Part shown: positions 1 to 64,000 of the stretch, piece by piece
How positions within the stretch are numbered: the stretch's first letter is position 1
Layout of the letters: every line of letters begins with the position of its first letter
DNA from: Symbiodinium natans
Taxonomy: Eukaryota > Sar > Dinophyceae > Suessiales > Symbiodiniaceae
DNA: 64,000 nucleotides
Assembly (NCBI GenBank): GCA_905221605.1
Contig: CAJNDS010002743.1
Coordinates: forward strand, 62,001 to 126,000
Direction of reading: 5' to 3'
The notes under the pieces: generated by a model
What the model saw: only the letters and a program-made list of their open reading frames with translations
Database searches by the model: none
What the model was told of the DNA's origin: nothing
Position numbers and translations under genes: made by a program

Positions 1-1955
1 CGCCTTGTCGCGTTCTCACGCCCAGCAAGGGGCCAACTGATGCTGATGATGCTCGCCTTGTCGGGTTCTCACGCCCAGCAAGGCTTAACTGATGCTCATG
101 ATGCTCGCCTTGTCGTCCCCCTGACGCCCAGCAAGGGGCCATCTGATACTGATGATGTTCACCTTGTCGCGTTCTCACGCCCAGCAAGGGGCCAACTGAT
201 GCTGATGATGCTCGCCTTGTCGGGTTCTCACCCCCAGCAAGGCTTAACTGATGCTCATGATGCTCGCCTTGTCGGCCCCCTAACGCCCAGCAAGGGGCCA
301 TCTGATACTGATATATACTGATGATGTTCGCCTTGTCGCGTTCTCACGCCCAGCAAGGGGCCAACTGATGCTGATGATGCTCGCCTTGTCGGGTTCTCAC
401 GCCCAGCAAGGCTTAACTGATGCTCATGATGCTCGCCTTGTCGTCCCCCTGACGCCCAGCAAGGGGCCATCTGATACTGATGATGTTCGCCTTGTCGCGT
501 TCTCACGCCCAGCAAGGGGCCAACTGATGCTGATGATGCTCGCCTTGTCGGGTTCTCACGCCCAGCAAGGCCTAACTGATGCTCATGATGCTCGCCTTGT
601 CGTCCCCCTGACGCCCAGCCCAGCAAAGGTCTCATGATGCTCGCCTTGTCGGCACCCTCACGCCCACCAAGGGACCAACTGATGCTGATGATGCTTACCT
701 TGTCGCGTTCTCACACCCAGCAAGGAGCCAACTGATGCTGATGATGCTCGCCTTGTCGGGTTCTCACGCCCAGCAGGGGCCAACTGTTGCTCATGAATGC
801 TCGCCTTGTCGGCCCCCTCACACCTAGCAAGGGGCCAACTGATGCTGATGATGCTCGCCTTGTCGGGTTCTCACGCCCGCCCAGCAAGGGGTCAACTGAT
901 GCTGATATGCTTAACTTGTCGCGTTCTCACGCCCAGCAAGGGGCCAACTGATGCTGATGATATTCGCTTTGTCGGGTTCTCACGCCCAGCAGGGGTAACT
1001 GATGCTCATGATGCTCCCCCTCACGCCCAGCAAGGGGCCAACTGATGCTGATGATGCTTACCTCGTCGTGTTCTCAGGCCCAGCAAGGGAGCAAGGGGCC
1101 AACTGATGCTGATGATGCTCGCCTTGTCGGGTTCTCACGCCCGCCCAGCAAGGGGTCAACTGATGCTGATATGCTTAACTTGTCGCGTTCTCACGCCCAG
1201 CAAGGGGTCAACTGATGCTGATGATGCTCGCCTTGTCGGGTTCTCGCGCCCAGCAAGGGCCAACTGATGCTCATGATGCTCGCCTTGTCGGCACCCTCAC
1301 GCCCAGCAAGGGACCAACTGATGCTGATGATGCTTACCTTGTCGCGTTCTCACACCCAGTAAGGAGCCAACTGATGCTTATGATGCTCGCCTTGTCGGGT
1401 TCTCACGCCCAGCAAGGGTCAACTGCTCACGCCCAGCAAGGGGTCAACTGATGCTGATGATACTTACCTTGTCGCGTTCTCATGCCCAGCAAGGGGTCAT
1501 TTGATGCTGATGATGCTCGCCTTGTCGGGTTCTCACCCCCAGCAAGGCTTAACTGATGCTCATGATGCTCGCCTTGTCGGCACCCTCACGCCCAGCAAGG
1601 GACCAACTGATGCTGATGATGCTTACATTGTCGCGTTCTCACACCCAGCAAGGAGCCAACTGATGCTGATGATGCTCGCCTTGTCGGGTTCTCACGCCGA
1701 ACAAGGGTCAACTGATGCTCATGATGCTTACCTTGTCGCGATCTCAGGCCCAGCAAGGGGAACTGATGCCTTTGTCGGGTTCTCATGCCCAGCAAGGGTC
1801 AACTGATGCTCGTGGTCAGCAAGGGGCCAGGTGATGCTAATGATGCTCTCCTTGTCGGGTTCTTACGCCCTGCAAGGGTCAACCCCAGCAACTGCCAACT
1901 GATGCTGATGATGCTCGCCTTGTCGGGTTCCTGACAGGGGCCAACTGATGCCCTT
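1..1955. repeat. 53-bp tandem array with three-repeat higher order
   Basis: About 36 head-to-tail copies of a unit of roughly 53 bp built on GATGATGCTCGCCTTGTCG followed by a variable half and CCCAGCAAGG. In the first 600 bp three variants alternate (CGCGTTCTCACG, CGGGTTCTCACG, CGTCCCCCTGACG), giving a higher-order period near 159 bp. That length is a multiple of three, so long frames stay open on both strands. Copies become irregular towards 1950. I read it as a minisatellite, not a gene. The array is cut by the start of the window. Confidence 0.93.
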
Positions 1956-2500
1956 TTTCGCATGGTGCTTCTGCAAAGAGGCAGACACGGAGCCATGCAA
2001 ACGCTTCAGGAAGCAGCACACATGTTGTTGGCGTGGCACGGGATTGTTAGGGTCTTTTTCCCATACTTTCCTGCTTGGCAAACGAGCTCGATTATAGGGA
2101 GCCCTTACGGGAGCCACATTGGGAGGCCGGAAGCGCCGGAAGAGCCTGAGCCATAAATATGCATGCCGCCCATCCGAACGTGGAGACAGAAAGGGAGCCA
2201 TGAAGGGAGCCACGAGGTACACGTGAGGATGATAGAGGAAGGAAGGAAGGGAGACCAAACACGGGCCCCACAGCCCATCCGAACCAACAGCTAGAAAGGG
2301 AGACATGAAGTGAGCCATCGCGCCCATCCCATTCTGAGGAGAGGAGGGAACGCACGTGTCGGTACTACATATCCCCAAAAAAGCAGTCTCCAGACTCTGC
2401 TCATCTGTGGTGGGCACCGGAACTCACACATTTGCACCGCTAGTCTCACATACATTGGTGCATCAGGTGCAGAAGCAATAACAGTCGAGCACCCGGCGGT
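1956..2500. other. No gene seen; short GGGAGCCA-type repeats
   Basis: Between the minisatellite and the first coding-looking exons there are scattered purine-rich repeats of GGGAGCCA/GGGAGACA (about 2097-2310). No frame shows a recognisable protein. Confidence 0.4.
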
Positions 2501-2507
2501 GCATTGG

Positions 2508-3310
2508 TCAATGAAGCTCGCTGCCTACGAGCAATCTTGCAGATGCGCAGGCGTCCATCGACAATGTGAAGTCCTTACATGTCCTTCCCCGCGCCTTCTG
2601 CAGCATCTGCCCTCGAACACCACGCCACCGTGTCTGCAGATGGACCTGAGCTGGGGAGTGGCCAGAACTGTCAAAGACAAAGGGACACGCCACAGAGAGT
2701 CTAAGCATGTCCAAGCGTTGGGCGGCCGCTTCATTGCATTTTTTGAGGTCATCAAAGTTGAGAGTCAACCTGTAGCAGGGGCGGATGCACAGGATTTGGG
2801 CATGGATTGGAGCTGGTTCCCTGCAAGTCTCTGGCGTGAAGTAAGTGCTGACTGGCGGATTGTACCTCTTGTAGTTCAAGCATTCTCAGACATTCTCAGA
2901 CATTCTCAGACGCCAAGTCTCCGCTTTGTAGGTCCGTTGGGGCCCGCACGCCACAGCTTCGCCTGGCCTCATGCCGGGCTTGTGCGCATTCATGCCAATC
3001 CTGCTCAGAACATGCGCACAAGAAAGATGGCTGTACACGGACAGTGGCTTGCGTGCGTGGCCCTGAACTTTTGACATCTTCGGATAGATGAATTCAGGCA
3101 GCGGCTGGAGCGTTCTGGGATCACTCCTGTCAATGAGCGACTGCACCTGTTCAGCGTTCTTGCAACACAGGGCTGAAACAGCTTAACATCATCTAAGCAC
3201 GCTCCTGAACCCCCAACAAGGAAACCAGCAATGCCTGCCAGATTGGCCACACGGTTGTCGCTACCTCGCAGAACGTAAGTTAATGCAGGGCGACTTGCTG
3301 CAAGCAAAAG
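2508..3310 (-). CDS. Hypothetical multi-exon gene fragment
   Basis: At least three minus-strand blocks look coding but I recognise no family. About 3310-3140 has the stretch RGSDNRVANLAGIAGFLVGG. About 3140-2890 has VQSLIDRSDPRTLQPLPEFIYPK-like sequence. About 2790-2520 has LTLNFDDLKKCNEAAAQRLD and then GQMLQKARGRTCKDF. The blocks change frame and are separated by short gaps, as expected of small introns. AGACATTCTC is repeated at 2884-2910 in a gap. Start, end and function are not determined; it could be parts of two genes. Confidence 0.4.
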
Positions 3311-4090
3311 TTGTCAGTGAGACTCTTAATCACTTTTTGAGGAAAACATGAAACCGCATAGCTCTGCAGAACGTTGGGTACTGCATAGACCCAGCGGTCT
3401 GGGATGTTGGCTTAGTCACCTACAAAGAGAGTGGAGGCATAGCCGGCCCTGCATCGTGAGCACGAGCGACGCTCACACTGCGAACATGTCGAAGTGAATC
3501 GGCAATCTATAACACCGTGGAAGCTTCTGGAGGCCGTTGAGCCCTTCTCTGCACCCCTCGACAATTCATCCTACCGCCATGACTATCGAAGTTGAATCTG
3601 AACCGAGAAGCTCATGTATCACGAAAGACTATGCCCAAAAAAACGCCTAAGCCTAAACCAAGTCTGAAAGAATGCCGTGAGCTTCCTTGTTTCCGAGCTA
3701 GCGGCTGACGTGCGGCAATAAAACAACTGCACTCGTCGATATGACTTTAGCGCCTGTAGGCAAGCAACAGCAAAAGTAGTTAAATCAATAATAATTACAG
3801 TAGTTAGCCAGGCTCTGAAGGATTCCTCCAGTTTAAGAGCAAGCCCTCCGGATTCATTTGCTTGCTGGTTCCCGGTGCCGAGCATGTGGCTGCCGTGCTC
3901 GAGCCCCCACTCTCAGGCTCAGCCTGAGCACAAGCCCACAGAAGTCAGTGCAGCGCCTGCGGGTGGGAGGGGACATGATCTGATCCAAGCAGGAAGATGT
4001 CTCAGCGGCCCGCTAGCACAAGCCAAGTTGGATCAAGCAGCAGCTGGCGCTTCACCCTTAGATTTTACACAGTGCCGCAGCTCGCATCAG
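3311..4090. other. No convincing gene
   Basis: Intergenic or intronic sequence. A minus frame at 3619-3885 is open for 88 codons but has no recognisable features and I do not call it. Confidence 0.3.
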
Positions 4091-4093
4091 CTA

Positions 4094-6530
4094 TCAGCAA
4101 GCAACTCCCGTGAGCTCAGGCCGGCGCTTGTTCAAGGACGTCAAGCTACAGCTGATGCCTGGCACCAAGCCAAAACCCCGACGAAAGATTGTATCGACAT
4201 CCCAGAAGCAAAACTGAACTCTTGCGACCTCGTTTGCCCTGTTGCCCGTCGTTTTAAACCCCTTGATCCAAGCGCGGAGGCACACTGCCCCAGACCTGTG
4301 TCTGTTTGTTGCGTGTGTGAGCACGTCACCCTCTGGGGACTTCTACGAACAACTAACTGCCATCGATATCTTCAAGATAGGTGGCATGAGGCGAAGCACA
4401 GTTCCGAACTGCAACACAAGTTGATTCAATCCTGCGTTTGTTATCTAGGATCCAGCACCACTGTGTGACCTCGCGGAACCGCTGCAGCCTTGGCAGCACC
4501 TTTGGAGGGCTCGGTGCAAGCTTGCACCAGCTCTCTGCTGCCTTGTAGACGTTAGAAACTACGGTTGGATGATCTTCAACCAAGCTCGCTAATTTGCCCA
4601 GCTTACTTTGACTGGACATCTTTATGAAGTGCACTTTGTGACAAGTCATGAACTTTGGATTCTGCATGCATCGATGGACTGGATCTCCACCCGCGCCCAA
4701 ACGTGCAGGTGGCGAACAGCCAGCTAATTAGTTTTAAAATTGTTTCTTGTGTCAAGACCAACGTTCTTGCAGGAGCTCTAAGCATGCAGCGCAGGGAGGC
4801 TGGAGCACCTCTTCCAGTATGCGTTTGCTGAGTGCCCGCACCTCTGCAGGTGCAGTACTGGACTTTGCTCTGGCTAGCTGTTTCACCACAACACGCGACA
4901 AGTGCGCAAACTCTGGTGCGAAAACTAGGGCCACTAGGGCGCATGTCGATGTGCTTGTTCTCCTGGCTGTACCTTGCTATCAAAGTCGGATTCTGGCAAA
5001 AGAACCTATGCACGGTCGCTAGTCGACAGTCGCACTGTCTGACAACATTCCAGGCTTGATGTTCCAAGCATTTGAGGGCTCTGGGAGAACGACTCGCTGT
5101 GATCTTGCAAGGAGCAGCAGCCGAAATTCAGAAGTCGGTACTTCGATTCATTGAAACCGTCTCTGGGTCAGGGGCTGAAGGTCTCGCGCATGACGGTTTG
5201 CATTCGACATTTCGTTCCTTACCAGTTATCAGGCTATGAGATGCGCAGGAACGCCCCTGCCCAGGCAGACACATTCTAACCTCTGAGCCGAGGAGCCTAA
5301 AAGCTGTATCTGCACGTCTAGCCTTCTCGGTTCTCCGGTCTGCCGTGTCTTGCATGTCCATGTACTGCTTGTGATCCGACTCCTTGGCCAGGCGATCTCA
5401 AGCATTGCAGAACCACGCCCGACTCTTGCCCGACGCAAGCCAGAAGCAGGCCGCCAAGCTTCCACGTTCCGTTTCCGCTGGTCCTTCGCGCGAACCTGCA
5501 GACATCAAAAGCGGCGCTCGAAGAATCCCATCCGCTCCATACACGGGCCGATGCTGTCATGATCCAATGCTGGCCGCGCTGCCTTTACGTGGTCCTCCTT
5601 GTGCTGCTCCAGAAGAAGGCGGTCCTGGCGCCGGAGGACTTCTCTGTTGAGGCCGGCGACGTGGTCCTCAGCTGCCCGGTGCTTACATTGGCTTATCAGG
5701 GCCCAGGGCAAGGGTTCCTGATGGCATGACCTGACAGGGATTTGAAGCCACGAGTCCGCATTCTTCTTGGCTTCGAGGGCATCTTGGCTGCTCAACTGGA
5801 ACTGCTGCTTGGTTGCAATCCTTGGCCAGGGATGCCCTGCCGGATGTCGCATGAACGCAGTGCGACATGTTCCAGTTGAACCCGCAACTGCACAGTGCCG
5901 AGTCCGACTCTCTTGCAGCTCCTTTCGCAATCGACGTTCTGCATCCTCGCGACGCTAGTAGTAGCAAGGGGGACGTGCCTTGCAAGCTCCGCCAGTACTC
6001 AAAGGCGAACGCTGGGCCCTGGTCCTTCTTCTCCTTCTTCTTCGACTCCAACCTGGCCGCGACCTCTATGAGAACATCCTCTCTGTGCCGATCTTTCCTC
6101 AAAGATCATCTTCCACGACATGGTGACGGCTAGTGACTAGCGACTTCGTAGATAGTCATCCGTGAAGAGAGTGTAAAGTTATGTAAAGGTGATCGAGGCA
6201 GCCAGCAGTCGCACATATTCAACGTCTGAGTCCAAGTGGCTTGGCTTCCTCGGCCACCCGCTGCTTTCCTTGGACGCGGAGAACTCGGGAAGATACCGAT
6301 GGTGCAGGGACTCAAGGGAATTTGTGAATTTGTCATCTGTCTGCTGGCAAAGCTCGCGCATGGTCCTTGCTCTCCAGCAAGTGCTCTTTTGCTTGCTCTC
6401 GAACGCGCGCTAGCAACTGCACCTTCTCAGTCAGGAGCTCATGTTTCTCCACCTGACCATGGAATACCCAGTGACAGGCACACACAAAGGCACACAGATG
6501 AACAGCAGCAGCATACATAGCAACTATATG
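4094..6530 (-). CDS. Hypothetical multi-exon gene rich in helix/coiled-coil exons
   Basis: A run of minus-strand blocks with charged, helix-prone composition. In transcript order: about 6450-6340 (VEKHELLTEKVQLLARVREQ), about 6110-5980 (RHREDVLIEVAARLESKKKE), about 5800-5510 (LNREVLRRQDRLLLEQHKED), about 5365-5270 (MDMQDTADRRTEKARRADTA), about 4920-4760 (VRALSKRILEEVLQ), about 4625-4440 (KLGKLASLVEDHPTVVSNVY, then REVTQWCWILD). Frames shift between blocks and gaps of 50-300 bp separate them, consistent with short introns. It lies just downstream of the TPM-RING gene on the same strand. I do not recognise the family; a cytoskeletal or flagellar protein is possible but only a guess. It may be more than one gene. 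Confidence 0.45.
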
Positions 6531-6590
6531 ACAATTGTAGTAGCAGCCTTAGTAAATTCCTTTTTGCAACGGGCGCAGCGCACAGTGCAC

Positions 6591-7697
6591 CTACCAACTT
6601 CCTCCTGCACCTCCACCACCTGAACAGGATCCACCTCCGAAGCCGCTCGCATTTCCGGAAGACCGGCCGAACGAATCACTTCGTTCCGTACTCCAACTCG
6701 AGGGCTCCTCCCAAGTTCCAGATGATGTAGGCAATGTAGCCGATTCATCCGAGCTGCCTTCGAAATGCCTCTGCCAAAGGTATGTCCGCTGGGAGTTCCC
6801 CAGGTCTTCAAACTGAAAGTTCAAAGCTTCCCTTAGTTGGCGAAGTGTGTCTGTCGAAGCCAAGCTCAGCACGACCGGAACTGTTGCAGCTGTTACCACA
6901 CGAGGGTCGTCGAGTCTGCAGAGTGGGCAGGTCTGGGAGCGCTGGAACCACTCCGAGAGACAATGGTCATGAGCCAGGTGGCCACATCTCAACAACTCAA
7001 CGCTGCCCACGCGGCCCAGACCCTGCTCCAAGAAATCCGAAGCATGCAGCGGTCGATCGCCCAAGCAATCCAAACAAACCGGACAAGGATTTGCAGCAAG
7101 ATCCTCGCTACTAGACCTTTCTTCCAATGAGTCCACGAGCCGCTTTAGGCGGCCTGCTCGTTCAGCATATGCCCGTGCCCGCTGGCGATAGCGACGCCAT
7201 GCATTCCAAACCAAAAGAACCAAGAGCAGTGCCGCACCTAGAACAAAAGGTCTCAGTCGACGCCAGACTTTCCGCCACCAAATACTGTTAACAATTTGGC
7301 GTGCTACTCCTAGAACTGCGGCATCAACCTCACCTTTTTTCAGGAGCTTGCCAGCATCCACTAGTATTTCCTGGCAGGCGGCATCCGGCAAGTACGTTTG
7401 TATTCCTCGTCCTGTGACGATGCGATGCTGCCGCTGGTTTAGCGCCAGCACATACAACACTCCATCATTGACGCCTTTACTGCCGATGCCCCAAAGATCG
7501 AAAAGCTTCTTGCAATACTTCTCAAAATTAGATTCCAATGCTCGCGACACGATGGCAAAAGCAACTTCGTGAGGCGTGCCCCGCAATAGCTTGTCAACGG
7601 CAAGCCGAGTGGCAACAGCAAGCAAGCCGTCTGGATCTGCAACGCTGGAAGACACAAGTCTGGGGCTTGGGATATGTCTTGCAGCGTGGCCCGCCAT
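6591..7697 (-). CDS. TPM-domain plus RING-H2 membrane protein (putative E3 ligase)
   Basis: One open frame of 368 codons. Residues about 18-140 look like a TPM domain: VADPDGLL opening, LFDLWGIGSKGVNDGVL, then HRIVTGRGI and YLPDAACQEIL. TPM domains occur in plant Psb32-type and bacterial membrane proteins. Residues about 150-166 (FVLGAALLLVLLVWNAW) form one membrane helix followed by a basic stretch. Residues 205-260 are a RING-H2 finger with CPVC, CGHLAHDHC and CPLC in canonical spacing. The tail ends in GFGGGSCSGGGGAGGSW, the Gly/Ser tail often seen on TPM proteins. Known role of RING-H2: recruiting E2 for ubiquitin transfer. The combination suggests a membrane-anchored ligase. The ATG lies about 30 bp after the CFAP99 stop; no signal peptide is visible, so a 5' exon could be missing. 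Confidence 0.85.
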   Translation of the reverse strand: MAGHAARHIPSPRLVSSSVADPDGLLAVATRLAVDKLLRGTPHEVAFAIVSRALESNFEKYCKKLFDLWGIGSKGVNDGVLYVLALNQRQHRIVTGRGIQTYLPDAACQEILVDAGKLLKKGEVDAAVLGVARQIVNSIWWRKVWRRLRPFVLGAALLLVLLVWNAWRRYRQRARAYAERAGRLKRLVDSLEERSSSEDLAANPCPVCLDCLGDRPLHASDFLEQGLGRVGSVELLRCGHLAHDHCLSEWFQRSQTCPLCRLDDPRVVTAATVPVVLSLASTDTLRQLREALNFQFEDLGNSQRTYLWQRHFEGSSDESATLPTSSGTWEEPSSWSTERSDSFGRSSGNASGFGGGSCSGGGGAGGSW

Positions 7698-7727
7698 GGC
7701 TATTCAGTCCTGTAGAACCGCAAAGTA

Positions 7728-10328
7728 TCACATAGAGCACCAAAAGTTGTCAAGGATCCTGCTTCGAGCCAACATTCCTGCATTCTGTGTCGTGAGCCGG
7801 TCCAGGCTCCTGTTGCTCGTCGTGGCCTTCTTGGCCAGTTGCCGCTCACGCTTTGCCTCAACGCTCCTCCAGGGAAGTCCAGAGCTGTACACAGCCGCGC
7901 GAACTGCCGTCGAAAGTTGCTTCTAGTGTCCCCCCACACCCCCCGAATTGCCCAAACCTCCGTGCCTCGCGTGCTGAATCTCCATGACTTTGAGACGCTC
8001 CTTCAGCTCAGAGAAGGACATCTCCTCGAGGAATCCGTGGGCCGGCGCCTGCCAACCGTGCGCAGAGGCGAAGAGTCTGTATTACTGATATATTGAGTCT
8101 GAAATTGTACATATACATACGTATAGTTCCATTCTGCAGATTGTAGAGCATAAACATGGACCAAGCAAGAAGAGTTTTTTTAAGTATAATATACTCCGGG
8201 ACCCGGGATTCAAGATCGTGGGAAACTTTTCTCTGGGACCTTGAATCTTGAATCTTGAATCCCAGAGTCCCTGGATTGAACTTCAAAACTCACAGGCCTA
8301 GTATTCAACATGGTCGTCATATCCCGAGGGTGACGTGTAAGAATTTGTTATTTTTGGGTGTGGTTTGCTTATAAGCAGTTGGGTTGCTTACAAGCAGGGG
8401 TGTGGGGGGAGGGGGGGGGGGAGGGGCTGTTCTTCCAACTTAAGCCCCAGGACCCCTGCTACCCCCCCCCCCCCCCCCCGCGCTTCGCTCCCCTCCGCTC
8501 CGCTCCCCTCCCTGATTTCTTTAAGGGCCTTTCAGGGCTTATCTCTAAAATTTTCATCGGTTAAGGGTGTAAGATTTGTAAAGAGAAGCCACGAAACCTT
8601 ATAGGGTTTCAGGTGTTAATCCCTAAGCCTTAAAGCCTACAGGGTTTAGGGTTAAACCTTCAACCCACAACCTTTCAACCCTATATTGTTTCAAGGTGAA
8701 GCAATTAAACCTCAACCTTTTATCTTTAAACCCTATAGGGTTCAGGCTTGAAGGTTTAGGGTTTAAGGTTGAGGCATTTAAACCTAAACCCTTAACCTAT
8801 AGGGTTAAGGTTTAAAGATTCAGGGTTGAAGAACTGGGCATTTAAACCTAAGTCATAAGCCGCAAGGGTTTAAGGTTTGGGCATTCAAACCTTAGCCCGT
8901 GGAGTTTTTCCGCAAGGGTTTAAGTTCACAGGTGTTAACCCCATAGGCGCTGAAGGTATAAATGCCCAGACCTTAGGTACCTCAGGTTTAGGCATTAAGA
9001 CCTTTAAACCCTGTAAGGTTTTTGAAGGTTTAAGGTCTGGGGATTTAAACCCAGGTTTGGGCATTCAAACTGGTTTAAGCCTTAAGCCCTACATGGCCCC
9101 TATAGGGCTAGGTATTGAAACCGAATAGATGGCCTTTAAACGCTGTAGGTTTACAGGTTTAGGTTCAAACTTTTAAGCCCTACAAGTTTGAAAGGTTTAG
9201 GGTGTATCTACCCTATCGGGGTTAGCCCTATAGGGTAACCCTAAACCCTCAGGGATTTAACCTCTTTACTGTTTTCCTTAAGCCTGAAAGCATACAGGGT
9301 TTAGGGTTATAACGCTGAAGGTATAAATGCCCAGACCTTAGGTACATCAGTTTTCGGCATTAAGACCTTTAAACCCTATAAGGTTTTTTGCATTCAAACT
9401 GGTTTAAGCCTTAAGCCCTCTAGGGCCCCTATACGGTTAGGTGTTTAAACCGAATAGGTTACCTTAATAGTCAAAACCTCCAAGCCCTATAGGGATTAAA
9501 GGTTTAGGGATTTTCAGGGTTTATCCTGTGGGGTTTAAACCTCGGGGGGGTTAAAGGTTTAGGGTTTAAGGTTGGCATTGCAAAAAGCGTAACCCTAAAC
9601 CCTCAGGGATTCAACCCCTTTGTCTGATCTCCTCAAGCCTTAAACCATATAGGATTTAGGGTTATGACGCGGGTTTAGGGTTATGACGCAAACCCTATAG
9701 GATTAGGACCTTGTAACCCTATATTAGAGGGCTTGTGGCTTAAATCCTACACCTTCAGTCCCATAGGGTTCCGCCTATGGTTGTAGGGCTTGCCTCCTGT
9801 GGAAATGCAAAGGAAAAGTAGAAGAAGTACCCACTTCATGTATGTATATAGGATATATGTACTGCATATCAAATACAGATAATGCAGAAGCCTCGAACCA
9901 TAAGCCTAGGAAGTATTCGAGAGCATGGGGTGATGCGGAAAATCATGTACTGTAAGCCCCGGGGACGCGACAATACTGTGAGCAAGTGGTTTTTTTTACT
10001 ATTTCCTAGGACCGTTCCACAGGCTGCTAGTAGTTGCTCGCAAGCATCTGGCTTTTCATTCTCAATGCTTCCCACATGGTTATCATTTCTCAAAGATAAT
10101 GCTCATTGCAAACTATCCGCAAACCATAGGGGCCGGTGCAAGCTTCACTCTCGAAAACCCGAAAACGGTGGATAACAGGGGGTAGCATATACATATATAC
10201 ACACACACATTGTTTTATGATTGTTTTTGTTGCTTGTTTTTGGTGTGTATGCTATGTTATGCATACTATATTTTATACGGTTACATATAGCGTGCATGGT
10301 ATACATGATACGTTATTCGTTTTACATG

Positions 10329-10364
<36 letters not shown>

Positions 10365-13300
10365 ACACATATATATATATATATATATTACATACCTATA
10401 TTTATGTTTACTTATTTATGTACACAAATAAACGCACATGGAGATACTAACTTGTTTATTTATGTACACACAGGCGTCACGCTCTCGCTTGCTCTTCTAA
10501 ATTCTTCCGCACAGCCGAAACAAAGTTGGCCTCGGCGCGATCAAAGACTTTCGCGCTCTCGCGTGGGGCACGCTCCAGAGCGCGGATCTGACGAATGATC
10601 TCCCTCTTGCCTTGCCAGTGTGCAGCAACGACCACCACTGCTCTGTCAGACAGGACACACCGCGTTCTGGGGGTGTAGGGTTTAGGGTTTAGGGTTTAGG
10701 GTTTAGGGTTTAGGGCTTAGGGGTTTAGGGGTTTAGGGGTTTAGGGCGTCGAAGCCGGGAAGTGCATCAACGTGACGCTCCATCTCACTCTCCTCCTCCT
10801 TCTTCTTCTTCGCCAGGTCGATTTCTTTCTCCCTGCGTCGTTGCCTTCGTTTCAGGATGCTTAGAGGCGAAGCTCAGCCGCTCAGCCACTCGTGCGCCTT
10901 ATGAGAAGCTGCCGCTGAGCCACTCGGCGTGCTCCTGCTTCGTCACAAAAACCTCCTGCTCAGCAACGCGTGCCTGGTCAAACCATCGCTGCTTGTAGGT
11001 TCAGGTGGTATCATACAGCACACATGCTGAGCGGCCACTGCCCTGCAAGCCGGCATACGGAGCGTTGCCTTCTCTCGGTCTTCTGTAGTCTGCTCGACGA
11101 GTTTCTGCTTCTGCTCGAGCTCAGCCTCGTGCCTAGGCAAGCTTGAATCTGTGCCGTTCCGTTCAGCATTCCGAACTTCTTCGATGAGCTCAAACCGGGG
11201 CTTGAAGAGCCTAACACCTCTTGCAGCAGGTCTCCTCACAACTGCCTGCTTCAGAATGCCCAAGTCTCGGCACTACTGACTGAGTCTGACGCATTCTGAA
11301 ACAGGGCGAACCTAAACCTACCTATACCTACCTAATCTTCGTACTTGATACATATTCATGCAACATTGTGTGTGAGGGCGTATCCTTGGCCCGGGTTTGT
11401 GCAGAGCCCTAACAAGGCGAACTGAGAACTACCTGCATAAGCCGGGTTCAGGTTCCACGACGGCAAGATTGTGACCTGTGTGATCGCACAGGCCTAACCA
11501 AGCATCGGCCAGATTCGATCTATGCTGAGTCAAGTCGCTGTCGCTCTTTTGCTTCCTGGGCAGCCAGCGCATCAGGCACATGGCATGGCAGAACCAGTGC
11601 ATAACACATGCCTCGCAGCCAGAACCGCATGCCACCAAGGGGCGAGCTGTACTTGCATGTCCTTTTTCCTCAGGTACACGGAGCACACTTGCCCAAGGAC
11701 ATTGGTGCACGCAAAGGCCAGCTCACATGGTGCAGCGTGTATTCATCGCGGAAGTGAACTCTGCAGTATTCTGTCAAGTAGCTGAAACTCAGCTTGGATG
11801 GTCTTCATCCTTGTTGTTGCTTCTTGTGCTTCTGCAGCAACATCTCTTGCCAGCTGCGTCTGGATGATGCGCTCCTTTGTCCGGGCCTCTTCCTCGAGGA
11901 AGTCCTTCCTCCGCATGCACAGATGGCACGTCCGCGCATGAACTAGAATGACATGTATAAGAATGTTGAACTGAGCCTAGGGTCTTTCTCATCCGGTCTT
12001 GCCACGAATAAAAATCAGAGGCATCATGAAGTTCAGCCTCATACTGTTTGAGCAAGTCGTGCTCTGCCTGCAGCGTCTGTCTCAATCGCGCATCTTCTCG
12101 AAGCACTTGTGCCACATTCTGTCGCACTGTAGCATCATCCGTCGGCATGATCCGCTTGTTAGGCTTCGGCTGGAAGGTACATTCAGCCATGACCTTCTTA
12201 TCTGCATCCTCTTGAAGCTGTGTTCGGATCGTCTCATAGTCTCTTCGACTGGCTGTCTCTAGGGTGAACTCGTCATCCATCGAGTACTTCGCAGCAACCT
12301 TTGTCTTCTCTTCCTCCAGCTGCCTCTTTCTCTCCTCCTGTATTGCCGCCAGGCTCGTCCGGTTGATGTGCGCAGGCACGGGATGGGCGGTCCAGTCCTT
12401 GTGCACTGCACTCTCTGGTTCCGGGATCAACCTGCACGGGTCAGAACAGCACGACGTGTGTTTCTTAACGATTCCTTTCTGACAGCACGCGCCTGGGCTT
12501 CACGGCTGTGAGATTGAACGGCTCAAACTCGGTGGGTTTCTTGTCAGACTTCACCGTGCCAGGCCCTCGTTGACCGCCCGACTTTGCAACACCTGTCGCT
12601 TTGAGCTGCATGTCGGACATCAGCGGTCTCAGTTCATCTGCACGGCGATGAAGCTTGCCGAGCACGTCCTGTGCATTCAGAGAATCCTATCCTGGCCATC
12701 GATGTTCGTCAAAATTCGAAAACGCAAAGGAAGGCTGAGCGACAGCCAACGATGCAAAGGCCCCACGTGGCAGAACCAGTCGTCACGCCCAGCCAGAGCA
12801 CATCGAGCAAAAAGAAAGTCTTAGTTCATCATAGTCTATCATAATCCGTGATAATCTAGCAAGGTGCTGGTGAAACTTGCTCCTCGTCCAAATAATCCGG
12901 GTCATAGTGCTTGAGCCACTCCTGCATGACCCAGTCGTTCAGCTCCTCCCGATCCAAAGCGTACTGCCTGTCAGAAGAACAGGGTTTAGGGTTTAGGGCG
13001 TTTTTCCCGGTTTAGGGGGTCAGATTTGGGGTTTAGGGTTTAGGGTTTAGGGTTTAGGGCTTAAGGGTTTAGGGTTGAGGGTTTATTCGCACTTGGCTGT
13101 GGGCCCTGGGCCAAAGTGACCCGGAGTCCATACATCCGAGACACATGAGGGCGAAGATGGCTGGAGGGCTTCCATATCCGCAAAAGATAAACTTCCGAAA
13201 GTCTTGCAAGCCCAGCTCATCCAGCCTCCCAACGGGTGACGGGTGCTCATGAAACACACACTCTACAATATTCTACAATGTTGAGGGACTGGCTACTGCC

Positions 13301-13584
13301 GGCTATCAAGTCAGGCAATGGGCAAGACATCGGCCAGCCTGAAAAAGAGAAGGTAAGCCAGCACCTGGTACAAGCCTTGCTCCGATCTGATGGCAATAGC
13401 AGGGACCTTGAAGGCAAAGCTCGTGACAAACAGTCTCAGAAGCTTGCTGTAGCGATGGCAGCCGTAGAACACCTGATGGATGAACTTGAGCTCCACCTCT
13501 CCAATCATGGGGTCTTGCAAAAATTTGGCGTCGTCCATGTAGGCATCCACAGTTGTAACCTTGGGGTTGAATGTCTCCAGCAAC
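7728..13584 (-). CDS. CFAP99: CFAP99 homologue, cilia- and flagella-associated protein
   Basis: Multi-exon gene recognised from blocks that follow CFAP99 order. 13584-13340: VFYGCHRYSKLL and EQGLYQVLAYLLFFR. 13226-13145: LDELGLQDFRKFIF. 12967-12875: NDWVMQEWLKHYDPDYLDE. About 12671-12484: LGKLHRRADELRPLM and EFEPFNLTAVKPRRVL. 12431-11990: PVPAHINRTSLAAIQEERKR and AEHDLLKQYEAELHDASDFY. 11930-11780: coiled coil. 10640-10540: KREIIRQIRALERAP. 8060-7960: GFLEEMSFSELKERLKVME. 7865-7728: charged tail ending FWCSM then TGA. Joins 13144/12968 and 12483/12432 are in-frame GT-AG introns. The family belongs to motile cilia; dinoflagellates are flagellated. The first exon upstream of 13584 was not found. 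Introns hold telomere-like repeats. Family call firm; individual limits approximate. Confidence 0.85.
8404..8479. repeat. Facing poly-G and poly-C tracts
   Basis: A G-rich run at 8404-8426 faces an 18-base C run at 8462-8479, so the two could pair as a hairpin. It sits in the large intron of the CFAP99 homologue beside CGCTCC-type short repeats. Confidence 0.8.
8560..9790. repeat. Degenerate palindromic telomere-derived repeat block
   Basis: More than 1.2 kb dominated by AAACCCTATAGGGTTT-like units: CCCTAAA-type and TTTAGGG-type heptamers meet head to head around TATA, many times, with heavy mutation. Longer duplicated stretches are visible, for example GCTGAAGGTATAAATGCCCA at about 8950 and 9310, and AACTGGTTTAAGCCTTAAGC at about 9070 and 9400. 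It lies in the CFAP99 intron between the blocks at 10540 and 8060. No coding potential. Confidence 0.85.
10196..10460. repeat. TA-rich microsatellite tract
   Basis: Alternating TATA/CATATA sequence, purest at about 10332-10390, flanked by AC and TTTATG-rich DNA. It is part of the long CFAP99 intron. Open frames through it are artefacts of low complexity. Confidence 0.85.
10675..10746 (+). repeat. Interstitial TTTAGGG telomere-like repeats
   Basis: About ten tandem TTTAGGG copies ending in TTTAGGGG variants. On the sense strand of CFAP99 this is CCCTAAA, lying directly between the coding block ending about 10757 (ERHVDALPGFD) and the block starting about 10650 (KREIIRQIRALERAP), so most of this small intron is repeat. 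Confidence 0.92.
12980..13083 (+). repeat. Interstitial TTTAGGG telomere-like repeats in a CFAP99 intron
   Basis: Two clusters of TTTAGGG copies separated by a short spacer (about 13000-13028). They fall wholly inside the GT-AG intron 12968-13144 of the CFAP99 homologue, whose splice restores the reading frame (ALM joined to QYALDREEL). Confidence 0.92.
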
Positions 13585-13749
13585 CTGACGCATTTTTTCC
13601 TCGGCTACGCGGTGTGGACATGCGAGCACATGTGGTGGAGGCCTTTTTTTTCCTAACGCTGGCGGTCCCTATGTTCCCCTAACGTTGAATGCTGGATTTC
13701 CGGCTGTGCACTGGCTCTAACGGCGACAGAGTAGTGCTGCAATTTAAGC

Positions 13750-14970
13750 TGTTCACAGGCTTCCCAAATCTCGCGGGTCCAGCTGTTCACAGGCTCCGAA
13801 CGGTTGACAATTACAGCGTGTCCAGAGAAGCAGGGGACAGGACCAGAGACCGGGGGCCAACCCCCAAGGGACCCAAGCCCTCAGCAACCACAGAAAACAA
13901 AAGCCGTGACCAATACATGTGGCCCAAACAAGAATGCCCAGGTTCAGAAGCAGCGTGCACTTCGCGGAAGCCTCTTGTGGAATGCCAGCGCTTAGCAACT
14001 CCACCGTTTCTTGGGCCATGGCGCACCAAGCATAATTCAGTGCCAGTGTCCGCCGCAGACCCGCAGAACCACAAACGGCTGCGGAGCAAAAACAGAAAGA
14101 AGAAACTTGGTAGACCATCCTTGGGCATCCAAAACCCTGGCACGGTTCACCAGTACTCTTCGACGCTACATGATATATGACATATGAGATATGATATATG
14201 ATATAGAATACACGATACTATGCTACAGTGAAGGGATGTTGGGGCTCATATGGCCCATCTTCTCGGAGTGCCACTTCAAACCTGCTGGCAGGGCAGGTGT
14301 AGCTGCCCAGGTTCAGATTGCCACCTTCACGAAGGCGCCCAGAAGCCTCTTGTGTTTGTGCCAGTTGCTCTGTCTGTGTTCGAAGATGCGAGGCGAGGTG
14401 TTGCGCACACACAACACACCCTACCTCCACAGGCAGCTGGATCGGCAATGGCTCATCACCTCCAACGAGCAACCACGGTGCAAAAACGGCAGTCTAGGAT
14501 GCAACTGCGGCCACGCTGCTGTACCGGAGCCACTGCGGACCTGTCTGCTGTCTGTTCCCACACCCAACTGACCTCCTCCCTTCGGAAAGCCAGTGTCGGC
14601 AAGTGACTGAATTCATAATGGGTCATCCTGGCGTGTTCCTGGGCTTGGGTTCCTGAAAGGAGGTTTGAACATTGCTGGCAGTAGTGGATCTTCTCAAGAG
14701 TCTCCTATCTTTTGCTTTGGTTGGTTTTGCTTTTGCTTAACTTACCTGGAATACCTGTTGACAATAATCTCAAACCGAGCTGTCTCTCGAGATGAGCTTG
14801 TGGCAGCCTCCTGGCTGCTCTTCTGCCTTTTGCAGTGCACCTGAGCTGCCGTCATATCCAGCTCTTGCCTTCATCCGCAGCTTCGCCATTGGAGCATCTT
14901 GAGGCGTCCGCCAGGAAGGCTTCGAACTAGCCGCCTGCTTCTCAAGACATGACAGGCGCATCAAGAGAGC
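13750..14970 (-). CDS. Possible exons, unrecognised
   Basis: Three minus-strand blocks look weakly coding. About 14960-14775 is basic with WRTPQDAPMAKLRMKARAGY. About 14440-14220 has HLASHLRTQTEQLAQTQEAS. About 14110-13760 includes hydrophobic sequence CTLLLNLGILVWATCIGHGF. They could belong to the 5' end of CFAP99 or to a separate gene; I see no motif to decide. A tract of ATATGAT/GATATATGAT lies at 14168-14205. Confidence 0.3.
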
Positions 14971-15009
14971 TTTCTTGAATCTACAGCCGACAGCCGACTC
15001 CGGTCACGA

Positions 15010-16830
15010 AAGTGAATTAGGACTTGCCTGCACATCAAGAGGCTGCGCACCTGAGCAAGCTCGTACACACGGCATTCAACGCACGCCACTTTCTTGCAGT
15101 GCCACAAGCAGGACTTTCTGATGACAAGACCGGGGCTCCGACGGCATGCTGTGCAGCAACAACAATTCCAGGCCGTTGTAAAGACGGTCGCCTTTTTGGC
15201 GGAGGCAAATCATGGCAAAACAGCTTCAAGCCGTCCAAAACAGAGAACACTTCACGAATACATGTGTCGGCCAGGCTTTGTCCCAGACCTGCCCATGCTA
15301 ACGGCACGGCCTGACACTTGTCGAATGATTTGCAATGTGTCCAACGGCTGTGCAATGTGCCAATTTGGAGTTGCTTCGTGACCACTAGCAGACTAGCACA
15401 TGGCCTTCAGGCGGGGCCAGGCGCCTCAGGGGTTGACGGCGCCGCGAGGTTCAGCATCCAAGTACATAAGGCTTGGGCCGCGGATCCGCAAAAAACTCCG
15501 GGAGGTGAGGAAGGCCAGCCTCGCAGCCACGTCTTCGCTCGTTGCGCGGCAGCTTGCTGTCCCATCTCCCAGACATTGTGCAAACAAAATATGACACGTC
15601 CGACCTTGTGCTGTTCCCATTCCTCACAGAAGACGTCAACCTAAACAAGTTGCAGGACTTTCCAGTGCTTTCTGCTGAAGGAGAAGCAGTGAGCGCAGCA
15701 CGAGCCAGGCACCGCCATCCTCTCCAGTTTGTGCCTTCAGGCGGCTACAATCACGGCAAAAAAGAAGGGCACAGGAATCACTGCGATTTGCTCTTCTTGC
15801 CTGCGCACGTGCCCTCAAGGAATCACTTAGGAGAGACTTCTCCAACACCAGAAAGGAGCGATGACCCGCCTCTTGGAGGACATTCCGCACTTGGGAGGCG
15901 GCTGCGTGCATGGCTGCCGAGGCCACCCTAGCAAGATGTAGCAAAGGTTCAGGGACGCAGTGGGACTCACAAAAGCAACGCACGAGGCAACAAATCGGTC
16001 GGTATCGCTGCTGGGCCGCAGCATGGACGGAAGGCGGCATGGCCTGTGCATGTGGTCCGCAAGGGGGCAACTTGCCAAATGACGCACTCAAGTCTGGGAG
16101 CTGCACGTGCACCACCTCCAAGAACATGCGCACCTGAGCTGAGAGGCACAATGGGCTATTCTCCAAGTCAGCCTATGTTAGCTTCCAACACCCGAGCGCC
16201 GAGTGAATGGCCAACGCCATGTACGGCTTTGGCCTCAGCAGCCAGCATGTGGGGCGCAAACCACAGCCACTGCAACTTCATGAGGTGATGGCTGCCAGCT
16301 CATTCGCTCAGAAATTGCCTGCACCATGCATCAAGCAAAGAAGCAAACGGAAGAGAAATCAGAAATGCTTTAGCTCAGCGAGTTCTCGAAAGACCCCGCC
16401 TGCAGAAGCAAGGAGAGGGCCTGTGGAAGCGTGTCGGAGTGTGCCGGCGAGGTTGCAGCCTGACAGCCAGGCTTCATGCCACGGCAATCCATGTCAGATC
16501 CACGTAGCTAGGGACACAAGTGGCGCACAAGTGGCGCGCAAGTGGCGCACAAGTCGCAAGCCTTGGACCGGGATGCCGAGGATGCGGACGAACTCTTCGA
16601 AGCTGCCGATTGCTTTGGGAGCACCTGCGCAGTCCTCGCATGCAATGTGCCCTGAGCAAAGCTCAGCATGGTCAAGGAGCATCAAACTTTAAAAGGCTGA
16701 GGGCTGCACGTCAGAAAGTCACTTGAGAAGACCTTCCTGGCGTCATGGACAAATGCATCGCCGCCCATGGTCACCAAACCGAGACGAGCCCAGTGGAAGA
16801 TGGAAAAGTTCATGTGGACAAGTCGGTTGT
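15010..16830 (-). CDS. Hypothetical Cys-rich multi-exon gene
   Basis: Minus-strand coding-looking blocks in transcript order: about 16825-16725 (NFSIFHWARLGLVTMGGDAF), about 16685-16560 (CSGHIACEDCAGAPKAIGSF and EEFVRILGIPVQGL), about 16140-15960 (VRMFLEVVHVQLPDLSASFG), about 15910-15670 (VRNVLQEAGHRSFLVLEKSL; FCRDCSRLKAQTGEDGG), about 15640-15580 (VFCEEWEQHKVGRVIFCLHN), about 15120-15030 (HCKKVACVECRVYELAQVRS). CxxC pairs recur, so a zinc-binding protein is possible, but I cannot assign a family. Direct copies of CACAAGTGGCGC lie at 16516-16550. Confidence 0.4.
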
Positions 16831-16839
16831 CTCTCTTCG

Positions 16840-17560
16840 TCGCGTGATTTCACATCCGGATGTTGTTGACAAAAGCTTTTGAAAGTTCACCAACAAATAG
16901 GAGGAAGATGGAGGCACCGAGCGTTTATGCATGCAGAACCTTTTGAAAGCGTGGAAAGTCGAACGCAGCACCCCTCAACAGCATCTTGATGCGGGGCCAG
17001 AAAAGGGAGGGACGAGAGGGAGGGAGCGGGAGGGCCAGGAGTAAAACTCCCGATCATTCGGCGTGATGGGGTCAAGCCCATCAATTACCCGGGGACTTCA
17101 CTTGTAACGAAACCTCCGATGGAGCTCGCTTTCGTGACAGTAGGTCTGACTCGAGAGCCGGTTCACTTACAAGTACCTCCCTTTTTGGGTTTCCCTTGTT
17201 GGGTTTGCTCAAGTTGGCGGCTGGGCCACTGCCGCAAGGCTACATGCAAAGCGAGATGAGCAACAGGCCTCTTCACAGTGCAGCTGTGAATAACCGACGC
17301 CGCCATGAGGAAAGTGCGATCCTGTCACGGTGCTCAAGGGGCTTGGACATGCCAGCTCTCCCTGGGCTCTCCCATGGTCATTGTGGGAAGTCTCTGAGAC
17401 GATGTCAGCAGATCAGTGGCTCCGACCCTCACTGTAAGCGTGGACGCCCACCCACCTATCCTGCAAAGTGCATGAACAGATGCGCAGGCCGTTGAACGCA
17501 GCGTGCGCGCAGGCTCTGGCCCCATGGATTGCCGACAGCACTTCTCAGTGCCGTGGTGGT
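16840..17560. other. No gene seen
   Basis: Low coding signal on both strands. Nothing recognisable beyond short GGGAGGGA-type purine repeats near 17000-17040. Confidence 0.3.
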
Positions 17561-17565
17561 CAGCA

Positions 17566-17820
17566 TCATGCGTGGTGAAGTAGCTCGGCTGACGCACGTT
17601 CCATCATAGGCATAATAAGCTCGTGAGAGAGCTGAGCTTTGCCGAGCTGCCTTGTCTGTGGCCGGGTGCCGGGTTTGAGTTTTGAGGTCAGCTGGCCGTT
17701 CGGCCCCTTCCGCACTTCGCCAAGCGGCCCATCTTGCTGCGGATGCTGTGGCGGCAATTTCTGTGGCTGCTGGTTTTCTGCACCTCGCAGGCTGGGGCTG
17801 TCAAAGAGTCTCTGTCCCAT
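17566..17820 (-). CDS. Possible exon, unrecognised
   Basis: An 84-codon minus frame with Pro/Gln-rich sequence (ENQQPQKLPPQHPQQDGPLG) followed by QLSHELIMPMMERASAELL. Composition is compatible with a disordered region and a helix. No family is recognised and it could be chance. Confidence 0.25.
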   Translation of the reverse strand: MGQRLFDSPSLRGAENQQPQKLPPQHPQQDGPLGEVRKGPNGQLTSKLKPGTRPQTRQLGKAQLSHELIMPMMERASAELLHHA

Positions 17821-18359
17821 CTAGGACCATGAACAAACAGGGCTGCACTCGGGCAGGCGCTTGTGCAGCCCACCACTGCAACACTCCATTTGAAACAGAT
17901 AAAATGCGAAGGGAAGTCTCGCTCGGACGTCTCTTGGTGAAAGTTGCTGTGTCAGCCTCTTCAAGACTCGCTTCTTGTCTTGCCTAATGTGTTACGGAAG
18001 TGCGGCTGATAAAGCAGTCTGTTTGGATGCGCTTTTTAAGCGCAACGAGAAAAAATTGCCAGATGTCAGGCCGACAACCTGCGAAAGTGAAAGCGGAGAG
18101 CGCGCAATGGCGCACACAAGCTAGCCACAGTTCTCGTTTGTTTGGCTCAGCTGGGCAATGGACTAAACCATTTTTCTTTCCTGGCAACGAACATACCCCC
18201 ACCAAAGACTCGTGGGCGCACTTTGGAGGCCTTAGCGTTGTCGCACCTACTCGGTGTCCAATCATCTTGCAGTCTACAAGTCGCCGAATGTCGTTTACTT
18301 CAAAGGGTGGTCTCGCTGCTGGAACATCTGGAGCCCAAGACTAGGAGGAGTTTACGGGG

Positions 18360-19700
18360 CTGAGTTGAGAGGTTTCGCCAGTGGCCCAGGAACTGAGAAG
18401 CCTTCCATGCCCTCTATCTGCTTTGCAGGCAGAGGTGCATGGGCAAAGCTGGTTTTCAAAGCGCGTTCAGCTGCCACCACGAGAACTGGAGCTGTGATTC
18501 TGTGTCATCACATCTATCATCTCTCTTCAGCTTTCGGCATGCTACAGTAGAGAAGTACAGAGCCTCAGCTCTTGACCAGCGCAGCGACGCGAGCAGCGTA
18601 TCAACAAGGGACGAACCCTCAAAGTCTATTGGAAGAGCGCCATAGGGCCTATAGGGCATCTCAGAACGGCAAGTCAGTACCTTGAGAAGGGGCATGTCCA
18701 GGTCGCCAACTTCCGGAAGCCGTTTTGGGTCCTGAAATCTGTCTGACATTCTGTCCAGCTGAACAGACCACTTCGCTGTCTACACGGCATGTTTGGTAGG
18801 AGAGAAAACCACAAACTCGCACAGAAAACACAACAAACCTGCATCAAGCCCCTGGCCCTCAATGCCCTCACTCCCTGCAGGCTTTAATGATTGTACGGCG
18901 TCATGCCGAGACACATGCTGCGGGCGTACTGCTGAAATTGCTCCTGCAGACGGGTGAGCAACCAGCAGCCATGAACAAAAAGCTCGATTTGCCTCATTTC
19001 TCGTGCAACGTTGCGTTCGGTCCCGCTGCACTATCTTCTGACGAGCTTCCTCCTCCTGCCAGGAAGGGAGACATGAAGCAATTCAACAGTTCGAGTTTCA
19101 GGTGCGGCGTGAGCACCACATTTCCGTCGCGGTTTGCAGTTAACGGGTCCCGGGAGCGAGAAGCTTCGGAATCTCTCAGAGTCGAGTCCTACGCCTACGT
19201 GTTCGCTTGCCGACTTGCCGAGTCAAACTCCCATTTTCTTGCCACAAAGGACCAAAAGTCCTCGTGCCGAGTGAAACAAAACTCGCACGCCCACAAAGAC
19301 CGCCCGCACAACGCGAGATCATCGGCAAGATTGCAGCCACTTCTGCGGCATCATTACCGGACAGCTCTTGCAAAATCATGCTTCTCAACTGCGTATGGTT
19401 TCTGCTGCCAGTGTCTGATTCCAACAGCATCTCAGCTGCGAGGGGCAATGTTGCTCTGTATCAAAGCCCGCGTCAAAAGGAACTACTTGGCACAGATTGC
19501 CTTTGACGTCAAATTCTTGCAGCCTACCATCAGGGGCAGAAAGTCGAGCACATGCTCCTTTCTGTCAAACCCTGATTGGTCCTACCTCTGCCGATGTCTC
19601 AAACTACTACGGAAGCCAACTCCAGTTGACGGTCAGGCCCGCCAATATCTGCACAACCTCCCTTGGAGGGATCCTGAGCGCACTGAAGCAGCATGGTTTT
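18360..19700 (-). CDS. Hypothetical multi-exon gene
   Basis: Minus-strand blocks: about 19555-19480 (HVLDFLPLMVGCKNLTSKAI), 19448-19200 (HTQLRSMILQELSGNDAAEV and AAILPMISRCAGGLCGRASF), 18985-18890 (RLQEQFQQYARSMCLGMTPY, followed by a stop), 18755-18660 (MSDRFQDPKRLPEVGDLDMP), 18420-18360 (IEGMEGFSVPGPLAKPLNSA then stop). Frames differ from block to block. I do not recognise the protein. A long plus-strand frame over 18887-19765 overlaps these and looks like a shadow. Confidence 0.4.
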
Positions 19701-19745
19701 TTTTTGCCACCCGCTTAGCTGACCTCTCGGACACTCTGCAGCATG

Positions 19746-19824
19746 GTTTAGGGTTTAGGGCTTAGGGTTTAGGGTTTAGGGTTTAGGGTTTAGGGTTTAG
19801 GGTTTAGGGTTTAGGGTTTAGGGG
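19746..19824 (+). repeat. Interstitial TTTAGGG telomere-like repeats
   Basis: Eleven or so tandem TTTAGGG units, one of them CTTAGGG, ending in TTTAGGGGG. It lies upstream, in the minus-strand sense, of the exon blocks at 19555-18360, so it may again be intronic. It is the third such tract in the window. Confidence 0.92.
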
Positions 19825-19999
19825 GTGCACTCTGTGCTCCTAAACAAGCACACGCTTCGGTCAATCTGGTGGTTGCTTGCCGGCAAGCGCATGAACACAA
19901 CACAGGCTTTTGCATGGCGGTTTGCAACAAGCGTCCTCAGAGCTGAAAGCGGCAAGCAACGCCGCTTCACTCCTGCGGGCAAGAAATCTCTGCTTTTAA

Positions 20000-22800
20000 A
20001 TCACCATGCCTGACAATTACCACAGAAGCCGCGGAACACGCACCTCACAAAGCCTCCCCCTTCTTTGAAGTCTGCTTGGCAGAAGGACAGGAAGTTGTGG
20101 TCGTTCAAAAGGCAGGTCTGCGGCCAAAGGTTTGATTTGAGAGCCCACACGACAGGAACGTCTTCATGGAAGCTATGTACCCCTGGAAAACACAGAAGCC
20201 ACAAAACGAAAACAGGGGCAGCCTGGTGGATGGTTTTGTGTCGCTTGACAATGGACCAGGTGCAGCCCGACTCCCACGCTGTCTTTGCGGGGACCTCCCC
20301 CGGCGCGCAGTGTCCTGCCTTCGGCAAACCGTACCTCAGGCTTCGATTCATTCATCTCTGGCCTTTTTTGCTGTTATTTGCATTCGTCTGAGCCGTTTGT
20401 TCTGTCTCTTCACTCCCCTTACCAGTCCAGCGGCCAGAAACCAATGGGGCTTTCAGCTGCACACCTCGCGTCGACAACAAAGGGCCTTCCGTGCCTCCGT
20501 GCCTGAGTCACGCGCAGTGCAACAGCTACTGGAGCCTGTTTTCTCCGTCTCCGGCGAAGAAGGGAGCTTCCCTCCCAACCAGACGCGGATCTCCGCCCAT
20601 ACAACTAGGACCCGGCGGAGAGGTGTCCTAGAGCCGGCAGGGGCAAGCAACGATGCCATGCATCATGAGCGCACGAAGCTGGCTGAACTAGTCTGACTTA
20701 AGCGCTGCTCCGGGTAGCCATTGCACAAAGCATACCTCACATGGGTTGACGGCACATTTTCTTGGAAAAGGGCCTAGCAAATGCAGAAGCTGTATGTTCT
20801 TGTCGCTGTACCAGCTGCATGTGCACTATGCCGATGCAGCACAGGCACTGGCCAAATGCTGGCGAAACTTGGATCGTATACCGCGAGATCCTTGACTTGA
20901 GCTGGAATTGCTGCCAGTGCTTGTCGGACTGCAGTCCGGCACTGCAACAACAAACCGATCACGAAAAAGTAATGATCGGGCGCAAGTGGCCGCGTATAAT
21001 TGTGGTCAATGAAGGAGGACTGATTCTGGAGGCAGTCCATACAAATGAAGAGAGCATCTCCCATCAAATCGGCCACATTCTGATCCTGAAACAAGCGCGC
21101 TGGGATTTCATACGGCAATCCGGACAACGCACCAGTAAACTTTGGCCGTGGTCATTCGCGGTCCTCAATGTTGTAGTCCAGTGCTGAGAGTCCAGGATGG
21201 AACACATACGCATCCTCAGCATTTTAGTAGCTGAGGCTACCCACCCCCCAAGCCCCCCCTAAACCCTCTGCTCCTACGGTTACATCCAGGCTCCAGAAGG
21301 ACTGGCCCCATGTTGCGTCCATTCTCGCAGGGTGGAGCAAAGGAGTCGCAAATGCCGGGCTTCTCCAGAAGGGCCTGGTCGACCTGCAGAGTGCTCACGG
21401 TGGGGCAGCAAAGGGCTCAGGGATGCTTGGTATTTATAATAGATATAGATACAGAAAATATAGATATAGATATAGATATAGATATAGACATAGATATAGA
21501 TATAGATATAGATATAGACATAGGTATAGATATAGATATAGATATCGATATAGATATCGATATAGATATAGATATAGATATAGATATAGATATAGATATA
21601 GATATAGATATAGATATAGATATAGATATAGATATAGATATAGATATAGATATACATACATACTTGGCTAATTCATTAGAAATGGCAACTAATACTAATC
21701 AGGTGGTTCTTACGAATATGTTTATTTGGGGCCTCCAACACACATGCACGAGTGCTGCTGCAGCCTGCACGGTCACCTGGCTGAATTGGTAGCTGGCCAG
21801 CAACTTCTTCACTGCTGCACCTAAGGCAGTGTTGCAGCCGATGCCTGTGCTGCGCGTCACGGAGTCCACTTGCGGCGGGGCGGCCGCTGGCGTTGCGCAT
21901 CGTAATATTCAGTTCCACCGGAATATTTCCATCTGCACAGAGAGTCTGGTTTAACTTTTGGCTCCTGTCAGAATGAAACGTGCGACTAAACGATAAGGCA
22001 ATCACCATGCACAGGCCTGATGCAAGTTCTGACATGTTCTTAGGAGGCCCGGGACCAACAATAGCGTTTGCACAGGTTCAACCTAACCTATGCAAACGAC
22101 ACGCATCGACCCACGGTCAAGAAGGCGGCTCCCGAATCGGAATCGCCACAGCTCACAGGCGCGTCCAGCCACCATGTGCTGCCCGACATATTCTGACAAA
22201 GCAGGGTTCTCGGCCCACGCAAACATGTCGTGGAAACCTTGGAAGCTTGGTGATGCTGGACAACTGCAGGTGAGCGACTGCACACGGGCAATGTGCAAAC
22301 AAGAATCCTTGTGGCCCAAACATTGGCAACACGCGGCACATGGGCTGGGTGTTGCCGGTGAGGTCCCAGGAATGATTACCAATACTCCTTGGATGAGCCA
22401 ATTCAAACCTGCCCGAAAGTCTTATGGGCAGCTCACAACATCCCAAGCGACTCACCCATTCGGCTCAACCATGTCCCAGCTTCAACATCGTCAGGTTGGT
22501 GACCATACCCTGTACCTTGCTGCCGCCAAAGAAGGGCCGGAGCGTTTCCATGCGCGTGACCTTCAAGTCCACATCCTGCGCGAAGAATCCAGGACCTTTC
22601 ATCGGAACACCTGCCAGAAAGCCCCCACAGAAAACCCTTTTGAACGCATGTGCCGCAGGACCAGGCTTAAGCTTGCCTGCATCCGTAGACAGGAACGTCA
22701 TTTTCGCCGCAAATCGATGGGGGACTTGGGGATGTGGCGGCTCTCCCTGCGCCTGATCGAACTATGCACGGCTGTTGACTGGTATTCGGGCAGGGCACTT
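20000..22800 (-). CDS. Hypothetical multi-exon gene(s)
   Basis: Clear minus-strand blocks without a family name. About 22701-22480: [20 protein letters not shown] and [18 protein letters not shown]. About 22400-22210: [14 protein letters not shown] and [18 protein letters not shown]. About 21430-21290: [20 protein letters not shown]. 21140-20830: [60 protein letters not shown]. About 20170-20060: [20 protein letters not shown]. The 21140-20830 block is the strongest, about 100 codons without a break. A GATATA microsatellite separates two of the blocks. Whether this is one gene or two is open. Confidence 0.5.
21437..21660. repeat. GATATA hexanucleotide microsatellite
   Basis: About 36 near-perfect copies of GATATA with rare GACATA and GATATC variants. 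Every frame through it is open ([18 protein letters not shown]), so long ORFs here carry no meaning. Confidence 0.97.
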
Positions 22801-22859
22801 TGTCAAACTCTGCAATGCGGCCTGGTAGGGTGAGCTGGTCTGCATGCTGTGCTCCGCCT

Positions 22860-23560
22860 CCTGCACCATTTCAGCCGCTGTCTGGATGGGCAGGCGGACC
22901 TTGTTTCGAGAAACTCAAAAAGAAGCACGGGCCGGGTATGGCCGGGTGAGGTATAACCCAAGACGTGCCGAGCCAGCCATGGGCTGGTCAAGAATTGTCA
23001 GGGTGGCTCGTGCCAGTGGGTCAAGAAGCGTAAGATCTGTTTCCAGGGGGGCTCTATTGGGGGTTGAGGTTGATATACATCGACGGCGCAGCTGCGCGCC
23101 GATGTTCACCACAATGTGCTGATTGCACTGGAATGCGCCAAATTGCGCTGAAATGCCCAGTTACTGGTTATTTGCCGGTGAGCCAATGCGCAACGTGTGT
23201 GCCGGAATGTGCCAGAATGCGCCGGAATGCACAAACACCGCCTGCCAAGCACTAGGACGCAGCGAAGGGCATAGTGGCATCGTGGAATCATCACAGTGCC
23301 ACTTGGCCGGGGTGGAATGGGTGGACAAACACTCGTGGAACGCTAAATCACATGGTGCCGTGTAGTTTTTGCTTTGAGACGCTGTCCCGATGGCTCCAGA
23401 CATTCGCAGACTCAAGTTGCGGAGTGCCGATGCCCGACTCTACCGACTTTACCGCTCACTCGACCCCGGCACCAAAAGCCATGGATTCGGCCGATGCACA
23501 TCGTAGCTCGCGTACTGCTCAAGCCGCCCAGCTTGCGCCTTGCAACTTGGCAGGAACCAA
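22860..23560. other. No gene seen; short GCCGGAATG repeats
   Basis: Around 23120-23230 the pattern GGAATGCGCC/TGAATGCGCC recurs irregularly (ACTGGAATGCGCC, GCCGGAATGTGCC, GCCGGAATGC). No convincing coding block. Confidence 0.35.
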
Positions 23561-23628
23561 ATAATAATAATAATAATAATAATGATGATGATAATAATAG
23601 TAATAATAATAATAACAATAATAATAGT
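23561..23628. repeat. AAT trinucleotide microsatellite
   Basis: Run of AAT/ATA triplets interrupted by GATGATGAT and AACAAT. Non-coding low complexity. Confidence 0.95.
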
Positions 23629-23699
23629 GTGAATGCAACGACAACAATGCACTCAAGGCCGCGATGTGTAACAGTGTGACAGTCTCTCCTCTCCTCGCG

Positions 23700-25200
23700 C
23701 CTCGGCCAAACATAATATCTGAGTCAACAATCCACATGCAGGAAGCAACCAGCGTCGAGCCATAGCACCCATAAACCTACTGTCTGTCTTTGCAGAAAAA
23801 CCGATCTGGAGCCAGAAACGGCACAGTCTCTCCAACGAGCAGCATAGGCACTCCAAGCCCAACATAGGGCCACAATGGGCCTCCTCCTCTCTCTTCTTTG
23901 CTTCCAGCGCCTCCTCGCTTCAGTCAAAAAGCGAATCTTTTCACAAGCAAAGTGCGCGGAAACAGTGAATGCCCACTCCCCACCTGCTGTCTCTGCTGCT
24001 CTTGCCATTCCAAGTATGACTTCCTTTGGCGCTCTTCCACCTGCAGGTATGCCATGTCACATGCCTGACATTGACTGCATCTCAATTGATTGCATCTCAA
24101 CTTCAATGGCATGCTGTCCAGCCCTGCCATGCCCTGCCTGACGAACTTCAGATTCCAATTGCCGGCGCTCTGCCATGCGTCGTCCTCGAAACCCACAGCG
24201 CTACCACTTGCATTGCAGCGGCTTCGGTGGCAGAGAGAAATCATGGACCGAGACAGACAGCAGCACAGACATGACACTTGCTGGGAAAGGGGATGCATTG
24301 AACTGCAACTTGGCGGCGCTCGCTGACCTCGAATGGACATCCAATTTGTCGAGCAGCTAACCACCAAGCAGACACATGTAAGACACATGTATGTCAGTAT
24401 GTCGGACTTGGGATAGGAACCACATGCTTGCCAAGTGGCCATCGTCTCGTGCCTGGGATAGCGGCACGCGTCTAGGCACGCTTCATGCTACACCCTGGCC
24501 ACTCAAACCGAACTTTGCTCAACCATGCAGAAATCGATGTCCAGCGGAGGTGCGACACATCGAGCCACTCCCATGCGCGCAGCAAACTCTCATCGCTCCA
24601 AGGGTCACTGTCCGCGGCATCTGAGCTGACCTTCGGCCGATTCGCCTTCTTGTGTTTTTCCCCCCATTTTCTCTACCAAGTTTCAGGCGGAGCCAACCGC
24701 CCCGATGCTTCACGTGAGAACTCCAGGCCGTTACAGAGACCATAAGCAAGCTTAGAAAACCTTTTACCCAGCACCCCCCACATACTTCCCTTTGCTCTCT
24801 GGAACTTCGGCACCTGCCTCGAGGAGCGGGGTGGGACAGTCGCCGTCCCAAGTCACTGGGCCTGGAAAGTCGCTTTTTGACATCACACGCGGAGAAAAAA
24901 GCGGAAACCCCTTGGCTGCTTCTGGCTCGATGCATACAAATGCGTGCAAGATTCCGTCAGGCGCTCCCCGGTCGGCAAAGAAATGCCCAGTAGCCAAAGC
25001 CTTTCCCGGATCCAAAGTCGAGTCTGAAAGGCCGCCTCGCTTCCAAGACAAGATCTCCGAAACGAAGGCGGAATGCTGATCAGCGCATGCTAGAGTATGA
25101 AGGGCAGCCAAGCAACGTGCGGGGCGAAGGCTAAGACAGCAGCAGAGACCCGGCTCATCACCGCTACAGCGGCGTGACATCCACATCTCCACCTGCCAGA
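23700..25200 (-). CDS. Hypothetical multi-exon gene
   Basis: Minus-strand blocks: 25090-24790 (FVSEILSWKRGGLSDSTLDP, GHFFADRGAPDGILHAFVCI, SPRVMSKSDFPGPVTWDGDC), about 24060-23990 (AYLQVEERQRKSYLEWQEQQ), about 23945-23860 (IRFLTEARRRWKQRRERRRP). The first block is about 100 codons and reads as globular; the later two are basic coiled coil. I do not recognise the family and cannot prove that they share a transcript. Confidence 0.4.
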
Positions 25201-25274
25201 CTCAGCTCATGCCGTGAAGAGCTTACATCAGCTTGAAGTCAGCTTGATTGCAGATCTCCTCCTGAGGTCCTAAT

Positions 25275-25291
25275 CCCCCCCCCCCCCCCCC
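25275..25291. repeat. Poly-C tract
   Basis: Uninterrupted run of 17 C followed by GGGACC. Confidence 0.9.
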
Positions 25292-25574
25292 GGGACCCTC
25301 TGATTATCACCCCTCTGAAGTGCGAAGCTCCTACCGAGTGCCGTGTTGCACCAAAACAGCGCGCCTCGTCCGCAGCCCTCGCATGGTCCCAGATGCGGAA
25401 CTCAGCGATCTTTCCAGGGAAGGGGCCAAGCCTGTTCTGAGCTCAGGCATGCGGAAACAATCCGACCCAAAGCCTTTTGTAAGCATGTTCTGGACCATGT
25501 TGGACCCCAAAAAGCACGCTTGGCAGGCCGGGGATTTCACAGCCCGGATTTCGGACGCGGGCCAGAAGCTGCAC

Positions 25575-25795
25575 GACACAACACGACAGGCACGACGCGA
25601 GGACACGAGGATCGATGACACGAAGACACGTCACGGCCATCGTGGCATACGACACAAAGATACCACCCGAGAGCACGGCGCGAAGACACGACATGAAGAT
25701 GCGACACCAAGATACGACATCACCGAAAACAAGACGCACCTCTAAAACACGACACTCAGAGAAGACACGAACACCCTGTGACACAAAGGCAATCA
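25575..25795. repeat. Degenerate ACACGA/GACACGAAG repeat
   Basis: Irregular repetition of ACACGAC, GACACGAAGACAC and AGATACGACA over about 220 bp. The repetition creates a plus-strand frame rich in D, T, R and H that I do not believe is a gene. Confidence 0.7.
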
Positions 25796-26139
25796 GAAAA
25801 GACGGTCCATAAGCGAAGGACAGTTACCAGGATGGTGACTTGCATGACAGGCCCCATCCCTGTGACCCATGACACCTTTGAAACGCGAAGCACGACGGTC
25901 GGGAGGATGGGAACCTGTAGTGGCCCCCGCCTGGGCACATAAAGAGAGGGGATCCCGAAGCGATGCCAACACGGAGGCTTCCACAACTTTTCGGCTCCAG
26001 CGCGACCCTCACGGACGCGTCGGCTGGGCGAAACCGGTATAAGATGGATAGTAGATCCCTAGTACTTCCGGAACCCACTCTAGTCAAGGCCTGATGTCGG
26101 AGTCCATGTTGACGGCCCAAATCTCGCTCCCAAACTCTA

Positions 26140-26410
26140 CCTGAAGAAAGGTTTCTATGGGTTCTTAGGGTTCAAGGCTGAAGGTTGTAAAAACCATGAA
26201 GCATGTTGAAACCCACCTGCAGGCCATCCTGGAAGAGACTCACCTCCAACCCATGGGGTTCCAAGACACTTTCAACACATCATATGCAGCCGAGCGCTTG
26301 ACAGTGGTCAGCGGCCTACCTTGAAGTCGTTGTCGCTGGGACTGAAGCTGTACGTGATGGCAACGTGCATCCACTTCCGCGTCCTTGGGTCTTGCACATG
26401 GAAGACATGG
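26140..26410 (-). CDS. Possible LamG/concanavalin-like exon fragments
   Basis: At about 26400-26320 the minus strand encodes RTRKWMHVAITYSFSPSDND, resembling the W-x-H-V-A-x-T core of laminin-G/concanavalin-like folds. About 26265-26190 encodes EVSLFQDGLQVGFNML, which could be the following strand pair. Only two short pieces are visible, so the domain call is tentative and the rest of the gene is not resolved. Confidence 0.35.
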
Positions 26411-27069
26411 TCGCCACACGTCGCCACATGCAACCCTAAACATCACCTACGTGCGTCAGGTGGCTGATGCATTCGCATCCTGGAGGAATAGCTATTTCCT
26501 CCCGCAAACTCAAGCTGGAGACCTGCCAGGGTGTTTGCTTTTCGGCTACAGTACTTTGACCAGCTCTCTGCATCTGTGCACCCTTCCATGCCTCCACCAG
26601 GCTTCACGTAAAGCGACCTGGGAGTGCAGGAAGGCAATAGAGCAATGAAAAGAACAATCCAACAAGATTGCTTGAAGACAAAGGGCTGGCCGAAAAACCC
26701 CGGGAACGAAAATCGCCAGCGATCCAAACACCCAAAGACAAGTCTACGAGTCTACGCGCCAAGTCTACGCCAAGGCGAATCGCCAACGCAGCCAGGAGGC
26801 GGGAAACTTCCAGAAATGGGGGGGTCACCCGTCAACAAGGGACTCCGAGTTGTGACATCCGCCTGGTTCACCACAAGCTTATCAAATCTCGCGGCACTGT
26901 TGCAACATTCATCGTGCGGCAAGCAGCATCAGCCTTTGACCTTGAAGAATTTCGACAAGGAGCATGGCAGCGCATCCAGAATTCCACGGTGAAGTCTCCT
27001 GTTGTAGCTGGCAGCGGCTGTTCAGAAGTGCTTGCATAAGGGAGAAGATTCGAAGCGAACTGCGCCTTC

Positions 27070-27760
27070 CAGAAGGCCCAGTGATGAGGCCGCTCCCAAA
27101 GAAATGGCGCCCGCCGTCAAATCAGCAGACCCGCCTGTCTGTCAAGCAGCGTGCTGTGAACATTCAAGCATCGACGGTGCGGAAGGCTTCACCGAGCGAC
27201 AGCGACACAACTCGTCCGCGTTTCCTTGGCTTTCATCCAACTCGAAGCCTTTGAGGCAGTCCTGCTCAGGAATGGTTTCAGCCAGAAACTTTGAGCCGCC
27301 TAGGAAAAGTTGCATCTGTCACGAGCTGTGACCTCAGCCAGCCGCGGTAGATGTTCCAGTCAAGTTCGGCAATTGTCCGACGTCTCTACCTACCCTTTTG
27401 ATGTCTTGGTGATGGCAGCACGGATCAGCACATCGGAGTGATGCGTCCACACACTTGTTGTGTGACAACGACGAAATTTTGAGCAACGAATACATTTCGG
27501 GCATGAGCCAAGTCCTCTGCAAGCTTTTGAAGCTCGTAGACTTCCTCAGCTTTGTCAAATTCCTCGACTTCGACCGCCTGCGCAGCTTCAAGCCAATGCG
27601 TCCCCGCGATGGCACACATCAAGCCCTCCACCTCGCCTGCGACACACGCGCTGTGATTGCTTGATGAAGCTCCTTTGCCTTCACGAGGCGTGCCCACAGG
27701 GAAGTCCTTGGCTTGATTTGGCTTACATATGCTTCGCGAATGCTTTGCATGCACCAATGC
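27070..27760 (-). CDS. Hypothetical exons
   Basis: The minus block at about 27650-27440 reads GEVEGLMCAIAGTHWLEAAQ, then EEFDKAEEVYELQKLAEDLA and HARNVFVAQNFVVV, an acidic helical segment. The block at about 27320-27160 reads MQLFLGGSKFLAETIPEQDC and GFELDESQGNADELCRCRSV. Both look coding and may belong to the same transcript as the block near 26400. No family is recognised. Confidence 0.4.
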
Positions 27761-27899
27761 CATAACGAGTTGTCAGACTTACTGTCCGAACCGACAAATT
27801 CTCTGATAAGCCTTGGCCAAGTGGATGCCAAGCAGCTGCTCCACTGCCCTGATTTCGCAACGGTGCCGTTCATGCCGCCATAACAATGTATGCACATCA

Positions 27900-27922
27900 C
27901 AGAGAGAGAGAGAGAGAGACAG
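27900..27922. repeat. GA microsatellite
   Basis: AG dinucleotide run of about 20 bases ending in ACAGACA. Confidence 0.9.
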
Positions 27923-28177
27923 ACATCTTCGCCAACAGATATACATATGTACTGTGGACACTACATCCGGCTCTGGGCTCGCGGCAGGACATCTCGCATG
28001 TGCTTGAGCTGCTTTGCCTTTGCTGCTTTAAGAATGTAAAATGATGTGAGGTCAGGCCACGAAGGCATTAGAATTTACACCATTTGCACTTTGCTACGAG
28101 AACCTAATCTGAGAGGAGCGTCGTTCTCAAACCGATATGCGGCTGTAGCTTCAGCCATGGCCCTGATTGCAGAAACC

Positions 28178-28232
28178 TGCATCAGACTGTTTTGCATCAG
28201 ACTGTTGTGCATCAGGCTGTTGTGCGCACGTC
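28178..28232. repeat. Short tandem repeat, about 18 bp, three copies
   Basis: GCATCAGACTGTTTT, GCATCAGACTGTTGT and GCATCAGGCTGTTGT follow one another directly. A minor local duplication. Confidence 0.8.
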
Positions 28233-28433
28233 TAATGTCCACGAGATGCAACTTTGGGTAAGCATGTCCCAAGGCGGGGCCTTGGCTTGAAGCACATCTG
28301 CAAGCGGCAGCTCATGATCTTTGAGCATGCAGCCTGAGAAAATCAAATCTCAATTTCTTGGAGCCAAAGGCCTACAGTAGGAGATTGTTAGAGTCATTAG
28401 GGTGCCGGCGCTCCAGCTTGGTGCGCACCAAGC

Positions 28434-29010
28434 TCAAGCCGGTGGCCGTCTCGAAGTCCTTTTGCCGGATGAACTGTCTGAGGGGAGGGAAAGGTACAAG
28501 TTCGGCGCAAGTGTCACAAGAAGATCCTCTGCATGGTGCTGCTTTGCTGCGGCCCTGAGGTCAAGCTCAGCATGTCCGACGCAAAAAAACACAAAGTTCA
28601 CAAAGTTCCCAGCTTTGAATTTAAATGCCATGCCGGGCTGCGGCTTCACCGGCGCGCGCTCAGAACTGGCACTCCTCGAACGAGACTTCCGCTTGCTGCC
28701 AGCCTTTAGGCGGCTGCAGGGGCTTGAATTTTTGCATCTGTGGCTAGGGACACGCGAGCACACAGCCTCAGGAGCATCGATCCCTTGAAAGGATACCTGC
28801 AGCAGGGCTTTGGGGGTCAAGTCTGGCAGACAGACAAGTGCGCGCAAGGGACTTTCAGGCAGTTGCCCGAAAATTGCTGGGAGAGCTGCCTGGACTGGTA
28901 CTTCCGTCTCTGGTTCTTTGGGCCTCGGGTTGAGAAAGGCCACGAAGGCGCTATCCACCAAGCAAACGCTGCCTCTTCCAGCTAAGCAGCTTTTCTTCAT
29001 GCCACGCATT
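28434..29010 (-). CDS. Hypothetical exons
   Basis: The minus block at about 28985-28790 reads CLVDSAFVAFLNPRPKEPET, PAIFGQLPESPLRALVCLPD and TPKALLQVSFQG. About 28720-28500 reads RAPVKPQPGMAFKFKAGNFV and LDLRAAAKQHHAEDLLVTLA. They look like two exons. An open frame continues beyond both ends but the extra parts read as non-coding. Function unknown. Confidence 0.4.
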
Positions 29011-29239
29011 AACATTGCCTTGCTCGATGCGGTCGTAGCCACGTTCCACCTAAACAACGAAAACAGCAACAAGAAACATGAAACAGCAACCCCACGACCG
29101 TGACCCGACGACCGTGACCCGACGACCTGCCCTCTGTTTCTGCACGCGTCCGGGGTATTGTTGAAAAATATCGGTGGGCCCGCATCCCTGTTTGAAAAAC
29201 TCACGGTGGCCCACGCCTGTAAAATGCAATGTTGCCTGC

Positions 29240-30180
29240 CCACGGAGAACGGAGAACTAGAATTGAAGGATGCCGATCTTGTTCTACACTCGCCCCATCA
29301 TATCACATGCAATGGGTAGACTCGCTGCACTGACAGCCTGCCACATCTTGCAGCTCTGATGAGGCCAAGGCATTCAGCACCTCTCCGCTCATTTCGTCCT
29401 CATCCTTGCTTGGAGTGCCGGCCACACTGTCCTGACAGCAGGAACATGACAGCCGCACTTGTTCTGCAGATGGCAACATGGGATATCATGGGATAACATC
29501 TGCCAGGCACGCCATTCGAGGATCTTCTCCTGCAATCTTGCTGGGTGACGGAGAACCTAACTGCTGAAGCACACGGCCTTCGTTTGCTTGCGATGAGCAG
29601 CAGGCTGGAAGCCACGACTTCCTAAGTCACGCTTCCGATTGCTTCCGCAAGAGGTGCAATCACGCCGTGTCCGTGCTGCCACTGCTTGCTACATCTCGCC
29701 GCCAGGTCTCTTTGTGCGCTTTGCCCCGGTGTCCTCCATGGCCTGCCACCCTGCAAGCACGACAGCGGATGGCAGGGTGGCAGATGAGTCAGGCAAACGA
29801 ACCCGTGCCCGAGAGCCTGTCATTGCTTCGGAAAGGCTCGGACCAAGGAGACGAACAGCTTTGTTTGAGCCACGGCGCACGGCATCAGGCCCCTATGACA
29901 CATCAGTCAGACAGAAACCGATACAGGTCCGTAGGCCTCATGTGGGGCAGCAACATGAGACGGCTCCCTGGCAACTCGCTCGGCCTCGGACGACCTCAAG
30001 GTTGTCATGAAGTTGTCCTGCATTGTCCGCAACAGAAGAGTCTACCTACAAAGGCGGCATACCCTTCGGTCAACGTCATCAATCAAGATTCAACATTGCC
30101 AAGCACGGCTTTTCAGGAGGCATCGAGAGTCGAGAGATCTAACTAACTTCGGGACAAAGATCCACAGTGAGACATCAATC
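29240..30180. other. No confident gene
   Basis: Several overlapping open frames on both strands, none with a recognisable motif. A minus block at 29880-29690 (LSEAMTGSRARVRLPDSSAT) is the least unlikely candidate. Confidence 0.3.
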
Positions 30181-30184
30181 AGAA

Positions 30185-30589
30185 CTATCTTGGCGGTTCA
30201 CGGTTTGCGGTATACTGAGAATACATCACATAGAGCATGAACGCGAAGACGCCCATGCGGATGGCGTCTGTGTTCCCACTAGCCCACAGCACTGCCAGCA
30301 GCCCTGCAACAATGAGGTAAATCATGGGGATATCACGTTCCATCACCTTAACAGTCTTTCCGTAGATGCCAACGGCCCGCGCCAGGTCGCCAACAATGAC
30401 GTTCTCCCCTGGAACCGCATATCCGCCGCCTGTGCCGCCTGCTCCTGCATTTGAAGAGCTGGCGGATGCCGCGGATGCCGCAGAAGCTGAAGGCGAAGCC
30501 TTCGCCGCTGGACGCCGCTGCGTCGCCGAAGCCTGCGCCCTTGGGTCGCTGTCAGGTACGATCTCGCCATTTGCCAGGATCTTGACCAT
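30185..30589 (-). CDS. FAM241-type small membrane protein
   Basis: A 134-codon frame that starts MVKILANGEIVPDSDPR. This is close to the N-terminal signature of the animal FAM241/DUF4605 family (MVRILANGEIVQDDDPR in FAM241B as I remember it). Residues about 27-60 are a low-complexity Ala/Ser/Gly stretch. Two hydrophobic segments follow, IPMIYLIVAGLLAVLWAS and RMGVFAFMLYVMY, then a basic tail. Length matches the family (about 120-135 residues). Animal members are small ER or endolysosomal membrane proteins of unclear function. The signature at the first Met supports this start. The gene appears to be a single exon. Confidence 0.85.
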   Translation of the reverse strand: MVKILANGEIVPDSDPRAQASATQRRPAAKASPSASAASAASASSSNAGAGGTGGGYAVPGENVIVGDLARAVGIYGKTVKVMERDIPMIYLIVAGLLAVLWASGNTDAIRMGVFAFMLYVMYSQYTANREPPR

Positions 30590-30718
30590 CTGAAAAGACT
30601 CAAAAGCTACGCAGTATGCGAATGCCTGTCTTTGTCGAAGGCCTTCAGCCCTTGGGCCTCTAGACAGTCTTAGCCTCAGACATCCTCAGGCCTCGAGGGC
30701 TTTGGGCCACATTTTGCG

Positions 30719-31440
30719 ATGTTTTCTGCGAATCTTGCGAGTCAACCCCAGCACCAAAAACAACTCTCCATCTTCAAGGCTCCAGAGGCTGACAAGAAGG
30801 GGGATTCTGGAGTCCTGCAGCGGATTTTGGACAAAGTCGGCCTCCCGGAACCAGCAAGGAAGACTTGCGACTTCAACATGCTTCAACATGTTTCAACATG
30901 CTTCAACCGGATTTAAGCAGAAACTCGCGTAACTCTTCGCGCGCCCCGTGGCCAGAAGGTACGCTGGCGACCTGTCCAGGAAGGACCTGCGGGACTTGGC
31001 TTGGCTTTCCCCGGAGTTGAATTACGATGCATGGCACAGCTAGGCATATATGCTAAATTCCATCCAGGCACATACGCCAAGGCCGCTGGAACCGATGACC
31101 ACAGAAGCGCCTGTGCCATTGGCTCCTGGTACTGGCTTCGCCTCTCTCACAACCTGTCCGCCCTCCTACCCCGCCTGCCCGAACCAATTGAACTTGGTAC
31201 CAGAACCCCTCAAACAAGTGCAGCACTTCAGCGGGCGCACAACAAAGCAGAATCAGCTGCACGAGCTGTCCAGAAGGACGGGGCAATGGAAGGTGTCGAG
31301 CACCTCCATGCATGGTCGAAGTCGAAGATGAAGTATGCCGAGCCGAAAGAGCGCTTCTCACCGACGGATCTCGAAATCCAACCCCCGCCTGCCGGACGAG
31401 GAACAGTGACACGTGGGGCGCCAAAGTTCGAGCCTTAGCC
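30719..31440 (+). CDS. Possible plus-strand exons, unrecognised
   Basis: If real, the only host-like gene on the plus strand. 30719-30870 reads LSIFKAPEADKKGDSGVLQR and ILDKVGLPEPARK. 30955-31030 reads RYAGDLSRKDLRDLAWLSPE then LNYDAWHS and a stop. 31200-31438 reads AARAVQKDGAMEGVEHLHAW and ERFSPTDLEIQPPPAGRGTV. Several frames are open here because of base composition, so strand and frame are uncertain. The repeated CTTCAACATG (30876-30905) lies between the first two. Confidence 0.3.
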
Positions 31441-32369
31441 ATGAGTTGTGAAACGTACGGCGGTGACGCTAATTTTAGAACTAGCTGCAACAGCGAACGA
31501 CCTCATCCACTAAATGATACAGCTGTTGGGACCGTCTGTCAAAGGCCGGAAGCCGACCAACCTGGGCCTTTCACGTCCGTATTCGTGCCTTTGGACGACC
31601 CTTTGCTAAAGAACCCTCTACGCATCATTGCACCACATTGCACCATCTCCTCGCTTCCAGCGTCCGAAAACAGATCGCGGTTCGATTCCTCTCGTTTCGC
31701 CTCTCGTTGTGTTTGATGCCAAACCCTGGCCAGCACACAATGGGTTCCCACGACATGTAAACACAAACTCGCCGACACTGGATGTCACTGATTAGGACCC
31801 AGCTGTACCACCCTCACGCTGCGGTGGCGAAGCTGTCAAACCCGCCAGCAGAACCGGCCTGACAAAAGTCGTTAATGTTGTGCAATTATATGGCTGCTGA
31901 GGCAAAGTGAACATGCTTGAACCCCAAGCCGAGGACAGAATGGCGGCGTTCAGCAAACGATCTGCAAGGACCTTGCAGCCATCGGAAACATGAACACGGA
32001 CCACGGGAGCTGCGGCGGCGGCGTGCTACGTTTGCTAAAACGAAGTCTCGGCCACTGGAGCTCGGGATGCCCCCCCCGTCTTCTTATGGAGCCCTGGACT
32101 CACAGCACCTCTGCCGGAACGAACCGTGAATCCCCAACAGCTCGCCTCAGCGCACGAAGTCGATGCCAATGAAAACGACGTTTCGGGAGCCCCAAGACCC
32201 ACGCGCGTATGCCTGCGCCCAAACGAGAGAGGATTTCGACACCAGAACGAACGTCGCTAGGCAAAAGCCCCCGCGAACAGAGCCGGCGCGCGCGCCATGC
32301 GCGCCTCGCGATCACGGCGTCTTAACCCTTTCCCCTTGACGTTGCAATCACGTGGTGTTTGGTAGACAG

Positions 32370-35300
32370 TTGGGGAACAAAGCTTCAAAGAATAAGAAGT
32401 ATCTCTCGTTCAAGCGAACCTCATTAAGCTCGTCGATGCCCAGTTCAAAGACATCGGACAAGTAGATTTGGAGGTCCTCGGCACAAGGACACACCATGGC
32501 ACATAAACTCTGTCGGCTTCAAAAAAGGCCATTCGGCAGCCGTGCCTGCTGCAGTTCATTCTCACGTTGCACGGCGGACAAATTATCCTGCACGCGGCGA
32601 TGGTACTGGGCCTTTACGGAGCCAGCTGCAGGTTTCTGCGGCGGAAGCCGTCCAGGCATGTCAATTGCTAAAATGTTCATGACCTTCGTGCAACACGTCC
32701 TCGCCAGTAGCTTTCGCAGCTGCAGTGTCGAGGCGCAACCTCTAGGGCGCTGCCACACCCAAAAACAAAGTAACTTGAAGCAATACTTCACTACAGCAGG
32801 CCCCATCTCTGCCCACTCTACCCGACCAGTCTGAGCAAGAAGCCACAAGTCTTGCAGATGATATGCAAGCCTCAGCATCTAAAAGGCGACATGGACGTTT
32901 CCATGTGCACAGCATCGAGAACCCGACTGGCTGAAATAGGACCTGAGCTGCATTTCGCACGCCTCACTCCAAACGAAACCACTTGAATCAATGGAGCCTC
33001 GGCCGGCATAAGTGGGTAAGTATTGCGTAGTATTGCAACGTTTGGACGGTCCATCCTTCTGACAACATTGCCATGCGTAGTGCAAGCGAGTTGCTCTGCA
33101 GCGTGTCGAAGCACAAACCGACGCATTGGCTGGTCCTCAATTTTGTAGACCTGGTGCGCACTTGCGGGGTGCCGCGTCTCATCATCAACATGGACAAAGG
33201 CCTGCAGAGTGATTGTGCGCACCGTCGCCCGGACCATGTGATCACGATGGCCTCATGGCAGTTCTGATGTACATGGACATGCCTAGATGTCTACGAAGCT
33301 GCACTCATGGACTCGCTCGTGCCAATGCTTTTTCTCCATGTGGCAATCAACACTTGCATGAAGGCTCATTGGCCGATTGCCGTCAGAATCTGACCAGAAA
33401 CGACGGTCGAGTCGGCTCTGTAACAGATGTGATGGAGCTACGGAATGAGAGGCACACGGAACGCATTCTCCCAAACCATGCGCATGCGTCCCACGTCCCA
33501 GGTGAACGTGGCCACGCTCACAGAGTCGCTGCCGTCCCTGGAAAGCGTGCTGGGCGGCTGCCATGGCGACAACCCGGGGCTTGGTTGCTCACCCCCAATA
33601 GAAGTTTAACCTTTGGCTCCCTTAGTATGAAAATAGAGGAGCCCCAAAACTTATAAAGTGATAAAGTTGTGGCAAACACTTTCAAACTGACATGTGGCAA
33701 ACACTTTTAAAGTGATAAAGTTGTACAGTAGTAATGTCCCACCTGGCCGGTGTCGGACTAAATCAACCCCAAACCCCTCTCTGCAACAGACATTCATCCA
33801 AACTGCATACGGACAGGACAGGCATGGAAACGCGCCTTGAACCAATCAGACAGTGCCAAGGTTGGATTCACAGCTTGAGTTTGGCAATCACGCTGGCTGC
33901 AAGTGCCGGCACATCTTCTATGGGCACAACGCGGGAACATATTCACACTTTTTTCTGCAGTGCTGCTCAGGTGCATCAGGGGCCACGCTCAGCTGAAGCG
34001 CATTGCCAGCTAAGCTTCTTGATTGTTCCAGGGATGGCGCCTGCTGAAGTTCGGGTGGATCTTGTGGGTGTTGGGCCGGGCCTTCCAGTAGCAGGTGCGC
34101 CTCCACCGAAATGCATCCCACTCGCAGTCAGAGCGCCGGCGCTTGTTCTCCTTCAGCCGCCTGCACACAAACCACTTCTTCTTGTAGACGCGGTCGCAGT
34201 GCGCAAGAAAGGTTGAAGGGAAGTTCATGCCCGCTTGTTTGTCTGGAATGGGAGGCGTATGATACATGTATGCTGCTTCCCCCACCGGGTACTTGTGGCC
34301 CATGTCCTTCCGGCGCATAAACTCGTGGCGGTTGACGCCCATTTCCACCGCGTTGCTCGTTTCAGAGCCGCTGCCGAGTCTGCCGGCACTTGGAGCTGTC
34401 GGAATCTCTGCTCGAGGTGCATGCGCAGGAGGCGCAAACCCTTCAGGACTCGAGCCCACCACGGTGAAAGCTGACTCTCTCTGGAAAGCACTGCCCAGCC
34501 AAGTGCGCACGGCGAAGGCGGCACCCGCAAGCAGCACCAGCAAAGGGGCGGATGCTCGGCGCTGGGCGGCTGCCATGGCGACAACCCGGGTGTCGGACTA
34601 AATCAACCCCAAACCCCTCTCTGCAACAGACATTCATCCAAACTGCATACGGACAGGACAGGCATGGAAACGCGCCTTGAACCAATCAGACAGTGCCAAG
34701 GTTGGATTCACAGCTTGAGTTTGGCAATCACGCTGGCTGCAAGTGCCGGCACATCTTCTACGGGCACAACGCGGGAACATATTCACACTTTTTTCTGCAG
34801 TGCTGCTCAGGTGCATCAGGGGCCACGCTCAGGCCGAATCCGCTGAAGCGCATTGCCAGCTAAGCTTCTTGATTGTTCCAGGGATGGCGCCTGCTGAAGT
34901 TCGGGTGGATCTTGTGGGTGTTGGGCCGGGCCTTCCAGTAGCAGGTGCGCCTCCACCGAAATGCATCCCACTCGCAGTCAGAGCGCCGGCGCTTGTTCTC
35001 CTTCAGCCGCCTGCACACAAACCACTTCTTCTTGTAGACGCGGTCGCAGTGCGCAAGAAAGGTTGAAGGGAAGTTCATGCCCGCTTGTTTGTCTGGAATG
35101 GGAGGCGTATGATACATGTATGCTGCTTCCCCCACCGGGTACTTGTGGCCCATGTCCTTCCGGCGCATAAACTCGTGGCGGTTGACGCCCATTTCCACCG
35201 CGTTGCTCGTTTCAGAGCCGCTGCCGAGTCTGCCGGCACTTGGAGCTGTCGGAATCTCTGCTCGAGGTGCATGCGCAGGAGGCGCAAACCCTTCAGGACT

Positions 35301-37250
35301 CGAGCCCACCACGGTGAAAGCTGACTCTCTCTGGAAAGCACTGCCCAGCCAAGTGCGCACGGCGAAGGCGGCACCCGCAAGCAGCACCAGCAAAGGGGCG
35401 GATGCTCGGCGCTGGGCCGCCATTGATACCAGCAAGCGACTGGCAAGTGCTACCACGAACTGCTTTTAAGCACAAAACGCCCGCATCATAAAATGGACAT
35501 GCCATAGTGGAGGGAGACAAGCACAGCCTCAGCAGTGTCAGATGTGACCAAGCAGTCGGCTGAAGAATTTTGTGGCTTCAATGTAGAGCGGAAAGGATGG
35601 CCTGGCAGATTCTACCTCTTGCAAGTGCGCGATACGCCAAGGGCTCCAAAGCTTAGGGCTTGGCTCAGGATGTTGAATGAAGAAGAATCTGCCAAGGGCT
35701 CTCAAACTCAAAGCGGAGCAGCGCGCTGCGAGAATCTGAGTATCTTCCACGGGGTTCTGGCTTTATGGATTCGTTGTCCAAACGCATTGCCAACGACCTG
35801 GGCATTTTTTGTTGTGCCATTCTAGAAAGCTGCCCCATCAAAGACTGAGCCCTGTGCTTCATGAGAGTAATGTAGTAAGCCAGAACCTCCTCATCGTCAA
35901 AGTCCATGTTCGTGGACTTGCGAGCACAGTGCCATTCACATCTGCAGTGCACTCGGCTAGTGCAAAGCAAGAGAAAGCAACACGACTGAGACTGAGGCCA
36001 TCAGTTTGTTGACATGATTGTTGCTGAGAATGTAATAGACGGACCTTTGCTTTCCAAGCAGGACACTCCAAGTGTTGAGCGAATGCAGCCACTTCCGAAA
36101 ACACTAGCAGGGTCGCCACATAGGACGCCTCTCCCGGAGTTGTTCTGCTGTGCTCTGTCTCTCATGCCATCTCTTCCCTGTCTCCCGTGCATTCTTCGAC
36201 GTGTGCACATTCCTCCCCCCTCGGCCACGAAGTACCGACATAGTCGTCATCTACCCGCCTAGAATCTAGGCCCGGCATTCTGAGAATCGTGCGTTTGGCG
36301 ATGGATGTTCTGAATGAGCATCGACAGCGTCTGCAGCAGCTGCAGTTTCACCTGCCGGCACAGAGCCGAAGGATGTGCCAAGGAAAGCCGCCTTCACTTT
36401 GCGGGGGTACGAAAGCTCGGTTGGGAACCCTGTCAGGAATGACATGGAGCATTATGGCATGTTTCGGGTGGGCATGCTTCGTCATGCTACAGCCGCTACG
36501 GCGCGAAGCATGGAGAGCCAGGGGCATTTTGGCAAAAACCCTGAAGAAACGGATACGGGCTTCTCAGATTTGAGAATCCCCCCCCCCTCTCCTCCCCCCC
36601 CCAAACCTTCTGGCAGAACAAATTCGGGGTATTGAGACGAAAGGCTCTCTGAGCTTCGTGACAACAACTTCCACTTCAAGCCCGGTCCTTCTTCGAAGCC
36701 CTTTTCAGTCCAAGGACGTGCACCAGGTCCGAGAAGATGCTCCTGATGAGACCAAGCATAGGGCGCAAATGGCGCAAGGAGATGTATCTCTGAGGCAGCA
36801 GCTTTTCACAAAAGAAATCAAAGAACTGGCCTCAGACAAGTCCAAGAATGTTCAGACGCATCAAGATGTGGATACAACCTTTGAAGGAGCCAATGCCGCC
36901 GCGGCGCTGTGGTTCGCCTGCTCGCCCCAAATCAGTGCCTGCACCACCGCGGAGAATTGCGGAGAGCAGATGTCACATGCTGGCGTCTGCAGGTCGGATT
37001 CCGGACATTCGGAATGTTCTGTCGCCATCTCGGTTTTATAGCAACCTTCCCCCCCCCCCCCCCCCCGCCCGCATAACAGGCCTATACCGGTCTTGAAGCA
37101 TGCTCATCTGCCTCCGTTATTTGCCTGACGGTCTCTATGAGAGCGTCTCCCTCTCCATTTTTCTCGAGGTCCTCGGTGGGACAGGGAAGGAGCAAACTCC
37201 ATGACACTATGCAAAGCTCTAGAATAAGCAAGACTGCATCACCCGCGGCG
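32370..37250 (-). CDS. CLEC16A: CLEC16A homologue (FPF-domain protein)
   Basis: Spaced minus-strand blocks follow the CLEC16A/TT9/Ema order: about 37165-37128 ALIETVRQITE; about 36925-36880 ALIWGEQANHS; about 36805-36770 FFDFFCEKLL; about 36360-36290 VKLQLLQTLSMLIQNI; about 36055-36003 SVYYILSNNHVNKL; about 35905-35845 MDFDDEEVLAYYITLMKHRA; about 35605-35575 FPLYIEATKFF; 33243-33202 DHMVRATVRTITLQ; 33150-33060 VYKIEDQPMRRFVLRHA; about 32475-32390 EDLQIYLSDVFELGIDELNE. Each matches a conserved piece of the N-terminal FPF domain and the region after it. Known family role: endosome/lysosome traffic and mitophagy. The join at 33201-33151 removes 51 nt with GC at the 5' end and gives TITLQVYKIEDQ as in the family. 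The intron between 35575 and 33243 holds a duplicated nested ORF. The start exon and everything after 32370 are not resolved. Confidence 0.8.
33551..33730. repeat. Partial copy of the duplication breakpoint and short direct repeats
   Basis: Bases 33551-33578 match 34563-34590 exactly (TGGGCGGCTGCCATGGCGAC and onward). Then follow two direct copies of AAAGTGATAAAGTTGT (about 33655 and 33708) and of TGTGGCAAACACTTT. It marks the left edge of the 840-bp tandem duplication. Confidence 0.8.
33749..34589 (-). repeat. Tandem duplication, unit I (840 bp)
   Basis: Bases 33749-34573 and 34589-35420 are nearly identical over their whole length. I saw one base change near 33920/34761 and a 10-bp insertion in unit II near 34832 (GGCCGAATCC). 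Near identity means a recent duplication. Each unit carries one ORF of about 190 codons on the minus strand. Confidence 0.93.
34010..34576 (-). CDS. Duplicated secretory or plastid-type protein, copy I
   Basis: 188 codons. The N-terminus MAAAQRRASAPLLVLLAGAA is a basic start and a hydrophobic core, as in a signal peptide; AFAVRTWLGSAFQRESAF follows, and a Phe after the core recalls peridinin-plastid leaders. The mature part has GVNRHEFMRRKDMGHKYPVG, YMYHTPPIPDKQAGMNFPST, YKKKWFVCRRLKENKRRRSD and RRTCYWKARPNTHKIHPNFS, strongly basic and aromatic. I do not recognise the family; an organelle ribosome-associated or nucleic-acid-binding protein is possible. Its first codons come from the duplication breakpoint, so this start is chimeric. 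It lies in a CLEC16A intron on the same strand. Confidence 0.6.
   Translation of the reverse strand: MAAAQRRASAPLLVLLAGAAFAVRTWLGSAFQRESAFTVVGSSPEGFAPPAHAPRAEIPTAPSAGRLGSGSETSNAVEMGVNRHEFMRRKDMGHKYPVGEAAYMYHTPPIPDKQAGMNFPSTFLAHCDRVYKKKWFVCRRLKENKRRRSDCEWDAFRWRRTCYWKARPNTHKIHPNFSRRHPWNNQEA
34590..35420 (-). repeat. Tandem duplication, unit II
   Basis: Second copy of the 840-bp unit. Similarity to unit I ends abruptly at about 35415 inside GCTGGGC, immediately before the start codon region, where copy I switches to the breakpoint repeat. Confidence 0.93.
34860..35456 (-). CDS. Duplicated secretory or plastid-type protein, copy II (likely parent)
   Basis: 198 codons from the first Met (MVALASRLLVSMAAQRRASA). 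An internal Met at residue 12 aligns with the start of copy I. From QRRASAPLL to the end NNQEA the protein equals copy I. This copy keeps native upstream sequence, so it is probably the older one. The longer N-terminus is more hydrophobic and would strengthen a signal sequence. Function unrecognised; nested in the same CLEC16A intron. Confidence 0.6.
   Translation of the reverse strand: MVALASRLLVSMAAQRRASAPLLVLLAGAAFAVRTWLGSAFQRESAFTVVGSSPEGFAPPAHAPRAEIPTAPSAGRLGSGSETSNAVEMGVNRHEFMRRKDMGHKYPVGEAAYMYHTPPIPDKQAGMNFPSTFLAHCDRVYKKKWFVCRRLKENKRRRSDCEWDAFRWRRTCYWKARPNTHKIHPNFSRRHPWNNQEA
37049..37066. repeat. Poly-C tract in a CLEC16A intron
   Basis: Run of 18 C, one of several homopolymer C tracts in this region (another, broken by T, at 36577-36603). 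Confidence 0.85.
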
Positions 37251-38283
37251 CGGAACTGGCACCACATGTGTCACTACATTGGTCGGGATCTTAATTGCTG
37301 CAAATGTGGAGGTGTATGGTGCAGGTCCAATATCATGATGCTTCCAGCGTGAGGGCACCCAACTCAACATGCCAAGGCGTCGGCACTTTCTCGGAATTGA
37401 GCCAATCGGTTGTACAACTGCTGCAGCTTCTCCTGCGATCTCACCAACAGAACTTAACAACAACTTCAACTGGAACAGCCCCGACATCTTGTCTGGGACG
37501 GCCACAAAGCTGTAGCTGGGCGGCGGAGGTGCTGCCCCGGACCCACGTGCCACGCCCCTGGCGTCAAGTGAAACAAACGCCACCTGAATGCGAGAACGCA
37601 TTGTGGACTTGGCGCCTCGGCGGAGACCTCATGTGCAAAAGGAGAACATGCCGTTTTATCAATGTGATGTTCTTTCGGTCAACTGGCATGGCAGATCACG
37701 GCGGGCCACTCATCATAAGCTGGGCACGTAGAGTCAGCAGGTGGCGATGACCAGTCTGAGCGCAGCTTCAGTGGATCCGTCGCGGCAAATTTTGGCATTC
37801 CGAGAACATCCGAGGGATGCACTGAAGAGACTTCCAAGGAAGGACCTGTAAAAGAGAGGCTCAAACTTCTCATGCCATCTATGACAACAAGGTGGACCAT
37901 GCAATAACATGTACTAGAAGCATCAAAAGTTAAAAGCCGGAATCAAAACAGCTGTTTAAAAATATCTAGCACATGCAAATTGCAGCATGTCTGACTGTTC
38001 ACATACTCGGGGTTCTTTGAAATGCAAGCTCCAAATACAAACACAGCGTTTTCGGATCGTTCACCGGCTCCAAATGCTGAAGCATTTCTGGCGGCTCATA
38101 GGCTACGAACGGCTGTAAGGACAGCAGCTTTGCACATCTTTGCACGATCTGTGCTTGCATTGCGGGATTTGGAGAAGATTCTCGTGACATGGTGTTGAAG
38201 GAACGTCCAGATTGGCGCGATATTCGTGGCAAACCTTGCTTTAAACGGCTGAGAAGAGCGGGGATGGGTTTGGAAGGGTTCAT
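37239..38283 (-). CDS. Possible exons upstream of CLEC16A, unrecognised
   Basis: 38165-38000 reads AMQAQIVQRCAKLLSLQPFV, YEPPEMLQHLEPVNDPKTLC and LYLELAFQRT and looks globular. 37860-37720 reads SLSFTGPSLEVSSVHPSDVL and GMPKFAATDPLKLRSDWS. 37601-37380 reads RIQVAFVSLDARGVARGSGA, PDKMSGLFQLKLLLSSVGEI. They may be the 5' part of CLEC16A or the 3' part of another gene; CLEC16A N-termini vary, so I leave it open. Confidence 0.35.
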
Positions 38284-38329
38284 GAGGCCTTGAAAAAGTA
38301 TCCATCGATGGCGTGATATTCTTTGAAGC

Positions 38330-38680
38330 GCCCTGCTTGCAGATTATGTCTTTCTATGTCTTTCTTTATTGTGTGATGTTTTGGTTTCTGTTGTTTCATT
38401 TTTCTCTATTCGGGTATTATTCATCTTGTTATTCCTTCTTCATTCGTTTCTTTATTCGTCTATTTTCCTTTCATACTTCTTTCTTGCTTTATGTACGCCT
38501 TTCTTTCTTTAGTTTTTTGGTTCGATCTTTCTTTATTTATGTCATCGCTTCTTTCTGTCTTTTTTCTATTCGATTGTTTATCAATTTCGCTGTTTTTTTC
38601 TCGATGCGTTGCTTTTGTCTGTCTATCTTTTCTGTTCCCATCTCGCTTTCTCTCTATCTGCCGTGCCATCCCCGAGGATC
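38330..38680 (+). repeat. T-rich pyrimidine tract
   Basis: About 350 bp of TTTCTTT/TTCTATT-rich sequence on the plus strand, that is A/G-rich on the transcribed strand just downstream of the hydrolase stop. Open frames on both strands are composition artefacts. Confidence 0.75.
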
Positions 38681-38907
38681 TCGCTGCGCAAGGGCAGTCT
38701 TTCGCTTTTCTCGTTCCCTTTCTGCCTTTCTTGATTTCATGGCCGCGGAACAAGCTGTGGTGAGCACTCACCAACGTGCAACAAGCAACGGCTTCCAACC
38801 GGAAGGCGACTTTCTTTTGCACCTGCCGCTGGTTTATCCATTTGTCTTTCTTTTGCCATGTAGGGAAACATTGGCGGCGGCATCCACAATCTCTCTGTCT
38901 GAATCAT

Positions 38908-39828
38908 TTACTCTTCCAATATGACTTTGTCCTGGAAGTGTTGGCGCAACCACATGCGAAGATGTTGAGGAAATGCCTGGATCAACTCTGTTTTGGTGTC
39001 CTTCAATAGCACATCGGCGTTTGGGAGCACCCGTGACAACCTCTCTGCCACTTCTGCAGGGTGCGTTGTGTCATCACGAGCAGCACACAACAAAACAGGA
39101 ATTCGGATCTTAGCGGCTGCTAAGTCATCCAGTGATGGCAGGTCTGAAAATGCAGCCCCCCGAACCACTTCTGCAGCAGCAGGGTCGCTTGGTTGTAGGA
39201 GATCTGCATTGTTCAATAGATTGGCTCGCCTAGCAGATCGAATCTCCCATGCCGTTGTGACGGACAAAAGCACCAAGCCACGAACGGCTGTTGGACAAAG
39301 ATACGCCGCCCACAAAGCAGTCGAGGCTCCCATACTATAGCCCCCAAGAAGAGCTCCACGCAGCTTCCGTGTAGAAGGCGTCTGAAATTGGCTTGCCACG
39401 GACAACATGTCGAAGGCTAAGCTGCGCCAGTGAAACTGCTGAATGCAACTCGCCAGTGGCTCCCAACCACAAGATCGACCGTGTCCTCGCGCATCATAGA
39501 CAACAGCGCTGAACGGCAACTTGCCCTCAGTTTCGTGGGCATCTTCCCGCAAACCTTCACTGACTAGAGGAAAGCTCTCACAGGCCCGATGGTCCATGCC
39601 ACGTGGATCCGTGGGCCCCAAGCCGTGCCCCCAAATCAACGGACATTGTCTGTTATCGCCCAACACCTCATAAGGCAGTTCCGTGCCATCTAGCAGATGC
39701 ACTTTGCCTTCTGGTTCCTTGGCCATGTGCGACGCGCAGCCGCCTCTTGAGTCAAACTTGGCTGCCATGAGATCCCCAAGTGCACGGAATGCCACACAAA
39801 AAGCAACAGACAAAACAAAAAACACCAC
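38908..39828 (-). CDS. Alpha/beta hydrolase, single exon
   Basis: 306 codons. Residues 1-20 are hydrophobic (MVFFVLSVAFCVAFRALGDL), a signal or anchor. The hydrolase core begins near residue 42 (VHLLDGTELPYEVLG). Residues 64-71 PLIWGHGLG are the oxyanion strand; 108-117 AVVYDARGHG is the following strand and turn; 162-168 GGYSMGA is the nucleophile elbow with Ser165; 244-253 PVLLCAARDD gives the acidic residue. The usual Gly-His near the C-terminus is not seen: the position before AFPQHLRMWL reads KDTKTELIQ. The protein may therefore be inactive, use another His such as His289, or be truncated. The fold call is firm, the substrate unknown. This is the longest uninterrupted host coding frame with a clear family fold after the TPM-RING gene. 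Confidence 0.8.
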   Translation of the reverse strand: MVFFVLSVAFCVAFRALGDLMAAKFDSRGGCASHMAKEPEGKVHLLDGTELPYEVLGDNRQCPLIWGHGLGPTDPRGMDHRACESFPLVSEGLREDAHETEGKLPFSAVVYDARGHGRSCGWEPLASCIQQFHWRSLAFDMLSVASQFQTPSTRKLRGALLGGYSMGASTALWAAYLCPTAVRGLVLLSVTTAWEIRSARRANLLNNADLLQPSDPAAAEVVRGAAFSDLPSLDDLAAAKIRIPVLLCAARDDTTHPAEVAERLSRVLPNADVLLKDTKTELIQAFPQHLRMWLRQHFQDKVILEE

Positions 39829-39829
39829 G

Positions 39830-41155
39830 TGTTTTATCTCCTGTTTGTTTTGCGCTGCCCCCCGCGATCTTGCGACCGACGCTGATGCTGAGGCTAGAGC
39901 ATGTCCTGTCAGGCCGTGTCCTTTGCAACTGCTGCATACAAAATCGCAAAGTACAGCATCTCATCTCAATGAACAGCTCTGCCACATGCCAGGAGTGGCG
40001 CACCTCACCGTCTTACATCGAAAACCTGCAACAACAGCATCGAGACTTTGTTGGGTGAGCATGGCGTACAATATGTACAGTTGCTCCCAAGGCCCCCACC
40101 ACACCATGCAGCCAAAAATTGACATAGCTAAAACGCATCTGCAAGGACCAAAGTGCGCCTTGCAGCTAAGCAGATGACCGTTAGCTAACCAGGTTTGTTC
40201 CTGGGGTTCGTTGCAAATGTGGATAGTCCTTGCCGCAACATGGTAATGTTGCGATGCTTCTCGGGCAGCATATACTCTCCTTTCGGGCATGATCGCCAAT
40301 GGTTGCTCCGTTTTGCAAGGTTTGAACTTTGAACAGCTGCAACGATGACGCAAACAAGCAAAATGTATACAGGCACAGCCAAGACCCTGTCACGCCACAA
40401 CATGACCAACACACTTCATTTCTTTCATCTTCTGGTTGAACAAAAAGTAGCAAAACACGACTCCACACGAATGCTGGCGAAGGCCCCTTGGCCATATGGA
40501 GGCAATACTTTGCAAGCCCAGGAATGCAACGGGAGGTGAGGATTGAAACAAGCCACACGAAACGGAAAACGCACATATGCTCGAACCATTGAATCAAAGT
40601 ACGCCCGACCTCTAACCTAATGATAAAACAAAAAGACATTCAAAGCTCATTAGAAGAGAGATACAAATAATGAACCTGCATTTTTGGGGTACAGCTTGTG
40701 ATAAACCATATTGGCACAACAAATACCATTCAAATACTATTCGTAAGGGAGTAAGTTTTTCCCCACCTTCCGTGTAAGGTTGTTAGATGGTTAACTCAAC
40801 TCTCCTCGCCCGGAACTCTTCTCCTCGCCCGGTCTACTCCCAGAGACTCCCTGGAGTGCCCAACCCCAGACTCTGAGAGTGCCCAATGTCATACACCCTG
40901 GAATTGTTTTGTTTGTTTTTTTATGTCCGTCCACATCGTGGTCCCAGTGCATGTGCCTGGCCCGATTCTGGCAGGCTCATACAAATAACATTCTCTAGCT
41001 AAATTAACCCCCAACGAAACAGCATTGAAGGTGGGGACGCAGAAAAGTTCAGGTGATCTTTTGTGTGCATGCAGACAATCAGTGGTGGGGTTGTTGTCCG
41101 TCCGAGACTGCCCTGGGCCCAACCGCGGCAGGATTGCAAAGTTAGGCTGTCATGT
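39830..41155. other. No confident gene
   Basis: A 152-codon minus frame (40181-40639) and smaller ones show no motif. At 40798-40860 short repeats of CTCCTCGCCCGG and GACTCCC/GACTCTG occur. Base composition turns AT-rich from about 41160. Confidence 0.35.
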
Positions 41156-41159
41156 GTGC

Positions 41160-42155
41160 GCTCTTGAAAAAGCCAAGTGAACAGTGTAACGGCTCGAAAG
41201 GTTGTAGCGCATGAACTAAAATAATGTTTACCGGGGGCATAATATAGTACGTTTAAAGAGGCCCCCGGGCAATATTAATACTAGAATACTAATGGTGCAG
41301 TTCTCACGCACTCTTTTTATTGGATTACAAATGAACGCAGTGAGTGCGTGAATACAATAATAAAGAGTGAGAACGAAACCATACCATTCACTTCTTTCCA
41401 TCAATCATTAGGAACCTCACCTCTAATTCTAGTACTAATGAGTCTATCCACGGGTGAACGTACTAAAAGGCCCTTAAATTTACTAAATTACAAGTTTACG
41501 CGTGAATTTAGTATATTTAATTTGGGCTTTTACATTGGCGAATTATACCAAAGGCCCGTCATAATAAACTATGGTTTTTATACGGGCTTTTAGTATACTA
41601 TATTCGCCCATACGTTCACACATCACTCATACGAATAGTTATTAAGTTCATACGCCCGTGTCTGCGAGAAGTTGACCGAATCCCTTAATAATATTGTAGG
41701 CGGTCACATGCTACCTTCACGAATCTCTTAACATTAACACGGTCTGGAAGATGTACGCATTAAGTTGAACACTGTGAACTAACGAAGAGAGTAATATTAA
41801 CCCGGCTTTATAAGGACTAAAAGGACGCATGAAAGCCGGGGTGATTATTATGAACGACGTACGAAAAGAACTCAACATTATAATTATAAATGAACATGCG
41901 AACGTATTAATTATAATATTGGGGGAACGAAGTAGGCAGTGAGGTGGGGACTTTAGGGTAGTTTCGTTCAGGCTTTTAGTAGCGAATTAGCTTACAATGA
42001 ATGAATATAATGAACGAACGTGTGAAACTAATGAACAAAATCAGGTGCCAGGAAAAAGAAAAATTCTGGAAAATATTACACATTTTAATGGTTTGTGCGT
42101 GTTGAAGCTACCAAAATTCATGGCTCAAGCACCGTCGGTTGACCCCCCGGTAACC
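41160..42155. other. Mitochondrial-like AT-rich DNA with inverted repeats
   Basis: Composition drops in GC compared with both sides and the sequence is packed with hairpin-forming pairs. Examples: CCGGGGGC (41231) with GCCCCCGG (about 41261); GTTCTCAC (41301) with GTGAGAAC (41368); CCCGGCTTT (about 41800) with AAAGCCGGG (about 41832); AAAAGGCCC (41466) with GGGCTTTT (about 41525). Dense hairpins around gene pieces are a known trait of dinoflagellate mitochondrial genomes. No complete gene is visible. Immediately downstream lies a cox1 piece, which supports the origin. Confidence 0.65.
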
Positions 42156-42375
42156 AATCAATGATCTTTGCCATGTCATCTATTTCTCTTCTTGGAAGTC
42201 TTGTCTGGGGGCATCTTTTGTACCCTGTAGGTTTAGAAAGTGATACAAAAGCTTATTTAACAGGAATTACAATCTTAATATCCTTACCAACTGGTACGAA
42301 AATCGTTACTTGGCTTTTTACATATTTTGGAAATCCACCAGTATTACACCTTAGAATTAGTTGGAAGAAACCTGT
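42156..42375 (+). pseudogene. cox1: cox1 fragment (mitochondrial origin), internal part
   Basis: Plus-strand translation gives [19 protein letters not shown], then GLESDTKAYLTGITILISLP and TGTKIVTWLFTYFGNPPVL. This is the cytochrome c oxidase subunit I region normally reading [23 protein letters not shown] and LISLPTGTKIFNWL. The WGHH pair, which includes the copper-ligand histidines, is changed to WGHL and the following M to L. The similarity ends at about 42372, where GC-rich sequence begins. It is about 70 codons of a protein of roughly 500 and has no start, so it is a fragment, best explained as nuclear mitochondrial DNA or one of the gene pieces typical of dinoflagellate mtDNA. Confidence 0.88.
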
Positions 42376-42519
42376 CGCGTGCGCGTGTTGATGCTGCAGG
42401 CTGCGCCCCAACGCCTGCGCGGCGCATTGCGGACTGCGCTGCCTTTAAGGAGCGGTAAATCTTAATATAACGCAGAGTGAGACATGAACTCCAAAGAATA
42501 GAAATCTCTTCATATTTTT

Positions 42520-42650
42520 CCCCTTTTAGTATATTATAATCGCGGGTTAATAATTATAATGAGCCCGCGGATATAAGTGAATGAGTGACGAATCCAAGGT
42601 TTTGTTCGTGAACCCGCCGTTCAATCGCATGCTTCCTTGACAAGTAAAAA
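42520..42650. other. AT-rich mitochondrial-like piece with hairpin
   Basis: TTAGTATATTATAATCGCGG resembles sequence near 41590, and CGCGGGTT at 42541 can pair with AGCCCGCGG at about 42562. It lies between GC-rich retroelement-like bases at 42376-42450 and the poly-A. Confidence 0.5.
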
Positions 42651-42653
42651 GTG

Positions 42654-42686
<33 letters not shown>
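42654..42686 (+). repeat. Poly-A tract (33 A)
   Basis: Uninterrupted run of 33 A, immediately upstream of GC-rich reverse-transcriptase sequence. Compatible with a retrotransposition tail or an insertion junction. Confidence 0.9.
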
Positions 42687-42688
<2 letters not shown>

Positions 42689-42724
42689 GATCCATTATTC
42701 GTTCTTTCTTTTACTTTATTATTA

Positions 42725-44467
42725 ACTGGCCTGCGCCTCGCCACGGCCGGGGGCTCGCTGCTGGAGCGCGTGCGGGCCTGGCGAGCGGCGCCACCAATGA
42801 GCATCTCCGCATCATGCTTGATGATGAGGAGGACAGCCGCCGTCTTCACAATGCAGCCGAGCTACTTGCTCCTGCGCAGGTGCCGGACGACGTCCTTGCT
42901 GCCGTGCGGCCTGCCTGCCCTTCCAGTTCGGCCTTAGCACGTCTGCTGGGACTGAGGCCGTCGTCTGCCTCCTCCGCGCAGCAACTGAGGCCAGTCCGCG
43001 GGCAACAATCCTTTCGGTTGATGCTGTTGGGGCATTCGACCACGTCTCCCGTCGAGCCATGCTGCGGGGGCTGCTTGAGCGCCCGGCGCTGCGGCCTTTG
43101 TTGCCTTACGCGCGCAAATTCTACGCCGAGAACAGTTCCTACACTTGGTATGACGATGCCGGGCACGGCCATCGCATCCAGCAAGGCGAAGGCGGCGAGC
43201 ACCAGCGCTTTACGCCCTCGCGCAGCACCCTGCGCTCGCCGAGCTCCAAGGCCAGCTTCTCCCGGGTGAGGCCGTTTTCGCCTTCCTAGACGACATCTAC
43301 GTCGTCGCTGAACCTGAGCGTGTTCGGCCTTTGCTGGATGCACTGTCCGCTGCCCTGTGGGAACATGCGCGGGTCAGATTGCATGCGGGCAAGACCCGCA
43401 TATGGAATGCGGCCGGTGAAGTGGCCGCCGCTGGCTCCTCGGACCCAGCGTGGGTCGGCGACTGGTCGCTCCCACCCGACCAGCAAGGCCTCACCGTGCT
43501 GGGCGCGCCGTTGGGTCATGACGCGTACGTCCATGCGCAGCTACGCCTCAAACGTGCACAGCATGACCGACTCCTCCACCTTCTCCGGGTCCTCCCCCCT
43601 CACCAGACAGAAGCGTATGCGCGGGACCACGACGCGGCAGTCGCCCAGTGCCTGACCCGCCTCTTGCAGCTGGAGGCCGCGCCCCTGCCTGATCCCAGCC
43701 TGCGCACGGCGCAGCTGGCCTTGCGGTTTGGGGGGCTTGTTCTGCGCTCCGCCGTTGCTGCCCGCCAAGCTGCCCATTGGGCCTCCTGGTGTGACACACT
43801 GCCCGTTATCCAAGCCCGAGCGCCGGTAGCTGCAGACCGGCTGCTCCAGGCCTTGCAGGGCCATGTGCCCTTGCCCGCAGCAGCCGCTGCGAATCAGGCA
43901 CGCGATGCCCTTCGCGCCACCGGCTACGATGCGCCGGCGTGGGCTTCCCTGCTTGACGTTGCAGAAGACAGGCGCATCGAAGTCGTGGCCAACGGCTTGT
44001 CCATTTGGCACGGCTCGCAACTCGTCTCCCCGCTCACACGTACCGCCGAGCCCCACCCGCGAGCTGATGTCGAGCCGCGGCGCTCTGTCACCGCAGCAGC
44101 GCGGCGCAAGCGACACGGCACGTACCCCGAGCTCCTCCGTGCCCGGCGGTGTTGCCTGGTCGTCATTGGCCTGGAAGTGGGTGGGCGCTTTGGCACCGAA
44201 GCAGCCACCTTCCTGCGCCTCCTGGCCCGCCACCGAGCCGCCACCATCCCAGCGCACCTCCGACCAGCGGCTCAGGCCGCCTGGGTTGCGCGATGGGCAG
44301 CGCTCCTGGCCGTTGCGGCCCAGCGCGCGTTCGCATCTTCCTTGCTCGAGCTGCCCCTTGCGAGCGAGAGCAACGGCGATGATGCCGTGCCTGAGCTGCA
44401 CGAGGTCCTGGCTGATGGCCGCTGGGATCGCCCCCCGCCCGCCAGCCGAGTGCCGCCGCGACGGTGA
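42725..44467 (+). mobile_element. LINE-like reverse transcriptase remnant A, frameshifted
   Basis: GC-rich block. About 42985-43195 encodes ATILSVDAVGAFDHVSRRAM, the motif A region (D-x-x-GAFD), then YAENSSYTWYDDAGHGHRIQ and QGEGGE. Expected residues after GGEQGD are missing at about 43200, where the frame shifts. The other frame, open to 44467, gives LPGEAVFAFLDDIYVVAEPE (motif C, the catalytic DD), then HAGKTRIWNAAGE and a long thumb/C-terminal region ending near SLLELPLASESNGDD. Such proteins are abundant in Symbiodiniaceae genomes. The frame break and missing N-terminal endonuclease make it inactive. A-rich tracts lie on both sides, inside mitochondrial-like DNA. Confidence 0.85.
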
Positions 44468-44518
44468 GGCCCCTCCCTCCCCCCGCCCCCGCGAAGACAC
44501 GCTGCGGAAAAACACGCG

Positions 44519-44545
44519 AGGAAAAATAAAATAAAATAAAAATTA
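44519..44545 (+). repeat. AAAAT tandem tract
   Basis: Five or so AAAAT units directly after retroelement A and just before cox1-like sequence. It looks like a simple 3' tail. Confidence 0.8.
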
Positions 44546-44552
44546 GTGCTGT

Positions 44553-44935
44553 CTTCTTCTCACATCTTCTTTTATTCATGTTTACCATAGGTGGTTACAC
44601 AGGAATAGTTTTTGGAAATGCTGCAATAGATCTAGGATTACATGATACATATTATGTTGTAGCACATTTTCATTTTGTTCTTTTTGTTTCTTCGCACCGG
44701 GAGGTATAATTTCTATCTTCTCTGGAACAAGTTTTAGTGGAGAAAAGATTTTTGGCACTAGTATTATTTATTTTTACGTTCATCCTCTGGTACACTTTCT
44801 CTTTTTCATCTACATTTAATATTTATTGGTATTTTTCTTACCTTTTCCCCAATGCATTGCTTAGGATTTAATGTTATGCCAAGAAGAACCCCATCGTTTC
44901 CAGATTCTTTTTATTCCTGGAATTCCTTGCGGGCC
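44553..44935 (+). pseudogene. cox1: cox1 C-terminal fragment, frameshifted
   Basis: Plus strand encodes [39 protein letters not shown], and after a frame change SIFSGTSFSGEKIFGTSIIY and FYVHPLVHFLFFIYI; after another change PMHCLGFNVMPRRTPSFPDS and FYSWNS. These are consecutive pieces of the C-terminal third of COX1, including the [11 protein letters not shown] motif with its heme-ligand histidines. At least two frame breaks exclude a working gene. In intact COX1 this piece follows the 42156-42375 piece after only about 15-25 residues, so the two look like one fragment split by retroelement A. Confidence 0.9.
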
Positions 44936-45060
44936 CATGGTTACGTGCTCTAGTTCTCCTTTCAAGGCTCTTTTAACGGCATCTTCTTCACCTGGAAAGA
45001 TACTAAAATCATGACCTGTGAAGTGAATACACGCATATGAAATTATAAGTTAACGCATGA

Positions 45061-45832
45061 TTATAATGCACCGACGCTCCCAGCCACTCGCCCGCAGCGG
45101 CGCACCGCGCGCAAACCCCACAACCGTGTCAAGGTCCGCAGGAAGTCTTGGGCCTGTTCTTTCCAGCTGCCGCCAACCTCTTTGCCCAGGACTAGCAGGC
45201 GCTGGGCCCGGGCCCACACAGCTCGGATTCGCGGATTGCTTGCGGCGTTCGGCATGGCGCAGCGAGGCCCCATCAAACGTGGCTGCGGTTCGCCCTCGCC
45301 TGCCCGCGGCAACACCATGCTCGTGGCCCCGTAGACCACCAGGTCCAGGCGGCGCGCCCCCCGCGCGGACTCCCCGTGTTGTGGTCCGCGCCAATAGCTG
45401 CGCAGCTGGGCGACCTGGCCTTCCGTGCCTACGGCCTCGCGAGCATCGCGAACCCATGCGCGCTCCACGACTTTCGCCAGGCGTGCCAAGCGGCCCATGC
45501 CCAAACGGGTCGATTCGGCGGCCACAGCCGTGCGCTCCTGCACCCGCAGTGGTTTGGTGCGAGGGGCAGGGGCACGCGGAGTAAGCGATTTGCATGGCCG
45601 GCGGTGGGAGTGCTAAGCCTAGCGGCTGCGCAGCCCCGGTAGAAAAGGTTGCAAGTCTGCGACGGCCGTTGCCAGCGGGCGGCAGCCAGTGCGGACCAAA
45701 AAGGGCAGTCGACCCATCCCTGGCAGGACGCGGTGCCTGCTGGGGGTCCAGGGCCGCAACGCAGGACTGCGTGGCCTGGATGACGAGATGCCACCTGGCG
45801 ACCGTGTGCGAGCCTTCTTTGATGATGTGCAC
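45061..45832 (-). mobile_element. Reverse-transcriptase remnant B, C-terminal domain, inverted
   Basis: On the minus strand 45543-45061 reads VVERAWVRDAREAVGTEGQV, GARRLDLVVYGATSM and LLVLGKEVGGSWKEQAQDFL. These are hallmarks of the C-terminal part of dinoflagellate LINE-like polymerase ORFs (R-R-L-D-L-V-V-Y-G-A-T, and V-L-G-x-E-V-G-G-R/S-W). The orientation is opposite to remnant A. The catalytic region is absent. The sequence begins directly at the end of mitochondrial-like DNA (ACGCATGATTATAATG). Confidence 0.8.
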
Positions 45833-46550
45833 GTGACTTCACCACCACCTCGCGTCTCACATCGGTAGGCTGCAGCACCACTTGTTCGACCAAGCGCGCA
45901 TCCGCCTCAACCCGTCCAAGACTCGTGTTTGGAACGCGGCCGGCTCTTTCCCCAAGGGCCTTCTCGCGCCCCAAGGTGCACAGATCTGGGCTGGTGATGC
46001 GCGTCTTCCTGCATCGGAACGTGGCCTCCGCGTGCTCGGAACCCCACTCGGCACGCCCGAGTACATAGCCGCGGAGCATGTCGAGCCGCACTGCGCAGCC
46101 CGAGTCCCCCATGCCGAAGGCTGAGGTGGGCCCGCCCGCAGACCAGTTCGTTGTCAAGGAACTCCCCGGCGGACTCAAGACGAAGGAGTGGCAAGGCATG
46201 TGAGGACAGACCGGTCATGCGCAGAAGCGAAATCGTTGTCCAGCTGGGGGACAAGACCCTGAGCACGTATTGCGCTCGAGGCACATCACAGTACAACAGC
46301 AGCAGCCATGCAACCTGAAGGTCGGGGACAGCAGGGAGCCTCGCAAACAAGCGGACGTGCTGTGTGGACAAGGTGCCAAGCTGCAGCGGCCTACTTCGCA
46401 TCCTGGGCTGACTGCATGCCGGCCATTTCCGCTCGTGACCCCCAGCTCGCCACCACAGCCACACGACAGCTGCAGGGGCTTGCTGAGGCGGCGCCGCGTC
46501 ACTGTCAGCTCTGAGGGAGGCGGCGCGCGCACTCATTGATGCAGGAGTGA
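45800..46550 (+). mobile_element. Reverse-transcriptase remnant C with an internal inversion
   Basis: The plus strand carries GDRVRAFFDDVHVTSPPP (motif C), then after a frame break ARIRLNPSKTRVWNAAGSFP and RGLRVLGTPLGTPEYIAAEH to about 46085. The next part of the protein appears on the minus strand, 46310-46080: AQYVLRVLSPSW, DNELVCGRAHLSLRHGGLGL and RSAARHA. Colinearity returns on the plus strand at 46378-46550: ASWADCMPAISARDPQLATT and ARALIDAGVMQASRPRRG. One inversion of about 250-290 bp inside an element accounts for this. Compare remnant A for the expected order. Inactive. Confidence 0.78.
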
Positions 46551-47400
46551 TGCAGGCTTCCAGGCCCCGCCGTGGGATGGGCTTGCCCACGCCCCTTCCC
46601 AAAGGGAAAGCACTGGGAAAGCGCATCAGCGACGGCGGCAAGTGCCTCCCGCGCAGCCCTCCATCGCATTGGGTTCGCCGAACAGTAGCTTGGGAATGCT
46701 CGGCAGTGGCGCCCGACAACCCTGCATGGGCCGGTCCGCACTTAGTGCAACGCAACACCTCGTCGACCTGCTGCACCGGCTACGTGGTGTGCCGGGTCAA
46801 CCTCTCGCGACTCCGCGCGATTTCCTGGCAGGGTGCTGGCGGACGCCCAGCAGGGTCGCACAGGGCCGCAAACGTACCGTCGCCGCCTGGCGCCATCACC
46901 CCCCGAGCGCGCGACAACTGCCCTTGGCCCGCGGGCACAGGCGTGCTCCCGGCGGGCCTCGTCGGTATCAGCACGCCTGCCTCGCCACATGAAGAAGCTG
47001 GGAGCGCGCCTTTCAACCGCTCGACATTCCCATCTTCGAAAAGCTCAATGCCCTGCAGGAGTTCAGTGCGGCCTTCAGCACCTTGGGAGCCGATGCGGCG
47101 AAAGAGGAGACGGGGGGAGGAACTGAACCGACTGTTTTTTTTTTTAACTGCAGACGTCGGTCGAAGGGTCGGGGCCACCTACGAACCTACCGGAAGCGCT
47201 CGGAAGCAGAAAGGGTCAGGGCCACCTGCGAACCTACGGTCGGGGGCCCGCCAGGGGCCCGCCCAGGGGCTAGGCGGCTGGATTGCGGGTGCCTGCCAGC
47301 TCGCGTCGGCCAACACTTCGTGGGTCTGGCGTCGTTCCGTCTGCGCAGCACTCCCAAGCTGGCAGCGGCCACTGCCAAAGAAGCCGGCCAAGCGCGTCAC
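46550..47400. other. GC-rich retroelement-like debris
   Basis: Composition and codon bias resemble the flanking polymerase remnants. The long plus frame across 46547-47839 is probably not a gene; it shows only patches such as VTAKKPAKRFTSTACAAVTH. No motif lets me assign a domain. A T9 tract lies at 47135-47144. Confidence 0.4.
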
Positions 47401-47750
47401 CGCCAAGAAGCCGGCCAAGCGCTTCACAAGCACAGCATGTGCAGCGGTGACTCACGCCGTCGGCTCCCCGGCAGGTAACGGGGCTGACATGGCTGACGAT
47501 GGTAACGTCAACGGCGAGCTGCGCTCCATTCCACACGGACAGGCCGCAACCTCGCGTTTGCGATGGGCACATCGACGTTCATATCCGCCAGTCGCACCTT
47601 GTGGCATACCCGCCCTCCCGCTTCCCGGCAGACACGGGCAACCGCGCGCTCAAGCGGCAACGCGCGAGGGGCCAGGACACCGGATTTGGGAGCAAGCCAT
47701 CGGTACTTCGTTTCGGCTCCAAATCTCGGGTCTTCAAAAACAATCAACTC
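47400..47750 (-). mobile_element. Reverse-transcriptase remnant D, C-terminal region
   Basis: Minus strand: LPLERAVARVCREAGGRVCH, KVRLADMNVDVPIANAR and, after frame changes, LSVWNGAQLAVDVTIVSHVS. These match the segment R-V-C-R-E-A-G-x-R-V-x-x-N-V-x-L-x-D-M-N and L-P-x-W-x-G-A-Q-L-A-V-D that precedes the RRLDLVVYGAT part in related elements. At least one frame break. Same orientation as remnant B. Confidence 0.75.
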
Positions 47751-48430
47751 AATTGAATCCAGAGTTCATTCCCCCCAGAGGGCCCCAACCAAGCAATTCA
47801 GGGGGCTCCAACCAAACCATCAATCATATACAGAGTTAAGTCCCCTCAAAGGCGCCCAACCAAACACTTAAATCCAGAGTTAATAAAGTGAATGAGTGAG
47901 TGAGTGCTGGCTGCACAAAATGGCACGTGCAGCAGCCGTGCCTTTGGCGAGCTCCGCAACCGTTATTGCCCCCTCCACTTGGAGTTCACATCCGGCACGC
48001 GCCCCAACCCCAAGACAACGCTCTGAGGTCGGCAAGCCCGGTTAAGCAAGAGGGCTTGTCCACCATTTTGGCCCATGCAAAAAAGCGCTTCCCCAAAGAT
48101 CCCTCTTCAAGGTAAGCCAGGCAGACAACATCGCCTCTGCGTTGGGCAATGCGCAGCCGCGTGCTAAAGCAGCAGGCACACTTCGGCGGATCCACGGATA
48201 CGTGCACAACGCGACCCATGCGCTCCAGGGACTCACTCATTCACCACCGTTTCCTGTGAAAAGGGGAATGGCAGGCTCGGGCCATTTACCTGCAAACAGG
48301 TCCCTGTCGCTGTCCTCGGAGTAGAGGGGTGAAGAACAAAGCCCCGGTCACCACCCACCCCGGACGAGGGGGAATCCAGAGTTAATTCTGCGCAGAGGAC
48401 CCCAAGCCCCAAAAAAAAAGTAAATCCAGA
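47750..48430. repeat. Dispersed AATCCAGAGTTAA-type short repeats
   Basis: TCCAGAGTTCA (47758), CAGAGTTAAG (47831), ATCCAGAGTTAA (47872), ATCCAGAGTTAA (48373) and CCAGATAACTAACTGTAGAG (48426) recur, with GGCCCCAACCAA between them. AAGTGAATGAGTGAGTGAGT at 47887 resembles TAAGTGAATGAGTGA at 42576, possibly shared 3' tails of the local elements. A minus frame at 48240-47990 (RMGRVVHVSVDPPKCACCFS) may be another coding scrap. Confidence 0.6.
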
Positions 48431-48479
48431 TAACTAACTGTAGAGTTAGTTGTCTCCTTCCTACACCCTGAGCGAAGTA

Positions 48480-48735
48480 ATCTATTCCAGATTTAATTGT
48501 CTGGAAATTGGCGTTGGGACCCACGAGAAGCCAGCAGCGCACGGCCTGGAAAGGGTGTCGAATTCTTTCGCGAACCTTTCTTGTTGCGATTTTTTGGTAG
48601 CGTGTTCGTCTCTATTTTAGGAGGAAAAACTCTAATTTCCTTCCAGGAAAGATTTATTGCTCCGCATTTTTAATCGGGCTTGGTCTGGGAAAAACCCTGT
48701 TGCTTCTGTATTCTAAGTTCGAAATACATTTGGTG
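48480..48735. other. Low-GC block, possibly organellar
   Basis: About 250 bp clearly lower in GC than its surroundings (TTCTTGTTGCGATTTTTTGG, TTTTAGGAGGAAAAACTC). It would fit a mitochondrial rRNA or non-coding piece but I cannot align it from memory, so the origin is open. Confidence 0.35.
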
Positions 48736-49229
48736 ACCACAAAGCCTCCGCGTGCGACCTCAGCCCCCCGCGCACGCCCGCCCCGTCACAGGCATGTGCG
48801 TCGGGGACGGAAAAAGCGGCTCGCATCACAAGGGACACGAGGGTGGCATGCGTGCAGCGATTCTGTTGCTCCATATACAGCGAGGTTGTGTGGTGGGACC
48901 ACTACTGTGGCACCACTGGTCACGGGCCCAACTGCCTCTGCGCCCACGCGTGCTCGAGAATGCAGTTTCCAGGCGCACGCGAGGTCGTCGTCACCGTGCC
49001 TGTCGGCATCGCACCCTGGCTGACTGTACCCACCACCTCGCCCGGCTTTGAAAAGTGGGACACAAACTCTAGCCGCATTTGGTGGGGCGTACAGGTATGG
49101 ATAAACCCTCAAACTCGATCTGGACAGATGGGGGCCGATCGGGCAGAACATCAGGTCAAGGCCTGAGGCCTGAAGAGGGGGCACAGCCAGCAACACCCGA
49201 AGCCCGGAAGAGAGGCAACAGGGCCGCTC

Positions 49230-49640
49230 ATCGGTAGCAGGGCTGCGCATCAGCATCACGCGGCCGGCAGGACCGGTGCCCCTTCAGCACTGCACATGCT
49301 TTTTGTATCCGGGGATCCTGCCTTGTCGAGCTGCGCCCCCGCAGCAGCCGCAGCCCGCAACTAGGCGGCGCTGCGATCGCTCCGATACCAGGTTGCTGTG
49401 AATGGCGGGGAATGCTTCTTACCATGTTTGGCGGCCAGCGACATAAGATTCTTGTGAAACGCAGAGTTGGTCTCGACAGTATCTTCGGAAAATTTCGCAC
49501 ATTTAGGGCAACTATAGACCAGCAGGGTATAGGCGCTATCTCGCCTTGCAACACAAGTGGACACTCGCGCGCGGGGGCTGGTTTTCGAGGATGTCTCAGG
49601 CCACGGCCGCGATTGCAGGTTGACTTTTTGCATCTAGTTG
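49230..49640 (-). CDS. Possible small ORF with CxxC, unrecognised
   Basis: On the minus strand 49550-49370 reads SAYTLLVYSCPKCAKFSEDT, then VETNSAFHKNLMSLAAKHGK. It looks coding, with one CxxC pair. No family is recognised, and it could be one exon of a larger gene. Confidence 0.3.
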
Positions 49641-52630
49641 CCACACTTGCTCGTCCACAAAAATCCGCAGCGGTTTACGCCCGCTTTCGACCTCGACTGG
49701 CCACTACGTACTTGTCACCCCCGGCTCTTGGAGATCGGACCTCGGAGTCGCGCCAAGGGCTGCGGCAAGCGGAAGCGACACTCGGCGGCGACGGTTCCAC
49801 AAGCGGAGCCGGGCTCGGGAAAACCATTTCGGGGTCCAGCCCTCGTTGTGGCGTTCATTGTTTCTGAGGCTACTGATCATCAGCTCTTGCTGTTGTGCGC
49901 GCAAGCGTCAAATCCATGTGTCTTGCGTGGCCACGATCAGGCTTGCCACTCCGCTGCTGGAGCCCTGTTCCTCCCTAAGAGGCTATTCGGCAACTGCGCA
50001 AGTGATGCAGAACAGACGGACCTGCAGCTGGAGCCTCCGCTGCAGGCTCCAGACGAGCCGAACTTGCGTGTCTTCACATGAGTCTTGGACTCCTATTCAA
50101 TCCTTTTCACGCACCTGGATTCTGCGTAGAACTCCAAAATGCATTGTGAAGCCTTTACCTGGCAAAGTTTGCTCCGCACTGGCTCTAGGGCGTGGGAGTC
50201 TAGGCTTTCCACTCACCGTTCGCTTGAGTGAGGAGAGCTTGATGGGCCAAGGGCTCGTCAACCAAGAAAGATTACGGCGGATTTGCCTCTGCCCTGTCTG
50301 TTTTTGGTCGCTTGCCCTAGTCGCGCATGCCTGCCGAAACCGAGACTTTGGGTGAGACGTGTGGCAAATAGCTGTTGGCCAGCATTTTATGCACAGGACG
50401 CCGATAGCCGCAGCGCTCAGACCTGCCATGTGCCAAACTGCTCTTGTGGCTTTTAGCTTAGTGCTTGTGCTTTTCTTGCACTGCCTTTGGCCCTTAGAAT
50501 CGAAACCTGGAAGTGAACATGGTGGAGGCACCGATCGGCTTTCTTCGTGGGAAACGGCCTGGCTTGGAATTTCTTGTACGCAAACCTCACGGCTGCATCC
50601 GGTGCAGTCCTCTGGCCGAGAGAAGAACTCTTGAACGCCATGCTCGTTCATGATTTCACTCCTGCTATTGCATGCACATGTACGACACCAATCATGCGTT
50701 CGACCATCCTGCTGGCAACTGACATATCTGAGGTCATGGCTGCAGAACGTGGGCAACCTCGTCAAACAGAGGAGCTAACAGACAAGCCTATGCCAGCGGG
50801 TCACAGCTCTTGGTCCACCCACCATGTTGCCGGTCTGATTTAGTCTTGCTCTGTCGCTGAGCGGCCTCAACCTGGCAGGAGAACATTCTGCGCACAACCC
50901 ATAACCCAAAAAACAAAAATCATCGGAAACGTAGTTCGAAACTTCTTGCAGCGGTTTTCGGGATCGACCGATTGGCTTCTGTGTCACCGTTCGCACGTCT
51001 CGACTTGTCGTCACGTCGTTTCACGACCGCACCACGTCCCGATCGCATCAACACACACAACCGCCATGACAGGACTTGTCGGCCCAGGAGCACCGATTAA
51101 AGCCGAAAATCTTACAAACATAGTTTCAAACCGCACACGCCAACATGTCGTACAATCACGAACAGGGCTTGCACGCCCAGGCGAGCGTAATCGGCAGAAC
51201 ATGTACACTAGATCGCCAAACAAACCATCCCGCATGCCCGATGCATGTTGGTCACATTCCTTTGCTTCAGGAAGCTTCACGCTTGTCCAGGTTTGATGCT
51301 TCAACGTCTCGCGTGTCGGGACTTTTGAGTGCTTGCACAGTTCGCACTTGCTGAAGCTTGTCGCACTACTCGCAACTATTCGATCTAACACACCTTTCAC
51401 CCACGCGTTTTGGTTCGACTTGCTGGGGCTTGGTCTGCTCAAACCTCACTGTGCAGTACTTGCTTGCTGTGCACTTTGGGAGGCCTCGGCATCTTCAAGG
51501 AGGGGCTTGCTGCCTGGATCGGAAGCATGTTTCAGATGGCATCAGATCTTTTGGTTGCAGATGCACCTGTGTCAGCACAAGTCTACACAAGATCCCAGGG
51601 CAAAACCCAGGCCCAGGCAGGTCCATGACCAGAGTAGGATCCGGCTGCCGGATGTCTTCCCTGAACCCCAGGCCCAAACCTGGGACAGAAGTTCATGACA
51701 TCTGCCAACATGCACCTCTTTTGAGTAAGGCCAGCACGAACCAGCACCTCAGGTTAATGAATGCCCTTGAACCCTTTGCTGCGTCACTAGCCTCACAGCG
51801 ACTCACAACACACAAACAAGTGCCGTGCCACTTTGCTGGAGACTTGCCTGAGGCTGCATGTGTTGAAAAGCACGAGCTCTCCCTCAACATCGGCATCATC
51901 CGATCCACGCCTGATAGTTCTCGTACGACTTCTCGTCATGAGACCGGGGCATTTGCCTTGCACTCGAGCGCTTGGGGAATGAACCTGCAACCGTCCGCAG
52001 CTAGAATGAGCTGAGGTTCAGTCAGCCGCATCCATTCTTGGTTGCGGATGAAGTCGTCGTACCGCACAATCTGACAGGCCGCCAGTGCGTCAACCGGGCT
52101 GACTGATTCGGCTCGAGACCTCCTCTCCGATCTGGGGAGGAAGGCCAATGTATTGCTGCACCACGATGACCTGATGAGAGGCCAATTTCAGCAGCAATCC
52201 CTTGAGGCTGCCTCTTCGAGATGCCGGCCCCCGTGTTGTTCTCCGGAACTGGCACCCGCGGAAACTGCACGTCCCTTGACAATGCCATCAGAATCAGTCA
52301 GCTTAGAGATCCAAGCGACTTGTGATTTCAAACTGGCTTCCTAGCAGGTATGGGTTGCTGCCGGTGAGCCCCCCGCCTCTCCTGCATCGAATACTGGTAG
52401 CCACTGATGCTGCTAGTCCCAGGCGATCTCTGGGCCAGGATGTTTGCCTGGCCCAATAACGAGGTCGCAACAACACACGACATCATTCGGCAAGACCTTT
52501 CTCACCACGCAAAGCCGCAAAGCCGCAAAGCCTGCGAGTTGGGAAGGGCCAGCATCGCCGCCAGCCTTGCACGAAGCCAATCATTAAACAGAGCGACCGT
52601 TTTTCTTGTGGCACATTCTTTAGGGGGCCC
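49640..52630. other. No confident gene
   Basis: Many short open frames on both strands; none shows a recognisable domain. A minus block at 50200-50100 (TLPGKGFTMHFGVLRRIQVR) is weakly coding. CCCAGGCCCA/CCAGGCCCAAACC repeats occur near 51600-51680. Confidence 0.3.
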
Positions 52631-52634
52631 AGTG

Positions 52635-53282
52635 TCAAGAACCACAGGGACCCATTTTAGATCTGCCTTCCCCTCTGCCAGAGCAGCAGGTGGTCACAAC
52701 GGTTTGATGCGATGTCTCCAGAACGACTGCACATATCCTAGCTTGACATCTTGAGTGAGTACTTGAAACCGACACCCTTGGCAGCGCACAGACACAAAAA
52801 AAACGCCATCCTGCCTCCAGTGCTGAAAAGCGAAGGGGCTCGGGAGTCCAAACAACTAAAACTGTCGACTTGGCGCCTGAGCCTGCTCCGGCGCAATGGC
52901 AAGTTGTGCTTCTCTCAAGCGCCGGAAGGCGCCCAGCAAGCTTTCGGGTACTGCATACGTTTGAGGGCCGATGTGAGAGTTGCGCCCTCGTTCTTATGAC
53001 CTCTTGACCCCCGAGCATGGCACGTGCCTTCGGCAATGTATCCGGAAACCAGTCTCCGCATTTGCGTTGCAATGCGCCGCTGTCTTGTGCAGCTCTCTTG
53101 CAACCTTCTTTCGTCTCAAACATCACGTAAGCTAACTTACAAGAGGGCGGGCAGAGGGACACTGGAAGCAACTTTGGCTCAGCAGCTTCACCCGAATCAA
53201 CGCGGACGCAGCTGCAGAAGAATCCCATGCTTGTTGGCATTTCGCAAGACCTGAGTAGCATCGAGATCACTGCTGGATCCAC
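52635..53282 (-). CDS. Possible exons, unrecognised
   Basis: 53280-53140 on the minus strand reads DPAVISMLLRSCEMPTSMGF, CVRVDSGEAAEPKLLPVSL and looks coding, followed by ETKEGCKRAAQDSGALQRKC at about 53120-53060. Downstream the frame reads as non-coding. It lies 3' of the B9-domain gene on the same strand and could be its end or a separate gene. Confidence 0.35.
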   Translation of the reverse strand: MDPAVISMLLRSCEMPTSMGFFCSCVRVDSGEAAEPKLLPVSLCPPSCKLAYVMFETKEGCKRAAQDSGALQRKCGDWFPDTLPKARAMLGGQEVIRTRAQLSHRPSNVCSTRKLAGRLPALERSTTCHCAGAGSGAKSTVLVVWTPEPLRFSALEAGWRFFCVCALPRVSVSSTHSRCQARICAVVLETSHQTVVTTCCSGRGEGRSKMGPCGS

Positions 53283-53689
53283 TCATCGCACCTGAAACAG
53301 CTTCAAGCTTCCAAGCCTTTGCAACCTTGGCGTCGCACCGTATCCAGTGAAATACACAGACTCCCAGAAGTCTTGGTCACCATTTTGGAACGCACCTCAG
53401 TCATGAACCGTGAAGAGTGAAGGCGGCAATAAACCAAGGCACCACTTTCCAGGTAGCCGATTTACAACAAAAAAGAAGGCCGGGATGCTTCCGGGGCCTT
53501 AACGTCGTTGTTGAGGATGTCTGCACGTGGGGCGGGCAGAGCACCAGGGTCGCTCCCGAGCACTCCACTTACTGCTCTGACCTGAAACTAAGCCCCAAGA
53601 AGCAGTCAAGTAGGGAATGTGGATGTAAGCATGCTTCACAATGCACAGACGGGCACAGACGTGTTTCTCCAACCCGGATCCCTAACCCT

Positions 53690-54533
53690 CCGGAAAGGGG
53701 GTGCCTCATCGATGATGGAGCGCTTCAGCGGCCTCCATGTGCGGCATGTGAGCTCCGTGTGGCCCGGCATGTTCGGCAGAACACTGGAACCGTAGGCCAC
53801 GGTCCTTGGTGTTTGGCTTCTTATGTGCCTGATGTTCTCCGGGGCCTGCTGTGGCTTTATGGCTTTCCTTCCATCTGCAACAAAATCTCTCCACTCGACC
53901 TGCTGCGTCCAGCTTGAAGACTTGGACATGAAGCTTGGGCCAACCCGCCAGCGAGTCTGCTATGAAGTGGAAATCAAGCGGATGGTTGAAGACATACCTG
54001 GAATCGTCTGAAATCTGAATCCGGCCACGCAACTGCAATGTAGTGCTCATGTGGCATATACTGAAGTACTGGGCATCAGGAGGCTTGGCTTTGCCACGAC
54101 TTGGGTGATCGATTCAGCCCAGCTGCACACCGTCTGGGTCAGCATAGGCTGTCTGCGTCTGACCGACGAAGCCCTCCTTTCTCGCAATAGGCAGCCAGTC
54201 GCTCCCAGCTTCTGCCGCATAGTCAATGAACAGCCCATCATCTGAAGAGAGTCCTGTCGCGCACACACCCCAACACACGCCTAAACCAACACCATCCAGC
54301 AACATCTTGAAGCGTAGTGCGAAGAGTATCCGTAGGACAACTGCTAAACGCGTCCTGGAAATTCCCAGCCAAACCTTCCGAAGATCACGGACAGTCTCAA
54401 AAGCGCTCCAAGTGGTTTTGGCCACAATACAAGGCTGCCGAATCAAGCCAAGCAACTCCAACTCACCGATGAAATGCAGCTCGAACTCTTCACCAGGAGG
54501 ACACGGCGGTGCCGAAGGCGGCGGCACGGCCAT
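53690..54533 (-). CDS. B9-domain protein, ciliary transition zone (B9D2-like)
   Basis: Blocks match a B9 domain in order. 54533-54470: MAVPPPSAPPCPPGEEFELH, donor at FHFIG/GTGAGT. 54245-54130: DGLFIDYAAEAGSDWLPI and GFVGQTQTAYADPDG. About 54015-53900: YVFNHPLDFHFIADSLAGWP and KLHVQVFKLDAAGR. About 53810-53700: VAYGSSVLPNMPGHTELTCR then TWRPLKRSI. Family landmarks are GQTQ, HPxDxHF, GWPxLxxQVxxxDxxGR, YGxxxxPxxPGxHxLxCxTWRPL. The spacing and TWRPL favour B9D2 over B9D1; MKS1 is the alternative. B9 proteins form the transition-zone gate with MKS1 and tectonics. The C-terminal GG-containing end was not located, so the 3' limit is uncertain. Confidence 0.8.
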
Positions 54534-54829
54534 GAAACTGTTTTCCTGACTCCCCTGTTTTGCTCATGCCCTGCTTGCCGGATTCTTGTGCACCTGCAAT
54601 TCAAATTCTGTCCGAACGTGGACTGCGTACTTTCACCGCGGCTTGCTGACGCAGCTTCAGCAAAAAAGACCACCTCAACATCTCTGCGGGCGCAGCGCAT
54701 CACTCCATGCGGAGCACCATCCGAAAGAACCGCTGCTGAAGCCCCTTTTTGCCGACTACCAAGCTTGTGCACCGCCTAGCCACTAGTTGAATCTATCCTG
54801 CTTTGGTCTCACAGCTTGCCGTCCCGGGC

Positions 54830-55770
54830 CCCTTGGAAAACAGTTGGATAGTCAGGAAAAACAGCAAGGGCTCTCAGGGACCCGGAGGCGCAAAACAAGC
54901 TGACAAGACTCGCGCAAACGCGCAGGAGTGTGGTGACGAACTCACAGGATCTACGGGTAGTTTGTACATTGGTAAGCTCACCCTTGATGCGCCTGGCATT
55001 CCAAAGGGCGTCAGAGATGTCAGTGTCGTTAAAAAACGCAAAACAGAGCCTGCTGGTTCGAATTCGATGATGTCGCAGCTTGATTCGCAGCTGCGGCTGC
55101 TTGCGTGGCAATCCTCGATATGGAGAGGATTGCTTCTCCGCGAGAGACCACGGGTGCGCACCGTTGCTTCGGATTGCTTCGGACTGGGCTGCCAGCGCAC
55201 CGGCAGTTTTGGAGGCCTTCATCAAGGTCCTTGCACAAATACCGGAGCCCCTCAGATCCCTGCAGCTTCTCAACATCTGCTGCCGTGGCGAAGATGTAAA
55301 TGCCGGCAAGAGGCTGCACTGCATCCTGAGGGTTGAGACCTCAAGTTGCGAAAAGTCTTGAGCCTTGGGAGATGAAGTCTTTTGGCCTTGGGAGGCGACG
55401 GCCCAAGGCTACTTGGATCGCCTGCAGGTCCTGGTAGACTCGTAGGCTCTCTCAGCAAAGCTCAGGGATCTGTAGCTCGAGAAGTTCCATGGCAAAGTTG
55501 CAAGTCCTTCCATCGCTGGATGGTCCATAGTTGCACATCTTCCCACACACTGGACAGGACCTGCAGGCCGCCAGCACATTTGAGCAGGGCTGAATTCTCC
55601 CCAAAACACATTCAACGCACTGCCCCCAGCTGCCTTGACATCGTAGAGCTCTGCCTTTACTTTTCTCTTACATGGATAGACAGAATTGATCAAACGATAT
55701 CAAACGTGACTGGTGTCTGGGTCCTGTACAGATTGGCTTTGGGCATGCTTGTTGGCATCGAAATATAATG
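54830..55770 (-). CDS. Hypothetical multi-exon gene
   Basis: Minus-strand blocks: about 55690-55500 (KAELYDVKAAGGSALNVFWG, PAMEGLATLPWNF), 55440-55345 (VYQDLQAIQVALGRRLPRPK, DFISQGSRLFATWG), 55320-55215 (PLAGIYIFATAADVEKLQGS, LRYLCKDLDEGLQ), about 55010-54880 (SLTPFGMPGASRVSLPMYKL). The first three read as one protein with small introns. The family is not recognised. The gene lies between the B9 gene and the membrane-protein gene. Confidence 0.45.
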
Positions 55771-55799
55771 CTCCTCCCTGGCACAGACGGGCAACGTAG

Positions 55800-56490
55800 C
55801 TGACAAAGACACTCTCACACACACACACATGCATGTCAGCATGAGAACATGCCACGACTGCCATCACTAAGCCGCAAAGGATGTGGTGTGCCTGAGCACG
55901 TAGGGTGCAGGTGTACTATGGCTCGTAGCACCCAGCAATGCAGAAGGCTCTGCAAGACCCGCACCAATAGAAAGTAGCCGCCAGTGCCAACCACTGGCGA
56001 AGCCAGCAGCTTTAGGGTGCCACCTTCCACCTCCCGACAAGCGATCAGAAAATGGAACAACTGAAGCTGCTGCGAGGCCTCTCATGAGACAACTTCATCC
56101 TACTGGCACCACTACTATCTGAACATCTCTCTGCAGGGCCATTTTTCTAACTCACTTGCAGGGTTTGCCAGCTTGAATCGAAAGGCTTGCTTATATGCTA
56201 CAACAACAACATGTTCAAGCAGAAACGACCCAAAGTGGTACAAACAGATTCGCGTAAACCACAATTTGCACTCACTTCCTTTGGAAAGACAAAGGAGAAT
56301 TGCCACCACTACTCTTGGCGGTATGTACTCTTCAATGGGCAAGGCTCAAATTGACTCCGTTCAGAGTCACAGAGTCACATGATAAACAATCGGACAGGGC
56401 AGTTCAGTGTCAGCTTTGGAAATTCTTGGCGGCGGTTCCTCCAATCTCAATGTCACAGACCCCCTCTGCCGAAATTACTGTGTAGCACTC
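55800..56490 (-). other. Weakly coding stretch downstream of the membrane-protein gene
   Basis: Contains a CA microsatellite (about 55816-55828) and a hydrophobic minus frame (TLKLLASPVVGTGGYFLLVR, LQSLLHCWVLRAIVHLH) at about 56040-55900. The latter could be a further exon of the membrane-protein gene or another short gene. Undecided. Confidence 0.3.
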
Positions 56491-56498
56491 CTGCAGCA

Positions 56499-59310
56499 TC
56501 ATCCCAGAAACAAAGCTGGCGCTTCAGGCTGGCTCCTGGCCAACCGTGCGATGCCTCCAGCATGAGCACACACCGCATGGCAGCCGCTGTCTGCATGGAT
56601 GGGAGCTGCAGCGGGAACTCTTTCCCCGGTGCTTAGGTGCAAACGGGCCACCGCCCCATCCTTTGAGGCCAGGAGGAGCTCGGCTCCTGACGATGCGAAG
56701 GCCAAGGAGGCCGCAATGGCCCTTGTGCGGACTTCACCAGACGGCAACCAGGAATCACTGACTTCCCCGGAGTGAGCAAACATAGCAACCGCCGACTCGC
56801 CAGGGAAAGCGACGGCCGCACGGATGGCGAAAGCCGCCTTGTTGGAATGGGCGGGCAGCCGGGAGATCGCAACAGTGCCACGAAAATGGGCATCATCTTG
56901 GATTGGCAAGTGTGCCAGTTTGGACTGGTGACAGCGCCAGATGCCCTGAGCAGGTCCGTCTGGGCAACTGAAAAGGGCACCTGTGGAGGCGACAAGCAAG
57001 AGGCCCTGCTCATCCCAGTGGCCAGCGATCAGAGGTCCTTGTCCATGTGCTCCATGGAGCGCGAAGTCGCTCATCTCACTGGCTCGACCATTCGAGATCG
57101 GGATGATGGAGCCACGACCGTGGTGAGAGAGTGCCAGCATCTTGGACGCAGTGGGATGACCGCAGAGTATCTTTGGCTGCATCAGTGCAGGCCATTGCAG
57201 AGCTGACTTGCTTGGCTGCACAGCCGCCGGCAGCAGGGACATGTCCACCATGGATGCGGTGGGTGCTTTTGCCCGGCTTGCCCGCTTGCCCTGGGCCAGG
57301 TCAGCCAAATGAGGGAGGACGCTGCGAATCTTGGCCGCGAGCTCATCCCTAGGCACAGATAGAAGATCAAGTGACATGTCCCCGGAGAGGCGGCGAGCAT
57401 GGTCTTTGATGCCCACTGCAGGTCCGTGCTGCGCTCCACCGGTTCCCACCTCCGTGGGCTCGTGGTAGCCGACCTTTGGAGGGCGGTAGCGTGGATCACG
57501 TAGGTTGTTTGGCAGACCGAATGCGTTAAGCATCGAAGGATGATCTGTGTGCGCGTTCAAGATCTCGATGGTGAAGCCAATAACCAAGTAGACCCAAGCA
57601 ATGAGCAGTCCTAGGAGGCCGGTGCGAACATTGAACCAGGCCGGGGACTCCCCCTGTTTGCCCAGGGCACGGTGCACATCACGTCTCTTTGCCTCAGAGG
57701 CATCGTAGGTCAAGCGGCCTGCTGGTCCACTGCTCTGCATGCCACCCTCTGATGCTTTCCGCATCTCGCCGACTAAGTCGTTCTGGCCTGTTTCGAGGTG
57801 ACGTGGAGGAGCGACCAGCCAGACTGCGTGCTTGAAGGCCTTCGGAAGCCGCCACTGCCCTGGCCACCAAGTGCCTGCTGGCACTTCAGCTTGGTCAGGT
57901 GCCGAGAAGTCGGGTGCGCAAATCCGGAGCAGCTGGACGGTGTAGATCTTAGCATCTGCGAACGCATGCAAATGCATTACGCACAAGCATCGCCAGATTC
58001 CGGGTTTTTTCTAGTTTCGTGGACATACAGACGGTGCCACAAACTAGGCTCCAGGCAATGTGGAAGGCATAGGCGACGTAAACAAGGACATATCCAACGA
58101 CCGCCGTGCCCTCATCGTAGTAGGTCTGGTACTCGATGGCAAGGGCGACCCAGACTACCAACTGTGCCATTGGACCCAAACGCTGCAAAGGGAAATCCAC
58201 CTGGCCGGGCATGATGTCCAGCGTCAGGAGGATGTGTTGCAGCACGCAGGTGGAAATGCAGACCAAGCCAGCGGCAAAGACTGCCCGATTCTCGCAGAAC
58301 AAGTGGCCCATGTGTTGGTATGTCCAGCAGTGGATCAGATGCATGAACGCAAGGAAGATGCTGATTCGTGCATACACATCATAAGGCCACCACTCATTCT
58401 GGATCTCCCGATAGACTTCGAAGTGTTCCGGTGCTGTCCCTTGTGCAGCCAAGGGCATCATGCTTTCGAAAGGCTCGCCTTGGTCAATTGCCACCTCCTT
58501 GCGGTACCAGGCAGGCACATCGGGTCCATGACGGGTACGGCCTCGAGCATCGGGATCGATGTCCATGCCCTCGTTGTAGTCGTCTGTCTCCCCGGTCTCA
58601 CCAGAACTGCGATACTGATGCCGCAAGAAAGGAATGCGCAGGACCTCACGAAGAGGCTGCTCCTCCCAGGATCCCAGGAACTTTCGAGCACGGTCCAACA
58701 TCCAGTTCGCTGGGATGGGCAGCCTGACGAATCGTGTGAGCATGTGAGTTGTTGCGGCATTTGCACGCAAGCAGGCATGCATGGCCAGCCACATGGTAAG
58801 ACCGAGCCATATGTAAGCACCGCCAACGTTCACCATCATGAGGCCCATGTGCCAGCCAGGCGGAGGGGGCGTGTGCAACCCAACTCGACCAGGACAGAAG
58901 ATGGCCGTGAGAATGGTGGCGGTCATGCCAGCAATGTCCGCATACACGTGCATTCGGTTTGTTGTGAGGGTTGTCAGGTCTACCAAGTCTTCTTTGTACT
59001 GATCTGTCTGCGCACAGGCCATGTTGAAGCCAGCATTGAAGCGAGACCAATGGAGCCTCAGCGAGACTGTAACAGTGACTCTAAAAGTGCCAAAAGTGCA
59101 ACAAGTCTCATTCATGTCAGAAACAGAGAATTACAGAGTTCGGAGTCGTCAGAGATCGTCAAAAACCGTCAGAGCCCGGGCCACACTGTACTGAGTCGCG
59201 TGCTTTTGATCCATCATGTAATTGCCACGGTTGTAGCCAAAAAGGCCAATCCCAACACCTCCAGCCGTAGCCGCGCCGGCAGCGGCATATCCCGCAGCTC
59301 CGAGCTCCAT
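56499..59310 (-). CDS. Multi-pass membrane protein of a dinoflagellate family, with propeller-like C-terminal half
   Basis: Three exons fit well. Exon 1 59310-59192 begins MELGAAGYAAAGAATAGGVG and ends YNRGNYMMDQKHATQ. Intron 59191-59081 is GT-AG. Exon 2 59080-58029 has DQYKEDLVDLTTLTTNRMHV, several membrane helices (VGGAYIWLGLTMWLAMHACL; ISIFLAFMHLIHCWTY; MAQLVVWVALAIEY; VVGYVLVYVAYAFHIAWSLV) and HMLTRFVRLPIPANWMLDRA. Intron 58028-57956 (GTATGT...CGCAG, 73 nt) joins CGTV to YAKIYT in frame. Exon 3 57955-56499 adds one helix (TGLLGLLIAWVYLVIGFTIE) and then repeats such as QGLLLVASTGALFSCPDGPA and ASSGAELLLASKDGAVARLH, which resemble beta-propeller blades. The FNRENxMxDxK and LTxFVRLPIP signatures are known to me only from Symbiodinium-type proteins. 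Function unknown. Confidence 0.75.
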
Positions 59311-60096
59311 GTTTACCTAGGCAGCAAGGTAATTGTGGCTTCTGAAAAGCTAGAAACTGCCGGGCACAGCAGACTCAGAAGCTCAGTGAACTCACAGACA
59401 GTGTCTAGAGTGCAGTCCAAGAGCTTAGCTTTGCAAGTTCTTGCAGTTGCCAGGTAGCCCTCTAGGCACAACCTGGTACTTCCGGGACCGTCAGGTCCAG
59501 TCTTGCTTGAGAGCAAAGACTGCGGAAAACTCTTCAGAAAGGCACCAGGTAGAGAACTTTAAGCCACTAAGCACTCGGTAGCGGAGCAACAGGCGCGCAT
59601 GCTCTCAAAACAGCTGCGCCATGCTCTTGTCAGCATTGCCCACCTGCTGATCATTCACTAAGATTCTCTGGTGGACAGCCTGAAGCAAAAGCTACACACG
59701 TGCTCACACAATCCCAACACTTGTCAAGAAATCAAAAGAAAGAAGCTGGCCTCAGAAAGCACCAGCTGAAAATCTGTAAAGGCCTGCGAGCATATCAAGG
59801 AGGCCAAACGTGTTCTCTCCCCCGAGCTCTCCGATGCCCTGGCCTGCTCTTCTTCCCCTTCTGGCATTCGCCAAGGCTTCAGCCTCCGAGGGAGATGCTC
59901 TGATCTTGGACAGGACAAGGAGACAGGTGTCTAGAAAAAGTCTCAAAAAGATACTGGATCGGCAATCTATCAGCTCAACCGGTCTCGAGCAGCTTTGGGC
60001 GCTTTCGGGACTTGCCACGATCCGCATCTGAGCTCTCCGGCTTCAGCTTAAACTCCTCCATGATTCTGGACAAAAGGCCATCCTCTGCGACACCAA

Positions 60097-60127
<31 letters not shown>

Positions 60128-60940
60128 GAGATATAATATGGCCTCTGCGCAGGGCGCACAGCAATGTGTAGGGGCGCTGCCAGATCGTGTCTGAGCTGCT
60201 GAGGGTCAAGAACCCTGGACTCCGGCGCCAACTTTTTGAGAGTCTCCCTGCACCGAGCAATAGATGGGCACTGGGCACAGTATGGCATAGTGCCTACAGT
60301 TCATGTTTGCGGAAAGTTGGAACAAGCAAGCTGCCGGTAGTGCTTGGCTGCCTGAAGCGTTTGTGCAAGTCCTCCTTCACGGAGACAGTCTCTACTTTCA
60401 CGAAAGCCTTAGCTTGAGGACATGCTACTGTGCCACTGAAGGAGAACGCAGCTTTGTCTTGCAAGCTTCGGCCTTCGTTTTGGCCCTGAGGTTCTGGCCT
60501 CTCGCAGTCCGATCGCCATGTCTTGCGCATTTTCTTTGAACGCCTGGCATAGCGGATTCGTGCCATCGGACATCTAACATAATGCCACACTCACCTTGGC
60601 AAAGTTCATGACCTGGGTACCCAAAAAGCACGATTTGCAGAAACGCTGAGAGCTGTGAGGGGTGGAGAGCTCGAGGGCTGGAGAGCTGAGCCGGCAGCAA
60701 CCTGCTGGAAACCTGTCGTGGTGATCTCACAGCCCAGGGGAGCCTTGGTATTTAGGGTACCCTGGGACTGCAGTCGGGTTGGTATCAAGGCTCAGGTGCC
60801 AGCTGACGGCTGTGGAAACTTTCCGCCCCCGAAAAACTGATCGCTGAACTTGTCCTGCCGAGCTAAGCGACCAACAGCCAGATGCCCCCTTGTCTAGGGG
60901 CGTGGTGCATTCCAGAAGATGCAAGGTTGGGGCCGGGGTT
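59311..60940. other. Mostly non-coding, a few possible exons
   Basis: Minus blocks at about 60415-60350 (AFVKVETVSVKEDLHKRFRQ) and about 60075-59990 (IMEEFKLKPESSDADRGKSR, ending in a stop) look coding but isolated. They could be 3' exons of the atlastin-like gene or a small gene of their own. A TA microsatellite sits at 60096-60127. Confidence 0.35.
60096..60127. repeat. TA microsatellite
   Basis: ATATATATATATATATATGT followed by further ATATATATA. Confidence 0.92.
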
Positions 60941-60949
60941 TTTCAGGTG

Positions 60950-63700
60950 TTGAACGCGTTGAAAGGCTCAAAGCTGCACAAGAGTGGGCTCTTCTTCGCT
61001 CTTGCAGTGTCCAACAAGTACAGGAAGTCGCTGTCGATCGCCTCTATCTCTCCCGTGTATGTGGGCCTGAAGCTCTCAATCCGCACGGGGAGCGCCCTGC
61101 AGTGGCTCCATCAGGTCATGAGTCATGAGTCATGTTTGGGCACAGGCTTTGTCACCTTCAAGCCAGGATGAGGTAGGCCCCAGGCTGCTATGCCTTGGGC
61201 CCCAAACCGCCGCCAAGTCGTGAATATATGCTTGGACTCAAAAATGCCCCGAGGGCCCAAGTCAGGCCGGACCCTCAATATGTTGAAGCTGCCCAGTTTT
61301 TTGGGGGGTCGCTGTACAAAGATTCAATGCGCTGGCCAGAGAGTTGGGTGGAACACCCACATATACTGGTGACGAATGTGTACTATATAACCGGAAGATC
61401 ACAACACATAAAACAAAATCAAAGCAACCTGGCCTTCAGCCTGGCCCTTGAGTGGAGAATTGACTCGGGGTCCGCGCTGCGGAAGGTGGATTTGAGGCGC
61501 TCGACCTGAACAAAGTACATCAGAAACAGAGAGAGAGAGAGAGGGAAAGGGAAAATAAAACAGAAGATAATCAAAGAAAATGAATAAACGGGCGAAGCCA
61601 TGGAAAAAGCGAAGCTTCTAACAGGCTTCCTACGGAACCGAGAGCCGCTTGCTGAAAGCACTTGGCCACGAACCCGCGGTTTGGCGTCCTGTCCGCTGAT
61701 TCAGAGTGATCCCATCACCATCGTGCAGTGCGTCTGGTCATCACAGGCCAGCCTCTGGCACCTTCTTCTCACTGAGGTGATCATCCAGGTGTTCCCGCAT
61801 CTGCTCCTACCGGCATCACTTGCGCTCCACAGAGCACAGCACGCCAGCACATCTCTGGAGCATCTGCCTTGCATTCGCCGATGTTGAACCCATCCTGCCG
61901 CAGATTGTGGTGTCCGGCATGCGTCCACATGTGTCCGTGCCCACAACCTCCCCTTTGACGTCAGGCCACCTCATAGTTCACCCAATCTCGCACGAGCAGC
62001 TCCAGGTGCCCAAACCTCGGAGACTCGACAGGAAATAGGGTGACTTCATGCTGACCTTTGCACACCAACTTCAGCACCATGAGACATGCTAAGGAGCGGA
62101 CGGCGCATCTTTGCCTGGAAGGTCACTGCAAACAGTTTGCCTGAGAGCAGGTTCCGAACAGCGACAGCAGATGCAAAAGCACATTGAAGTTCATTCTTAC
62201 AACTTGTCCCCGCCCGAGCTCAAATGGCTAACACCCCCAGGGGCCCCCACGCGAACGTGGTGATGTAGTCCATGTTCTCCAACTGTGCCGGGCAGAAGAA
62301 GGAACGTGTGCCCGACATAGTGTTAAGGTGACAAGACATACAAAGATGTCAAAGTATCGAGGCGATGTTACCCAGCAGGGGGCTTCACCTTGTCTTCCTC
62401 CACGCGGTTCTGGATGTTGTATATCCTCGGCACAAGGACGGCTGTTGCCCTGCAAAATGTTAAGCGTCCCCATGAGACAGCTTCTCCCATCTACGAGTAG
62501 CTGCTGTCAAGGCACAGCTTTGACGAAAGCAAGGCTGTCAAGCCGAAGATGGTGGCACTGGCATTGCGAAGCGGTAGTTCGAGCACCAGTTCACCATCTT
62601 TGAATTGAACGGCACAACATGCGCAGCCACAAGGCCTCTGTGCTTTGGTCATGGTATCATCCCAAGCGCCTGAGTGCTGCAACACCCAAGACGTTGCCCT
62701 TTTGGCATGGATGAACTGATGTTGCCTTGCGTGTCCATCAGGAGCACTGCGATTTTGCGGCCCTCCTCGTGCGACACGTAGATATTTTGGATACAGCACA
62801 TCGTGTTGCAGCTGCAAGCGTCAGCAAGCGCTCAGATCCTGATCTCTGAAAACGAAGGGAGAACTCCAAAGCCAGATGCCTTGCGTGCACCTCACGACAA
62901 GCGTCAGAATACAATGCCCTCTAGTTTGCCTTGTTGCTGTGCTGTGGCATTCGGAATGCCTTGGTGTAATCAACTTCTTTGCTCGCACAGCTTTTCTGAG
63001 CAAGTCACTTGTCCTTTCCAGGACGCCATGCAAAGCCGGAGCAAGCTTCGTCCAACTTCGACCCCTGCCCGCTCGCTCTGAGATGCCAAAAAGCATGCAC
63101 CGGGTGTTCGATAGCACGCGACTATGCCGGTATTCTAAAGAGGAGCTGGCTTAGAATCATTTAGAATCACCCCTGGCAAGCCCTTTTTTGGAAAGCAAAC
63201 CCGCCGAGCGGCCTCGTGGATGCGGGAGGCATCGCCTTCCAGCACCTCAAGTGAAGCGCGAGCACCCGAAGAAGGCCGAGATGTCATGCATACAGCGAAT
63301 ATACAATGCCATATATGTATGTTGGGGTGGGGGGGGTGGGGGGGGGGGGGAATGGACGGGTAGCTTGGGGTCGAGTCGCCGCAAGCACTAACAGCAGTGT
63401 CAGACTGCGGGCGGAACCCAATCTGGGGGCTTGTTCTTCTTTCGATCTTCCTCGCAAGAGACCCAACAGCTAGCAGCTGACAACAGGGACTGCATGCTGC
63501 ACACGAGCTCACTGTCACAGCTCTGGTCCTCGCCGAAACGCCAGCCGTCATCTGTCGGTGCAGGAGCCGGCTCTCCTAGGCGCCAGTTCACGGCTATGTC
63601 GCTCTGTACATCGAGTCTACGAATGCTCTTTACATGCTCTTCACACCCCGATGCTCCTTTTTTCCTCAGCCTGGCCAGAAACTCCAACAAAGGGGCTTCA
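60950..63700 (-). CDS. Atlastin/GBP-type dynamin-family GTPase
   Basis: Exon-sized minus blocks follow the atlastin order. About 63695-63430: LLEFLARLRKKG and APTDDGWRFGEDQS. About 62890-62840: GIWLWSSPFVF (TTGIWxWSxPF region). About 62795-62705: QNIYVSHEEGRKIAVLLMDT, the DTQG box. About 62580-62510: NASATIFGLTALLSSK. About 62440-62398: RIYNIQNRVEEDK. About 62265-62230: LENMDYITTFAWG. About 62006-61960: HLELLVRDWVNYE, carrying the RD guanine-specificity pair. About 61805-61755: MREHLDDHLSEKK. About 61205-61155: LPHPGLKVTKP. About 61085-61030: YTGEIEAIDSDFLYLLD. Atlastins fuse ER tubules. The P-loop (GxxxxGKS) was not found and may lie beyond the window; the C-terminal membrane hairpin is also unseen. 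Confidence 0.85.
61527..61543. repeat. GA microsatellite in an atlastin intron
   Basis: Eight GA units followed by GGGAAAGGGAAAATAAAA. Confidence 0.9.
63320..63351. repeat. Poly-G tract
   Basis: G-rich run broken twice by T; lies in a presumed atlastin intron. Confidence 0.9.
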
Positions 63701-64000
63701 GCCCCAGCGTGGTCTTGAGTGCCCAGGCATCTCGGATCCCTTCACATATCTTCGCGGGGCTTCCGGAGAGAGGGGGCTCCAGGGCAGAGAGTCCAGGAAG
63801 GGATCCGAGTAGAAAAACATAGGAACTCCTTCCGGGCAAGAGCAGTCACATCTTGAGGTTCTGAAGAGTTTCAGCTCTGATTGCGACAAACCTATCAGAC
63901 GTTCGATGCGTCTAGGCACAAGGAAGCGGTGGCATCTCTTCAAAAGATGGAAAGGGACACCGACCTTTCTCTGCGTCAAGCTGGGATGGACACGCGCCCA

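Follow-up and report, generated by a model that had tools for sequence, protein, structure and literature searches.

How two pieces of the mitochondrial gene cox1 came to lie on either side of a reverse-transcriptase remnant in the dinoflagellate Symbiodinium natans, and in which order they arrived, is the question raised by the locus described here. The window, meaning the whole stretch of 64,000 nucleotides that was analysed, corresponds to C2431:62001-126000 in a genome assembly of 759 Mb and 2543 contigs. An initial annotation had proposed organelle DNA that entered the nucleus and was later hit by a retroelement, and this order is supported by a target-site duplication, by the empty site in intact cox1 and by 40 uninterrupted copies among the 40 other places scored.

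The two cox1 pieces and the duplicated target site

Both plus-strand cox1 pieces of the initial annotation are real, with 93.9% (left, 213 aligned bases) and 88.7% (right, 389 aligned bases) identity to an intact cox1 found elsewhere in the genome, but their borders had been misplaced, at 42156-42375 and 44553-44935 instead of 42149-42361 and 44541-44929, positions 42362-42375 already belonging to the LINE (Table 1). The translations of 42149-42361 (38.2 bits) and 44542-44700 (39.9 bits) match Pfam COX1 above its cut-off of 34.8 bits, and 42149-42361 and 44541-44700 together form one uninterrupted COX1 stretch. The 15-25 residues once thought to be missing between the pieces are not missing: joined over a single copy of AATTAGT, the pieces keep the reading frame, and the 115-residue product aligns end to end and without gaps with residues 256-370 of PDB chain 9fq7_4Q (E 5.7e-31; the left piece by itself reaches 8.5e-17). 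In the remaining four alignments printed, the join is about three residues longer than the other COX1. Judged from these alignments, the two pieces belong to a single cox1 pseudogene, very probably a nuclear mitochondrial one (NUMT), and zero residues are absent between them.

In the intact reference gene (L004, on contig C1530), the matches of the left and right pieces overlap at 2478-2484, where AATTAGT is present once. Read against this empty site, the AATTAGT repeat is a 7-bp target-site duplication, found at 42355-42361 and 44541-44547 and not around 42376 and 44545, where it had been expected. A 200-bp probe over the insertion site found 40 of the 40 scored places uninterrupted (of 111 candidates, the window not among them). 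Since words of at least seven bases common to the surroundings of two random places are not rare (412 of 2852 random pairs), what makes the duplication telling is that the two copies stand exactly at the borders of the insert and that the empty site has AATTAGT only once. Three other 5'-truncated LINE copies were checked for a duplication, and none was clear.

Relative to intact cox1, the NUMT differs at 40 of 579 sites (6.9%; 17, 12 and 11 at the three codon positions) and carries 16 inserted bases in five places; given these frameshifting insertions and the substitutions across all codon positions, the copy is non-functional and decayed. A multiple alignment with 22 fetched cox1 loci from 19 distinct places, which as best matches are biased to little-decayed copies, gave 45 differences from intact cox1, 4 of them shared with at least one fetched locus and 41 private. 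The reference gene itself has one in-frame TGA at a conserved tryptophan place, perhaps an RNA-editing site. A search of viral contigs returned three cox1-like places at 41-45% identity and no relatives of the reverse transcriptase.

Table 1. Features of the locus and of related LINE copies (window positions unless a contig is named)
Feature	Position	Strand	Basis
Segment A, mitochondrial non-coding	41217..41381		98% over 165 bp to small AT-rich contigs C1530, C1111 and others
Segment B, mtDNA-like	41419..41633		96% to C1948 and C364 (places on nuclear contigs); C1530 in part, 87% over 67 bp, 0/100 shuffles as good
Segment C, mtDNA-like	41782..41860		96-99% to several other places; 83% over 66 bp to C1640, 0/100 shuffles as good
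AT-rich stretch up to cox1, weakly mtDNA-like	41861..42148		Score 38 against a maximum of 33 in 100 shuffles; mostly without genome match
cox1 pseudogene, left piece, including left duplication copy	42149..42361	+	93.9% to L004 2272-2484; Pfam COX1
Target-site duplication, left copy AATTAGT	42355..42361	+	Exact repeat; single in empty site
LINE, 5'-truncated start	42362..42442	+	93-98% to five fetched LINE copies, all extending upstream
AT-rich block nested in LINE, probably mtDNA; includes A33 run	42443..42723		Comparison with other copies; C1640 match
LINE body with reverse-transcriptase remnant	42724..44518	+	Comparison with other copies
Reverse-transcriptase reading frame, first part	42912..43199	+	Open reading frame
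Reverse-transcriptase reading frame, second part, FAFLDDIYVV	43199..44464	+	RVT_1 13.7 bits, below cut-off
LINE A-rich 3' tail, AAAAT repeats	44519..44540	+	Sequence; A-rich 3' ends in other copies
cox1 pseudogene, right piece; 16 inserted bases in five places	44541..44929	+	88.7% to L004 2478-2850
Target-site duplication, right copy AATTAGT	44541..44547	+	Exact repeat; single in empty site
AT-rich NUMT end, weakly mtDNA-like	44930..45085		Score 36 against a maximum of 29 in 100 shuffles; no match elsewhere in genome
DinoSL-started LINE 5' ends	L065 C1369:394050-394160; L066 C638:30098-30208		Exact DinoSL

The LINE insert and its family

The insert, 42362-44540, is a LINE copy that is 5'-truncated, internally deleted and provided with an A-rich tail. 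The reverse-transcriptase remnant noted between the cox1 pieces is genuine: the window frame stays under the Pfam RVT_1 cut-off of 29.6 bits (13.7 bits), and an open relative, L049 on contig C638, has a frame of 1395 residues (1571-5758, minus strand) that reaches 45.1 bits. In the Pfam search of L049 the reverse transcriptase was the sole domain above its cut-off, and its nearest relatives in the PDB are the R2 proteins 9nl3 (E 1.5e-10) and 9dou (2e-10). Upstream, at L049:5722-6300 (minus strand), lies a 192-residue frame with a weak RING-finger match (18.8 bits, cut-off 27.3). Concerning the borders of the retroelement, the AAAAT run on the right is the LINE 3' tail, but the poly-A at 42654-42686 is not a LINE edge, because it is located within an AT-rich block with LINE on both sides.

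Used as a query, window positions 42728-44540 matched at least 93 stretches, the query itself being one of them (40 of 202 candidates scored), and eight regions with LINE copies were fetched, of which L053 matches the same as L047. Family sequence extends upstream of the base matching 42362 in five of these eight (L047-L050 and L053), and the window copy is therefore 5'-truncated; L048, L051 and L052 start at other points of the element. The 3' ends are A-rich in all seven copies inspected, and the downstream DNA differs between copies, save L047 and L053. Of the signs of LINE insertion, 5' truncation and a common 3' end are thus seen in this multicopy family. Moreover, four of the seven fetched relatives (L048, L050, L051 and L052) are 98-99% identical to L049, and copies so alike, together with the open 1395-residue frame, argue for LINE activity that is apparently recent.

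The window copy lacks blocks of 437, 123, 74 and 460 nt, and a net 37 nt, that are present in other copies, the sizes varying with the copy compared (437 becomes 435 against L047; 460 becomes 1340 against L047 and 324 against L054). A spliced retrocopy was considered for these gaps and set aside, as none of the four larger ones combines a GT, GC or GA start with an AG end at the placements seen. The joined gap ends were not seen in other scored copies (40 of 202 candidates scored), except for match rows on C115 and C2131, which span the third gap with extra bases. To the right of the NUMT, on both strands, relics at 45124-45543 (minus), 45707-46478 (plus) and 47233-47532 (minus) show 28-36% protein similarity to the reverse-transcriptase frame of the insert and probably derive from an older related LINE.

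The AT-rich block nested in the LINE

The A33 run at 42654-42686 lies inside a 281-bp AT-rich block, and AT-rich sequence goes on after the poly-A too. The LINE bases that flank this block sit one base apart in L048, and among genome matches the block is present in the window LINE copy only: all 10 candidates of one search were scored, the nine others matching the LINE part alone, and a second search returned only the block itself. A 43-nt stretch with a hairpin is 84% identical to the AT-rich contig C1640, scoring 43 where the best of 100 shuffles reached 32, and four nuclear control stretches scored no better than their own shuffles against the AT-rich contigs. The GC content of the block is 0.32, compared with 0.38 in the left AT-rich flank, 0.36 in the right one and 0.34-0.37 in four stretches of AT-rich contigs. 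Against a mitochondrial source, the folding of the block is unremarkable (z -1.0), without perfect stems of nine or more. An Rfam search of the AT-rich blocks for rRNA fragments gave one weak match below cut-off, over the poly-A. Taken together, the block is likely to be captured mtDNA.

Mitochondrial-like surroundings and other cox1 copies

The small AT-rich contigs used as references were treated as mtDNA on the basis of their size, AT content and intact cox1, whose copies are mutually identical. Several segments left of the cox1 piece resemble these contigs (Table 1), and the intervening 41634-41781 does not match them clearly above chance (2 of 100 shuffles as good). Passages of PMC2151934 describe the non-coding DNA of dinoflagellate mitochondria as hairpin-rich and AT-rich, and the mitochondrial genome of Symbiodinium minutum is reported as 64.3% AT in PMC4558855. 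Positions 41185-42147 contain four perfect stems of nine or more (shuffle mean 0.28, maximum 2), and the right end contains none; single-strand folding is better than that of shuffles in 41200-41480 (z -3.6) and 41470-41690 (z -5.7), and not better in 41700-41960 (z 0.2) and 44930-45085 (z 1.8). Segment A is less diverged than cox1 (3 of 165 against 40 of 579 sites, p 0.013), so that the left part of the locus may have been acquired independently of cox1.

The window lies in one contig with nuclear-like GC, and the composition is different on both sides of the NUMT, whose place would be in a nuclear chromosome. The same window contains internal telomere-like TTTAGGG repeats (10671-10746, 13025-13085 and 19745-19823) and, at 1-1769, a tandem array with a 53-bp unit. 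A COX1 family search of the genome gave at least 97 matches (96 of 194 candidates scored), and a cox1 DNA search at least 43 matches on 38 contigs, at 87-100% identity (40 of 323 candidates scored). The cox1 DNA searches combined name at least 52 contigs, at least 33 of which are 100 kb or longer, and a few of the short cox1-bearing contigs are probably mtDNA itself. On contig C2005, two cox1 NUMTs lie 3.1 kb apart. A limited literature search found no description of dinoflagellate NUMTs, and the word "numt" is absent from the genomics review PMC11453091. With many cox1 NUMTs of graded identity, the influx of mtDNA into the dinoflagellate nucleus could be dated; additionally, cox1 markers taken from genomes with such NUMTs run a risk of pseudogene error.

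Order of events

The NUMT is 6.9% diverged from mtDNA, and the substitutions found in the window LINE copy alone number 22 at 1698 sites (1.3%, a lower bound), which is consistent with decay first and the LINE later; by block, the window LINE differs from other copies by 2.4-7.4% (4 to 7 copies per block, L053 excluded). A cox1 fragment, with mitochondrial non-coding DNA on its left, would have entered a nuclear chromosome and decayed there as a pseudogene. Later, a LINE RNA would have been copied into the NUMT by target-primed reverse transcription at a cut staggered by 7 bases, the cDNA starting at the A-rich 3' tail and stopping early, which would leave the 5' truncation, and fill-in doubling AATTAGT. 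Five coding blocks would have been lost during cDNA synthesis or afterwards. No duplication accompanies the 281-bp AT-rich, mtDNA-like piece in the LINE, in keeping with its entry by end-joining repair. This whole account, from NUMT through decay and LINE insertion to the AT-rich piece, is very probably correct, and a single locus would then record mtDNA, decay, LINE and AT-rich piece in sequence. That a LINE interrupts a NUMT is nothing out of the ordinary; this instance is unusually well documented.

Other readings of the locus were weighed against this one. The assembly does contain small AT-rich contigs with intact cox1, from which a chimera, or true mtDNA joined to nuclear sequence, could have arisen; nevertheless, the intact copies are mutually identical, whereas the window cox1 is 6.9% divergent with 16 inserted bases and 41 of 45 differences private, and the duplication and LINE borders are clean, which makes such an artefact very unlikely. 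The nesting alone would also be compatible with a LINE that jumped into mtDNA inside the mitochondrion, the split gene moving to the nucleus later. This is less probable still, as the insert is absent at all 40 scored other cox1 places (of 111 candidates), intact ones included, and the cox1 divergence is about five times the private changes of the LINE, so that decay had begun by the time of insertion. A further reading concerns the nested block only and replaces later DNA capture with a change of template during reverse transcription, from the LINE RNA to a polyadenylated transcript of the mitochondrion. Dinoflagellate mitochondrial transcripts are oligoadenylated according to PMC2151934, and the block holds a run of 33 A; on the other hand, AT-rich sequence also follows the poly-A, and because the block is flanked left and right by LINE bases that other copies have one base apart, two switches would be needed. 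The template switch is thus rather doubtful, and later capture of mtDNA by the LINE copy is preferred.

Spliced leader at the 5' end of two LINE copies

The 21-base core of the dinoflagellate spliced leader (DinoSL) has 205 exact occurrences in the genome, compared with none for the reversed control, as befits a dinoflagellate. It stands exactly at the 5' start of both LINE copies that could be traced to their 5' end among the eight fetched, L049 and L050. The homology between these two reaches the point where the fetched DNA ends on the 5' side, and in each an exact DinoSL precedes that point by about 0.58 kb, on the same strand; the link from leader to LINE is made by coordinates, across an unread stretch between the fetched pieces. 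Ahead of DinoSL the two copies show no relationship (5 of 24 bases identical), and behind it they are related (76% over query 22-111, E 1.8e-6). By coordinates, DinoSL and the A-rich tail delimit an element of about 6.1 kb. The copy on C1369 carries a full leader followed by three shortened ones, and the one on C638 a single leader. Similar leader stacks were found at no fewer than 42 matches (40 of 65 candidates scored), places that may be LINEs or of other origin. A stack at C2037:117749-117785 (minus) precedes LINE pieces of the same orientation at C2037:114931-116124, and is perhaps a third leader-capped copy with deletions. In the window itself the best DinoSL match covers 15 of 21 bases. 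A 9-base leader-like word, TGGCTCAAG, at 42121-42129, 20 bases left of the cox1 piece and one of two in the window, is possibly due to chance.

Multiple leaders are treated in passages of PMC6050394 as a mark of repeated retroposition, and the arrangement found here suggests a LINE that moves as a trans-spliced mRNA, a candidate for the machinery of dinoflagellate retroposition. In its full form the proposal is that a recently active LINE family moves as a spliced-leader-capped, polyadenylated mRNA, gaining one DinoSL per cycle, and that its reverse transcriptase could have produced the numerous dinoflagellate retrogenes that bear leaders, in a nucleus still taking up mtDNA, even inside LINE copies; the chances for and against it are about even. 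Some LINEs of trypanosomes and nematodes insert site-specifically next to spliced-leader genes, and the R2 group, whose proteins are nearest in the PDB to the reverse transcriptase of this family, has site-specific members, the target of R2 being 28S rDNA. The leader could accordingly be a flanking target and not part of the element. However, the two copies have nothing in common ahead of the leader (5 of 24), one copy has shortened leaders after a full one, as repeated trans-splicing leaves, and 5'-truncated copies vary in where within the element they start, with differing flanks where inspected, so that site-specific insertion beside spliced-leader genes is quite unlikely.

For the movement of the family as a leader-capped mRNA, no description of a leader-capped LINE was found in a limited literature search. 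In PMC6050394, the retroelement mediating dinoflagellate retroposition is given as unknown and Ty1/copia is favoured; PMC10235124 points instead to LINEs, which it links to the integration of viral sequences near DinoSL and calls non-active remnants. A LINE family started by DinoSL bears on the question of which retroelement mediates this retroposition. The locus gains interest from this family, with its leader and its apparently recent activity, and from the abundance of cox1 NUMTs of graded identity.

Comparison with known systems

The closest parallel to these NUMTs is the myzozoan Toxoplasma gondii, with very many of its own: PMC10948144 gives 8118 masked sites, which make up about 1% of its nuclear genome. 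As in that account, decayed mtDNA, cox1 included, occurs at many nuclear places, often as rearranged pieces; unlike in T. gondii, the window NUMT belongs to a dinoflagellate, is split by a LINE and holds a nested mtDNA-like block. Non-LTR elements are abundant in dinoflagellate genomes, as passages of PMC8045281, PMC5890265 and PMC10235124 on Symbiodiniaceae LINEs describe, and the insert family resembles them in this respect. PMC8045281 and PMC10235124 describe old remnants and PMC5890265 describes LINEs with a methyltransferase ORF1, whereas the insert family has copies 98-99% identical, an open 1395-residue frame and two DinoSL-started copies. The R2 retrotransposons (9nl3, 9dou) are the nearest solved relatives of the reverse-transcriptase region but, unlike R2, the window insertion lies in a cox1 pseudogene and has an A-rich tail. 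Finally, the DinoSL-bearing retrogenes described in sections of PMC6050394 share with the L049/L050 family the stacked leader relics at the 5' end, with the difference that the leader here sits on the reverse-transcriptase-bearing element itself.
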